Shown here: positions 1 through 50,088 of the stretch, one piece after another
Layout: each line of letters begins with the position of its first letter
How positions within the stretch are numbered: the stretch's first letter is position 1
DNA from: Cyanobium sp. PLM2.Bin73
GTDB lineage: Bacteria; Cyanobacteriota; Cyanobacteriia; PCC-6307; Cyanobiaceae
Assembly: GCA_007694915.1 (NCBI GenBank)
Contig: REEV01000079.1
Span: 1 to 50,088, forward strand
DNA: 50,088 bases
Reading direction: 5' to 3'
Translations under genes and position numbers: made by a program
Notes under the pieces: generated by a model
Databases searched by the model: none
What the model was told of the DNA's origin: nothing
Seen by the model: only the letters and a program-made list of their open reading frames with translations

Positions 1-307
1 GAACGCAGAGCAGAACGCACAGCTGAGCGCCACAGGCTCCCAGCAGCGAAGGAGGTGTTCGGGCGTTTTCGAGTTCTGTACACGCTGTACAGAACTCGAC
101 CATCTCCGCTGAGGTTGCAGCGTCGGCCGCGCCTGCACCACCAGTAAGGCAGCCGCCGCCAGCCTTCACCTCGGCCCCACCCGGGAGGTCCTGCTCGACA
201 ACTTGTGAAGGAACCCCCCGGGCGGCCCCTGGCGGCCGGGAGCCCCATGTGAGAATCCCGGAAATCGACCGGCCGGCCTGGCCCCAGCCGTTCCCCAGCG
301 CTGATCC
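1..307. other. Intergenic stretch upstream of psbZ
   Basis: No convincing coding region is seen in the first 307 bases. The only clear structure is the perfect palindrome at 70-98, listed separately. The stretch should contain the psbZ promoter and leader, but no hexamer pair stands out. The gene that precedes it lies outside the window. Confidence 0.5.
70..98. repeat. Perfect 13-bp inverted repeat with 3-bp loop
   Basis: CGAGTTCTGTACA at 70-82 is exactly reverse-complementary to 86-98, with CGC between. No T-run follows on either strand, so it is not a standard intrinsic terminator. The core TGTACA-CGC-TGTACA resembles an operator dyad. The spacing between the GTAC halves (5 nt) is one longer than the cyanobacterial LexA box as I recall it (4 nt), so a LexA assignment is not made. 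Confidence 0.7.
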
Positions 308-496
308 ATGCAGATCCTCAACACCCTCACCGTTCTGGCCCTGGTGGTGGCGTCGTTCGCCCTGATCGTGGCGGTGCCGGTGCTCTACGCCAGCAGCGAG
401 GACAGCGGCCGCTCCAACCGCCTGATTCTGCTGGGCGGCATCGCCTGGCTGGTGCTGGTGCTGGTGAACTGGGGCATGAGCCTCTTCGTGGTCTGA
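308..496 (+). CDS. psbZ: Photosystem II reaction centre protein Z
   Basis: This 62-residue protein has exactly the usual PsbZ (Ycf9) length and layout: two hydrophobic helices (about residues 5-27 and 39-60) joined by a short polar loop with the family's YAS..D..RS.RLILLGG pattern, ending in FVV. PsbZ is a peripheral thylakoid subunit of the photosystem II core that helps stabilise supercomplexes and antenna association. It is followed after 64 bases by ribH, an order I recall from other picocyanobacteria. The start ATG is the only reasonable one for the family length. Identification rests on length, topology and loop sequence and is secure. Confidence 0.93.
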   Translation: MQILNTLTVLALVVASFALIVAVPVLYASSEDSGRSNRLILLGGIAWLVLVLVNWGMSLFVV

Positions 497-521
497 GGCG
501 GGCCGGGCCGTCGGCAGCTTC

Positions 522-527
522 TAGGCT
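522..527 (+). promoter_or_regulatory. Putative -10 element for ribH
   Basis: TAGGCT lies between psbZ and ribH, 33 bases before the ribH GTG. The same hexamer occurs at a similar place before secA, the group-2 sigma gene and the thiC riboswitch. No clear -35 is visible. Confidence 0.45.
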
Positions 528-560
528 CGTCCCATCTGATCTGCGCCACGGCAGTGGCGG

Positions 561-1046
561 GTGCCCGTGGCCACATTCGAGGGCGATTTCCAAGGTGCTG
601 CCGGCCTGCGCCTGGCGATCGTGGTGGCCCGCTTCAACGACCTGGTGACGGGCAAGCTGCTCAGTGGCTGCCTCGACTGTCTGCACCGCCACGGCATCGA
701 AACCAGCGCCGGCAGCAGCCAGCTGGATGTGGCCTGGGTGCCGGGCAGCTTCGAGATCCCTCTGGTGGCCCAGAGGCTGGCGGCCAGCGGCCGCTACCAG
801 GTGGTGATCACCCTGGGGGCCGTGATCCGCGGCGACACCCCCCACTTCGACGTGGTGGTGGCCGAGGTGAGCAAGGGGGTGGCGGCGGTGAGCCGCTCAA
901 CGGGCGTGCCGGTGATCTTCGGGGTGCTCACCACCGACACCATGCAGCAGGCCCTGGAGCGGGCCGGAATCAAGAGCAACCTGGGCTGGAGCTACGCCCT
1001 GCAGGCGATCGAGATGGGCGCCCTCATGGCCGCCCTGCCTGCCTGA
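561..1046 (+). CDS. ribH: 6,7-dimethyl-8-ribityllumazine synthase
   Basis: The 161-residue protein is a full-length lumazine synthase (riboflavin synthase beta chain). It condenses 5-amino-6-ribitylaminouracil with 3,4-dihydroxy-2-butanone-4-phosphate in riboflavin synthesis. Family signatures are visible: the N-terminal ARFND segment (substrate pocket), [10 protein letters not shown] near residue 55, [15 protein letters not shown] with the catalytic-loop His, and [11 protein letters not shown] before the C-terminal helix. It starts with GTG at 561 (M-P-V-A-T-F-E-G); an out-of-frame ATG at 554 gives only a shadow. The 3' end overlaps the opposite-strand GNAT gene by 23 bases. Confidence 0.95.
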
Positions 1047-1488
1047 CCAGCAGTTGCTGGGTGCCCACCTGGCGGAAGCCGAGCTGCTCGTAGAACCCGG
1101 CGCTGTTGGTGGTCATCAGGTACACCCGCTCCACGCCGCGCACGCGCGGGTGGCTGAGCAGGCCCTCCACCACCTGGCGGCCGAGGCCGCGGCCCTGCAG
1201 GTCGCCGGCCACCACCACATCCCAGAGCACTGCGCGGGCCTCGCCATCACTGCTGGCCCGCCCGAAGCCCACCAGCCGCTTGCCCCGCCACAGACTCACC
1301 ACCACCGGGCTGCCCCCCAGCAGCCGGCGCAGCTGGGCGTAGCTGCGCTCGCGGGCCCAGAAGGCGTGGTGGTTGAACAGGCGTTGCAGCTTCAGTAGCC
1401 CCCGGGTGGGGCGCAGGCCGGGGCCGAGGCCGAGCCAGCGCAGGCCGGGGGCGCCGGGGGCGTGACGCAACAGACGGATCGCGGCCAT
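1024..1488 (-). CDS. GNAT-family N-acetyltransferase
   Basis: The 154-residue protein has the GNAT acetyl-CoA fold. A beta strand with [12 protein letters not shown] leads to [26 protein letters not shown] (motif A, with the pyrophosphate-binding Q-G-R-G-L-G loop at about residues 95-103), then [16 protein letters not shown] (motif B, the usual A-x-x-F-Y-x-x-x-G-F). The substrate cannot be inferred; members acetylate small amines, peptides or protein N-termini. The gene is convergent with ribH and overlaps its last 23 bases. It is divergent from secA, separated by about 165 bases. Confidence 0.85.
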
Positions 1489-1617
1489 CAGGGGCGACGG
1501 ATGGCAGCATCCTCCCAGGCATGTGGGACCCCTTCGTGTTGCCCCGTGGTCGGGCCGGGTGCCCCAGCTTCAGGTGCCCCACCTTGAGGCAGCCATAAGC
1601 TCCTCCACCAGCCTCGG

Positions 1618-1623
1618 TAGGCT
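1618..1623 (+). promoter_or_regulatory. Putative -10 element for secA
   Basis: TAGGCT sits 30 bases upstream of the secA ATG, which would give a leader of about 25 nt. It matches the -10-like hexamer before ribH, the sigma gene and thiC. No obvious -35 partner. Confidence 0.45.
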
Positions 1624-1653
1624 GCCAGTAACGCCCTGGTAGCCGTTCTCACC

Positions 1654-4510
<2,857 letters not shown>

Positions 4511-4518
<8 letters not shown>

Positions 4519-4540
4519 CGTCAATCTGCCTGACGTCAAC
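4511..4540 (+). repeat. 15-bp tandem duplication over the secA stop
   Basis: CTGCCTGACGTCAAT at 4511-4525 is repeated at 4526-4540 with a single change in the last base. The secA stop TGA lies in the first copy, and the second copy carries an in-frame duplicate TGA. Each unit contains the palindrome TGACGTCA. Confidence 0.85.
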
Positions 4541-4544
4541 CCAC

Positions 4545-5294
4545 CTAGCTCGTCGACCCCGGGCTGTCGCCCAGGAACTCCAGGATCTCCCGGTCGCGCA
4601 GGTTCTGGGCCAGGCCGCCGCAGGGCTGGTGCAGCGGCCGGCCGGCGGCAATCTCCTGCAGGCAGGCCTGGGTGCGGGCCAGCTCGCTCTCCAGGGCGTC
4701 GATGCGCTCCATCAGGTTGCGGATCACCCGCGCCTCGGTGTCGGGCAGGGCCGAGTGGGCCAGCGGATCCACGCGCACGCCGCTCTGGTGCACCACCCGC
4801 CCCGGGATGCCCACCACCGTGCAGTTCGGCTCCACGTCGCTCAGCACCACTGAGCCGGCGCCGATGCGGGTGTTGGCCCCCACCGTGATCGCCCCCAGCA
4901 CCTTGGCGCCGGCGCCAACCACCACGTTCGGCGCCAGGGTGGGGTGGCGCTTGCCGTGGGCCTTGCCCGTGCCCCCCAGGGTCACCCCCTGATACAGCAG
5001 GCACTGATCGCCGATCTCGGCCGTCTCGCCGATCACCACCCCCATGCCGTGGTCGATGAACACCCCGTGGCCGATCCGCGCCCCGGGGTGGATCTCCACG
5101 CCCGTGAGCAGGCGCCCCAGCTGGCTGAGCATCCGCGCCGCCAGCGGCAGGCGCAGCCGCCAGAGGCTGTGGCTGAGCCGGTGCAGCATCAGGGCATGCA
5201 GCCCCGGATAGCAGAGCAGGATCTCCAGCGGCCCACGGGCGGCGGGATCCCGCTCCTGGATGATCGCCAGGTCGGCGCGGATGGCCTTGAACAT
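4545..5294 (-). CDS. cysE: Serine O-acetyltransferase
   Basis: The 249-residue protein makes O-acetylserine from serine and acetyl-CoA, the first step of cysteine synthesis. The N-terminal helical part (residues 1-65) is followed by a left-handed beta-helix of hexapeptide repeats: [62 protein letters not shown]. The active-site D-H of FIDHGMG and the H of KRHPTL are present. The C-terminus after residue 185 is a polar extension typical of cyanobacterial members. It is convergent with secA (26-bp gap). Its product feeds cysteine synthase, which is also in this window at 38.4 kb. Confidence 0.95.
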
Positions 5295-5321
5295 GGAGGC
5301 ATCCTGGCGGAGCGGTCGTCC

Positions 5322-5368
5322 GTTTGACCGTGGGGCCCGCCTGGGCCTGTTTGACCGTGGGGCCCGCC
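5322..5368. repeat. 20-bp direct repeat, period 27
   Basis: GTTTGACCGTGGGGCCCGCC occurs at 5322-5341 and again at 5349-5368, exactly, with 7 bases between. The pair lies just upstream of cysE (minus strand) and upstream of tRNA-Gly. Each copy contains GGGCCC. It may be a slippage duplication or paired binding sites. Confidence 0.85.
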
Positions 5369-5434
5369 GTCAGGCATGATCGCTTCGCCGACGGGCCGAG
5401 CCCCCAGGCGGGTGCGGCGTTCAGCGCTGGCCGT

Positions 5435-5506
5435 GCGGATGTAGCTCAGTGGTAGAGCATCTCCTTGCCAAGGAGAGGGTCGAGAGTTCGAATCTCTTCA
5501 TCCGCT
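5435..5506 (+). tRNA. tRNA-Gly (anticodon GCC)
   Basis: A complete 72-nt cloverleaf: acceptor GCGGATG pairs with CATCCGC (5499-5505), D-arm GCTC-AGTGGTA-GAGC, anticodon stem TCTCC/GGAGA with loop TTGCCAA and anticodon GCC at 5467-5469, and a T-arm with TTCGAAT loop. The discriminator is T, usual for tRNA-Gly. CCA is not encoded. Confidence 0.97.
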
Positions 5507-5526
5507 TGTCTTGAATCCGGCCGCCA

Positions 5527-6519
5527 TCAGGCGGCCACCAGTAGGCCGATCTCTTTGCGCAGTTCGTCGATGGTGACGGCGCCCAGGTAGCTTTGGGCGC
5601 AGTGCACCACCGGCAGGCGCATCAGCTGGCCCCGGTTCTGGCGCAGGCTCTGCTCCACCAGCGGCAGGCTGGGCCGGTCGCAGAGCACGTGGCTGGAGGC
5701 CCGCAGCAGGGCCAGTAGGCGGCTGCCGGTGTCCGGGTTGGCGGTCATCACCAGCAGCTCGTTGCCGCGCAGGCTGTGCAGGATCACCTCGGCCGCTCGC
5801 AGGATGCCGGGGCTGATGCTCACCAGCCCCACGCAGCTGCCGGTGCGCAGCTCCTTGAGCAGGTCGAGCTCGTGGCGGAAGTCGTTGAGGTCCACCGGCA
5901 CCGCCCGCACCCCGTGGCGGCGGGCGATCTCCTCCACTGGCTGCAGGAAATAGCGGCTGGTCACCACCGTGCCGTTGTTCGACTGCTCCAGCACCCCCTC
6001 CAGCTCCTCCATCGGCACAACCTCCACCGGCACCTCCAGCTTGGGGGTGAGCTCCTCGGCGATCAGCAGCGAGGCGCCCAGGTCTTCCCGCGGGGTGCTC
6101 ACCAGCACCCGGGCGCCGCAGCGCAGCCGCCAGTCGATCTCGCGGGTGAGCAGGTCGCGGGTCTGCTGCAGGGTGCAGCCGGCCTGCAGCAGGCCGTCCA
6201 CGCTCTGGCGCACCTCCCGCTCGATGTCGGGCAGCACCCGGTTGCGGGGGCCCGGCGGCGGCTTGATCTGGCGTGGCTTCTGCTGATCGCGCACGTAGAT
6301 GCCCGAGCCGGCCATGGCCTCCACCACGCCGTCGGTCTCCAGCTGGCGGTACACCTTGCTGATCGTGTTGCGGTGCAGGCCCGTCTGCATCGCCAGCTGG
6401 CGGGTGCTGGGCAGGCGGTGGCCCGGCGGGTAGTGCCGGGCCGCGATCGCGAAGCAGATCTGGTTGTACAGCTGGGTCGACGCCGGAATGTCGCTGTCCT
6501 GCTGGATGTGAAATCGCAC
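5527..6519 (-). CDS. GntR-family transcriptional regulator
   Basis: The 330-residue protein has an N-terminal GntR winged helix (residues 5-75): PASTQLYNQICFAIAARHYPPGHRLPSTRQLAMQTGLHRNTISKVYRQLETDGVVE, with the recognition helix in LHRNTISKVY. It starts with GTG (M-R-F-H-I-Q). The long C-terminal region (about 100-330) has alternating hydrophobic strands and helices (VEVVPMEEL, GLVSISPGILRAAEVI, LLVMTANPDTGSRLL) but I cannot match it to a named effector domain; it is not the aminotransferase-like MocR domain. It is divergent from the dienelactone hydrolase gene (137-bp gap), which it might regulate. The 3' end lies 20 bp from tRNA-Gly. Confidence 0.85.
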   Translation of the reverse strand: MRFHIQQDSDIPASTQLYNQICFAIAARHYPPGHRLPSTRQLAMQTGLHRNTISKVYRQLETDGVVEAMAGSGIYVRDQQKPRQIKPPPGPRNRVLPDIEREVRQSVDGLLQAGCTLQQTRDLLTREIDWRLRCGARVLVSTPREDLGASLLIAEELTPKLEVPVEVVPMEELEGVLEQSNNGTVVTSRYFLQPVEEIARRHGVRAVPVDLNDFRHELDLLKELRTGSCVGLVSISPGILRAAEVILHSLRGNELLVMTANPDTGSRLLALLRASSHVLCDRPSLPLVEQSLRQNRGQLMRLPVVHCAQSYLGAVTIDELRKEIGLLVAA

Positions 6520-6656
6520 GCCGCGCCGGGCCTCGGTTCGGGCTCACCATACGGAGCAAATCCGGCGGGGACAATCCCCCTGTTGGCATAGGCAGCTGTG
6601 CCGGTTCAGGGCCAGTTGGCGCTCTTCCAGACTGGCCTCACCCCGCCCGCTTGCCC

Positions 6657-7409
6657 ATGTCGTCCGCTGTGACCGCCGGCTGGCGGGAGCTGAAGCCCGC
6701 CGGCGGCCCGCGCCTGCGCTGCTGGTGGGCGCGGCCGGTCCAGCAGCCACCCCGGGCCGCCGTGCTGGTGCTGCCGGAAGTGTTCGGCCTCAACGCCTGG
6801 GTGCGGGGCGTGGCCGAGCGCCTGGCCGCCGAGGGCTACGGCGCCCTGGCGCTGCCGATCTTCGCGCGCACCGCCCCCGATCTCGATGTGGGCTACGACG
6901 AGGCCGGTCTGGCGGCGGGCCGCGAGCACCGCGACCAGGTGAGCGCCGCCGGCTTCCTCGCCGATGCCCGCGCCGCCATCGCCTGGCTGCGGGCCCAGCC
7001 GGGCCTGAACCGGCCCGTGGGCTGCGTGGGCTTCTGCTTCGGCGGCCACCTGGCGCTGCTGGCGGCCACCCTGCCCCAGGTGGCGGCCTGCTGCGACGCC
7101 TACGGCGCCCGGGTGTCCAGCTTCCGCCCCGGCGGCGGCGAGCCCACCCTGGCGGTGGTGCCCGAGATCCCCGGCCACCTGCTCTGCCTGGTGGGCGATC
7201 AGGATCCGCTGATGCCCCCCGAGGAACGCCGGGTCATCGCCGCCGCCCTGGCCGCCGATGCTGCCCGCCGCCCCCAGCTGGAGCGCCAGCTGATCGTGGC
7301 CCCCGGCGCCGGCCATGGCTTCTTCTGTGAGGCCCGCCCCGACTATCATCCCGAGGCCGCGGCCCAGGGCTGGCAGGCCCTGCTCGAGCTGTTCAGCCGC
7401 CGGCTCTGA
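6657..7409 (+). CDS. Dienelactone hydrolase family protein
   Basis: The 250-residue alpha/beta hydrolase resembles dienelactone hydrolase/carboxymethylenebutenolidase. VLVLPEVFGLNAWVRGVAERLAAEGYGALALP (about residues 32-63) is the typical N-terminal pattern. The nucleophile elbow is G-F-C-F-G-G, with Cys as nucleophile near residue 124 as in true DLHs. The acid is in LVGDQDPLMP and the His in GAGHGFF. I chose the ATG at 6657 over the in-frame TTG at 6651. The physiological ester substrate in cyanobacteria is unknown. The gene stands alone between a divergent GntR regulator and convergent infC. Confidence 0.88.
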   Translation: MSSAVTAGWRELKPAGGPRLRCWWARPVQQPPRAAVLVLPEVFGLNAWVRGVAERLAAEGYGALALPIFARTAPDLDVGYDEAGLAAGREHRDQVSAAGFLADARAAIAWLRAQPGLNRPVGCVGFCFGGHLALLAATLPQVAACCDAYGARVSSFRPGGGEPTLAVVPEIPGHLLCLVGDQDPLMPPEERRVIAAALAADAARRPQLERQLIVAPGAGHGFFCEARPDYHPEAAAQGWQALLELFSRRL

Positions 7410-7433
7410 GGGCTGCCGGCTGGCGGCCGTGGC

Positions 7434-8147
7434 TCAGGCCTCGGCGGGGCTGGCGGCCGGTGTTGCTGCGGAAGGTGCCGCGGTGGCGGCGGGTGCGCTG
7501 GTGGCCGGCGCGCTGGCTGGGGCCGCGGCCGGGTCGGGCTTGCTCTTGTGGCGGGTGACGGTCTTGCCGCCGCCGCCATCGCCGGCCGGGGCCTTGAGGC
7601 TGGTTTTGCGCGGGCTTAGGAACATGATCATGTTGCGGCCCTCGCGCTTGGGGGGCTGCTGGATCTCGGCCGCCGCCTCCAGATCCTTGGCCATGCGCTT
7701 GAGCAGCACTTCCGCCAGGGCCGTGTGCTGGATCTCCCGGCCGCGGAAGATCACCGTGCACTTCACCTTGTCGCCGGCCTTGAGGAAGCGGGTGGCCTGA
7801 CCGATGCGCACGTCGTAGTCGTGCTGGTCGATCTTGTAGCGCATCTTCACCTCTTTGACTTCGGTTTGATGCGATTTCTTCTTGGCCTCCTTGGCCTTCT
7901 TCTCCTGCTCAAACTTGTATTTGCCGTAGTCCATGATCCGGCACACAGGCGGATCGGCCTTCTCGCTCACCAGCACCAGGTCGAGCTCCCGGTCTTTCGA
8001 CACGCTCAGGGCCTCGTCTCTGCTGATCACGCCCAGTTGACTGCCGTCGAAATCCACCACCCGCAGCTGGGGGTAGCTGATGCGTTCGTTGATGTTGGGA
8101 AGCTCCCGCACGGGAGCACGGCGGTCAAAACGGGGACGGGGTGGCAT
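7434..8147 (-). CDS. infC: Translation initiation factor IF-3
   Basis: The 237-residue protein is IF-3, which binds the 30S subunit, prevents premature 50S joining and checks start codons. The N-terminal domain ([29 protein letters not shown], residues 20-48) and the C-terminal domain ([32 protein letters not shown] onwards) are complete by about residue 185. A further stretch of about 50 residues, rich in Ala, Pro, Ser and Lys, follows; the common bacterial factor is about 180 residues. The ATG at 8147 begins [20 protein letters not shown], a normal basic leader for cyanobacteria. The gene precedes miaA by 40 bp on the same strand order (miaA stop is upstream of infC start), suggesting a miaA-infC unit or separate promoter. 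Confidence 0.95.
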
Positions 8148-8187
8148 TCAGGCGTTGGGTAGGTGTCGAAGGGTTGGATGTCTGCCT

Positions 8188-11207
<3,020 letters not shown>

Positions 11208-11208
<1 letters not shown>

Positions 11209-11543
11209 TGCCAGCGCCCGCCACCCGCGTGACGCCTGCTCCCTGGCGCGTGGCGGCCCTGCTCGGCTTTGCCCTGGTGGCTCCGGCCGGCCTGCCGGCC
11301 GGTGGGGCCGACTGGCGCCTGCCGGAACTGCGCCGCCGCCAGAGCAGCCGCGAGCCCCTGCTCTCAGTGGTGCCCCAGGCCCTGCGCTGCGCTCCGCGCC
11401 ACCAGGCACCCGCGATCAGCACCACCGCCACCGGGGTGCCCCTGCGGGTGCTGCGCCGCTGGCAGCAGCCCGGCGGCGAGCGCTGGCTGCAGGTTGAACT
11501 GCCCACCGCCAGTGGCCTGCGCCGGGGCTGGCTGGCCGGCTGA
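11208..11543 (+). CDS. Small exported SH3-like protein
   Basis: The 111-residue protein has a hydrophobic N-terminal segment (about residues 13-32, VAALLGFALVAPAGLPAGGA) fitting a signal peptide. A short domain follows (about 58-111) whose pattern VPLRVLRRWQ..GGERWLQVEL...GLRRGWLAG resembles a bacterial SH3 (SH3b) barrel. Its ATG overlaps the gyrB stop (TGATG), so translation is probably coupled. Function is unknown; SH3b domains often contact cell wall or peptides. High GC and codon use match the neighbours. The gene is real by coupling and signal peptide, but the domain name is tentative. Confidence 0.7.
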
Positions 11544-11566
11544 ATCCAGGCCCCGGCCCTGCCCGC

Positions 11567-12055
11567 TCAGGCCGCCAGGGCCGCCTCGATGGCCGCGGTG
11601 AGTTCGGCCCCGTCCGGCTCCACGGCGCTCTTGAAGCGGGCCAGCACCGTGCCGTCCTTGCCGATCAGGAACTTCTCGAAGTTCCAGGCCACATCCCCGG
11701 CGGGCTCCACCTGGGTGAGGGTGCTGTAGGGCTCGGTCTTGGCGCCGCTGGCGTGCACCTTGTCGAACAGCGGGAAATCGGCGCCGTAGGTGCTGGAGCA
11801 GAACTGCTGGATCTCCGGCAGGCTGGCGGGCTCCTGGCCACCGAAGTCGTTGCAGGGGAAGCCCAGCACCGTGAAGCCGCGGGGGCCGTAGGTGTCCTGG
11901 AGCTTCTGCAGCCCGGTGTACTGGCGGGTGAAGCCGCAGCGGCTGGCCACATTCACGATCAGCAGCACCTGGCCGCCCCAGTCCCCCAGGCGCCGCTCGC
12001 TGCCGCGGCTGTCGCGCACCACCACATCACTCACAGTCAGGGCCATCGGGGGCAT
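11567..12055 (-). CDS. Glutathione peroxidase-type thiol peroxidase
   Basis: The 162-residue protein belongs to the glutathione peroxidase family, which reduces hydrogen peroxide and lipid hydroperoxides. The active-site motif N-V-A-S-R-C-G-F-T has peroxidatic Cys (about residue 40) where animal enzymes use selenocysteine. The catalytic tetrad partners are visible: Gln in FPCNDFGGQEP, Trp-Asn in VAWNFEKFLI. The Cys in GFPCNDFGGQ is the position used as resolving Cys in some thioredoxin-dependent homologues, so thioredoxin may be the electron donor. Start at 12055 (MPPMALTV) has a weak GGGGA ahead; 12046 (MALTV) is an equal alternative. Convergent with the gyrB unit. Confidence 0.92.
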   Translation of the reverse strand: MPPMALTVSDVVVRDSRGSERRLGDWGGQVLLIVNVASRCGFTRQYTGLQKLQDTYGPRGFTVLGFPCNDFGGQEPASLPEIQQFCSSTYGADFPLFDKVHASGAKTEPYSTLTQVEPAGDVAWNFEKFLIGKDGTVLARFKSAVEPDGAELTAAIEAALAA

Positions 12056-12143
12056 TGGGTTCAGATCCCCGGACGCTAGCTCTCGGATTCCTGGTGCCTC
12101 CCCCGCGGCGGCCCATAAACTCTCAGGGCCCTGACAGCTGGCG

Positions 12144-13532
12144 ATGGGCGAGGCGAACGGCGTGCTGGTGCCTGAGATGGTGGCCCGCCAGCTGGAGACA
12201 CTGCTGGAAGCGGGCAATTACGACGGCGCCAAGCTGCTGCTGCAGCCGGTGCAGGAGGTGGACGCGGCCGAGGCGATCGGCGGGCTGCCGCGCACCCTGC
12301 AGGCCCTGGCCTTCCGCCTCCTGCCCAAGGATGAGGCGATCGCGGTCTACGAATACCTGCCGGTCGATGTGCAGCAGTCGCTGCTGGAGCGGCTGCGCTC
12401 CGGCGAGGTGCTGGAGCTGGTGGAGGCGATGTCGCCGGACGACCGGGCGCGGCTGTTCGATGAGCTGCCGGCCAAGGTGGTGCGGCGGCTGCAGGCCGAG
12501 CTGAGCCCGGCGGAGCGGCGGGTCACGGCCCAGCTGCTGGGCTACGCGCCGGAAACGGCCGGCCGGTTGATGACCACCGAGTTCATCGACCTGAAGGAAT
12601 TCCACAGCGTTGCCCAGGCCCTGGAGCTGGTGCGCCGCCGGGCCCGCGACACCGAAACCATCTACGCCCTCTACGTCACCGACGGCGCCCGCCACCTCAG
12701 CGGCATCCTGTCGCTGCGGGATCTGGTGGTGGCCGATCCCGACGCCCGCATCGGTGAGGTGATGACGCGGGAGGTGATCAGCGTGCGCACCGACACCGAC
12801 CAGGAGGAGGTGGCCCGCGCCATCCAGCGCTACGACTTTCTGGCCATGCCGGTGGTGGACCGGGAGCAGCGCCTGGTGGGGATCGTCACCGTGGATGACG
12901 TGATCGACGTGATCGAGCAGGAGGCCACCCGCGACATCTACGCCGCCGGCGCGGTGCAGGCCGGCGATGAGGACGACTACTTCCAGAGCAGCCTGTTCAC
13001 CGTGGTGCGGCGGCGGGTGGTGTGGCTGATGGTGCTGGTGGTGGCCAACAGCCTCACCTTCGCCGTGATTGCCCGCGAGGAGGAGATCCTCAGCCGCGTG
13101 GTGGTGCTGGCGGCCTTCATCCCGTTGCTGATCGACACCGGCGGCAACGTGGGCGCCCAGAGCTCCACGGTGGTGATCCGCGGCCTCAGCACCCAGCAGT
13201 TGCTGGTCAACGGCCGCCGCGTCACCGTGCTGCGGGAGGCGCTGGCGGGCCTGATCCTCGGCCTGATGATGCTGGTGGTGGTGGTGCCCTGGGCCTGGCA
13301 GCTGGGCGGTGAACCGATGGTGGCCTGGGCCACCGGGATCAGCCTGCTGGCGATCTCGGTGCTGGCGGCCACCGCCGGCTCGGCCCTGCCGCTGCTGTTT
13401 GCCCGGCTCGGCTTCGATCCGGCGCTGATGTCGGCGCCCTTCATTACCACCGCCGTGGATGTGGTGGGGGTGTTCATCTACCTGCGCGTGGCCCGCCTGC
13501 TGCTGCCGGCGTTGGCGGGAGGTGCGGCATGA
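12144..13532 (+). CDS. mgtE: Magnesium transporter MgtE, copy 1
   Basis: The 462-residue protein is a complete MgtE Mg2+ channel. The cytosolic N domain with helical repeats occupies residues about 15-135, the paired CBS domains about 140-265 (ILSLRDLVVADPDARIGEVM, AMPVVDREQRLVGIVTVDDVID), and a five-helix membrane domain about 290-455. IPLLIDTGGNVGAQSSTVVIRGL is the conserved pore segment. In known members the N/CBS domains close the pore at high Mg2+. The stop overlaps the ATG of a second mgtE (ATGA). Residues about 88-280 are encoded by DNA identical to the second copy; the ends are diverged. Confidence 0.95.
   Translation: MGEANGVLVPEMVARQLETLLEAGNYDGAKLLLQPVQEVDAAEAIGGLPRTLQALAFRLLPKDEAIAVYEYLPVDVQQSLLERLRSGEVLELVEAMSPDDRARLFDELPAKVVRRLQAELSPAERRVTAQLLGYAPETAGRLMTTEFIDLKEFHSVAQALELVRRRARDTETIYALYVTDGARHLSGILSLRDLVVADPDARIGEVMTREVISVRTDTDQEEVARAIQRYDFLAMPVVDREQRLVGIVTVDDVIDVIEQEATRDIYAAGAVQAGDEDDYFQSSLFTVVRRRVVWLMVLVVANSLTFAVIAREEEILSRVVVLAAFIPLLIDTGGNVGAQSSTVVIRGLSTQQLLVNGRRVTVLREALAGLILGLMMLVVVVPWAWQLGGEPMVAWATGISLLAISVLAATAGSALPLLFARLGFDPALMSAPFITTAVDVVGVFIYLRVARLLLPALAGGAA
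12405..12984 (+). repeat. Direct repeat copy 1 (580 bp, no mismatch)
   Basis: By base-by-base reading this tract equals 13814-14393, at an offset of 1409. It is bounded by mismatches at 12404 (C versus T) and 12985 (A versus G). It covers the second half of the MgtE N domain and both CBS domains. Confidence 0.9.
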
Positions 13533-14932
13533 GCCCCTCCGCCCTGGGCAACGCCACCCCTGGTCAGCCCACGCCGGTGGCCGAGCTGGTGGCTGGCCAG
13601 CTCAAGGCCCTGCTGGAGGCCGGCAACTACGACGGCGCCAAGCTGCTGCTGCAGCCGGTGCAGGAGGTGGACGCGGCCGAAGCGATCGTGGCCCTGCCGC
13701 GCACCCTGCAGGCCCTGGCCTTCCGGCTGCTGCCCAAGGACGAGGCCATCGATATCTATGAGTACATGCCGGTGGACGTGCAGCAGTCGCTGCTGGAGCG
13801 GTTGCGCTCCGGTGAGGTGCTGGAGCTGGTGGAGGCGATGTCGCCGGACGACCGGGCGCGGCTGTTCGATGAGCTGCCGGCCAAGGTGGTGCGGCGGCTG
13901 CAGGCCGAGCTGAGCCCGGCGGAGCGGCGGGTCACGGCCCAGCTGCTGGGCTACGCGCCGGAAACGGCCGGCCGGTTGATGACCACCGAGTTCATCGACC
14001 TGAAGGAATTCCACAGCGTTGCCCAGGCCCTGGAGCTGGTGCGCCGCCGGGCCCGCGACACCGAAACCATCTACGCCCTCTACGTCACCGACGGCGCCCG
14101 CCACCTCAGCGGCATCCTGTCGCTGCGGGATCTGGTGGTGGCCGATCCCGACGCCCGCATCGGTGAGGTGATGACGCGGGAGGTGATCAGCGTGCGCACC
14201 GACACCGACCAGGAGGAGGTGGCCCGCGCCATCCAGCGCTACGACTTTCTGGCCATGCCGGTGGTGGACCGGGAGCAGCGCCTGGTGGGGATCGTCACCG
14301 TGGATGACGTGATCGACGTGATCGAGCAGGAGGCCACCCGCGACATCTACGCCGCCGGCGCGGTGCAGGCCGGCGATGAGGACGACTACTTCCGCAGCAG
14401 CCTTTTCTCGGTGGCCCGGCGCCGGGTGGTGTGGCTGCTGGTGCTGCTGGTGGCCAACTCCGGCACCTCGGCGGTGATCGCCGGCCAGGAGCGGGTGCTC
14501 GAGCAGCTGGTGCTGCTGGCCGCCTTCATTCCCCTGCTCATCGGCACCGGCGGCAACGTGGGTGCCCAGAGCTCCACGGTGGTGATCCGCGGTCTGAGCA
14601 CCGAGCGCATTCACCAGTTGGGCCTGGGCAAAGCCGTGGTGCGTGAAACCGTTGCCGGCGCCTTGCTGGGGCTGCTGCTGGCCCTGGTGGTGCTGCCCTG
14701 GGCCTGGACGAGCGGCGGGCCGCTGGTGGCTGGTGCCGTGGCCGTGAGCCTGCTGGCGATCAGCATCCTGGCGGCCACCGCCGGCGCCACCCTGCCGCTG
14801 TTGTTCGAGCGCCTGAAGCTGGATCCGGCCCTGATGTCGGCGCCCTTCATCACCACGATCGTGGACGTGGCCGGGGTGTTCATCTATCTGCAGACCGCCA
14901 GCTGGCTGTTACGCGCCAACCCCGGGCCCTGA
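13529..14932 (+). CDS. mgtE: Magnesium transporter MgtE, copy 2
   Basis: The 467-residue paralogue has the same architecture as the gene before it: N domain, CBS pair, five-helix pore with IPLLIGTGGNVGAQSSTVVIRGL. Its ATG overlaps the first copy's TGA by four bases, so the pair is almost certainly cotranscribed. The cytosolic regulatory part is identical to copy 1. The first 28 residues and the membrane domain differ at many positions (TSAVIAGQERVLEQLV versus TFAVIAREEEILSRVV; ERIHQLGLGKAVV versus QQLLVNGRRVTVL). MgtE works as a homodimer, so a mixed channel with a shared gate is possible but is inference. No stop or frameshift is present. Confidence 0.95.
   Translation: MSPSALGNATPGQPTPVAELVAGQLKALLEAGNYDGAKLLLQPVQEVDAAEAIVALPRTLQALAFRLLPKDEAIDIYEYMPVDVQQSLLERLRSGEVLELVEAMSPDDRARLFDELPAKVVRRLQAELSPAERRVTAQLLGYAPETAGRLMTTEFIDLKEFHSVAQALELVRRRARDTETIYALYVTDGARHLSGILSLRDLVVADPDARIGEVMTREVISVRTDTDQEEVARAIQRYDFLAMPVVDREQRLVGIVTVDDVIDVIEQEATRDIYAAGAVQAGDEDDYFRSSLFSVARRRVVWLLVLLVANSGTSAVIAGQERVLEQLVLLAAFIPLLIGTGGNVGAQSSTVVIRGLSTERIHQLGLGKAVVRETVAGALLGLLLALVVLPWAWTSGGPLVAGAVAVSLLAISILAATAGATLPLLFERLKLDPALMSAPFITTIVDVAGVFIYLQTASWLLRANPGP
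13814..14393 (+). repeat. Direct repeat copy 2 (580 bp, no mismatch)
   Basis: Identical to 12405-12984. Synonymous positions are also unchanged, whereas the sequence on both sides differs every few codons. This boundary pattern fits gene conversion rather than purifying selection. Confidence 0.9.
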
Positions 14933-15019
14933 GCGCGGGCTTCAGGGTGGACCAGGGCTGGGGTAGGCCCGCCGCGGCAACCCGAACCACCAGATGAGAG
15001 GACGTTCACAGTTCTTCAG

Positions 15020-15036
15020 GTTAGGCTTTACCTAAC
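15020..15036. promoter_or_regulatory. Inverted repeat plus -10-like hexamer before the sigma gene
   Basis: GTTAGG (15020-15025) and CCTAAC (15031-15036) form a 6-bp dyad around CTTTA. TAGGCT at 15022-15027 within it matches the recurrent -10-like hexamer, 25 bases before the ATG. If both readings hold, a regulator bound to the dyad would mask the promoter of the sigma gene. Confidence 0.4.
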
Positions 15037-15051
15037 TTCAAGCCCAGCGCC

Positions 15052-16143
15052 ATGACCCCCGCAGTGGCTTCCGTCCAGGACCGTCCCAGCACCGACCAGA
15101 CCGGCGCCCCCAGGGCCGCGGCCGCCTCAGGCGGCGAACGCAAGCTATCCCTGGCCCCCAAAACCCGCTCCCAGCCCGCCGCCGATGGCGACCTGGTGCG
15201 CAGCTACCTGCGTGACATCGGCCGGGTGCCGCTGCTGAGCCACGAGCAGGAGATCACCCTGGGCCGCCAGGTGCAGGAGCTGATGGCGCTGGAGGAGATC
15301 GAGCAGGAGCTGACGATGCGCGCCGGCGGCAGCGCCCCGAGCGCCGCTGAGCTGGCGGCGGCGGCGGGCCTGAGCCCGCAGCTGCTGAAGAAGCGTCTGC
15401 AGGCGGGCCGCCGGGCGAAGGAGCGGATGGTGGCGGCGAACCTGCGGCTGGTGGTGAGCGTGGCGAAGAAATACACCAAGCGGAACATGGAACTGCTGGA
15501 TCTGATCCAGGAGGGCACGATCGGGCTGGTGCGGGGTGTGGAGAAGTTCGACCCCACCCGCGGCTACAAGTTCAGTACGTATGCGTACTGGTGGATCCGG
15601 CAGGGGATCACGCGGGCGATTGCCGAGAAGAGCCGCACGATCCGGCTGCCGATCCACATCACCGAGACGCTGAACAAGTTGAAGAAGGGCCAGCGGGAGC
15701 TGAGCCAGACGCTGGGCCGCACGCCGACGGTGACGGAACTGGCGGAGTTCGTGGAGCTCCCCGAGGAGGAGGTGAAGGACCTGCTGTGCCGTGCGCGCCA
15801 GCCGGTGAGCCTGGAGACGAAGGTGGGCGACGGCGAGGACACCGAACTGCTGGAGCTGCTGGCGGGTGACGAGGAACTGCCGGAGGAGCGTGTGGACGGG
15901 GAGTGCCTGAAGGGCGACCTGCGGGCGCTGCTGGAGCAACTGCCGGAACTGCAGGGGCGGGTGCTGAAGATGCGCTACGGCATCCCCTGTGCCGACGTGC
16001 CCGAGGGCACCGAGCCCATGAGCCTCACCGGCATCGGCCGGGTGATCGGCATCAGCCGCGACCGGGTGCGCAACCTCGAGCGCGACGCCCTGGCCCGGCT
16101 GCGCCAGCTCGGTGACGCGGTGGAGGCCTACGTGGCCAGCTGA
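15052..16143 (+). CDS. Group-2 RNA polymerase sigma-70 factor
   Basis: The 363-residue protein has a short N-terminus followed by sigma region 1.2 (DLVRSYLRDIGRVPLLSHEQEI, residues 44-65), region 2 (ANLRLVVSVAKKYTKRNMELLDLIQEGTIGLVRGVEKFDPTRGYKFSTYAYWWIRQGITRAI), region 3 (PIHITETLNKLKK...), and region 4 with helix-turn-helix LTGIGRVIGISRDRVRNLERDALARLR. It lacks the long region 1.1 and non-conserved segment of the primary factor, and region 2.4 is near-canonical, so it is a non-essential group-2 factor recognising RpoD-like promoters. Which of SigB-E it corresponds to cannot be told. Its region 4 contains CADVPEGTEPMS, an insertion before the HTH. A 12-bp tandem repeat spans its stop. Confidence 0.93.
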   Translation: MTPAVASVQDRPSTDQTGAPRAAAASGGERKLSLAPKTRSQPAADGDLVRSYLRDIGRVPLLSHEQEITLGRQVQELMALEEIEQELTMRAGGSAPSAAELAAAAGLSPQLLKKRLQAGRRAKERMVAANLRLVVSVAKKYTKRNMELLDLIQEGTIGLVRGVEKFDPTRGYKFSTYAYWWIRQGITRAIAEKSRTIRLPIHITETLNKLKKGQRELSQTLGRTPTVTELAEFVELPEEEVKDLLCRARQPVSLETKVGDGEDTELLELLAGDEELPEERVDGECLKGDLRALLEQLPELQGRVLKMRYGIPCADVPEGTEPMSLTGIGRVIGISRDRVRNLERDALARLRQLGDAVEAYVAS

Positions 16144-16168
16144 GGTGCCAGCTGAGGTGCCAGCTGAG
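16136..16168 (+). repeat. 12-bp tandem repeat over the sigma gene stop
   Basis: CCAGCTGAGGTG is repeated at 16136 and 16148, with a partial third copy CCAGCTGAG at 16160-16168. Each copy carries CAGCTGA, so the TGA stop appears three times in frame at 12-base spacing. CAGCTG is itself a palindrome. Confidence 0.9.
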
Positions 16169-16262
16169 CCAGCCCGGTGCTGGTGTGGGGCCGCCGGGGG
16201 GTGCGCTTAGCTGAGCTCCCGGGCCGTCCTCAGCGGCCTTTCTTCAGCGGTGCTTCCAGGCG

Positions 16263-17930
16263 ATGGCGTTCACCAACATCTTTCATGAGCTGGCGGCAAT
16301 CCTGCTGCTCTCCGGGGTGATCGGTGCGCTGGCCCTGAAACTGCGTCAGCCGCTGATCATCGGGTACATCCTCAGCGGCATCCTCGTGGGGCCGGCGTTG
16401 CTGGGCTGGGTGTCCGGCGGCAGCGAGCTCAAGCTGCTCTCCAGCATCGGCATCTCGGTGCTGCTGTTCGTGGTGGGCCTCAAGCTCGATGTGGGCCTGA
16501 TCCGCTCGGTGGGGCCCGTGGCCCTGGCCACCGGCCTCGGCCAGATCGCCTTCACGTCGCTGTTCGGGTTTCTGCTCAGCCTGGCCTTGGGCTTCGGCCC
16601 GATGCAGGCGATCTACATCGCCGTGTGCCTCACCTTCTCCAGCACGATCATCATCGTCAAGCTGCTCTCCGACAAGCGGGAGATCGATTCGCTGCACGGG
16701 CGCATCGCGGTGGGCTTCCTGGTGGTGCAGGACATTGCCGTGATCCTGGCGATGATCCTGCTCACCTCCTTCGCCACCCAGGCCGATGGCGGCATCGCCG
16801 CCCAGGCGATCCGCCTGCTGCTGGTGGGCAGCGCCTTCGTGGTCGGCACCGCCGCCACCATGCGCTGGGTGATGCCCCCCCTGCTGGGCCGCCTGGCCGC
16901 CAACCAGGAGCTGCTGGTGCTGTTCGCCGTGGCCTGGGCCGTGGGCCTGGCCGCCCTCGCCGACGCCGTGGACTTCAGCAAGGAGGTGGGGGCGTTCCTG
17001 GGCGGCGTGTCGATCGCCTCCACGCCCTACCGGGAGGCGATCGCCTCCCGGCTCACCGGCCTGCGCGATTTCCTGCTGCTGTTCTTCTTCATCGATCTCG
17101 GCTCCGGCCTCAACCTCTCGGCCGCCGGGCTGCAGCTCTGGCCGGCCTTGGTGCTGTCGGTGTTCGTGCTGGTGGGCAACCCGCTGATCGTGGTGGCGAT
17201 CATGGGGGTGATGGGCTACCGGCGCCGCACCGGCCTGCTGGCGGGCCTCACCGTGGCCCAGATCTCCGAATTCTCGCTGATCCTGGCCGCCCTGGGCCTG
17301 CAGCTGGGTCAGATCGGCGAGGGGGAGCTCAGCCTGATCACCCTGGTGGGTGTGATCACGATCGGCCTGTCCACCTACATGATCCTGGGCTCCGAGCGGC
17401 TCTACCAGTGGCTGCAGGGACCGCTGCGGCTGTTCGAGCGCGCCAACCCCTTCAGTGAGATCGCCGGCACGGCCTCCGGGCCCACCCGGGTGGACGTGAT
17501 CCTGCTGGGGCTGGGCCGCTTCGGCGGCGCCATCCACCGCCAGCTGCGGCCCCACAACCTCTCGATCCTGGGCATCGACTTCGACCCCCAGGCCTTGCGC
17601 CTGGCCGCCGCCCAGGGGCTGCCGGTGCAGTACGGGGATTCGGAGGATCCGGAGTTCACCGCCTCGCTTCCCCTCTCCTCGGCCACGGTGGTGGTGAGCA
17701 CCCTCCCCTCGCTGGAGGCCAACACCGCCATTCACCACGGCCTGCACGCCGCTGGGTTCCGGGGCCATTTCATTGCCACCGCCCACGACGAGGCGGAAGT
17801 GGCCAAGCTCCAGTTCCTGGGCGCCCAGCGCACCCTGCTGCCCTTCCTGGATGCCGCCGAGCGGGCCGCCGAGGTGATCGTGGACGACCTGATGGAGCTG
17901 CGCGCTCAGCCGGCCGCCGGAGCCGCCTGA
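16263..17930 (+). CDS. KefB-type cation:proton antiporter (CPA2) with TrkA-N domain
   Basis: The 555-residue membrane protein has about 11-13 hydrophobic segments over residues 5-395, beginning HELAAILLLSGVIGALALKLRQPLIIGYILSGILVGP, the normal CPA2 start. GFLVVQDIAVILAMILL includes the Q-D of the ion-binding helix. After residue 400 comes a Rossmann TrkA-N domain: DVILLGLGRFGGAIHRQLRP (G-L-G-R-F-G-G), then LGIDFDPQALRLAAAQGLPVQYGDSEDPEF, which would sense NAD(H) or a related ligand. It probably exports K+ or Na+ in exchange for H+; ion choice cannot be read from sequence. Its last 25 bases overlap the convergent CvrA-type gene. Confidence 0.92.
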   Translation: MAFTNIFHELAAILLLSGVIGALALKLRQPLIIGYILSGILVGPALLGWVSGGSELKLLSSIGISVLLFVVGLKLDVGLIRSVGPVALATGLGQIAFTSLFGFLLSLALGFGPMQAIYIAVCLTFSSTIIIVKLLSDKREIDSLHGRIAVGFLVVQDIAVILAMILLTSFATQADGGIAAQAIRLLLVGSAFVVGTAATMRWVMPPLLGRLAANQELLVLFAVAWAVGLAALADAVDFSKEVGAFLGGVSIASTPYREAIASRLTGLRDFLLLFFFIDLGSGLNLSAAGLQLWPALVLSVFVLVGNPLIVVAIMGVMGYRRRTGLLAGLTVAQISEFSLILAALGLQLGQIGEGELSLITLVGVITIGLSTYMILGSERLYQWLQGPLRLFERANPFSEIAGTASGPTRVDVILLGLGRFGGAIHRQLRPHNLSILGIDFDPQALRLAAAQGLPVQYGDSEDPEFTASLPLSSATVVVSTLPSLEANTAIHHGLHAAGFRGHFIATAHDEAEVAKLQFLGAQRTLLPFLDAAERAAEVIVDDLMELRAQPAAGAA

Positions 17931-19624
17931 ACCGCGGAGCGGGGCGTGTGCACCCGCACCCCATCGGCATCGGGGCCGGGCTGGATCGTCAGCGGCCCGA
18001 ACCGGGCGGACTGCCCGGCCTGCTGCTGCTCGAGCACATGCTCCAGGGTCTGGGCGGCCGCGGCCGCCGCCAGCCGTTCGTCGAGGGCGAAGAACCGCTT
18101 CAGCTGCCCCAGCGTGGTGTAGGCGGGAAAGCGCAGCTCCAGATCCGTCGGCAGCGGTCGCTCCATCGCCTCGGGGCTGAACAGCCGGTCGATCAGCGGT
18201 TTCACGTGGTTGCGCAGGGCCACGAACACATGGTCGCCGGGCTCGAGGGCCGTGGCTCCGCGCGGGATCACCACCTGCCGGCGGCGCACCACCAGGGTCA
18301 CCACCATGCCGTCCGGCCGGCCCATCTCCCGCAGCTTCAGCCCCGCCGCCGGCGCTCCCGCGCGCACGGTGTAGTCCACGATCTCCCCATCCACATGGCG
18401 CAGGGCATTGATCTCCATCGAGAGCGGCGGCGTGGGATCGGCCGGGCGACCGAGCCGCAGCCGGCGCGCCACGGCGGGCAGCGACCAGCCCTGGCTGACG
18501 GCCGAGATCAGCACCACGAAGAACACGGCGTTGAAGATCACCTGGCTGCCGGGAACCCCGGCCATCAGCGGGAAGGTGGCCAGGGTGATCGGCACGGCTC
18601 CCTTCAGCCCCACCCAGGAGAGCAGGATCAGCTCCCGGACGTTGTAGCGAAACGGGCTAGCCGCGATCAGCACGGCGATCGGCCGGGCCACCAGGATCAG
18701 CACCAGGGCGATCAGCAGACCCTCGCCGGCCACCGCCGCCAGGCGGCTCGGGAAGCTCAGCAGGCCCAGCATCACGAACAGCGCGATCTGTCCCAGCCAG
18801 GCGGCGGCGTCATGGAACAGGAAGATGCCGCTGCGCCACACGATCGGGCTGCTGCCTAGCACGATCCCGGCGAGATACACGGCCAGAAAGCCACTGCCGC
18901 CCAGCACCGCTGCCAGCCCGAAGGCCAGCAGCCCGAAGGCCAGGGCCAGCAGGGGATAGAGGCCGGGGTAGTCGAGATTGATCCGGTTCACAGCCAGTCC
19001 CGCCAGCCGCCCCACCCCCACCCCCACGAGCGTGCCCACGCCGAACTGGGTGACGAACAGCAGCAGCAGTTCAGCGGCGGAGCCGGCCTCTCCGTTGATC
19101 AGGCTGATCAGGCCGATCGTGAGAAAGATCGCCATCGGGTCGTTGGAGCCGCTCTCCACCTCGAGGGTGGCCGTCAGCCGCTCCGGCAGCCGCAGGCCGC
19201 CGGTGCGCAGCACCGAGAACACGGCCGCCGCGTCGGTGGATCCCACGATGCTGCCCAGCAGCAGCCCCTGCAGCAGCGACATCTGCAGGATCCAGGCCGC
19301 CGCCAGACCGGTGATCACCGAGGTGAGCAGCACCCCCACGGTGGAGAGGGCCAGGGCCTGCCGCCACACCTGCCGCACGCTCGTGATCGAGGTGCGCAGA
19401 CCGCCGTCGAAGAGGATCAGGGCCAGGGCAGCACTGCTCAGGCTGCTGGCCATCGGGTAGTTCTCGAAGGGGATGCGGCCGATGCCCTCGGAGCCGGCCA
19501 GCATGCCCACGGCCAGGAACAGCACCAGCACCGGCATGCCCAGCCGCGCTGAAAACTTGCTGGAGGCGATGCCGATCAGCAGCAGCACCCCCGCCAGCAG
19601 CATCGTCGCGTTGAAACCATCCAT
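17906..19624 (-). CDS. CvrA/NhaP2-type potassium:proton antiporter (CPA1)
   Basis: The 572-residue protein has about 12 membrane segments (residues 5-395), starting NATMLLAGVLLLIGIASSKFSARLGMPVLVLFLAVGMLAGSEGIG. The CPA1 signature GSIVGSTDAAAVFSVLRTGGLRLPERLTATLEVESGSNDP carries the paired acidic/Asn residues (E-S-G-S-N-D-P). A TrkA-C-like ligand domain (EIVDYTVRAGAPAAGLKLREMGRP...LVVRRRQVVIPRGATALEPGDHVFVAL) follows at about 410-480, then a C-terminal domain of the transporter-associated (CorC/HlyC) kind ending near 555. This layout is that of E. coli CvrA/NhaP2. It converges with and overlaps the KefB-type gene; together they would set cytosolic K+/Na+ and pH. Confidence 0.92.
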   Translation of the reverse strand: MDGFNATMLLAGVLLLIGIASSKFSARLGMPVLVLFLAVGMLAGSEGIGRIPFENYPMASSLSSAALALILFDGGLRTSITSVRQVWRQALALSTVGVLLTSVITGLAAAWILQMSLLQGLLLGSIVGSTDAAAVFSVLRTGGLRLPERLTATLEVESGSNDPMAIFLTIGLISLINGEAGSAAELLLLFVTQFGVGTLVGVGVGRLAGLAVNRINLDYPGLYPLLALAFGLLAFGLAAVLGGSGFLAVYLAGIVLGSSPIVWRSGIFLFHDAAAWLGQIALFVMLGLLSFPSRLAAVAGEGLLIALVLILVARPIAVLIAASPFRYNVRELILLSWVGLKGAVPITLATFPLMAGVPGSQVIFNAVFFVVLISAVSQGWSLPAVARRLRLGRPADPTPPLSMEINALRHVDGEIVDYTVRAGAPAAGLKLREMGRPDGMVVTLVVRRRQVVIPRGATALEPGDHVFVALRNHVKPLIDRLFSPEAMERPLPTDLELRFPAYTTLGQLKRFFALDERLAAAAAAQTLEHVLEQQQAGQSARFGPLTIQPGPDADGVRVHTPRSAVQAAPAAG

Positions 19625-19674
19625 GTCCCGGCGCCGCTGCCCGCTGGCACGATGGTGCCATTGGCAACCGGTGT

Positions 19675-20817
19675 TCAGGCGTCGGTGTCCGGATCGGCGC
19701 CGGCCTGATACCGCAGCAGGGCCCTGCCGCTCTCATCCAGCAGGGTCAGGGTTGTGCCCTCGATGCGCCAGCCGCGCACCTGCTCAAGGGCACGCAGCAC
19801 GCTTACCTCGAAGTCCATCACCGGCTCGCTGCAGGCCATCTTGGTGCTGGCCAGGGGGGAGAAGCGCAGCGCCGCACCGTCGAGGCTGAAGCCCCCCATC
19901 AGCCGGTTGCAACCGCCGCTGCCGCTTACCCGCTCGCTGCCGGTGTCGAACAGCAGCTCCACCGGCCGGCCGTTAGCGGGGGGCTGCTGCGGCCCGCTGG
20001 CGGCCTCCAGGCTCTGCAGCCGCCAGCTGGTGCCCCGCAGCGGCCGCGTCTCCCCACCGGGACAGGTCTGCTCCTCGCCCAGGCGGCTGAAGCCCTGCAC
20101 CACCAGGGTGCGCTGCGGCGGCTGGGTCTCCTCCATCGAGGGGCGGGTGGTGATCAGCCCCTCCAGGGTGGCCAGCCGTGGCGCTCCGGCGGCCCCGCTC
20201 TGCAGGTAGGCCCGCTCCAGCGGCAGGTAGTCGGCCTCCATCGCCACCGGCAGGCTGCGGCCGGTGGCGCAGAGCTCGATGCTGGGGGCGTCGGCAAGGT
20301 AGCGGAACAGGCCCACCAGGTTGAGCTGCGGATCGATCGGCTGGGGGGTGATCAGACGGTTGAGCCGGTCGTTCAGCCCGGAGCGGATCCGCTGGCCCTC
20401 AAGGTCGAGCTTGCGCAGCCGGCGGCCACGGCGCATCGGCTCCAGAAACACCGGCGCCTCGCGCCCGCCGCGCAGCACCAGGCGTCCCTCGGCGTCCAGC
20501 TGCCAGCGGCCGATGTCGTCGAAGCCGCGCTCCGGATCGCGGTTGAGGTAGGTCTGGCGCAGCTGGTAGGTGCCGTCGGCGTCCAGATCCACCTGCCAGC
20601 GGATCGGACCGGAGGCCCCGGGAAGCTCGCCCATCCAGCTGGCCGGCAGCGGCCCCAGCACCCGCTCCACCGGCTTGTCCTTCCCGGCCAGGGCCGCTGG
20701 GGCCGCGCCCAGCAGCAGCAGGCCCAGGGCCAGGCCGGCGGGGATGGCTGCGCCGCCGCGCAGCGCAGCGGCCCGCTGGCGCTGGGGAACAAGCTGCGGT
20801 GAGAGCGGCTGCGGCAT
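19675..20817 (-). CDS. Exported NlpE-like plus META domain protein
   Basis: The 380-residue protein has a signal peptide after a basic start (GLALGLLLLGAAPAALAG, cleavage near residue 45). A domain with DADGTYQLRQTYLNRDPERGFDDIGRWQLDAEGRLVLRGG (about 65-115) resembles the N-terminal barrel of the copper-responsive lipoprotein NlpE. The C-terminal 110 residues (GTSWRLQSLEA...PVELLFDTGSERVSGSGGCNRLMGGFSLDGAALRFSPLASTKMACSEPVMDFE) are a clear META/HslJ domain with the G-C-N-R motif and the T-x-M-A-C motif. No lipobox Cys is present, so it is probably free in the periplasm. The start at 20817 is preferred over the longer 20871 start because it leaves a simpler signal peptide. Confidence 0.82.
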   Translation of the reverse strand: MPQPLSPQLVPQRQRAAALRGGAAIPAGLALGLLLLGAAPAALAGKDKPVERVLGPLPASWMGELPGASGPIRWQVDLDADGTYQLRQTYLNRDPERGFDDIGRWQLDAEGRLVLRGGREAPVFLEPMRRGRRLRKLDLEGQRIRSGLNDRLNRLITPQPIDPQLNLVGLFRYLADAPSIELCATGRSLPVAMEADYLPLERAYLQSGAAGAPRLATLEGLITTRPSMEETQPPQRTLVVQGFSRLGEEQTCPGGETRPLRGTSWRLQSLEAASGPQQPPANGRPVELLFDTGSERVSGSGGCNRLMGGFSLDGAALRFSPLASTKMACSEPVMDFEVSVLRALEQVRGWRIEGTTLTLLDESGRALLRYQAGADPDTDA

Positions 20818-21192
20818 GGGGTGCGGGGAGGGGGGCTGGACCAGTGTTGATGGCCACTGGACATTCAGCAAGCCAGCCGCTGGCTCGCGTCCGCCGCGCC
20901 GGTAGAGCAGCCGGCGCTCCAGGTCGCTCAGGCTGGACCCACTCGCTCAGGCTGGTCCAGGACGTGAACTCCGTGAGCGCCTCGGGAATGGCCACCAGAC
21001 GCACTGCCTGATCGGAGAAGGCCGCGCGGATGAAGCGGTCAGGGGTGAGGTGTCCGTGACCGGCAGACCGGCCTTGGCGATTCCGGAGCCCGTCTGCACG
21101 GCCGCATAGGAGCCGAAGGTGGCCCTGGCGCGGTGAGGGTGTCGAGGAAGGCGCAGTTGTTGAGATTGGTGAGGCGCCAGGGGATCGTCTAT

Positions 21193-21218
21193 GGGTTCAG
21201 CCTGCGGGTTCAGCCTGC
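21193..21218. repeat. 13-bp perfect tandem duplication
   Basis: GGGTTCAGCCTGC occurs at 21193-21205 and immediately again at 21206-21218. Thirteen is not a multiple of three, so if this lay in a gene the duplication shifted its frame. Confidence 0.85.
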
Positions 21219-21336
21219 ACCCTTGCTCACCGCGTGGGGTTTGGGCTCCATGCCGCCGTACCACTGCTTGCCCTTCTCGAGCACATGGTGGAAGGTTTTA
21301 ATGGCCGCCAAGTGGTAGCCCTTTGGTTTGTTATTT

Positions 21337-21361
21337 CGATATGGATCGATATGGATCGATA
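21337..21361. repeat. 10-bp tandem repeat, 2.5 copies
   Basis: CGATATGGAT repeated at 21337 and 21347 with partial CGATA at 21357-21361. Local A+T content is above that of the neighbouring genes. Confidence 0.85.
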
Positions 21362-21585
21362 CCGGTTGATAACGAAAAGCCGGCCGATGGCGGGCATCTA
21401 GATCAGCAATTGCCGGGCCAACATGTCGCCAATCCCGACGAAAGACTCGACGTGTTGGTTCCTCTTCTTGGCGATGGTCAAGATGTAATCGCTGAAGCCG
21501 AGATGCCTGCCGGCTGCGAACCCAGGCCTGGGCTGTGATCACCGAAACATGGTCTCGTGATCGACCTGGGTTGTGCAGAGCCTTC

Positions 21586-22029
21586 TTAGCCCAGCAGGGC
21601 GCTGAGCGGGCCGATCAACCCCTTCACTGCGGCCAGGGCCGTATCCTGATTCGGCGCGGCTTCGCCGCCAAAGGTATTCAGCACAGTCGTCACGCCTTTG
21701 TCGATCAGCCCATAGTTGGAGCCGGCGGCGAGTTTCACCACGGGCTGGGCGGTATCCCAGATGCCGCGAAATGTCTTCATCGTGGTGCTTGCGGCGCTGA
21801 TGTTGCCGGCCTCCACCTGTTTTTCAGTAGTGTTCAGCAGTTTGAGCACTGGGGTTACCGCAGCCTTGAGCTGCTCGTTCCCGGTGAGGTCAGCGGCGGT
21901 CTTGGCCACGTTCCCGGCGGTGCGGGCGGCGTCCTGAGCCTGGCTGAGGGTCGCGCCAGAGCAAGCGGACAGATTCAGTGCCAAAAGACCTACCAGGGCC
22001 ACCATCGCCAGACGGCGCAGGGAGGCCAT
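21586..22029 (-). CDS. Small lipoprotein of unknown function
   Basis: The 147-residue protein starts with a lipoprotein signal: MASLRRLAMVALVGLLALNLSAC, with lipobox L-S-A-C and Cys at about residue 23. The mature part is a mostly helical, Ala/Thr-rich sequence (LSQAQDAARTAGNVAKTAADLTGNEQLKAAVTPVLKLLNTTEKQVEAGNISAASTTMKTFRGIWDTAQPVVKLAAGSNYGLIDKGVTTVLNTF) with no recognised domain. It is probably attached to a membrane facing the periplasm. In-frame upstream ATGs exist (22089, 22200), but only the 22029 start leaves a normal signal peptide. GC is lower than the housekeeping neighbours. Confidence 0.72.
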   Translation of the reverse strand: MASLRRLAMVALVGLLALNLSACSGATLSQAQDAARTAGNVAKTAADLTGNEQLKAAVTPVLKLLNTTEKQVEAGNISAASTTMKTFRGIWDTAQPVVKLAAGSNYGLIDKGVTTVLNTFGGEAAPNQDTALAAVKGLIGPLSALLG

Positions 22030-22457
22030 TACAGGCAAGGAAATTACGGGCAAGGAAAGTCCTGGCCAGCGGAAGTTGGAAAAGCGCATGGAGCAGAAAT
22101 GCATGACATCAGCGTTGGAACCGTAGCAACATTTCCGCCAAGTCATCAGGACTCTTAGGATCTCTACATGTTGCTGAGATGTCCTTGCGCAAAGCGTCAA
22201 GTCTGGCGCTTTTTATAATGACTTCCCTGGGCTCAGGCTGCCGCAACCAGCTCGCCCTTGTTGTCGGGGCTTGGCTCACGGAGCCTGGCTACAGGGTGCA
22301 GCCCATCCAGCAAGGCTTTGGCTTGTTGAGCATGGGGCGTGCCCAGGGCCAGCGCATCATCGGGCTGGCGGTTTGCTGGCCAGTCAGGCCCCTGGTGGAA
22401 ACACCGCCGGTCCACTGGTGGTCAGAATCGATGGGCTTCGCGGAACGGGCCTGAGCC
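22030..22457. other. Intergenic stretch without a convincing gene
   Basis: Open frames exist on both strands, but none has a start signal, domain or codon pattern that I trust. A perfect TATAAT is present at 22214-22219 (plus strand), just after a weak 6-bp hairpin AAAGCG/CGCTTT (22191-22196 and 22207-22212) followed by T residues. The lipoprotein promoter should lie in the left part. The right part may hold a remnant. Confidence 0.4.
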
Positions 22458-22763
22458 ATGAGCGCAGCCGATGAGCTCCAACGCCTTGAGCGCGAGATAG
22501 AGGCAGCCGAGCGCCAGCGACGCCAGCCGCCTGGGGAATCGGAGCAGTTGAAGCCGGCTGAGACGCCTGCCCAACCGGCACGCCGCCGCAGCCGCAGCTT
22601 TGACATCGCCCTCGCCCCCTGCGCGCTTCTGGTCACCGGCTCCGTGGGTATCTATTGGGTGCGGCGGATGGAGCCTCAAAGCGCGACGGCCCTGCAGAAC
22701 GGGCTGACCGGTGCGGCGGCCGGCTTGTTGGCTGGGTATGCCGTGGGCCGGCTGCGGCGGTGA
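22458..22763 (+). CDS. Small membrane protein with charged N-terminus
   Basis: The 101-residue protein begins with a highly charged, probably coiled-coil stretch (DELQRLEREIEAAERQRRQPPGESEQ, residues 5-30), then a Pro/Arg-rich linker and two hydrophobic segments (ALAPCALLVTGSVGIYWVRR about 50-69 and GLTGAAAGLLAGYAVGRLRR about 82-101). No known family recognised. It ends 3 bases before the mutY start, so it is likely cotranscribed with mutY. Function not inferable. Confidence 0.6.
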   Translation: MSAADELQRLEREIEAAERQRRQPPGESEQLKPAETPAQPARRRSRSFDIALAPCALLVTGSVGIYWVRRMEPQSATALQNGLTGAAAGLLAGYAVGRLRR

Positions 22764-22766
22764 CCG

Positions 22767-23954
22767 ATGGCGGCTCTGGTCCAGGCCGAGATGGCCGCTG
22801 CCGAGCTGCGCCAGCAGCTGCTGGCCTGGTGGGAGGTCCACGGCCGCCAGGCCATCCCCTGGAAGCGGCGGCCCGATGGCCATCCGCCCCAGCCAGGGGA
22901 ACCCCTGGATCCCTATCCGATCTGGGTGGCGGAGGTGATGCTGCAGCAGACCCAGCTGCAGGTGGCCCTGCCCTTCTGGCGGCGCTGGATCGCCGCATGG
23001 CCCACCCGTGAGGCCCTGGCGGCGGCCGATGAGCACGACGTGCTGCTGCTCTGGCAGGGCCTGGGGTACTACTCCCGCGCCCGGCGGCTGCGGCAGGGGG
23101 CGCGGCAGCTGCTGGGGCAGCCTTGGCCGCGGGATCTGGAGGGCTGGCTGGCGTTGACGGGGATCGGCCGCAGCACCGCCGGCAGCATCCTTTCGTCGGC
23201 CTTTGATCTGCCCTTCGCGATCCTCGACGGCAACGTCAAGCGGGTGCTGGCCCGGCTCACCGCCAGCCCGCGGCCGCCGGCGCGGCAGCTCGCGGGGTTC
23301 TGGCAGCTGAGTGAGCGGCTGCTCGATCCGCGGCGGCCCCGGGCCTTCAACCAGGCGCTGATGGATCTGGGCGCCACCGTCTGCACGCCCCGCAATCCCA
23401 GCTGCGGCCGCTGTCCCTGGCAGGGGCACTGCGCTGCCTACGCTGCCGGCGACCCCGCCGCCTACCCCGTGAAGGACGCGCCCCGCCCGCTGCCGTTTCA
23501 GGTGATCGGCGTGGGGGTGGTGCTGAATGGGGCCGGGGAGGTGCTGATCGACCAGCGCCTCAACGAGGGCCTGCTGGGCGGGCTGTGGGAGTTCCCCGGC
23601 GGCAAGCAGGAGCCGGGCGAGGCGATCACGGCCACGATCGCGCGCGAACTGCGGGAGGAGCTGGCGATCGAGGCGGAGGTGGGGGAGGAGCTGATCAGCC
23701 TCGAGCACGCCTACAGCCACAAGCGGCTGCGTTTCGTGGTGCATCTCTGCCGTTGGCGGAGCGGTGAGCCCCTGCCCCTGGCTTCCCAGCAGGTGCGCTG
23801 GGTGCGGCCCGAGCAGCTGGCGGAGTTTCCCTTCCCCGCCGCCAATGCCCGCATCATTGCGGCCCTGCAGGAGCGGCTCGCCCGGGCCGGGGCTGCGCCC
23901 GTTGGCGCCGGCCCCGAACCTCTGCACCCTGAGCAGAGCCGCCCGGCCGCCTGA
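22767..23954 (+). CDS. mutY: A/G-specific adenine DNA glycosylase
   Basis: The 395-residue enzyme removes adenine mispaired with 8-oxoguanine. The N-terminal HhH-GPD fold has YPIWVAEVMLQQTQLQVALPFWRRW (catalytic Glu in W-V-A-E-V-M-L-Q-Q-T), the helix-hairpin-helix WLALTGIGRSTAGSILSSAF and the Asp in FAILDGNVKRVLARL. The 4Fe-4S ligands are C-x6-C-x2-C-x5-C in CTPRNPSCGRCPWQGHC. A C-terminal NUDIX-like domain (about 245-370; GGLWEFPGGKQEPGEAI) recognises 8-oxoG. The start could be ATG 22767 or an internal ATG at 22791. The stop overlaps the next ATG (TGATG). Confidence 0.95.
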   Translation: MAALVQAEMAAAELRQQLLAWWEVHGRQAIPWKRRPDGHPPQPGEPLDPYPIWVAEVMLQQTQLQVALPFWRRWIAAWPTREALAAADEHDVLLLWQGLGYYSRARRLRQGARQLLGQPWPRDLEGWLALTGIGRSTAGSILSSAFDLPFAILDGNVKRVLARLTASPRPPARQLAGFWQLSERLLDPRRPRAFNQALMDLGATVCTPRNPSCGRCPWQGHCAAYAAGDPAAYPVKDAPRPLPFQVIGVGVVLNGAGEVLIDQRLNEGLLGGLWEFPGGKQEPGEAITATIARELREELAIEAEVGEELISLEHAYSHKRLRFVVHLCRWRSGEPLPLASQQVRWVRPEQLAEFPFPAANARIIAALQERLARAGAAPVGAGPEPLHPEQSRPAA

Positions 23955-25006
23955 TGGGCCCAGCACCCGCGCCCGACCCTGCCACCGCCCCTGGTCCCGC
24001 GCCGCCGCCCCAGGTGCTCTGCCTCGGGGAGGCCCTCGTGGATCGCCTCGGACCGCCGGGTGGCGATCCGGCCGGTGAGGGACCCTGCGACGACCGCCTC
24101 GGTGGCGCCCCCGCCAATGTGGCCTGCGCCCTCGCCCGGCTGGGCACACCGGCGGCCTTCCTGGGCCGGCTGGGGATCGATGCCATCGGCGAGGCCTTCG
24201 CCCGGCTGTTCGCCAGTCGCGGGGTGGATACCTCCGGCCTGCAGCGCGACGCCGAGCGGCCCAGTCGCATCGTGCTGGTGCGCCGCGATGCCGCCGGTGA
24301 GCGCCAGTTCGGCGGCTTCGCGGGCGAGCGGGGGGCGGGCTTCGCCGATCAGGCCCTGAATGCTCCCAAGCTTGGCAGCGTCCTTGAGGCGCTCATGCCT
24401 GAGGCCCGCTGGCTGCTCACGGGCACCATCCCCCTGGCCTCCCCCGCAGCGGCGGCGGCCCTCGAACTGGCCCTGGAGCGGGCCGCGGCGGCGGGTGTGG
24501 CCGTGGCGGTGGATGTGAACTGGCGGCCCACCTTCTGGGATCCGGCCGCCGATCCGGCAAGCGGTCCCGCTGCCGGCCAGCTCCGCCGCTGCCGGCCGCT
24601 GCTGGAGCGGGCGGCCCTGATCAAGTGCGCCCGGGAGGAGGCGCTGTGGCTGTGCGGCAGCGCCGATCCGGCCCTGCTCAGCGCCTCCCTGCCCGGCCGG
24701 CCGGCGGTGGTGGTGAGTGATGGCGCCAATCCGGTGCGCTGGTGCTGGGGGGAATCGCTGGGCGAGCTGGCGCCCTTCCCGGTGGATCCGGTGGACACCA
24801 CCGGTGCCGGCGATGCCTTCAGCGCCGGCCTGCTGCACGGCCTCTGCCGCCGCCCTGAGCTGCTGGCCGGCGGCGATGAGGCGGGCCTGCGGGCGTTGAT
24901 GCGCTTCGCCAGCGCCTGCGGTGCCCTGGTGTGCCAGGGGGCCGGCGCCATCGATCCCCAGCCCTCCGCCGCCGCGGTGCAGGCCTGGCTCAGCCGGGTT
25001 CGCTGA
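23954..25006 (+). CDS. PfkB-family carbohydrate kinase (fructokinase-like)
   Basis: The 350-residue ribokinase-fold enzyme phosphorylates a sugar, most likely fructose. VLCLGEALVDRLG near residue 21 is the N-terminal strand. GGAPANVACALARLGTPAAFLGRLGIDAIGEAF is PfkB signature 1. The catalytic signature D-T-T-G-A-G-D-A-F-S-A-G has the base Asp at residue 287. The first 20 residues are a Pro/Ala-rich leader, so a later start is possible, but no other start codon is better placed. It is coupled to mutY by a one-base overlap. Its 3' end overlaps tsaE on the other strand by 17 bases. Similar genes are called fructokinase (cscK/scrK) in cyanobacteria; substrate is not proven by sequence. Confidence 0.88.
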   Translation: MGPAPAPDPATAPGPAPPPQVLCLGEALVDRLGPPGGDPAGEGPCDDRLGGAPANVACALARLGTPAAFLGRLGIDAIGEAFARLFASRGVDTSGLQRDAERPSRIVLVRRDAAGERQFGGFAGERGAGFADQALNAPKLGSVLEALMPEARWLLTGTIPLASPAAAAALELALERAAAAGVAVAVDVNWRPTFWDPAADPASGPAAGQLRRCRPLLERAALIKCAREEALWLCGSADPALLSASLPGRPAVVVSDGANPVRWCWGESLGELAPFPVDPVDTTGAGDAFSAGLLHGLCRRPELLAGGDEAGLRALMRFASACGALVCQGAGAIDPQPSAAAVQAWLSRVR

Positions 25007-25514
25007 GGTCGCCAGGGCCGCCGGGGGTGTGCAGGGTGGCGTTGCGCCCGACCTCGGGGTCGGTGGGATCGGCCAGCTCCAGCTCCAGCAGCCAGGCCTC
25101 GGGCGGCAGGGCCCCCAGCCGCCCGGACCACTCCACCGCCAGCAGCGCCCCCAGCTCGGCGGCCTCCTCCTCCTCCTGGGCGAACAGCTCCTCGGCGGCG
25201 GCCGGCTGCTCCAGCCGGTAGAGATCCAGGTGCACCAGGGCCGTGGCCGTGCCGTCGGCGAGGGCGCCGCCGTAGTGCTGGGCCAAGGCGAAGGTAGGGC
25301 TGGTGATCGGCTCGCTGATGCCCAGAGCGGCGGCGATCCCCTGCACCAGGCAGGTCTTGCCCGCCCCCAGATCCCCCTGCAGCATCAGGGCCGGGGGAGC
25401 GCCCCCAGTCCCGGGCGTGCGGGCCGCCAGCAGCCGCGCCGCCAGCTCGCGGCCCAGGGCCCGGGTGGCCGCCGCATCCGCCAGCTGCCAGTGCTGCGGG
25501 GGAGTGCGGTTCAC
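24990..25514 (-). CDS. tsaE: tRNA threonylcarbamoyladenosine biosynthesis ATPase TsaE
   Basis: The 174-residue protein is the small P-loop ATPase that works with TsaB and TsaD to make t6A37 on ANN-decoding tRNAs. Walker A is G-D-L-G-A-G-K-T at residues 47-54, followed by SEPITSPTFALAQHYGG (switch, S-P-T-F) and LVHLDLYRLEQPAAAEELF with the conserved H-x-D-x-Y-R. LLAVEWSGRLGALPPE carries the W/E of the family. I chose GTG at 25514 (M-N-R-T-P-P-Q-H-W) because it gives family length; the open frame extends further into the ahcY leader. Divergent from ahcY. Confidence 0.92.
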   Translation of the reverse strand: MNRTPPQHWQLADAAATRALGRELAARLLAARTPGTGGAPPALMLQGDLGAGKTCLVQGIAAALGISEPITSPTFALAQHYGGALADGTATALVHLDLYRLEQPAAAEELFAQEEEEAAELGALLAVEWSGRLGALPPEAWLLELELADPTDPEVGRNATLHTPGGPGDLSEPG

Positions 25515-25534
25515 GGCGCCTGGAATGCTCCCGG

Positions 25535-25540
25535 TAGATT
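25535..25540 (+). promoter_or_regulatory. Putative -10 element for ahcY
   Basis: TAGATT in the 11-mer GGTAGATTGCC (25533-25543), identical to the one before gyrB at 9138-9148. It would start an ahcY leader of about 85 nt, which contains a small CTCCC/GGGAG hairpin near 25600. Confidence 0.45.
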
Positions 25541-25633
25541 GCCCGCCAGCGAGCCCGAAGCCTCGGCGTCTCTGCAGATATTTCCCAACGCCCTCCCAGC
25601 CGGGAGCGAGCCGTACCCCCGGAGCAACAATCC

Positions 25634-27073
<1,440 letters not shown>

Positions 27074-27076
27074 GTT

Positions 27077-27152
27077 GGTGCCCCTGGAGCCCGCGTCGGG
27101 CGGCTACCGGCCTGCGGCCGAATGCCGCCCTCTCACGGGCTCCAGGGGCACC
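27077..27152 (+). terminator. Large nested hairpin after ahcY
   Basis: GGTGCCCCTGGAGCCCG (27077-27093) pairs perfectly with 27136-27152 (17 bp). Inside, GGGCGGC (27098-27104) pairs with GCCGCCC (27124-27130), around a GGCC-rich tip. No T-run follows, so this is either a Rho-independent-like stop without U tract, an mRNA 3' stabiliser, or a mobile palindromic element. The stem pairing is certain; the role is inferred from position. Confidence 0.6.
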
Positions 27153-27325
27153 CCGGGTTCGGGAGTGGGCTGGTTAGGCGTGGCGGGGGACTTGCGTTAA
27201 GCACCCTCTTCAGGGCGAGCAAGCTGTACGAAGCCCAGGCCCGCAGCGCCAGGCCGCCGGGCAGAGCCCGCCCATCCACCGCGTGGTGGGGCGGGCGACC
27301 CCGGCGGCCTGGTGCTGTGCGGGTG

Positions 27326-27733
27326 TCAGAAGGGCACTTCCTCCTCGCTGGGCTCGCCACCGAAGCCGCCGCCACCACCGCCGTAGCTGCCGGCACCGGC
27401 CATCGCGGCTTCGCTGTCGCGCTTGGAGCCCAGCAGTTCCAGCCGGTCCACGCGGATCACCGGCTTGGTGCGCTCCTCGCCGCTGGCGCGGTCGGTCCAG
27501 CGGTCGAGCTTGAAGCTGCCGATGATGCCGAGCAGCGAGCCCTTGCGCACATAGTCGGCCGCCACCTGGGCCTGCTTGCCCCAGATCTCGAGGTTGAACC
27601 AGTCGGGTTCGTCGTCGCGGCTGCGGCGGTTCACCGCCAAGGTGAGGTTGGCCACCATGCTGCCAGATTCGAAGTAGCGCACCTCGGGATCGCGGCCGGC
27701 CCGGCCCACCAGGGTGATGGAGTTGACGCCCAT
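27326..27733 (-). CDS. ssb: Single-stranded DNA-binding protein
   Basis: The 135-residue protein has the OB fold at residues 1-105 (MGVNSITLVGRAGRDPEVRYFESGSMVANLTLAVNRRS; DWFNLEIWGKQAQVAADYVRKGSLLGIIGSFKLDRW), a Gly-rich linker (SYGGGGGGFGG) and the acidic tip E-E-E-V-P-F that docks partner proteins. It coats single-stranded DNA in replication and repair. The linker is short for the family, so the protein is compact. It is divergent from mreB across about 150 bp. Confidence 0.95.
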   Translation of the reverse strand: MGVNSITLVGRAGRDPEVRYFESGSMVANLTLAVNRRSRDDEPDWFNLEIWGKQAQVAADYVRKGSLLGIIGSFKLDRWTDRASGEERTKPVIRVDRLELLGSKRDSEAAMAGAGSYGGGGGGFGGEPSEEEVPF

Positions 27734-27846
27734 GGCGTTTGTCCTCGTTCGTAGGGATCAATGATGCGGCACCCGGGGCCGGAATCCGGTCTCTGGCGCC
27801 ACTGTTGTCCCAGTGCCACCGGCGGGACGGGGCTGTAACACCCCCC

Positions 27847-27852
27847 TATGAT
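27847..27852 (+). promoter_or_regulatory. Putative mreB -10 element
   Basis: TATGAT in the ssb/mreB gap. The ATG at 27848, the most upstream possible mreB start, lies inside this hexamer; if the hexamer is the -10, transcription begins near 27859 and the GTG at 27881 is the true start. Confidence 0.4.
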
Positions 27853-27880
27853 TCGGCGCCTGCCGGCCCATTGCTGCCAC

Positions 27881-28927
27881 GTGTTTTTCCGTCGCTTTAA
27901 GTTCTCTCGCGACATCGGCATCGACCTGGGAACGGCCAACACCCTGATGTACGTGTCCGGCAAGGGCATCGTGCTGCAGGAGCCCTCGGTGGTGGCCCTC
28001 GATCTCGAGCGCGGCGTGCCCCTGGCCGTGGGCAATGAGGCGAAGATGATGCTCGGCCGCACCCCCGGCAACATCCGGGCCGTGCGCCCCCTGCGCGATG
28101 GCGTGATCGCCGACTTCGACGCCGCCGAGCAGATGATCAAGACCTTCATCCAGAAGGGCAACGAGGGCCGCGGCATCGTGGCGCCGAGGCTGGTGATCGG
28201 CATCCCCAGCGGTGTCACCGGGGTGGAGCGCCGCGCCGTGCGCGAGGCCGGCCTGGCCGGTGCGCGCGAGGTACATCTGATTGATGAGCCGGTGGCCGCC
28301 GCCATCGGCGCCGGCCTGCCGGTGACCGAGGCCGTGGGCACGATGATCGTGGACATCGGTGGCGGCACCACCGAGGTGGCGGTGCTGTCGCTGGGCGGCA
28401 CCGTGCTCAGCGAATCGGTGCGGGTGGCCGGCGATGAGCTCAGCGACGCCATCGGCGTGTATCTGAAGAAGGTGCACAACCTGGTGGTGGGCGAGCGCAC
28501 CGCCGAGGACATCAAGATCCGCATCGGCTCGGCATTTCCCGACGAAACCCACGACGAGACCTCGATGGATGTGCGCGGCTTGCACCTGCTCTCCGGCCTG
28601 CCGCGCACCATCAACGTGCGCGCCGGTGACATCCGCGAGGCCATGGCCGAACCGCTCAACGTGATCGTGGAGGCGGTGAAGCGCACCCTCGAGCGCACCC
28701 CGCCTGAGCTGGCCGCAGACATCGTGGATCGCGGCATCATGCTCGCCGGCGGCGGCGCCATGGTGCGCGGCATCTCTGACCTGATCAGCCACGAAACCGG
28801 CATCCTCACCCACGTGGCTGAGGAGCCCCTGCTGTGCGTGGTGCAGGGCTGCGGCATGGTGCTGGAGGACTACAAAACCCTCGAGCGCGTGCTCGACACC
28901 CCTGACTTCGTGCGTCAGCTGGCCTGA
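27881..28927 (+). CDS. mreB: Rod shape-determining actin homologue MreB
   Basis: The 348-residue protein forms membrane-associated filaments that organise side-wall peptidoglycan synthesis. Actin-fold motifs: phosphate 1 IGIDLGTANTLMYV, phosphate 2 MIVDIGGGTTEVAVLSLGG, adenosine GIMLAGGGAMVRGI, and PLRDGVIADFDAAEQMI. I chose GTG at 27881 (M-F-F-R-R-F-K-F-S-R-D), the standard cyanobacterial N-terminus with membrane-binding aromatic residues. The ATG at 27848 would add MIRRLPAHCCH, which is unlike the family and overlaps a probable -10. It heads an mreB-mreC-mreD unit. Confidence 0.95.
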   Translation: MFFRRFKFSRDIGIDLGTANTLMYVSGKGIVLQEPSVVALDLERGVPLAVGNEAKMMLGRTPGNIRAVRPLRDGVIADFDAAEQMIKTFIQKGNEGRGIVAPRLVIGIPSGVTGVERRAVREAGLAGAREVHLIDEPVAAAIGAGLPVTEAVGTMIVDIGGGTTEVAVLSLGGTVLSESVRVAGDELSDAIGVYLKKVHNLVVGERTAEDIKIRIGSAFPDETHDETSMDVRGLHLLSGLPRTINVRAGDIREAMAEPLNVIVEAVKRTLERTPPELAADIVDRGIMLAGGGAMVRGISDLISHETGILTHVAEEPLLCVVQGCGMVLEDYKTLERVLDTPDFVRQLA

Positions 28928-28932
28928 GTTCG

Positions 28933-29682
28933 ATGCAGTCGCCGGGCCGCGGGCTGCGCCTGCCGTCGCTGCGCAGGCTCAGGGCGGCCTGGCCCTGGGT
29001 GCTGGTGCTGGCTGCCCTGGTGGGGGTGCGCCTCAGCAAGGGGGCTTTTCTCAGTGACGCCTACGCCCTGCTCAGCCGTCCCTTCTGGCCCGGCAGTGCC
29101 CAGTCGGAATGGCTGCGCGCCGCCCAGCAGCTCGATCAGCAGACCCGCCTCGACCAGCTCGAGGCCGACAACCGTCGCCTGCGGGAGCTGCTGGAGCTCC
29201 AGGCCGGCTCCGCTGAGCTGCTCAGCGCTCCGGTGATCTCCCGCCAGGTCCAGGGCTGGTGGCAGCAACTGGTGATCGGCCGCGGCTCGCTGCAGGGGCT
29301 GGCCAGCGGCGATGCGGTGCTGGCCCCTGGGGGGCTCCTGGGCCGGGTGGTTAGCGTCACCCCCTCCACTGCCACTGTCACCCTGCTCACCGACACCTCC
29401 AGCCGCGTGGGTGTGTGGGTGGGGCGGGTGCGCCACCACGGCATGCTCGTGGGCCAGGGCAGCGATCGCCCGCTGCTGCGCTTCATCCAGCAGGACGTGG
29501 GTGTGCGCCCCGGCGATGTGGTCACCACCTCCCCGGCCAGCACGTTGCTGCCGCCGAATCTCACCGTGGGCGTGGTGCAGAGCGTGAATGAACAGGCGGT
29601 GCCGGCCCCCGAGGCGGTGGTGCAGCTGAGCGCGCCGGCCGAGGCGATCGACTGGGTGCAGGTGCGGATCAAGGCGCCGTGA
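28933..29682 (+). CDS. mreC: Rod shape-determining protein MreC
   Basis: The 249-residue protein has one N-terminal membrane helix (AWPWVLVLAALVGVRLSK, about residues 15-33), a coiled coil (QQLDQQTRLDQLEADNRRLRELLELQ, about 58-85) and the beta-rich periplasmic domain (LVIGRGSLQGLASGDAVLAPGGLLGRVVSVTPSTATVTLLTDTSSRVGVWV). It links cytosolic MreB and MreD to periplasmic wall enzymes. It starts 5 bases after the mreB stop. Its stop overlaps the mreD GTG (GTGA). Confidence 0.93.
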   Translation: MQSPGRGLRLPSLRRLRAAWPWVLVLAALVGVRLSKGAFLSDAYALLSRPFWPGSAQSEWLRAAQQLDQQTRLDQLEADNRRLRELLELQAGSAELLSAPVISRQVQGWWQQLVIGRGSLQGLASGDAVLAPGGLLGRVVSVTPSTATVTLLTDTSSRVGVWVGRVRHHGMLVGQGSDRPLLRFIQQDVGVRPGDVVTTSPASTLLPPNLTVGVVQSVNEQAVPAPEAVVQLSAPAEAIDWVQVRIKAP

Positions 29683-30179
29683 GCGGCCTGGCCCGCCAGC
29701 GCTGGACCCTGGCCACCGTGCTGGTGGTGCCCCTGCTGGTGCTGGCCGCCCCTGCGCCCCTGCAGCTGGCCGGGGTGCCGCCCAGCTGGGCTGTGCTCTG
29801 GCTGCTGCCCTGGGCATTGATGGACGGTCCCCTCTCCGGTGCCCTGCTGGGGGCGGTGCTGGGGCTGCTGCTGGACAGCCTCCATCCCGGCCCGCTGACC
29901 CAGCTGCCCGTGCTGGTGCTGCTGGGCTGGTGGTGGGGCCGCCTGGGGCGCCGGCGGGCACCGATCGAGCGCAGCTTCAGCCTCGGCCTGCTGGCGCTGC
30001 TGGGCACGGCCCTGCTGGGGGCCTCGCTGGCCCTGCAGCAGCTGGTGTGGGGACTGTCCAGCCCTGCGGCCGTGCACACGTTGCTGGCCCAGACCCTGCT
30101 CACGGGGCTGCTGGCGCCGATGCTGTGCTCACTGCAACTGCTGCTCTGGCGCCAGCTGGTCCCGGGGTTGCGCAGATGA
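29679..30179 (+). CDS. mreD: Rod shape-determining protein MreD
   Basis: The 166-residue, almost wholly hydrophobic protein has about five membrane helices (WTLATVLVVPLLVLAAP, AVLWLLPWALMDGPLSGALLGAVLGLLLDSLHPG, LPVLVLLGWWW, LGLLALLGTALLGASLALQQLVW, LLTGLLAPMLCSLQLLLW). Sequence motifs are weak, as usual for MreD, but PWALMDGPLSGALLGAVLGLLLDSLHPGPL resembles the family core and the position after mreC settles the call. GTG start at 29679 overlaps the mreC stop. Its own stop overlaps the ATGATG of the next gene, so four genes are translationally linked. Confidence 0.85.
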   Translation: MSGLARQRWTLATVLVVPLLVLAAPAPLQLAGVPPSWAVLWLLPWALMDGPLSGALLGAVLGLLLDSLHPGPLTQLPVLVLLGWWWGRLGRRRAPIERSFSLGLLALLGTALLGASLALQQLVWGLSSPAAVHTLLAQTLLTGLLAPMLCSLQLLLWRQLVPGLRR

Positions 30180-31546
30180 TGCCGATCCCCCGCCAGCCGA
30201 ACTCCAGCCAGCCGATGTCCAGCGATCCGAACTCCAGCCTGCTGATGTCCCGCCGGCGGTTGCTGCGCCTGCTGGCGCTGGCTGGGGGATCGGCCGGCCT
30301 GGCCGCTTGCGGCCGGCCCGGCGGGCGGGGAGATGGCCGCCGCGAGCTCAACGTCTGGACCCTGGATCTGGCCCCCCGCTTCAACGACTACCTGGGCGGG
30401 GTGATCGCCGGCTGGGAGGGTGCCAACCCCGGTGAGCGGGTGCGCTGGACCGACGTGCCCTGGGGATCGGTGGAGCGCAAGCTGCTGGCCTCGGTGTTCG
30501 CCCGCACCGCCCCCGATCTGGTGAACCTCAACCCCCCCTTCGCCGCCAACCTGGCCAGCAAGGGGGGGCTGCTGGATCTGGGGCCCCTGGTGAGCGCCGA
30601 GGCCGCCGCCAGCTACCTGCCGGCGATCTGGGAGGCGGGTGGCCAGGACGGCGCCCAGTTCGCCATCCCCTGGTATCTCACCGCCCGCATCGGCATGGCC
30701 AACCGTCGGCTGCTGGCGGAGGCCGGCGCCAGCGCCCCGCCCCGGCGCTGGCGGGAGGTGCCGGCCTGGGCCGAGGCGGTGCAGCGGCGCACCGGCCGCT
30801 ACGCCCTGTTCATGACCGTGGTGCCGGATGACTCCGCCGAGCTGCTGGAAACCCTGGTGCAGATGGGCGTGCAGCTGCTCGACGGGCGCCGCCGGGCCGC
30901 CTTCAACAGTCCGGCGGGGCGGGAGGCCTTCAGCTTCTGGAGCGAGCTCTACCGCCAGGGGCTGCTGCCCCGCGAAGTGGTGAGCCAGGGCTTCCGCCGG
31001 GCCATCGAGCTCTATCAGGCGGGAGATCTGGCCCTGGTGGCCACCGGACCCGACTTCCTGCGCAACCTGCAGACCAACGCTCCCGGCATCGCCGCCGACA
31101 CCGCCCCCTTTCCGCCGATCACCGGCGAGGACGGTGCCGCCAACGTGGCCGTGATGAACCTGGTGGTGCCGCGCCAGAGCGCCATGGCCGCCGAGGCCGT
31201 GAGCTTCGCCCTGTTGCTCACCAACGCTGCCAACCAGCTGGCCTTCGCCGAGGAGGCCCGGGTGCTGCCCTCGTCCCGGCAGGCCCTCAGCCAGCTGGAG
31301 GCGTCCCTGGCCCGCCCCGCCGGCGGCGATCCGGCCAGCCAGCTGGTGGAGCAGGCACGGCTGCTCTCGGCCCGCACCCTGCGCGCTGCCCGGGTGCTGG
31401 TGCCGGCCATCCCCGGGATCAAGCGCCTGCAGGCGATCGTGTACACCCAGCTGCAGCGGGCGATGCTCGGCCAGGTGGACAGCGACCAAGCCCTGGCGCA
31501 GGCGGAGCGGGAGTGGAACCGCTACGCCGAGGCCCGCTGGCCTTGA
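30176..31546 (+). CDS. ABC-type sugar-binding lipoprotein
   Basis: The protein is an extracellular solute-binding protein of the carbohydrate type (SBP family 1). MSRRRLLRLLALAGGSAGLAAC at 30245 is a lipoprotein signal with lipobox L-A-A-C and a twin-Arg-like start. The mature domain reads ELNVWTLDLAPRFNDYLGGVIAGWEGANPGERVRWTDVPWGSVERKLLASVFARTAPDLVNLNPPF, typical of maltose/glucosylglycerol binders. Three starts are possible: 30176/30179 (ATGATG overlapping the mreD stop) give a 23-residue leader made partly of a duplicated decapeptide, while 30245 gives an ideal 21-residue signal peptide. No permease or ATPase gene is adjacent. The encoded protein is 456 residues from 30176 or 433 from 30245. 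Confidence 0.85.
   Translation: MMPIPRQPNSSQPMSSDPNSSLLMSRRRLLRLLALAGGSAGLAACGRPGGRGDGRRELNVWTLDLAPRFNDYLGGVIAGWEGANPGERVRWTDVPWGSVERKLLASVFARTAPDLVNLNPPFAANLASKGGLLDLGPLVSAEAAASYLPAIWEAGGQDGAQFAIPWYLTARIGMANRRLLAEAGASAPPRRWREVPAWAEAVQRRTGRYALFMTVVPDDSAELLETLVQMGVQLLDGRRRAAFNSPAGREAFSFWSELYRQGLLPREVVSQGFRRAIELYQAGDLALVATGPDFLRNLQTNAPGIAADTAPFPPITGEDGAANVAVMNLVVPRQSAMAAEAVSFALLLTNAANQLAFAEEARVLPSSRQALSQLEASLARPAGGDPASQLVEQARLLSARTLRAARVLVPAIPGIKRLQAIVYTQLQRAMLGQVDSDQALAQAEREWNRYAEARWP
30197..30250 (+). repeat. In-frame 30-bp tandem duplication at the 5' end of the binding-protein gene
   Basis: CCGAACTCCAGCC-(A/T)-GC-(C/T)-GATGTCC occurs at 30197-30220 and 30227-30250, period 30, with two mismatches. 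It duplicates an ATG, giving two near-identical candidate starts (30215 and 30245 in the same frame) and the peptide repeat PNSS..MS. Confidence 0.8.
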
Positions 31547-31570
31547 CACGCCGAGGCCCGCTGGCCTTGA
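31524..31570 (+). repeat. 23-bp repeat, period 24, over the binding-protein stop
   Basis: The 23 bases ACGCCGAGG...GGCCTTGA ending in the stop TGA (31524-31546) are repeated exactly at 31548-31570, one base apart. Period 24 keeps the frame, so the second copy adds a second in-frame TGA. Confidence 0.9.
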
Positions 31571-31642
31571 AAAACCCTTAAGCCTGTCCGCCTACCACCC
31601 GGACGTGTCGGCGAGAACGGGCAGTCGAGATCCATAGAAAGG

Positions 31643-31648
31643 TAGGGT
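31643..31648 (+). promoter_or_regulatory. Putative -10 element for rpaB
   Basis: TAGGGT, 32 bases before the rpaB ATG at 31680. It fits the recurrent TAG(G/A)NT series. No HLR1-type direct repeat (the RpaB box) was recognised here. Confidence 0.4.
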
Positions 31649-31679
31649 TGCGAAACTTCATACCGTTGGTGCCTTGCCC

Positions 31680-32459
31680 ATGCCCTCGGCGGACAGGCCC
31701 ACCCCATCGGGTGACCCCAAGGCCACCGTGCTCGTGGTGGACGATGAAGCAGCCGTGCGTCGGGTGCTGCTGATGCGTCTGCAGCTGGCCGGCTACCGGG
31801 TGGTGTGCGCCGAGGACGGCGAGGAGGCCATCACCCTGTTTCACCAGGAGCAGCCCGATGTGGTGGTGCTCGACGTGATGATGCCCAAGCTCGACGGCTT
31901 CGCGGTGTGCCGCCGCCTGCGGGCCGAGTCCTGCGTGCCGATCATCTTCCTCTCGGCCCTCGATGCCATCGCCGAGCGCGTGTCGGGTCTGGATCTGGGG
32001 GCTGACGACTACCTGCCCAAGCCCTTCAGCCCCAAGGAACTGGAGGCCCGCATCGCCACCATCCTGCGCCGGGTGGGGCGGGGCTCGGCCTCCAGTGAGC
32101 CGCGGGAGGTGCCCAGCGGCAATGGCGTGCTGCGGGTGGGCGATCTGGTGGTGGACACCAACCGCCGCCAGGTGACCCGCAACGGCGATCGCATCGCCCT
32201 CACCTACACCGAGTTCAGCCTGCTGGAGCTGCTGTTCCGCGAGCCCGGCCGGGTGGTGCCCCGGGCCGAGATCCTCGAGCAGCTCTGGGGCTATCCGCCC
32301 CGTCGCGCCGCCGACCTGCGCGTGGTGGATGTCTACGTGGCCCGGCTGCGGGGCAAGCTCGAGCCCGATCCCCGCAACCCCGAGCTGATCCTCACCGTGC
32401 GCGGCACCGGCTATGCCTCCCAGCGCTTCGGCGAGGGCGCCATGGTGGCCGCCGGCTGA
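31680..32459 (+). CDS. rpaB: OmpR-family response regulator RpaB
   Basis: The 259-residue protein has a receiver domain (ATVLVVDDEAAVRRVLLMRLQLAGYRVV) with phospho-acceptor Asp at about residue 65 in VVVLDVMMPKLDGF and the Lys in DDYLPKPFSPKEL. The winged-helix domain follows (about 150-250: LTYTEFSLLELLFREPGRVVPRAEILEQLWGYPPRRAADLRVVDVYVARLRGKLE). The sequence matches RpaB (ycf27), the essential partner of the histidine kinase NblS/DspA, which controls high-light and photosystem genes. The ATG at 31680 is used; a TTG at 31674 adds two residues. The mreBCD-binding protein-rpaB-lysS order resembles other picocyanobacteria as I recall. Confidence 0.92.
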   Translation: MPSADRPTPSGDPKATVLVVDDEAAVRRVLLMRLQLAGYRVVCAEDGEEAITLFHQEQPDVVVLDVMMPKLDGFAVCRRLRAESCVPIIFLSALDAIAERVSGLDLGADDYLPKPFSPKELEARIATILRRVGRGSASSEPREVPSGNGVLRVGDLVVDTNRRQVTRNGDRIALTYTEFSLLELLFREPGRVVPRAEILEQLWGYPPRRAADLRVVDVYVARLRGKLEPDPRNPELILTVRGTGYASQRFGEGAMVAAG

Positions 32460-32517
32460 AGCCCTCCCCGCACTCCCGTCCTGCAGGATGGCTGCCTGCT
32501 GAACTGTCCCCGCCCCC

Positions 32518-34026
32518 GTGTCGGAGCTGCGCGAAACCCGACTGCAGAAGGCCGCGGCCCTGGCGGAGCTGGGCCAGGGCCCCTATGGCCTGCGCTTCGA
32601 GCCCAGCCACCCCACCGCCGAGCTGCAGGCCGCCCACGCCGACCTGGCCAACGGCCAGGAGCGCGACGTGGCCGTGGCGGTGGCCGGCCGGGTGATGACC
32701 CGGCGGGTGATGGGCAAGCTGGCCTTCTTCACCCTGGTGGACGAGAGCGGGCCGATCCAGCTGTTTCTGGAGAAGGCCACCCTTGAGGCCGCCAACCCGG
32801 ACGCGCCGGCGCCCGGCGCCTTCGCCCAGATCACCGGCCTGGTGGATGCCGGTGATCTGATCGGCGTGCGCGGCAGCCTGCGGCGCACCGATCGCGGCGA
32901 GCTGTCGGTGAAGGTGACCGGCTGGCAGATGCTCACCAAGGCGCTCCAGCCCCTGCCCGACAAGTGGCACGGCCTGGCCGATGTGGAGAAGCGCTACCGC
33001 CAGCGCTACCTCGATCTGATCGTCTCGCCCCACACCCGCGACACCTTCCGCCGTCGCGCCCTGCTGGTGAGTGCCATGCGCCGCTGGCTCGATGAGCGCG
33101 GCTTCCTGGAGATCGAGACGCCGGTGCTGCAGACGGTGAGCGGTGGCGCCGATGCCCGTCCCTTCGAAACCCACCACAACACCCTCGACCTGCCCCTCAC
33201 CCTGCGCATCGCCACCGAGCTGCACCTCAAGCGGTTGGTGGTGGGCGGCTTCGAGCGCGTCTACGAGCTGGGCCGCATCTTCCGCAACGAGGGGGTGAGC
33301 ACCCGCCACAACCCCGAGTTCACCTCGGTGGAGATCTACCAGGCCTACGCGGACTACACCGACATGATGGTGCTCACCGAGGGGCTGATCGCCGCGGTGT
33401 GCGAGCAGGTGTGCGGCGGCACCCGGATCAGCTACCAGGGCGCCGAGATCGATCTCACCCCACCCTGGCGCCGGGCCACCATGCACGAGCTGGTGGAGCA
33501 GGCCACCGGCCTGGATTTCACCGCCTTCGCCAGCCGCGAGGACGCTGCGGCCGCCATGGAGGCCCAGGGGCTGGAGGTGCCGGCCCTGGCCGATTCCGTG
33601 GGCCGGCTGCTGGTGGAGGCCTTCGAGCAGCGGGTGGAGGACACCCTGGTGCAGCCCACCTTCGTGCTCGATTACCCGGTGGAGAACTCGCCCCTGGCCC
33701 GCGCCCACCGCAGCAAGCCGGGCCTGGTGGAGCGCTTCGAGCTGTTCATCGTGGGCCGCGAAACCGCCAATGCCTTCAGCGAGCTGATCGATCCGGTGGA
33801 TCAGCGCCAGCGCCTCGAGGCCCAGCAGCAGCGCCGGGCCGCCGGCGACCTGGAGGCCCAGGGGGTGGATGAGGACTTCCTGCACGCCCTGGAGGTGGGC
33901 ATGCCGCCCACCGGCGGCCTGGGCATCGGCATCGACCGGCTGGCGATGCTGCTCACCGACAGCGCCTCGATCCGCGATGTGATCGCCTTCCCGCTGCTGC
34001 GGCCCGAGCCCTCACCGGGGGACTGA
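32518..34026 (+). CDS. lysS: Lysyl-tRNA synthetase, class II
   Basis: The 502-residue enzyme charges tRNA-Lys. An N-terminal OB anticodon-binding domain (about 55-155, [28 protein letters not shown]) is followed by class II motif 1 ([39 protein letters not shown]), motif 2 ([31 protein letters not shown]) and motif 3 ([30 protein letters not shown]). It starts with GTG at 32518 (M-S-E-L-R-E-T-R). The protein ends in a polar EPSPGD tail, and the following 60 bases are purine-rich with repeated GAGGG blocks. Confidence 0.96.
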
Positions 34027-34062
34027 GAGGGGGCCCGAGAGGGTGCCGAGGGGGCGCAATGG

Positions 34063-34068
34063 GATAAT
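34063..34068 (+). promoter_or_regulatory. Putative -10 element
   Basis: GATAAT, 40 bases before the ATG of the 87-residue gene that follows, and the most A+T-rich spot in the gap after lysS. No clear -35. Confidence 0.35.
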
Positions 34069-34107
34069 GACCCCGGTAGCCAATCTCCCCCGAGGGGCAA
34101 CGATTCG

Positions 34108-34371
34108 ATGAGTGGCGAGCGCGTTGGTTTTCGCTTCCAACATGCGGATGCGGTCGTGAAGCGCAACCCCCAGGGCCGCTCACGCCGTGGCTGGGTGATG
34201 GAGCCCGTGGAGCAGACCACGAGTCGGGGCACGAAGATGCCCGCCTACCGCATCCGCTGGAGGGACAGTGAACGTCCGGAGATCGTGCTGCAGCACATGC
34301 TGATCGCCGATCCCGATCCCACCCCGCCGCCGGAGGGGGTCAGCCTGGTGCCTCCGGCTCCGAAGTCCTGA
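34108..34371 (+). CDS. Small conserved-type protein of unknown function
   Basis: The 87-residue soluble protein reads like a compact beta-rich fold: GERVGFRFQHADAVVKRNPQGRSRRGWVMEPVEQTTSRGTKMPAYRIRWRDSERPEIVLQHMLI, then a Pro-rich tail. The pattern G-x-V-x-x-x-x-x-R-G...Y-x-x-R-W-x-D....E-x-V-x-x-H-x-L is like small tudor/SH3-like strand repeats in other cyanobacterial proteins of unknown role, but I cannot name it. It has its own likely promoter and converges with the DUF218 gene, overlapping its 3' end by 32 bases. Confidence 0.7.
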   Translation: MSGERVGFRFQHADAVVKRNPQGRSRRGWVMEPVEQTTSRGTKMPAYRIRWRDSERPEIVLQHMLIADPDPTPPPEGVSLVPPAPKS

Positions 34372-35197
34372 GCGCCGGCGTGGGCTCCCCCACCCGGTAG
34401 GCGAGGCCGCCACCAAGCCGGTAGGCGAGGCTCCCCATGTGCTCCTTCAGCGCCACGGTGCTGAGCTCCAGGGCACCGGCACTGGGCAGCAGATCCATCG
34501 CCAGGCTGGCCGCGGTGGGAGCGCCGAACTGGTCCCGCGCCGGCAGCTGAAAGTCGCAGGCCACCGGAATCACCTCCAGGCCGCTGCCGCGCTCGAAGCT
34601 CTCCAGTGAGCGGGGCAGGTGGTAGGCGCTGGTCACCAGCAGGATGCGCCGCCAGCCCAGCTGCTGGCCCAGTGCCCCGATGTCCCGGGCTTCCTCGGCG
34701 GTGGTGCGCGAGCCGGGGTTGAGCAGGATGCGCTCGGGTGGCACGCCCAGCTCTTCGGCCAGATCCCGGGCCCAGATGGCCTCCGGTTCGGCTGGATCGC
34801 CGCTGGTGAAGCTCACCCTGGCACCGCTGGTCACCAGCAGCGGTGCCCGCTGCTGGCGCAGCAGCCGCACCCCGGTGAGCAGCCGGTCGCCGCCCTCGGC
34901 CACCTCCACCCCGGCCCGTGGCGGCAGGGGCGGCCGCAGGCCGCCGCCCAGCACCACCACCGCGTCGGCCTGGGGAAGCGGCTCCGGCACCAGGGCCACG
35001 GCCCGCTCCTCCAGGCCCCAGATCAGCTGCCGGCTGGTGAGCGGCATGGCGAACAGCCAGATCAATCCCAGCCCGCCGGCCCCCAGCCAGGGCCCCCAGC
35101 GCCGGCGGCGGCCCAGCCATCCCACCACCCCCAGGCTCAGCCCCAGCCCCAGGGGGTAGAGCAGCAGTGGCAGCAGCTTGGAGAGCAGGAAACCCAT
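34340..35197 (-). CDS. YdcF/ElyC-like DUF218 membrane protein
   Basis: The 285-residue protein has two or three N-terminal membrane segments (LLSKLLPLLLYPLGLGLSLGVVGWLG; GPWLGAGGLGLIWLFAM) followed by a DUF218 domain: PQADAVVVLGGGLRPP, DRLLTGVRLLRQQRAPLLVTSGA, ARDLAEELGVPPERILLNPGSRTTAEEARDIGAL, ILLVTSAYHLPRSLESFER. This matches the SanA/ElyC/YdcF group, with ElyC linked to envelope and peptidoglycan assembly in E. coli. The catalytic role of the domain is not established. It ends inside the convergent 87-residue gene and starts 14 bases after the next minus-strand gene ends. Confidence 0.88.
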   Translation of the reverse strand: MGFLLSKLLPLLLYPLGLGLSLGVVGWLGRRRRWGPWLGAGGLGLIWLFAMPLTSRQLIWGLEERAVALVPEPLPQADAVVVLGGGLRPPLPPRAGVEVAEGGDRLLTGVRLLRQQRAPLLVTSGARVSFTSGDPAEPEAIWARDLAEELGVPPERILLNPGSRTTAEEARDIGALGQQLGWRRILLVTSAYHLPRSLESFERGSGLEVIPVACDFQLPARDQFGAPTAASLAMDLLPSAGALELSTVALKEHMGSLAYRLGGGLAYRVGEPTPALRTSEPEAPG

Positions 35198-35211
35198 GGC
35201 AGGGCGGGGCC

Positions 35212-35721
35212 TCAGCCCTGGTTGCGGCGCAGCCGCTCCAGCTCCTGTTGGGTTTCAAAGTCCGCCCAGGCCTGATCCAGGTTCACCTTGGCCTTGGCCT
35301 CTCCCGCCCTGGCCTCGCCCGCCGCGCTGGTCTCGTGCTCAGCCGGAGCCCTGAGTTCGGCCTCCAGCTTGCGGAAGGCCACCCCCAGTTCCCCCAGGGC
35401 CTGCCAGCGGTCGCGCCCCCGGGCCCGCAGTTCGGCCACGTGCAGCTCGGCCCGCGCCGCCAGCTCGCCGGCACCGGCGGCGTGGGCCCGCTCCACCCGC
35501 CGCTCCCACTCGCCGATCTCGCCGGCCAGGTGCAGCAGTTCGGCGCGCGTCTGCTCGGCGCTGGTCTGCAGGTCGACGCGGCGGCGGCGCAGGCGCTGCT
35601 GGCGCTCCAGGCGCTCCTGCTGGCGCAGCAGCTGCTCCTGCTCCGGGTTGGCGCTCAGGAACGACTCCAGCTGCTCTTCGAGCTGCGCCTCCAGGCGGCT
35701 GAACCAGTCGCTGGCGCTCAT
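35212..35721 (-). CDS. TIGR04376-like coiled-coil protein
   Basis: The 169-residue protein is almost entirely helical with long charged coiled coils: WFSRLEAQLEEQLESFLSANPEQEQLLRQQERLERQQRLRRRRVDLQTSAEQTRAELLHLAGEIGEWERRVERAHAAGAGELAARAELHVAELRARGRDRW. The start (F-x-x-L-E-x-x-L-E-E-x-L-E-x-F-L-x-x-N-P) matches what I recall of the cyanobacterial TIGR04376 family of unknown function. It overlaps the next upstream gene by four bases (ATGA) and probably forms an operon with it, and possibly with egtD/egtB. No enzyme motif. Confidence 0.75.
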   Translation of the reverse strand: MSASDWFSRLEAQLEEQLESFLSANPEQEQLLRQQERLERQQRLRRRRVDLQTSAEQTRAELLHLAGEIGEWERRVERAHAAGAGELAARAELHVAELRARGRDRWQALGELGVAFRKLEAELRAPAEHETSAAGEARAGEAKAKVNLDQAWADFETQQELERLRRNQG

Positions 35722-35981
35722 GGCTGGGTGGGGGGTTCGGCGGCTTGGCTGGGGACCTGGCCTGGAGCGCGGGTGATCAGGGGCGCCTCGATTTCCTCCT
35801 GCAGGGGGGTGATCGCCGCCTCGCGGGAGCGCAGCAGCAGCTGGGTGAGGCGGGCGACGCCGCCCTCGCCCAGGTTCTGGCTGGCGAGCGTTTCGAAGCT
35901 GGCGGCGTAGAGCTGCTCGAGCTGGGCGATCAGGCCCTCGCGCAGCTGGCGCACGGCCTGGCGCTGGTCTTCCCTCGACAT
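35718..35981 (-). CDS. Small helical protein of unknown function
   Basis: The 87-residue protein is helical and acidic (EDQRQAVRQLREGLIAQLEQLYAASFETLASQNLGEGGVARLTQLLLRSREAAITPLQEEIEAP), without a signal peptide or known motif. It lies between the coiled-coil gene (4-base overlap) and egtD (18-base gap) on the same strand. Conservation of this pair in cyanobacteria is plausible but not checked. Confidence 0.65.
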   Translation of the reverse strand: MSREDQRQAVRQLREGLIAQLEQLYAASFETLASQNLGEGGVARLTQLLLRSREAAITPLQEEIEAPLITRAPGQVPSQAAEPPTQP

Positions 35982-35999
35982 GGCGGCTGGGGGCGGGGC

Positions 36000-36998
36000 T
36001 CAGGTTGAGTCTGCCTGGGCGGCACCGGTCTGGCCCAGCAGATGGAGGGACAGATCCCCGGCCGCGTCGCTCCAGCGGCCCAGCGGCCGCCAGCGGGCCT
36101 CGGCGGCCAGCGTCAGAAAGGCCTCCGGGCTGTACTTGACGCTGTATTCGCTGATCAGCTCTTCACCGGCGGCGAAGGTCCAGCGGCCACCGGCGAGCCG
36201 CACGGTCTGCTGCCGCTGGCTCACCAGCGCCATGGCGATGCGGCTGTGCTCGGGCTGCCAGCGGGCCCGGTAGCGGAAGCCGTGGGGATCGAAGTCGCCG
36301 TCCAGATCCCGGTTCAGGCGGTTCAGCAGGTTGAGGGCGAAGGCCGCCGAGGCGCCGGCGGCATCGTCGTAGGCGGCCTCCAGCCGCTGCACCGCCTTGG
36401 GCTGGTCGATGCCGATCAGCAGCAGCCCGCCGGGCCCGAGCAGGCGCCGGAACTGGCTCAGCAGGGCGCGGGCCTCGGCCGGATCGAAGTTGCCGATCGA
36501 GCTGCCGGGGTAGAAGCCCAGCCGGCGCCGGCCGGCCAGCTCCGGCAGGGCCGGCAGCTCGGCGAGGGCGTTGTAGTCGCAGCACACCCCCAGCACGCTG
36601 GTGGCGGGGTGGGCGGCCTGGATGGAGGCGCAGGTGGTCTCCAGGGCGCTGCGGCTGATGTCCAGGGCCAGGTAGGCCGGCGGCTTCAGGGCCTCCAGCA
36701 GCGGCCCGGCCTTGCGGTCGTTGCCGGCGCCGAATTCGAGCATCACGGGGGCCGGTGGCCCGAGGACCGCGGCGATCGACGCCGCCGAGGTCTCCAGCAG
36801 CGCCACCTCGGTGCGGGTGAGGCTGTATTCCGGCTGCTCGCAGATCGCCTCGAACAGCCGCGAACCCTCGGCGTCGTAGAGCAGCCAGGCGGGCAGCTGC
36901 CGCGGCCGGCGCTCCATGCCCGCCCGCACCAGGGCGCTGATGTCGGCCGGGGCCGGATGCAGGTCGATCAGCCGCGGGCGTTGGCTGGTGAGGTTCAT
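36000..36998 (-). CDS. egtD: L-histidine N-alpha-methyltransferase
   Basis: The 332-residue SAM-dependent enzyme trimethylates histidine to hercynine, the first step of ergothioneine synthesis. The family pattern is clear: RQLPAWLLYDAEGSRLFEAICEQPEYSLTRTEVALLE (residues 35-71), SAM motif VMLEFGAGNDRKAGPLLEAL, LDISRSAL, LGFYPGSSIGNFDPAEARALL, and the C-terminal ELISEYSVKYSPEAFLTLAAEARW with the histidine-binding Y-S-x-K-Y. Its ATG overlaps the egtB stop by four bases, so the two steps of the pathway are cotranslated. Confidence 0.95.
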   Translation of the reverse strand: MNLTSQRPRLIDLHPAPADISALVRAGMERRPRQLPAWLLYDAEGSRLFEAICEQPEYSLTRTEVALLETSAASIAAVLGPPAPVMLEFGAGNDRKAGPLLEALKPPAYLALDISRSALETTCASIQAAHPATSVLGVCCDYNALAELPALPELAGRRRLGFYPGSSIGNFDPAEARALLSQFRRLLGPGGLLLIGIDQPKAVQRLEAAYDDAAGASAAFALNLLNRLNRDLDGDFDPHGFRYRARWQPEHSRIAMALVSQRQQTVRLAGGRWTFAAGEELISEYSVKYSPEAFLTLAAEARWRPLGRWSDAAGDLSLHLLGQTGAAQADST

Positions 36999-38323
36999 GG
37001 CGCCGGCTCCGGGTCGCTGAGGGGGGGCTGACCGTCGCGGGCCAGGCGCAGGCCGGCCGCCATCCAGCGGCAGGCGGGGGGGAAGAAGTTGCGGTAGGTG
37101 GCGCGCTCGTGGCCCGCGGGGGTGAGGAAGCCGCTGCCGCGCAGCACGAACTGGGAGGTCATGAACTTGCCGTTGTATTCGCCCACGGCGCCGGCGGCCG
37201 GGGCGAAGCCGGGGTAGGGGCGGTAGGGGCTGGCGGTCCACTGCCAGAGCAGCCCGTGGGCCTGGGGCAGGCCCCCCGCCGGCGCCTGGGCGGCGGCCGC
37301 CAGCTCCCACTCGGCCTCGCTGGGCAGCCGGTCACCGGCCCAGCGGGCGTAGGCGTCGGCCTCGAACCAGCTCAGGTGGCGCACCGGCGCGTCGGCCCGC
37401 CGGGGCTTCAGCCCGGCCAGGGTGAATTCGGCCTCCCCACGCCAGTAGCGCGGCGCCCTCCAGCCCCGCTGCTGGCACACGGCCCAGCCCTCACTCATCC
37501 ACAGCTCCGGCCGCCGGTAGCCGCCGTCGGCGATGAAGGCGGCGAACGCGGCGTTGCTCACCAGGGCCGGCGCCAGGCAGAAGGGCTCCAGCCAGACCCG
37601 GTGGCGGGGCGCCTCGTTGTCGAAGTGGAAACCGCCCCCATCGGCAACGCCGCCCCCGCCATGGCCGATCTCCAGCAGTCCGCCGGGCCAGCTCAGCCAG
37701 CTGTGGCCCGCCCCGGCGCCCGCCCCATCGGCTGTGGCCGCCAGGCGCCGCTCCCAGAGGGCTTCGGGGCCATCGGGGCCGCTGTTGTAGGCGGGGGCCA
37801 GGGGGTTGCGGCTGAAGCCGTCCAGCAGGTCCATCAGCAGCAGTTCCTGGTGCTGCTGCTCGTGCTGCCGTCCCAGCTCCAGCAGCCCCCACACGGCTGC
37901 GGCGCGGCTGGGCTCGAGCCGCTCCAGCAGGGCCGGCAGCTGCTCCAGGGCGGCATCCAGCCGCTGCCGCCAGGCCAGCACGGCGGCGATCGGCGGCCGG
38001 CTGAGCAGGCCGCGCTGGGGCCGCGGATGGCGATCGCCCACGGCGTCGTAGTAGCTGTTGAACAGGAACCCCCAGGCTTCGGGGGCGCCCTCGTAGGCCA
38101 GGGGCAGGCCCTCCCGCTGCAGCGGCCTGAGCACGAATTGCTCGAAGAACCAGGTGGTGTGTCCCAGGTGCCACTTCGGCGGGCTGGCGTCGGCCATCCC
38201 TTGCAGGCAGAGGTCCTCCGGTTCCAGTGGCGCGATCAGGGCCAGGCTGCGGGCGCGCACGGCCAAAAGGTCGGCGAGCAGGGTGCTGGCCAGATCGGTC
38301 CCCTGCAGCAGGCCGCTGGTCAT
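36995..38323 (-). CDS. egtB: Ergothioneine sulfoxide synthase EgtB
   Basis: The 442-residue non-haem iron enzyme joins hercynine to a thiol donor and oxidises it. The N-terminal DinB-like domain carries the three iron His: WHLGHTTWFFEQFVL and ELGRQHEQQHQELLLMDL (H-x3-H-x-E-like). The C-terminal formylglycine-generating-enzyme-like domain spans about 215-435 (FHFDNEAPRHRVWLEPFCLAPALVSNAAFAAFIADGGYRRPELWMSEGW; HLSWFEADAYARWAGDRLPSEAEWELAA; RGSGFLTPAGHERATYRNFFPPACRWMAAGLRLAR). Whether the donor is cysteine or gamma-glutamylcysteine cannot be told, but no egtA or egtC is nearby and cysK is the divergent neighbour. Confidence 0.95.
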   Translation of the reverse strand: MTSGLLQGTDLASTLLADLLAVRARSLALIAPLEPEDLCLQGMADASPPKWHLGHTTWFFEQFVLRPLQREGLPLAYEGAPEAWGFLFNSYYDAVGDRHPRPQRGLLSRPPIAAVLAWRQRLDAALEQLPALLERLEPSRAAAVWGLLELGRQHEQQHQELLLMDLLDGFSRNPLAPAYNSGPDGPEALWERRLAATADGAGAGAGHSWLSWPGGLLEIGHGGGGVADGGGFHFDNEAPRHRVWLEPFCLAPALVSNAAFAAFIADGGYRRPELWMSEGWAVCQQRGWRAPRYWRGEAEFTLAGLKPRRADAPVRHLSWFEADAYARWAGDRLPSEAEWELAAAAQAPAGGLPQAHGLLWQWTASPYRPYPGFAPAAGAVGEYNGKFMTSQFVLRGSGFLTPAGHERATYRNFFPPACRWMAAGLRLARDGQPPLSDPEPAP

Positions 38324-38390
38324 CGCTTCGCCGGGCTCAGGCCCGACCTTAGGGAGCTTGCTTACGATCCGCCCATGCGGCGGAGGCTTG

Positions 38391-39392
38391 ATGGGTGGGA
38401 TCAGTGAGGGGTTTGTCGCCGCGGTGGGCCAGACGCCGCTGATCCGCCTGCGCCTGCTCAGTGAGCTCACCGGCTGCACGATCCTCGGCAAGGCCGAGTT
38501 CATGAATCCCGGCGGCTCGGTGAAGGACCGGGCGGCCCTGGGGATCCTGCTGGAGGCGGAGAAAAAGGGGTTGCTCGCCCCCGGCGGCACGGTGGTGGAG
38601 GGCACCGCCGGCAACACCGGCATTGGCCTCACCCACATCTGCAATGCCCGCGGCTACAGGGCCCTGATCGTGATTCCCGACACCCAGTCGGCCGAGAAGA
38701 TCGGCCTGCTGCGCAGCCTGGGCGCCGAGGTGCGCACGGTGCCGGCGGTGCCCTACCGCGACCCCAACAACTACGTGAAGCTCTCGGGCCGCATCGCCGC
38801 CGAGACCCCCGGCGCCGTGTGGGCCAACCAGTTCGACAACCTCGCCAACCGGCGCGCCCACTACCGCACCACCGGCCCGGAGATCTGGGAGCAGACCGGC
38901 GGCAAGGTGGACGCCTGGGTGGCGGCCACCGGCACCGGCGGCACCTATGCCGGCGTGGCCCTGTTTCTCAAGGAACGCAATCCGAGGGTGCGCTGCGTGC
39001 TGGCCGACCCCCACGGCAGCGCCCTCTATGCCTGGGCGAAGACCGGCGAACTGGCCAGCGAGGGCAATTCGATCACCGAGGGCATCGGCAACAGCCGCGT
39101 CACCGCCAACCTCGAGGGGGCGCCCGTGGACGACGCCGTGCGCATCGCCGACCAGGCGGCCCTGGACACGATCTACGAGCTTCTCTGGCGCGAGGGGCTG
39201 TTCATGGGCGGCTCGGTGGGCATCAACGTGGCCGCGGCGGTGGAGACGGCGCGGCGGCTTGGGCCGGGCCACACGATCGTCACCGTGCTCTGCGACAGCG
39301 GTGACCGCTACCGGTCCCGGCTCTACGACCGGGACTGGCTGGCCAGCCGTGGCCTGAGGCAACCTGAGCGCACAGCGGTCGCCGCCGGCTGA
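38391..39392 (+). CDS. cysK: Cysteine synthase (O-acetylserine sulfhydrylase)
   Basis: The 333-residue PLP enzyme makes cysteine from O-acetylserine and sulfide. QTPLIRLRLLSELTG is the start of the fold; K-A-E-F-M-N-P-G-G-S-V-K-D-R-A has the PLP Lys. EGTAGNTGIGLTHICNARGY, ATGTGGTYAGVALFL (phosphate loop) and GSVGINVAAAV follow. The sequence resembles the CysK branch with a somewhat long C-terminus (RDWLASRGL). A GGAGG stands four bases before the ATG at 38391. It is divergent from egtB with a 67-bp gap. The stop overlaps the next gene's ATG (TGATG). Confidence 0.93.
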   Translation: MGGISEGFVAAVGQTPLIRLRLLSELTGCTILGKAEFMNPGGSVKDRAALGILLEAEKKGLLAPGGTVVEGTAGNTGIGLTHICNARGYRALIVIPDTQSAEKIGLLRSLGAEVRTVPAVPYRDPNNYVKLSGRIAAETPGAVWANQFDNLANRRAHYRTTGPEIWEQTGGKVDAWVAATGTGGTYAGVALFLKERNPRVRCVLADPHGSALYAWAKTGELASEGNSITEGIGNSRVTANLEGAPVDDAVRIADQAALDTIYELLWREGLFMGGSVGINVAAAVETARRLGPGHTIVTVLCDSGDRYRSRLYDRDWLASRGLRQPERTAVAAG

Positions 39393-41548
39393 TGGCCTCC
39401 CCTTCCGAACCGGCTTCCGAGCAGGCCAGCGACAGCCACGCCGGCGCGCTGATCGGCGATCGCTACCGGCTGGAGCAGCAGCTGGGGGATGGGCCCCAGG
39501 GCTCGGTGTGGCGCGGCTGCGACCAGCTCGCCGCCGATGCCCCGGTGGTGATGCGCCGGCTCGGGCCGGAACACGACCAGCAGCGGGCACGGGAGCTCTG
39601 GAGCCGCCTGCAGGGGGTGCTCCACCCCCAGGTGCCGCGCCTGGGGGCGGCCATCGACCACGGCGGCAGTCTCTGGCTGGTGCGCGAGTGGCTGGCCGGT
39701 CCCACCTTCGCCGATCTGCTGGCCGCCCGGGGCCAGCGCCAGATGGTGTTCGGCGCCGGCGAGGTGCTGCTGCTGCTGCGCCAGATCCTGCCGGTGCTGG
39801 CGGTCTTGCACGGCCAGCAGCTGGTCCATGGCGACCTCTGCCCCGCCAACCTGCTGCGGCGCGACAGCGACGGCCTGCCGGTGCTGCTCGACTACGGCCT
39901 GGTGGCCGGCACGGCGGCGGTGACCCCCGGCTACGCCCCGCCGGAGCTGGCCGCCGGGCAGCGCCCGGAAGTCTGGATGGACCTCCATGCCCTGGGGGTC
40001 ACGGCCCTGGTGCTGCTCAGCGGTGATCCCCCCGAGCGCCTGCTCGACCCCGCCACCATGACCTGGCGCTGGCCGGCGTCCCTGGCCGACGAGCCCGGGC
40101 TGAGGGCCGCCCTGGAGCGCCTGCTGGCCAGTGATCGGGGCCAGCGCCACGGCTCGGCGGCCGAGGCCCTGGCGGCCTTGCAGGCCTTGCCCATGCCCGA
40201 GAGCACCGGACCGGTGCCCCGCTCCGACCGCACCCTGGCCCTGGTGCCACCGGCCGCGCCACCCCTGCCAGCCCCGGCGGCCAGTGCCGCCTCGCCCCTG
40301 CCGCCGGCCCTGGGGATCCCCGCTACCGCCACTGCCGCCGCAGCAGCAGCCGCCGCAGCAGCAGCAGGGTCAAGGCCGGCGGTGCAGCTGCCGTTTGAAC
40401 CGGCGCCGGCCGCCGAGCCCGCCGAGCTGCCCCCTGTGCACACCCTGGAGGGCCGTCGGGGCCCGGGTGGCCGCCGGCTGCGCGGCGAGGAGCGCGAGCT
40501 GCAGGCCGAGGGCAGCGTCTGGCCGGTGGTGATGGCCCTGGTGCTCTCGGCCGTGGTGGGCACGGCCCTGGGCTGGTGGTGGCTGAGCCGTGGCACCAGC
40601 CAGGAGCCCAGCACCCCCGATGTGGCCCTGCAGCTGCCCAGCAGCCTGCCCCAGGAGGAGGTGAATCAGCGCCAGCAGCTGCTCAACCGCCTGCGCGCCC
40701 TGCAGGTGGACCGGGCCTGGTTCCTCAAGCTTGTGGACGCCAGCCTGCTGGCCCGGTTCCCGGAGCGGGGCGGGCGCCTGCCCAGCGATGCCGCCGAGGA
40801 TGCCCCCCTGCGCCAGGCCTGGAACGACCTGGCCGAGGAGTTGCTGGCCCGGGTGGAGCAGCTGCCCCTCGCCTTGCGTCAGCGGCTTGGCCGCTACAGC
40901 ACTGGCGACTGGGAGCGGCGCGAGAACCAGCTGGAGGCCCAGGGCCTCAGTGGTCCGGTGCTGCGCCAGCTGGTGTCGGCCAATGCCCAGGCCCTGCTGC
41001 CCGGCCGCTCCGGCACCGCCATCCCCCCCGAGCCGTTCCGCCAGCTCTGGTTTGCCGCCGCCGAGCAGAGCCTCTCCAACCTGCAGATCGAGACGATCCA
41101 GGCCCGGCCCCTGCAGACCGATGTGCGCAACACCTCAGTGGCCGCTGGCGGGGCGCGCGTGTTTCCCGTGCGGGCCCCGGAGGGCCACACGGTGGTGCTG
41201 GGGGTGAATGGCTCGCCGCTGATGCAGATGGCCGTGTTCGCCGCCGATGGCACCCTGCTGGAGTCGCGGGGCCCGCTACGGGTGGTGAGCCTGGATGGCC
41301 AGAGCCGCCAGCCGCTGCAGTTGCTGGTGAGCAACGACGGCGTGGCGGCGAGTGTGATCACGCTCTCGGTGCGGGCCGAGCCCCCCGCGCCCGAGCCGCC
41401 GCCGCCGGTGCCGGAGGCCGGCGAGCGTCCCGAGCCGGTCCCTGATGGGCCCAGGCGGATGCCCCCGGCCGACCCCCGCCAGGAGCCGGCACCCGAGGCC
41501 GAGGCCGATGCCAGGGATGAGCCCGCCAACGCCGACCGGCCCCAGTAG
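39392..41548 (+). CDS. Membrane-anchored Ser/Thr protein kinase-like protein
   Basis: The 718-residue protein has an N-terminal kinase fold (about 22-270): glycine loop LGDGPQGSVWRG, catalytic loop H-G-D-L-C-P-A-N-L-L (Asp148) and D-Y-G at 167-169 in place of DFG. The usual VAIK Lys is replaced by Arg (V-V-M-R, about residue 55). An Ala/Pro-rich linker (270-370) contains an uninterrupted poly-Ala run. One membrane helix lies at about 376-396 (VVMALVLSAVVGTALGWWWL). The remaining 320 residues are outside the cytosol and unlike PASTA repeats, ending in a Pro/Glu-rich tail. Receptor-kinase layout, but catalytic activity is uncertain. Coupled to cysK by a one-base overlap. Confidence 0.85.
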   Translation: MASPSEPASEQASDSHAGALIGDRYRLEQQLGDGPQGSVWRGCDQLAADAPVVMRRLGPEHDQQRARELWSRLQGVLHPQVPRLGAAIDHGGSLWLVREWLAGPTFADLLAARGQRQMVFGAGEVLLLLRQILPVLAVLHGQQLVHGDLCPANLLRRDSDGLPVLLDYGLVAGTAAVTPGYAPPELAAGQRPEVWMDLHALGVTALVLLSGDPPERLLDPATMTWRWPASLADEPGLRAALERLLASDRGQRHGSAAEALAALQALPMPESTGPVPRSDRTLALVPPAAPPLPAPAASAASPLPPALGIPATATAAAAAAAAAAAGSRPAVQLPFEPAPAAEPAELPPVHTLEGRRGPGGRRLRGEERELQAEGSVWPVVMALVLSAVVGTALGWWWLSRGTSQEPSTPDVALQLPSSLPQEEVNQRQQLLNRLRALQVDRAWFLKLVDASLLARFPERGGRLPSDAAEDAPLRQAWNDLAEELLARVEQLPLALRQRLGRYSTGDWERRENQLEAQGLSGPVLRQLVSANAQALLPGRSGTAIPPEPFRQLWFAAAEQSLSNLQIETIQARPLQTDVRNTSVAAGGARVFPVRAPEGHTVVLGVNGSPLMQMAVFAADGTLLESRGPLRVVSLDGQSRQPLQLLVSNDGVAASVITLSVRAEPPAPEPPPPVPEAGERPEPVPDGPRRMPPADPRQEPAPEAEADARDEPANADRPQ

Positions 41549-41570
41549 CCGGGCCCGGCCCTAGTAGCGG
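41533..41570. repeat. Imperfect tandem duplication supplying two convergent stop codons
   Basis: GGCCC(C/T)AGTAGC occurs at about 41538-41549 and again at about 41557-41567 within a GC-rich repeat. The first copy carries the kinase stop TAG on the plus strand (41546-41548). The second copy carries CTA at 41561-41563, the smpB stop on the minus strand. The gap between the genes is 12 bases. Confidence 0.65.
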
Positions 41571-42061
41571 GCGATGGCGGCGCGGGTTTCCTTCGCCATC
41601 TCCTTGCGCTTCTCTTCGTGGCGCTTGTCGTGCAGCTTGCGGCCCTTGGCCAGGCCCAGGGTCAGCTTGATCCAGGAGCCTTTGAGGTGCAGGTTGAGCG
41701 GGATCAGGGTGAGGCCCTTCTGCTCCAGGGCCACGCGCAGCTTGTCGATCTCGCGGCGGTGGGCCAGTAGTCGCCGCACCCGCAGGGGCTCGTGGTTGAA
41801 GTACGCGCCGGCGTGGCTGTGGGGGGAGATGTGCACGTTGTGCAGCTGCAGCTCGCCGTTGCGGATCAGGCAGAAGCCGTCGCGCAGGTTGGCCTGCCCC
41901 GCCCGGATCGACTTCACCTCCGTGCCCACCAGCTCGATGCCGCACTCAACCGTGTCGAGGATCTCGTACTGGTGCCGGGCGAAGCGGTTGTCGGCCAGCA
42001 GGCGCTGGGCCGCGTTGCGCTGGGCTTTGGCGGCGAGCTTCTTGGTGCCGCCCTTGGCCAT
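41561..42061 (-). CDS. smpB: tmRNA-binding protein SmpB
   Basis: The 166-residue protein binds tmRNA and delivers it to stalled ribosomes. The fold is complete: [125 protein letters not shown], then the basic tail ([18 protein letters not shown]) that becomes helical in the decoding site. Start at 42061 adds the basic leader [20 protein letters not shown]. It is divergent from ruvB by 63 bp. Confidence 0.96.
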
Positions 42062-42124
42062 GGCTGTGATCCCGCTGCGCCTGCTCCACTCCCGACCCTA
42101 GGCAGGGGCCGGTACCCTCCACCC

Positions 42125-43225
42125 ATGGCGATCGTTTCCTCAGGACCGCAGAGCCAGGGCCGCCCCGAAGCCACCCCGCCGCCGCGTCGGCTGCTGGATC
42201 CGGCGGCTGCCGAGGTGCCGGCGGAGCCGCAGGAGCTGGTGGTCCGTGAGGACTCGCTGCGGCCGAAACGGCTGGACGACTACATCGGCCAGGGCGAGCT
42301 CAAGCAGGTGCTGCGCATCGCCGTGGAGGCCACCCGCGCCCGCGCCGAGGCCCTCGACCACGTGCTGCTCTATGGCCCCCCCGGCCTGGGCAAGACCACC
42401 ATGGCCCTGGTGCTGGCCGAGGAGCTGGGGGTGCGCTGCCGGATCACCAGTGCCCCGGCCCTGGAGCGTCCGCGCGACATCGTGGGACTGCTGGTGAACC
42501 TGCAGCCCCATGAGCTGCTGTTCATCGACGAGATCCACCGCCTCAACCGGGTGGCCGAGGAGCTGCTCTACCCGGCGATGGAGGACTACCGCCTCGATCT
42601 CACCGTGGGCAAGGGCACCACCGCCCGCACCCGCAGCCTGCCGATCGCCCCGTTCACCCTGGTGGGGGCCACCACCCGCGCCGGGGCGCTGAGTTCGCCG
42701 CTGCGCGACCGCTTCGGGCTGATCCAGCGGCTGGAGTTCTACGGCCTCGAGGATCTGCAGGCGATCGTGCTGCGCGCCGCCGGCCTGCTGGACGTGCGGC
42801 TCGATGCCGCCGCCGCCCTGGAGGTGGCCCGCCGCTGCCGCGGCACCCCGCGCATCGCCAACCGGCTGCTGCGCCGGGTGCGGGATGTGGCCAGCGTGCG
42901 CGGTCACGCGGCGGTGACGGCCGCGCTGGTGCACGAGGCCCTGAGCCTGCACCGGGTGGATGGCCGCGGCCTCGATGCCCACGACCGCCGCCTGCTCACC
43001 CTGATGCTGGAGGGCTACGGCGGCGGCCCGGTGGGGCTCGACACCCTGGCGGCCGGCCTGGGCGAGGACCCGGCCACGCTGGAGGCGGTGGTGGAGCCCT
43101 ACCTGCTGCAACAGGGTCTGCTGCAGCGCACCCCCCGCGGCCGCCTGCTCACCGAGGCGGGCCGGGCCCACCTGGCCGCCGCCGGCCCGGTGGCCGCCAC
43201 CCCCGCTGCCGGCGAGCGCCCATGA
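42125..43225 (+). CDS. ruvB: Holliday junction branch-migration ATPase RuvB
   Basis: The 366-residue AAA+ motor works with RuvA and RuvC on Holliday junctions. [58 protein letters not shown] has Walker [43 protein letters not shown] holds Walker B, and [19 protein letters not shown] holds sensor 1/Arg finger. The winged helix ([47 protein letters not shown]) ends near residue 340, followed by an Ala/Pro tail. The start at 42125 gives a 45-residue Pro-rich leader usual in picocyanobacteria. ATGA overlap with the next gene. Confidence 0.96.
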
Positions 43226-44091
43226 GCGGCCCCCAGCTGCGGTCCGTGGCCCTGCCCCTGCTGGCCCTGCTGCTCACGGCGCTGGTGGCGCTGGTGCCGG
43301 CGGCCGGCGCCGCACCCCCCACACCCGCCACAGCCCGCCAGGTCCAGACCCCGCCCCGGCCGCCGCTGCCGGCACTGTTCGATCAGGCCCTGCGGGCCAG
43401 CCGCGAGGGGCGCTTCGGCGATGCCCTGCCGCTCTGGAACCAGGTGCTGGAGGTGGCGCCAGACGACGCGGCGGCCTGGAGCAACCGCGGCAACGTGCAG
43501 CTGGCCCTGGGGGATCCCGAGGCGGCGATCGCCGACCAGACCCGGGCCATCGCCCTGGAACCCGCCAGCAGCGATCCCCATCTCAACCGCGGCACGGCGG
43601 AGGAGGCCCTGCAGCGCTGGGACGCCGCCGAGGCCGATTACCGCTGGATCCTTGAGCGTGCGGCGGGCGACCCGCAGGACGCATCCGCCGGCGAGGTGCG
43701 GGCCTCAGCCCTCTACAACCTCGGCAACGTGCAGGGCTCCCGCGGCGACTGGCCGTCCGCCCGCGCCAGTTTCGAGGCCGCCGCCGACCTGCGGCCCGGC
43801 TTCGCCATGGCCCGCTCCAGCGCCGCCCTGGTCGCCTTCCAGCTCGGCGAGCTGGAGGCCGCCGAGCGCAGCCTGCGCTCCCTGATCCGCCGCTATCCCC
43901 TGTTCGCCGACGCCAGGGCCGGCCTCACCGCCCTGCTCTGGCAGCGCGGCGCCCGCGGCGAGGCCGAGAGCAACTGGGTGTCGGCCTCCGGTCTCGATCC
44001 CCGCTACCGCCAGCGAGAATGGCTGCTGAGCACCCGGCGCTGGCCCCCGGAGCCAGTGGAGGCCCTGCAGCAGTTCCTGGCGATCAGCTGA
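43222..44091 (+). CDS. Exported tetratricopeptide-repeat protein
   Basis: The 289-residue protein has a signal peptide ([22 protein letters not shown], cleavage near residue 31) and four to five TPR units ([119 protein letters not shown]). TPRs bind partner proteins; no enzyme domain is present. It is coupled to ruvB by a four-base overlap and 19 bases before the amidohydrolase. A lumenal or periplasmic assembly role is possible but not shown. Confidence 0.88.
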
Positions 44092-44110
44092 TGTCACCCC
44101 CCTACGCCCT

Positions 44111-45370
44111 GTGACCTCCATCCCCTGTGACCGCGGCGCCCTTCCGGCCCTGAGCTGGCAGGAGCTGGGGCTGGAGCGGGAGCTGGATCTGGTGCTGCCG
44201 GAGCTGATCCAGTTGCGCCGCCACCTGCACCGCCATCCCGAGCTGAGCGGCCATGAGCAGCAGACCGCCGCCCTGGTGGCCGGCGAGCTGCGGCGCTGGG
44301 GCTGGGAGGTGCGCGAGGGCGTGGGCCGCACCGGCGTGCTGGCCGAACTGGGCCCGCGGCTGGGGCCCGATGGCTCGCCCGCGCCACTGGTGGCCCTGCG
44401 GGTCGACATGGACGCCCTGCCGGTGGAGGAGCGTACCGAGCTCGACTACGCCTCCACCGTGCAGGGCCTGATGCACGCCTGCGGCCACGACATGCACAGC
44501 GCCGTGGGGCTGGGGGTGGCCGCCCTGCTGGCGGCGGCGGCCGAGCAGCACCCGGAACGGTTCACGGCCCGGGTGCGGCTGCTGTTCCAGCCGGCGGAGG
44601 AAACGGCCGAGGGGGCGGCCTGGATGAAGGCCGATGGCGCCACCGAGGGCGTCCATGCCCTGTTCGGTGTGCATGTGTTCCCCTCGATCCCGGTGGGGCA
44701 GATCGGCGTGCGCAGTGGCAGTCTCACCGCCGCCGCCGGCGAACTGGAGATCGAGGTGATCGGCGAGAGCGGCCACGGCGCCCGGCCCCACCAGAGCACC
44801 GATGCCATCTGGATCGCGGCCCGGGTGGTGAGCGGGCTGCAGGAGGCGATCAGTCGCCGGCTCGACGCCCTGCATCCGGTGGTGGTGAGTTTCGGCCGCA
44901 TCGAGGGGGGGCGTGCCTTCAACGTGATCGCCGACCACGTGCGCCTGCTGGGCACGGTGCGCTGCCTCGACCTGGAGCTGCACGACCGCCTGCCGCTGTG
45001 GATCGAGGAGACGGTGCACGCCCTCTGCCGTGGCCACGGCGGCGAGGCCCGGGTGCGCTACCGGCGCATCTCGCCGCCGGTGCACAACGACCACGAGCTC
45101 ACCGCCCTGGTGGCCGAGGCCGGCGTGGAGCTGCTGGGGCCGGCCCAGGTGCAGTGGTTGGAGCAGCCGTCGCTGGGGGCTGAAGACTTCGCCGAACTGC
45201 TCGACGGCCTGCGCGGCTCCATGTTCCGGCTGGGGGTGGCGGGACCGGACGGCTGCACGCCGTTGCACAGCAACACCTTCGAGCCCGACGAGGGGGCCCT
45301 GGCGGTGGGGGTGAAGGTGCTCAGCCTCACCCTGCTGCGCTGGATGGAACGCCAGGGCGTGGCCCTGTGA
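44111..45370 (+). CDS. M20-family N-acyl-amino-acid amidohydrolase
   Basis: The 419-residue zinc or manganese hydrolase is of the HipO/IAA-amino-acid hydrolase type (M20D). IQLRRHLHRHPELSGHEQQTAALVAGELRRWG (residues 36-67) is the family start. ALRVDMDALPVEE, and HACGHDMHSAVGLGVAALLAA, hold the metal Cys/His ligands, LLFQPAEETAEGAAWM carries the catalytic Glu-Glu, and GAEDFAELLDGLRGSMFRLG and TPLHSNTFEPDE finish the site. The dimerisation domain lies at about 195-310. It starts with GTG at 44111. A duplicated CCCTGTGACC just there (44107 and 44123) offers a second, out-of-frame GTG. Its stop overlaps the next GTG. Confidence 0.92.
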   Translation: MTSIPCDRGALPALSWQELGLERELDLVLPELIQLRRHLHRHPELSGHEQQTAALVAGELRRWGWEVREGVGRTGVLAELGPRLGPDGSPAPLVALRVDMDALPVEERTELDYASTVQGLMHACGHDMHSAVGLGVAALLAAAAEQHPERFTARVRLLFQPAEETAEGAAWMKADGATEGVHALFGVHVFPSIPVGQIGVRSGSLTAAAGELEIEVIGESGHGARPHQSTDAIWIAARVVSGLQEAISRRLDALHPVVVSFGRIEGGRAFNVIADHVRLLGTVRCLDLELHDRLPLWIEETVHALCRGHGGEARVRYRRISPPVHNDHELTALVAEAGVELLGPAQVQWLEQPSLGAEDFAELLDGLRGSMFRLGVAGPDGCTPLHSNTFEPDEGALAVGVKVLSLTLLRWMERQGVAL

Positions 45371-45597
45371 CCGCCAAACCGGTGCGCTCCCGCCCCCTCC
45401 TCGATGGGCTGCTGGTGCTCTCGGCGCCGCTGCTGATCCTGCTGGCCCTGGTGGTGCTGCTGCAGCGCCAGGGGCGTGACCGCATCCAGGCCGTGCCGGC
45501 CCTGGTGATCGGTGGCGGCCTGCTGGTGGCCAGCCGGGTGCGCCGCCAGCGCCGCCGCCGGGCGCTGCTGCTGGCCTTTCGTCAGGAACGGCGCTGA
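45367..45597 (+). CDS. Small basic membrane protein
   Basis: The 76-residue protein has two hydrophobic segments (GLLVLSAPLLILLALVVLLQ about 14-33, and AVPALVIGGGLLVASRV about 42-58) and a very basic C-terminus (RRQRRRRALLLAFRQERR). The GTG start overlaps the amidohydrolase stop by four bases (GTGA), which supports that it is real. No family recognised. Probably inserted with the Arg-rich tail in the cytosol. Confidence 0.65.
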   Translation: MTAKPVRSRPLLDGLLVLSAPLLILLALVVLLQRQGRDRIQAVPALVIGGGLLVASRVRRQRRRRALLLAFRQERR

Positions 45598-45615
45598 GGC
45601 AGGCAAGCTGGTGGC

Positions 45616-46212
45616 ATGAGCAACCAGCCCGATCTCCAGCAGCTGCACGACGCCATCACCTGTGGTGACCCCGGCCGCTCCATGCCCGCCCTGGTGGCCC
45701 TGCGCGAGGCCACGGTGGAGGAGGCGGTGCCGCTGCTGCTGGTGGGGCTGGAGCAGGAGGCCTTCCTGGTGCGCTCGCTGAGCTGCGCGGGGCTGGGGGT
45801 GAAGTGCAATGAGGCCGGCCGCCAGGCCCTGGTGCGGGCCCTGGAGCGCGACAGCGATCCCAACGTGCGCGCCGAGGCGGCCAACTCGCTTGTGAACCAC
45901 GGGCTGGAGCAGGCCTGGCCCCTGCTGCTGGAGGCCTTCCGCCGCGACCAGGAGTGGCTGCTGCGCTGCAGCGTGCTCTCGGCGGTGGCCGAGCACCCCG
46001 AGGCCCGGCCCGAGAAGCTGCTGGAGCTGGCCAGCCTGGCGATCGAGGCCAGCGACGGCACCGTGCGGGTGGGCGGCACCGAGATCCTCGGCCGGCTGGT
46101 GCGGGAGGGGCAGGAGCCGTTTGTGGCTTCGGCCCGGGCGCTGCTGCAGCGGCTGCAGGCCGATCCCGACCACCGGGTGGTGGGCGCGGCCCTCAACGGT
46201 CTGCAAACCTGA
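45616..46212 (+). CDS. HEAT-repeat protein
   Basis: The 198-residue protein consists of helical HEAT-like repeats: SMPALVALREATVEEAVPLLLVGLEQEAFLVRSLSCAGLGVKCNEAGRQALVRALERDSDPNVRAEAANSLVNHGLEQAWPLLLEAFRRDQEWLLRCSVLSAVAEHP, then two more helical pairs ending VVGAALNGLQT. Similar small HEAT proteins in cyanobacteria include phycobilin lyases (CpcE/F) and NblB, but this one has no decisive feature for either. It lies 18 bases after the small membrane protein and just before the thiC riboswitch. Confidence 0.85.
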   Translation: MSNQPDLQQLHDAITCGDPGRSMPALVALREATVEEAVPLLLVGLEQEAFLVRSLSCAGLGVKCNEAGRQALVRALERDSDPNVRAEAANSLVNHGLEQAWPLLLEAFRRDQEWLLRCSVLSAVAEHPEARPEKLLELASLAIEASDGTVRVGGTEILGRLVREGQEPFVASARALLQRLQADPDHRVVGAALNGLQT

Positions 46213-46222
46213 GCGCCGCAGC

Positions 46223-46228
46223 TAGGCT
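46223..46228 (+). promoter_or_regulatory. Putative -10 element for the thiC riboswitch
   Basis: TAGGCT, 8 bases before the conserved start of the TPP aptamer, so transcription would begin right at the riboswitch. This is the best positional support for the recurrent TAGGCT hexamer being a promoter. Confidence 0.5.
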
Positions 46229-46235
46229 TTGCGGG

Positions 46236-46331
46236 TCACTAGGGGTGCCCGGGGGATGGTTCACCATCCCGGCCTGGGCTGAGATCACACCCTCCGAACC
46301 TGATCCGGGTCATGCCGGCGCAGGGAAGTGA
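46236..46331 (+). promoter_or_regulatory. TPP riboswitch (THI element)
   Basis: The aptamer is recognisable by its conserved parts: CACTAGGGGTGCC at the start, CTGAGATCACACCC in the pyrimidine-sensing arm, GAACCTGATCCGGGTCATGCC, and GCGCAGGGAAGTG closing the helix. GGGATGGT/ACCATCCC forms the variable stem. It lies 123 bases before thiC. Bound thiamine pyrophosphate would lower thiC expression, by blocking translation or by termination in the GC-rich stretch 46332-46440. Confidence 0.96.
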
Positions 46332-46351
46332 GCCGCCCACCATCCCGGTGA

Positions 46352-47836
<1,485 letters not shown>

Positions 47837-48235
47837 ACTGGCAGTAGAGCTGCAGCTGCAGAAGCTGAAAGCCCGGGGTGAAGCTCCCGGGCTTTTTTCT
47901 TGTCTGAGTTGACGTCCCGCATGGGTGTGACCATGCGGTTATCAGACCCGTGAACCACGGCTAGGTTTGGAAAGTCTTTGGCGAGACCTTTGGCGAGACT
48001 CATTGCTGTGAAATGGCTTTGCGCGAACATCGCCGGGTGCGGCGCCGTGGTTCGCGGAAACCACCCAATAACAAGCCGAAGGATCGGGAAGAGTGAGCTT
48101 GAATCACCGGTGGTGGAGATCGATCGTACTGGGATTGGTGACACATGAGGCCTACTCCGAGCACCGCTGGCCAATCCAGTCGTAATACCGCCGGGCATCT
48201 GGTAGGATCATTGTGTCTGCGATGGACGGCTGGCC
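47837..48235. other. Intergenic stretch between thiC and the toxin-antitoxin pair
   Basis: Apart from the terminator, no gene is convincing. A 12-bp tandem repeat CTTTGGCGAGAC lies at 47976-47987 and 47988-47999. GAACCACGGC (47952-47961) is inverted at 48044-48053, 82 bases apart, enclosing that repeat. G+C falls from about here to the right end. Confidence 0.6.
47868..47898 (+). terminator. Intrinsic terminator after thiC
   Basis: AAAGCCCGGG (47868-47877) pairs with CCCGGGCTTT (47886-47895) around GTGAAGCT, followed by a T6 run ending at 47898. It lies 32 bases after the thiC stop and marks the end of the housekeeping block. Confidence 0.95.
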
Positions 48236-48499
48236 ATGGCGGTGATTTCTCTCAAGTTGACCGAAGCCCTTGATGCACAGCTCACAGAGCAGGCTCAACG
48301 ACGTCGGCTGAGCAAGTCTGAATTGGTTCGACGAGCGTTGACCGCGTTCCTCCAATCCTCAGAGCAGAGCGTGGAAGGCTCAGCACCACACTCCGCGGCT
48401 GATCTGTTGGCTGATCTCGTGGGCTGTTGTGAAGGTGGGCCAGCTGATCTGTCATCCAACCCTGCTTACCTGTCTGACTTCGGCAAGAATCGATCATGA
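48236..48499 (+). CDS. Ribbon-helix-helix (CopG/Arc-type) antitoxin, VapB-like
   Basis: The 87-residue protein has the RHH pattern at residues 1-42: MAVISLKLTEALDAQLTEQAQRRRLSKSELVRRALTAFL, with the beta strand V-I-S-L-K-L, then helix A, the turn L-S-K-S-E-L and helix B. The C-terminal half (SSEQSVEGSAPHSAADLLADLVGCCEGGPADLSSNPAYLSDFG) would wrap the toxin. It overlaps the PIN-domain gene by four bases (ATGA), the usual antitoxin-toxin order. RHH antitoxins bind their own promoter. Lower G+C than the chromosome around it suggests transfer. Confidence 0.85.
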   Translation: MAVISLKLTEALDAQLTEQAQRRRLSKSELVRRALTAFLQSSEQSVEGSAPHSAADLLADLVGCCEGGPADLSSNPAYLSDFGKNRS

Positions 48500-48903
48500 C
48501 GGTACTGCTCGATACAGGCCCTTGGGTTGCGCTGTTGAGTCGCAAGGACACACATCACAGATGGGCCGTTGAACAGTTCCGGCTTTTACCACCTCCATTG
48601 CTGAGCTGTGAGGCTGTGGTTGCTGAGACTTGCTTCCTGCTCAAGCGCTCCGGTTTTGATCCTTCATTCGCCTTGCAGTTCATTGAGCGAGGAGTTGTTC
48701 AATTGCCTTTCGTGCTCCAGGAGCAGATTAGCTCAGTAAGTTCACTGTTCAAGCGTTATGAGAATGTCCCCGCTTCTCTTGCTGACGCCGCGTTGATTCG
48801 GCTGGCGGAAATCAATGACTCACCGTTGCTTCTCACTACTGATAGTGATTTTCATGTCTATCGCCGTCATGGAAGGCAAGCGATTCCTATGGTCAGTCCG
48901 TGA
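48496..48903 (+). CDS. PIN-domain ribonuclease toxin, VapC-like
   Basis: The 135-residue protein is a complete PIN domain. Conserved acidic residues: Asp6 in VLLDTGPWVALLSRKD, Glu in SCEAVVAETCFLLKRSGF, and Asp pairs in VPASLADAALIRLAEINDSPLLLTTDSDFHVYRRHG (D-A-A-L-I and T-T-D-S-D-F). VapC toxins cut tRNA or rRNA when freed from their antitoxin. It starts four bases inside the antitoxin gene. All expected catalytic acids are present, so it is probably active. A stand-alone PIN protein is an alternative but less likely given the RHH partner. Confidence 0.88.
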   Translation: MTVLLDTGPWVALLSRKDTHHRWAVEQFRLLPPPLLSCEAVVAETCFLLKRSGFDPSFALQFIERGVVQLPFVLQEQISSVSSLFKRYENVPASLADAALIRLAEINDSPLLLTTDSDFHVYRRHGRQAIPMVSP

Positions 48904-49092
48904 TGGGAATTGATACCGTGGTTGACGCTAAGGACTGCAAACGTTGTCTGTACAGGCGCGACACTCCGAACACATCCGTCGAGTGGACAGGCCTCCGTGA
49001 GAATCCCTTCTGCTCCCTACCCTCCCTGCCTGCCACTTAGGGGAAGCGTTTGGGCGTCAACAGCAACACTTCCTCTACTAAATGAAGTATCC

Positions 49093-49749
49093 ATGAAAGT
49101 CATTGCAACGCTCTTTCTTCTTGTCACTGCAAACACTGCGGTTGCCAGCGAGGCCGTCGTCCAGAGTCCAGAAGCGCTGGATCGAGAGCTCAGCGCGTGC
49201 CTCATCACGGGAGCAAAGACCGCAAAATGCTTCGAAACGGTCTTGGGAACCCGCCTGCTGCCGGGAGACGACAACGAACAGGCCCTGGCGACGATCATAA
49301 CTATGGATGAACATCTGAAGGTATGGCTTGGAGAGGATTCTGCCTATGCCGTTCATCCCATCAGAACGGCCAAGGCTGGTGAGATCTATGAAAAGCGGGT
49401 CTACTTGATCGAACATGCAGCCGGCTACCTCATGGCGATTACTACCTCAGTCTTTAAGCGCCTTGGTACATGGTACGTATGGGGGTTCACCATGAGCACT
49501 GAGGAGGATGCTATTAAGGCCGTGCTGGCAGGGGACTGTACCCGTTCAGAGGCCGGGACACGGCCGCACAACATTCCATCCCTGATCGCTCATCACCAAG
49601 CGACCACAGACTCCGCGATCGATGAGAGACTGTTCAGGGATCCGGCAGCAGCGATGGCATCACCCCACCGCGGTGGTGGGAAATCCAGGCCTGCTCCAGG
49701 AACTGCCAGACATCCTGGGCCTGTTGTCGCAGGGTGGTGGTGTCCCTGA
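49093..49749 (+). CDS. Exported protein of unknown function, 3' end altered by IS66 insertion
   Basis: The frame opens with a signal peptide (MKVIATLFLLVTANTAVAS, cleavage near residue 19) and a soluble domain (EALDRELSACLITGAKTAKCFETVLGTRLLPGDDNEQALATIITMDEHLKVWLGEDSAYAVHPIRTAKAGEIYEKRVYLIEHAAGYLMAITTSVFKRLGTWYVWGFTMSTEEDAIKAVL) of no recognised family. From about residue 178 the frame reads antisense through the end of the IS66-type transposase (DERLFRDPAAAMASPHRGGG...), so the last 40 or so residues are not original. A longer open frame starts at 48910, but the signal peptide favours 49093. Whether the chimeric protein is made is unknown. Confidence 0.55.
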   Translation: MKVIATLFLLVTANTAVASEAVVQSPEALDRELSACLITGAKTAKCFETVLGTRLLPGDDNEQALATIITMDEHLKVWLGEDSAYAVHPIRTAKAGEIYEKRVYLIEHAAGYLMAITTSVFKRLGTWYVWGFTMSTEEDAIKAVLAGDCTRSEAGTRPHNIPSLIAHHQATTDSAIDERLFRDPAAAMASPHRGGGKSRPAPGTARHPGPVVAGWWCP

Positions 49750-50088
49750 GCAGCCGGCTGCGGCAGATCGCACCAGTGGCCGATTGGGCGCCGTGACTGA
49801 TCTTGCGCCGAATCACCGACTGGCGCAGGGCGCGCTCGGCGGCGTTGTTGGTGGGCTCGATCCCCTCGATCTCCAGGAAGGTCCAGAGGCCATTGGCCCA
49901 TTGAGCAACTGCTGGCAGGTGCGCACTGTCCTGGCCCACGGCGGCCGAGAAGCGATCGCTCACCACAATCCCGCCAAAGGCGTTGCCCAGCAGCTCGATG
50001 GCGGCGGCTGTGGATCGACTCAGGCCTTGGATGAACACCGTCACCATGGCGGTGACCATCACCCACTGCCAGCCGCGCTTGCGATCGG
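49634..50088 (-). mobile_element. IS66-family transposase, C-terminal part (runs off the window)
   Basis: The minus-strand frame is open to the window edge and reads DRKRGWQWVMVTAMVTVFIQGLSRSTAAAIELLGNAFGGIVVSDRFSAAVG...WTFLEIEGIEPTNNAAERALRQSVIRRKISHGAQSATGAICRSRLLRDTTTLRQQAQDVWQFLEQAW. The segment I-V-V-S-D-R-F holds the second catalytic Asp, and P-T-N-N-A-A-E-R-A-L-R carries the catalytic Glu of the DDE domain, the IS66 hallmark. It ends ..RGGVMPSLLPDP at 49634. The terminal inverted repeat should lie near 49580-49630 but I could not identify it. The start and the accessory genes, if any, are outside. Confidence 0.9.

Follow-up and report, generated by a model that had tools for sequence, protein, structure and literature searches.

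How do two adjacent genes for predicted Mg2+ channels come to be identical over several hundred bases and different on either side? The question is raised by a 50,088-nucleotide stretch of contig REEV01000079.1 of Cyanobium sp. PLM2.Bin73 (the window; its genome, a 137-contig draft assembly, is referred to as G000), in which the genes mgtE-A and mgtE-B lie in tandem (Table 1). The explanation that we favor as a whole, with a probability of roughly 0.75, is domain-limited concerted evolution of an old MgtE pair.

Both reading frames are open, and both products match the Pfam families PF03448, PF00571, and PF01769 (MgtE_N, CBS, and MgtE). Against TIGR00400, for which the cut-off is 232.75, A scores 508.7 bits (E 1.3e-152) and B scores 519.1 bits (E 9e-156); sequence comparison with PDB 2yvx gives E-values of 2.9e-87 and 3.8e-89, respectively. 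By this score and these domains, A and B are predicted members of the MgtE family of Mg2+ channels. The ATGA overlap between the stop codon of A and the start codon of B is common to all four pairs described below (in G012 and G007 from ORF coordinates, in G004 from the sequence), and translation of A and B is probably coupled through it. A scan of 12000-15200 found no promoter, and no Mg2+ riboswitch or other RNA family was detected at E 0.1 in 8000-18000. One terminator-like site in the scanned interval lies inside B and is within chance expectation.

Table 1. Features of the tandem mgtE locus of Cyanobium sp. PLM2.Bin73, in window positions
Feature	Position	Strand	Description
mgtE-A	12144..13532	+	ORF, 462 aa; N domain, two CBS domains, plug, MgtE membrane domain
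mgtE-B	13529..14932	+	ORF, 467 aa; domain order as in A
ATGA overlap, A stop / B start	13529..13532	+	Read directly
Identical tract, copy in A	12405..12984	+	Residue 88 to first base of codon 281
Identical tract, copy in B	13814..14393	+	580 identical bases
A residues 24-87, first half of N domain, not homogenised in G000	12213..12404	+	20/192 bases differ from B
A residue 67 = Ala, Mg7-ligand position (T. thermophilus Glu59)	12342..12344	+	B Asp codon at 13751-13753
A membrane domain, residues 282-462; A lineage in 4/4 genomes	12987..13529	+	TM tree, A clade 100/99
B membrane domain, B lineage	14396..14929	+	TM tree, B clade with G005 100/99
A residue 331 = Asp at T. thermophilus Gly325 position (TM2 kink)	13134..13136	+	

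The first-pass annotation of this DNA had read positions 12405-12984 and 13814-14393 as identical, between flanks that differ, and had attributed this to a recent gene conversion limited to the second half of the N domain and the CBS domains. Exact comparison at an offset of 1409 finds a mismatch-free run of 580 bp that ends at exactly these bases. Copies A and B differ at 0/579 bases across residues 88-280 vs. 20/192 in the left flank (residues 24-87) and 134/504 in the right flank (residues 284-452). When run lengths were permuted over the 553 variable sites, the observed run was reached in 0/10,000 cases, and the same was true of the 329 variable third positions. The tract covers the second half of the N domain, CBS1, CBS2, the plug helix, and the linker. 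Recent conversion with the proposed limits is supported, with the plug helix also inside. Over the 579 bases, the G000 tract differs from its counterpart in G012 at 20 positions between the A copies and at 32 between the B copies. Polarized by G007, both G000 copies share the derived base with G012 A only at four sites at 121-172, and with G012 B only at four sites at 204-232. On these comparisons, the G000 tract is younger than the split between G000 and G012 and mixes A- and B-type sequence.

The pair occurs in four of the 13 genomes examined of this genus (G000, G012, G004, and G007), and it was not found elsewhere among the 400 genomes of the family that were searched. All four pairs occupy a common locus, and G007 has the same organization in a single contig of 3,180,296 bases. 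The longest A/B-identical runs are 580 bp in G000, 839 in G004, 406 in G007, and 118 in G012, where 37/579 bases differ across residues 88-280, and the tract extents differ among the four genomes. In the cytoplasmic half (residues 24-280), A joins B of the same genome in all four, G000/G012 only partly so, and in the membrane half A joins A and B joins B in all four. For the genome pairs G000-G004, G000-G007, G007-G004, G012-G004, G012-G007, and G000-G012, the ratios of sites uniting A and B of one genome to sites uniting orthologues are 105:0, 52:0, 89:0, 92:0, 44:9, and 7:17 in the cytoplasmic half vs. 4:44, 4:73, 9:47, 7:46, 4:70, and 0:114 in the membrane half. The expectation that each strain's copies resemble one another more than their orthologues in this region only, thus, holds for all genome pairs except the closest, G000-G012, where all 17 cytoplasmic orthologue-type sites lie at residues 25-75, outside the G000 tract. 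Trees, built from 41 of the 116 aligned rows, agree: holding the four A copies together is rejected in the cytoplasmic half (AU p 2e-46, with the identical G004 pair left free), as is holding A and B of G000 together in the membrane half (AU p 1e-74), where the branching orders of the A and B subtrees match.

Amino-acid columns at which all A copies are disjoint from all B copies number 0/257 at residues 24-280 and 35/172 at residues 281-452, with further such columns at residues 1 and 455. Among positions that vary in 108 single-copy rows (entropy ≥0.8), the counts are 0/51 in the cytoplasmic half vs. 28/61 in the membrane half, so that the absence of disjoint cytoplasmic columns is not mere conservation. 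These rows, many of them closely related to one another, comprise 97 kept of 138 candidates after removal of identical cores, plus 11 chosen earlier; candidates lacking cover of query residues 20-440 were dropped. Six groups of single-copy rows, compared pairwise, gave 2-21 disjoint cytoplasmic columns in 14 of 15 comparisons and 0 in the remaining one. Altogether, the paralogues are closer than orthologues in one part only in several genomes, and in only part of that region for G000/G012, which is the pattern of domain-limited concerted evolution. The differing tract extents, the 52-105 within-genome vs. 0 orthologue sites among G000, G004, and G007, and the age of the G000 tract relative to the G012 split argue for independent conversion events per lineage. 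Where the first-pass annotation described one event, recurrence in at least three lineages (G000, G004, and G007) is well supported, and we regard recurrent conversion, taken alone, as close to certain. The relative G005 has only one mgtE gene and can, therefore, dispense with the pair, a point that counts against the explanation that we favor. In this gene, an A-type 5' end gives way to a B-type membrane half between residues 286 and 288, the arrangement expected if one copy had popped out by recombination between the repeats; however, this remains a suggestion because most of the 108 single-copy rows also have Gln281 (91), Thr286 (80), and Ala288 (106).

What is shared and what differs can be read against MgtE of Thermus thermophilus (PDB 2yvx), with which A and B agree in family and domain order. 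The positions of T. thermophilus Asp91, Asp95, Asp214, Glu216, Asp226, Asp247, Asp250, and Asp259 are conserved in A and B, so that most cytoplasmic Mg2+ ligands are kept. Of these, Asp95, Asp214, Glu216, and Asp259 are presumably cytoplasmic ligands, as is Glu258, the position of which, unlike in T. thermophilus, is Arg in all rows. Asp91/247, Asp226/250, and Glu59 are described as cytoplasmic Mg2+ ligands in accounts of the T. thermophilus protein that present it as a homodimer (PMC8104411, PMC5882242), in contrast to the tandem pair here. The Glu59 position, residue 67 in G000, lies outside the tract; A has Ala there, and B has Asp. Thus, of the proposal that the two channels have one gate and sensor in common, the identity of the tract stands, but the homogenised part stops short of this Mg7-ligand residue, and the G000 sensors are not fully equal. 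In the membrane domain, Asp432 (the pore Mg1 ligand) and Gly328 (TM2) are kept in 4/4 A copies, 4/4 B copies, and 108/108 single-copy rows, and Gly435 is conserved in both copies. By contrast, the gate residues Asn332 and Asn424 are replaced by Ala in both copies, as in 107 and 86 of the 108 single-copy rows, respectively. At the Gly325 position in the TM2 kink, which has been studied but does not define the family, Gly is present in all four B copies, in A of G007 and G004, and in all 108 single-copy rows, and Asp in A of G000 and G012. The distant third MgtE of G000 also has Asp there; therefore, this residue does not exclude membership in the family.

The idea that the pore regions are free to diverge is not supported in that form. 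Only four of the 35 A/B-fixed membrane residues fall in the modeled helices TM2 and TM5, and these lie at helix ends of a low-confidence model, suggesting that the fixed differences avoid the centers of these pore-lining helices. In this poor model, A/B-specific residues number 6/33 in TM1, 2/35 in TM2, 10/31 in TM3, 6/31 in TM4, and 2/23 in TM5; it is an AlphaFold2 model of A from 18 sequences with a mean pLDDT of 55.2 and a pTM of 0.34, and its helix limits count as weak support. The stretches 320-351 and 415-447 contain 0/65 A/B-specific residues vs. 35/107 elsewhere (Fisher p 6e-9), a value that carries little weight because the limits were drawn after the sites had been seen and A/B-specific residues lie right at the edges.

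We considered an apparent sign of adaptive divergence in the membrane half and rejected it as evidence. Fixed nonsynonymous and synonymous differences there number 25:4 vs. 105:123 for variable ones (Fisher p 4e-5). However, 27 further comparisons between groups of four single-copy rows, hand-picked from trees and in some cases (x009, x058, x056) not clades in both, gave fixed N/S of 0 to 36, with 25 of them at 2.5-26 (zero S taken as 0.5). Single-copy groups, thus, match the excess, and synonymous saturation explains it. A least-squares dN/dS of 2.1 on the A-stem branch was dropped for the same saturation and the tiny dS on that branch. As to selection that keeps one part homogenised and another distinct, fixed N/S is no higher than in the single-copy controls.

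We suggest that the two MgtE genes are an old tandem pair, with translation probably coupled through ATGA, in which recombination between direct repeats repeatedly overwrites the cytoplasmic half of one copy (N domain, CBS1, CBS2, and plug helix) while the membrane halves keep distinct A and B identities. The sequences themselves show the repeated cytoplasmic conversion, the orthology of the membrane halves, and the recent mosaic tract in G000. Conversions reaching A/B-specific membrane residues may be lost or blocked, perhaps in part because the membrane halves of A and B differ in function. As a result, both channels would close at a similar internal Mg2+ level but differ in their membrane parts; a shared cytoplasmic dimer interface, and with it mixed dimers, would be possible. 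Selection for a common set-point or for mixed dimers is plausible, and we would give slightly less than an even chance to selection having favored a common sensor alongside distinct membrane halves. Strict equality of the sensors is not required, given that the cytoplasmic halves of G012 differ at 37 bases.

Selection on the sensor would be superfluous if conversion were neutral and limited by homology, with the cytoplasmic half staying similar enough to recombine and the membrane half being too diverged. The mean entropy of the single-copy rows, 0.38 in the cytoplasmic half and, once residues 320-351 and 415-447 are set aside, 0.91 in the membrane half, fits this alternative. So do an 82-bp A/B-identical run in the membrane half of G004, in the conserved TM2 stretch (residues 319-346), which conversion seems to have touched as well, as if tracking similarity, and the right tract edge common to G000 and G004, which is merely the first A/B-specific site. 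However, homology-limited conversion leaves the retention of both genes and of the overlap in four genomes unexplained, and four further tandem mgtE pairs encountered elsewhere in the class, with cytoplasmic/membrane nucleotide identities of 74/69, 73/67, 85/80, and 75/82%, lack such a split, although they may be too diverged to convert. We hold this alternative to be a tentative but serious one. A chimeric history for A, in which all of it or only its membrane half was transferred from another picocyanobacterial lineage before its cytoplasmic half was converted, is possible but more doubtful. It gained weight from the observation that the membrane half of A is not closest to its own B: the best TM trees place A weakly with the single-copy gene of G222 rather than with B (83/85 for DNA, 81/89 for protein), and of the 108 single-copy rows, 40, 25, 44, and 4 are nearer by base share to A of G000, G012, G007, and G004, respectively, than is B of the same genome, as are 16, 5, 42, and 1 by dS (67 valid NG86 values of 108). 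Against it, holding A and B together in the TM tree, with G005 counted with B because it lies inside that clade, is not rejected (AU p 0.18 for DNA, 0.09 for protein); B, too, is nearer many single-copy rows than A, so that the data fit equally well with a duplication that predates the genus and was followed by losses in other lineages; and no donor clearly near A was found, the lowest dS of any A copy to a single-copy row being 0.31. Transfer bears on the origin of A and does not conflict with conversion as part of the explanation that we favor.

Two further alternatives are far less probable. A short-read assembler could have merged two similar stretches, and both the draft state of G000 and a contig of G001 that breaks within the gene at about residue 142-150 speak for such an artefact. 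We consider it very improbable, given that G012, G004, and the one-contig G007 have the same organization, each with its own identical runs, that the G000 contig passes through both copies with distinct flanks, and that the two blocks of G012 A-type and B-type bases in the tract are not the plainest outcome of a collapse. Clustering of the pairs by genome in the cytoplasmic half would also follow from a recent tandem duplication in each genome with fast divergence of the membrane half, but the membrane halves of A and of B are each orthologous across the four genomes, which have 35 A/B-specific residues in common and matching A/B branching order, and locus and ATGA overlap are common to all; this history is scarcely credible.

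The closest precedent for concerted evolution of the mgtE pair is mammalian TLR1/TLR6, for which domain-limited gene conversion is reported in nine species (PMC2077338). As outlined in that article, these are likewise tandem paralogues with one contiguous region closer between paralogues than orthologues in every species, converted independently with recurrent boundaries, and the remainder of each protein follows orthology and can specialize. Unlike these mammalian receptors, the mgtE pair would encode two bacterial ion channels and has an ATGA overlap in four genomes, and the part that is homogenised is the Mg2+ sensor of the channel itself. Among prokaryotes, recurrent concerted evolution is described for tuf, psbA, psbD, fla, and mtrA (PMC6053082), which share with the mgtE pair repeated within-genome conversion between bacterial paralogues, including cyanobacterial psbA/psbD; the main text of that article does not use the word "transporter", and the passages considered here do not describe conversion stopping at a domain edge. 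Among the open-access titles and abstract openings listed, no description of a tandem or converted mgtE pair was present, which is weak evidence of absence.

The locus would provide a bacterial example of a regulatory half held uniform by conversion next to an effector half that persists in two versions, and it makes testable in a small system whether selection or sequence similarity determines where a conversion tract ends. Because A and B are natural MgtE channels that differ in their membrane halves but hardly in their sensors, they also offer a ready comparison for the role of the membrane half in gating. A bolder and, in our estimation, unlikely reading of the sequences is that A and B form a natural two-subunit Mg2+ channel, in which coupled translation and an interchangeable sensor would allow mixed A/B dimers and the membrane half of A would add gating or conductance that a homodimer lacks. 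This reading invokes the TM2-TM3 turn peculiar to A and the Asp at the TM2 kink, the latter present in the G000/G012 sublineage.

The two mgtE genes of the window, here A and B (see table), match TIGR00400 (magnesium transporter MgtE) far over its cut-off, the Pfam families MgtE_N, CBS and MgtE, and Thermus thermophilus (Tt) MgtE (PDB 2yvx). They lie on contig 107 of a 137-contig, 2.72-Mb draft genome (G000), which encodes a third MgtE, 37% identical, on contig 36 (L001). Tandem A/B pairs also occur in three related genomes, G004, G007 and G012, and in all four pairs the genes overlap in ATGA. The first-pass annotation ascribed a 580-bp mismatch-free tract to recent gene conversion between A and B; its coordinates are exact, the longest such run being 12405-12984 = 13814-14393. 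In A numbering, the tract starts at residue 88 and ends with the first base of codon 281; it takes in the later half of the N domain, CBS1 and CBS2, the plug helix and the linker ahead of TM1. The plug helix is so assigned because Tt Ile260 and Leu263, plug residues according to PMC5882242, align with A residues 265 and 268; a low-confidence structure model of A has helices at 250-267 and 279-311.

Coordinates of the tandem mgtE genes in the window
Feature	Position	Type
mgtE-A	12144-13532	ORF
mgtE-B	13529-14932	ORF

Several lines of evidence support that the cytoplasmic half (residues 24-280) and the membrane half (residues 281-452) have different histories. In each of the four genomes, the two copies resemble one another in the cytoplasmic half, and far less in the membrane half. 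The longest A/B-identical runs are 580 bp in G000 (residues 88-281), 839 bp in G004 (residues 1-281), 406 and 122 bp in G007, and 118 and 60 bp in G012. Between pairs of genomes, sites that group A and B of one genome were counted against sites that group orthologues; for G000-G004 the ratio is 105:0 for the cytoplasmic half, as opposed to 4:44 for the membrane half. The remaining genome pairs behave alike except the closest, G000-G012, with 7:17 in the cytoplasmic half, where all 17 orthologue-type sites fall within residues 25-75, which the tract does not include. Trees built from 41 rows give the same picture. For the cytoplasmic half, A and B of G007 pair (100/98), those of G004 are identical, and the G000 and G012 copies form one group of four; for the membrane half, there is one clade of all four A copies (100/99) and another that joins all four B copies to the lone gene of the related genome G005 (100/99). 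The separation of A and B thus predates the split of these genomes, and G005 has probably lost A. The G005 gene (L037, about 5140-6560) has an A-type upstream region and 5' end and a B-type membrane half; it may reflect a deletion in which the two repeats recombined.

The sameness of A and B in the cytoplasmic half is more than mere conservation. At clearly variable positions (entropy ≥0.8 in 108 aligned genes from genomes without the pair, the single-copy rows), none of 51 separate A from B in the cytoplasmic half and 28 of 61 do so in the membrane half. As a control, six groups of single-copy rows were compared in 15 combinations; 14 of these had 2-21 disjoint cytoplasmic columns and one had none. 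When run lengths were permuted over all variable sites, the observed run was reached in 0/10,000 draws in each of the four genomes; with third positions only, it was reached in 0/10,000 for G000, G004 and G007, and in 19/10,000 for G012.

The timing and direction of conversion can be approached in G000. Over residues 88-280, A and B differ at 0/579 bases, versus 20/579 between the A copies and 32/579 between the B copies of G000 and G012. By this orthologue clock, the last homogenisation in G000 appears much younger than its split from G012, in line with the recency first proposed. Where A and B of G012 differ, the base common to both G000 copies is that of G012 A at 21/23 sites in residues 115-197 and that of G012 B at 10/10 sites in residues 204-242; at four later sites it is A-type, A-type, B-type and A-type in turn. 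Shared-derived sites polarised with G007 are likewise A-type at 121-172 (four) and B-type at 204-232 (four). Thus, the CBS1 stretch of B was probably copied from A, and the CBS2 stretch of A from B, in two or more events or in a single one with a switch. At residues 155-175, G007 and G012 still carry the older, copy-specific versions of A and B (9 sites), which have been overwritten in G000.

The pair has a narrow distribution. The B query matches 100/119 related genomes (E ≤1e-20), and the A query 342/400 family genomes (E ≤1e-60); among the matches listed for A, only G000 (3, including contig 36), G007, G004 and G012 (2 each) have more than one, a count blind to second copies lost in draft gaps. 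All four belong to one genus, represented by 13 genomes; G007 is one contig, taken as a closed genome. A pair also occurs in L047 (Cyanobium sp. ATX 6A2), perhaps the same genome as G004. Neither query found an mgtE match in G008 of this genus. The other 12 genomes share the upstream order of what we take to be gyrB, a short ORF, a glutathione peroxidase-like gene and mgtE, and in 11/12 a presumed sigma-factor gene follows; the exception is G001, whose contig ends inside mgtE. That contig (L039, 1-411) breaks at about residue 142-150, in the zone homogenised in relatives, and may conceal a pair.

As to the origin of A's membrane half, it differs from that of B at 134/504 bases in G000, and 40/108 single-copy rows are nearer to it than its own B is (25 for G012, 44 for G007, 4 for G004); B's membrane half is nearer to 20-58/108 rows than to its own A. 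The best membrane-half trees place A weakly next to the single-copy gene of the genome G222; the AU test does not reject the grouping of A, B and G005 as a clade (p 0.18 DNA, 0.09 protein). Both a duplication predating the genus, with losses elsewhere, and acquisition by transfer fit these data; the homogenised cytoplasmic half keeps no memory of A's origin.

At 35 positions in 281-452, the four A copies share no residue with the four B copies. With helix limits from the poor model, these account for 2/35 residues in TM2 and 2/23 in TM5, all close to helix ends, and 22/95 in TM1, TM3 and TM4; thus, the central parts of the pore-lining helices TM2 and TM5 appear to lack them. None falls in 320-351 or 415-447, limits drawn after the sites were known; single-copy rows vary very little in these segments (entropy 0.21 vs. 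0.91), and the lack of A/B-specific residues there therefore reflects pore constraint. A cluster at 352-361 (Tt 346-355) occupies the cytoplasmic TM2-TM3 turn, which includes Tt Asp348, one of the residues that PMC8104411 describes as rotating between the structures with and without bound Mg2+. The Mg1 ligand Asp432 (Tt) is conserved in A and B, so nothing points directly to a different ion filter. Among the rows examined, A residue 331 (13134-13136; Tt Gly325, the TM2 kink) is Asp only in the A copies of G000 and G012; it is Gly in B, the remaining A copies and 108/108 single-copy rows. PMC8104411 reports that Gly325Ala almost abolishes complementation in Tt MgtE. The distant third MgtE of G000 naturally has Asp there. 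Outside the tract, A residue 67 (12342-12344) is Ala and B residue 75 (13751-13753) is Asp in G000, at the position of Tt Glu59 (Mg7 site), whose Ala mutant undergoes the N-domain change only at higher Mg2+ (PMC5882242). Here, both copies have Asp in G004 and Ala in G007; Glu occupies 98/108 single-copy rows, and Ala or Asp the four pair-bearing genomes and G005.

In the simplest account, recombination between direct repeats spaced by roughly 1.4 kb would act where the copies are still alike and leave the diverged membrane halves as they are. Selection may also be at work: the pair, its gene order and the ATGA overlap are retained in four genomes, every membrane half retains its A/B-specific residues, and the pattern is absent from four further tandem mgtE pairs encountered in the class, of which a single genus provides two. 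However, sequence similarity alone can confine conversion, G004 also has a converted-looking patch in TM2, and the N/S comparison is no higher than in controls. We give slightly less than even odds (roughly 0.45) to a functional reading with a common set-point, possible mixed dimers and distinct membrane halves. According to PMC2077338, TLR1/TLR6 in nine mammals underwent independent conversions with recurrent boundaries in one part of tandem paralogues, the same design as here; long-lasting concerted evolution in bacteria, including cyanobacterial psbA and psbD, is described in PMC6053082. The window pair adds a Mg2+ channel to known domain-limited conversion between tandem paralogues. The other pairs in the class, L038 (G093), L155 (G552), L156 (G527) and L157 (G590), are 67-85% alike in bases per half; in that of G590, the sensor half is the less alike of the two, opposite to the window pair.
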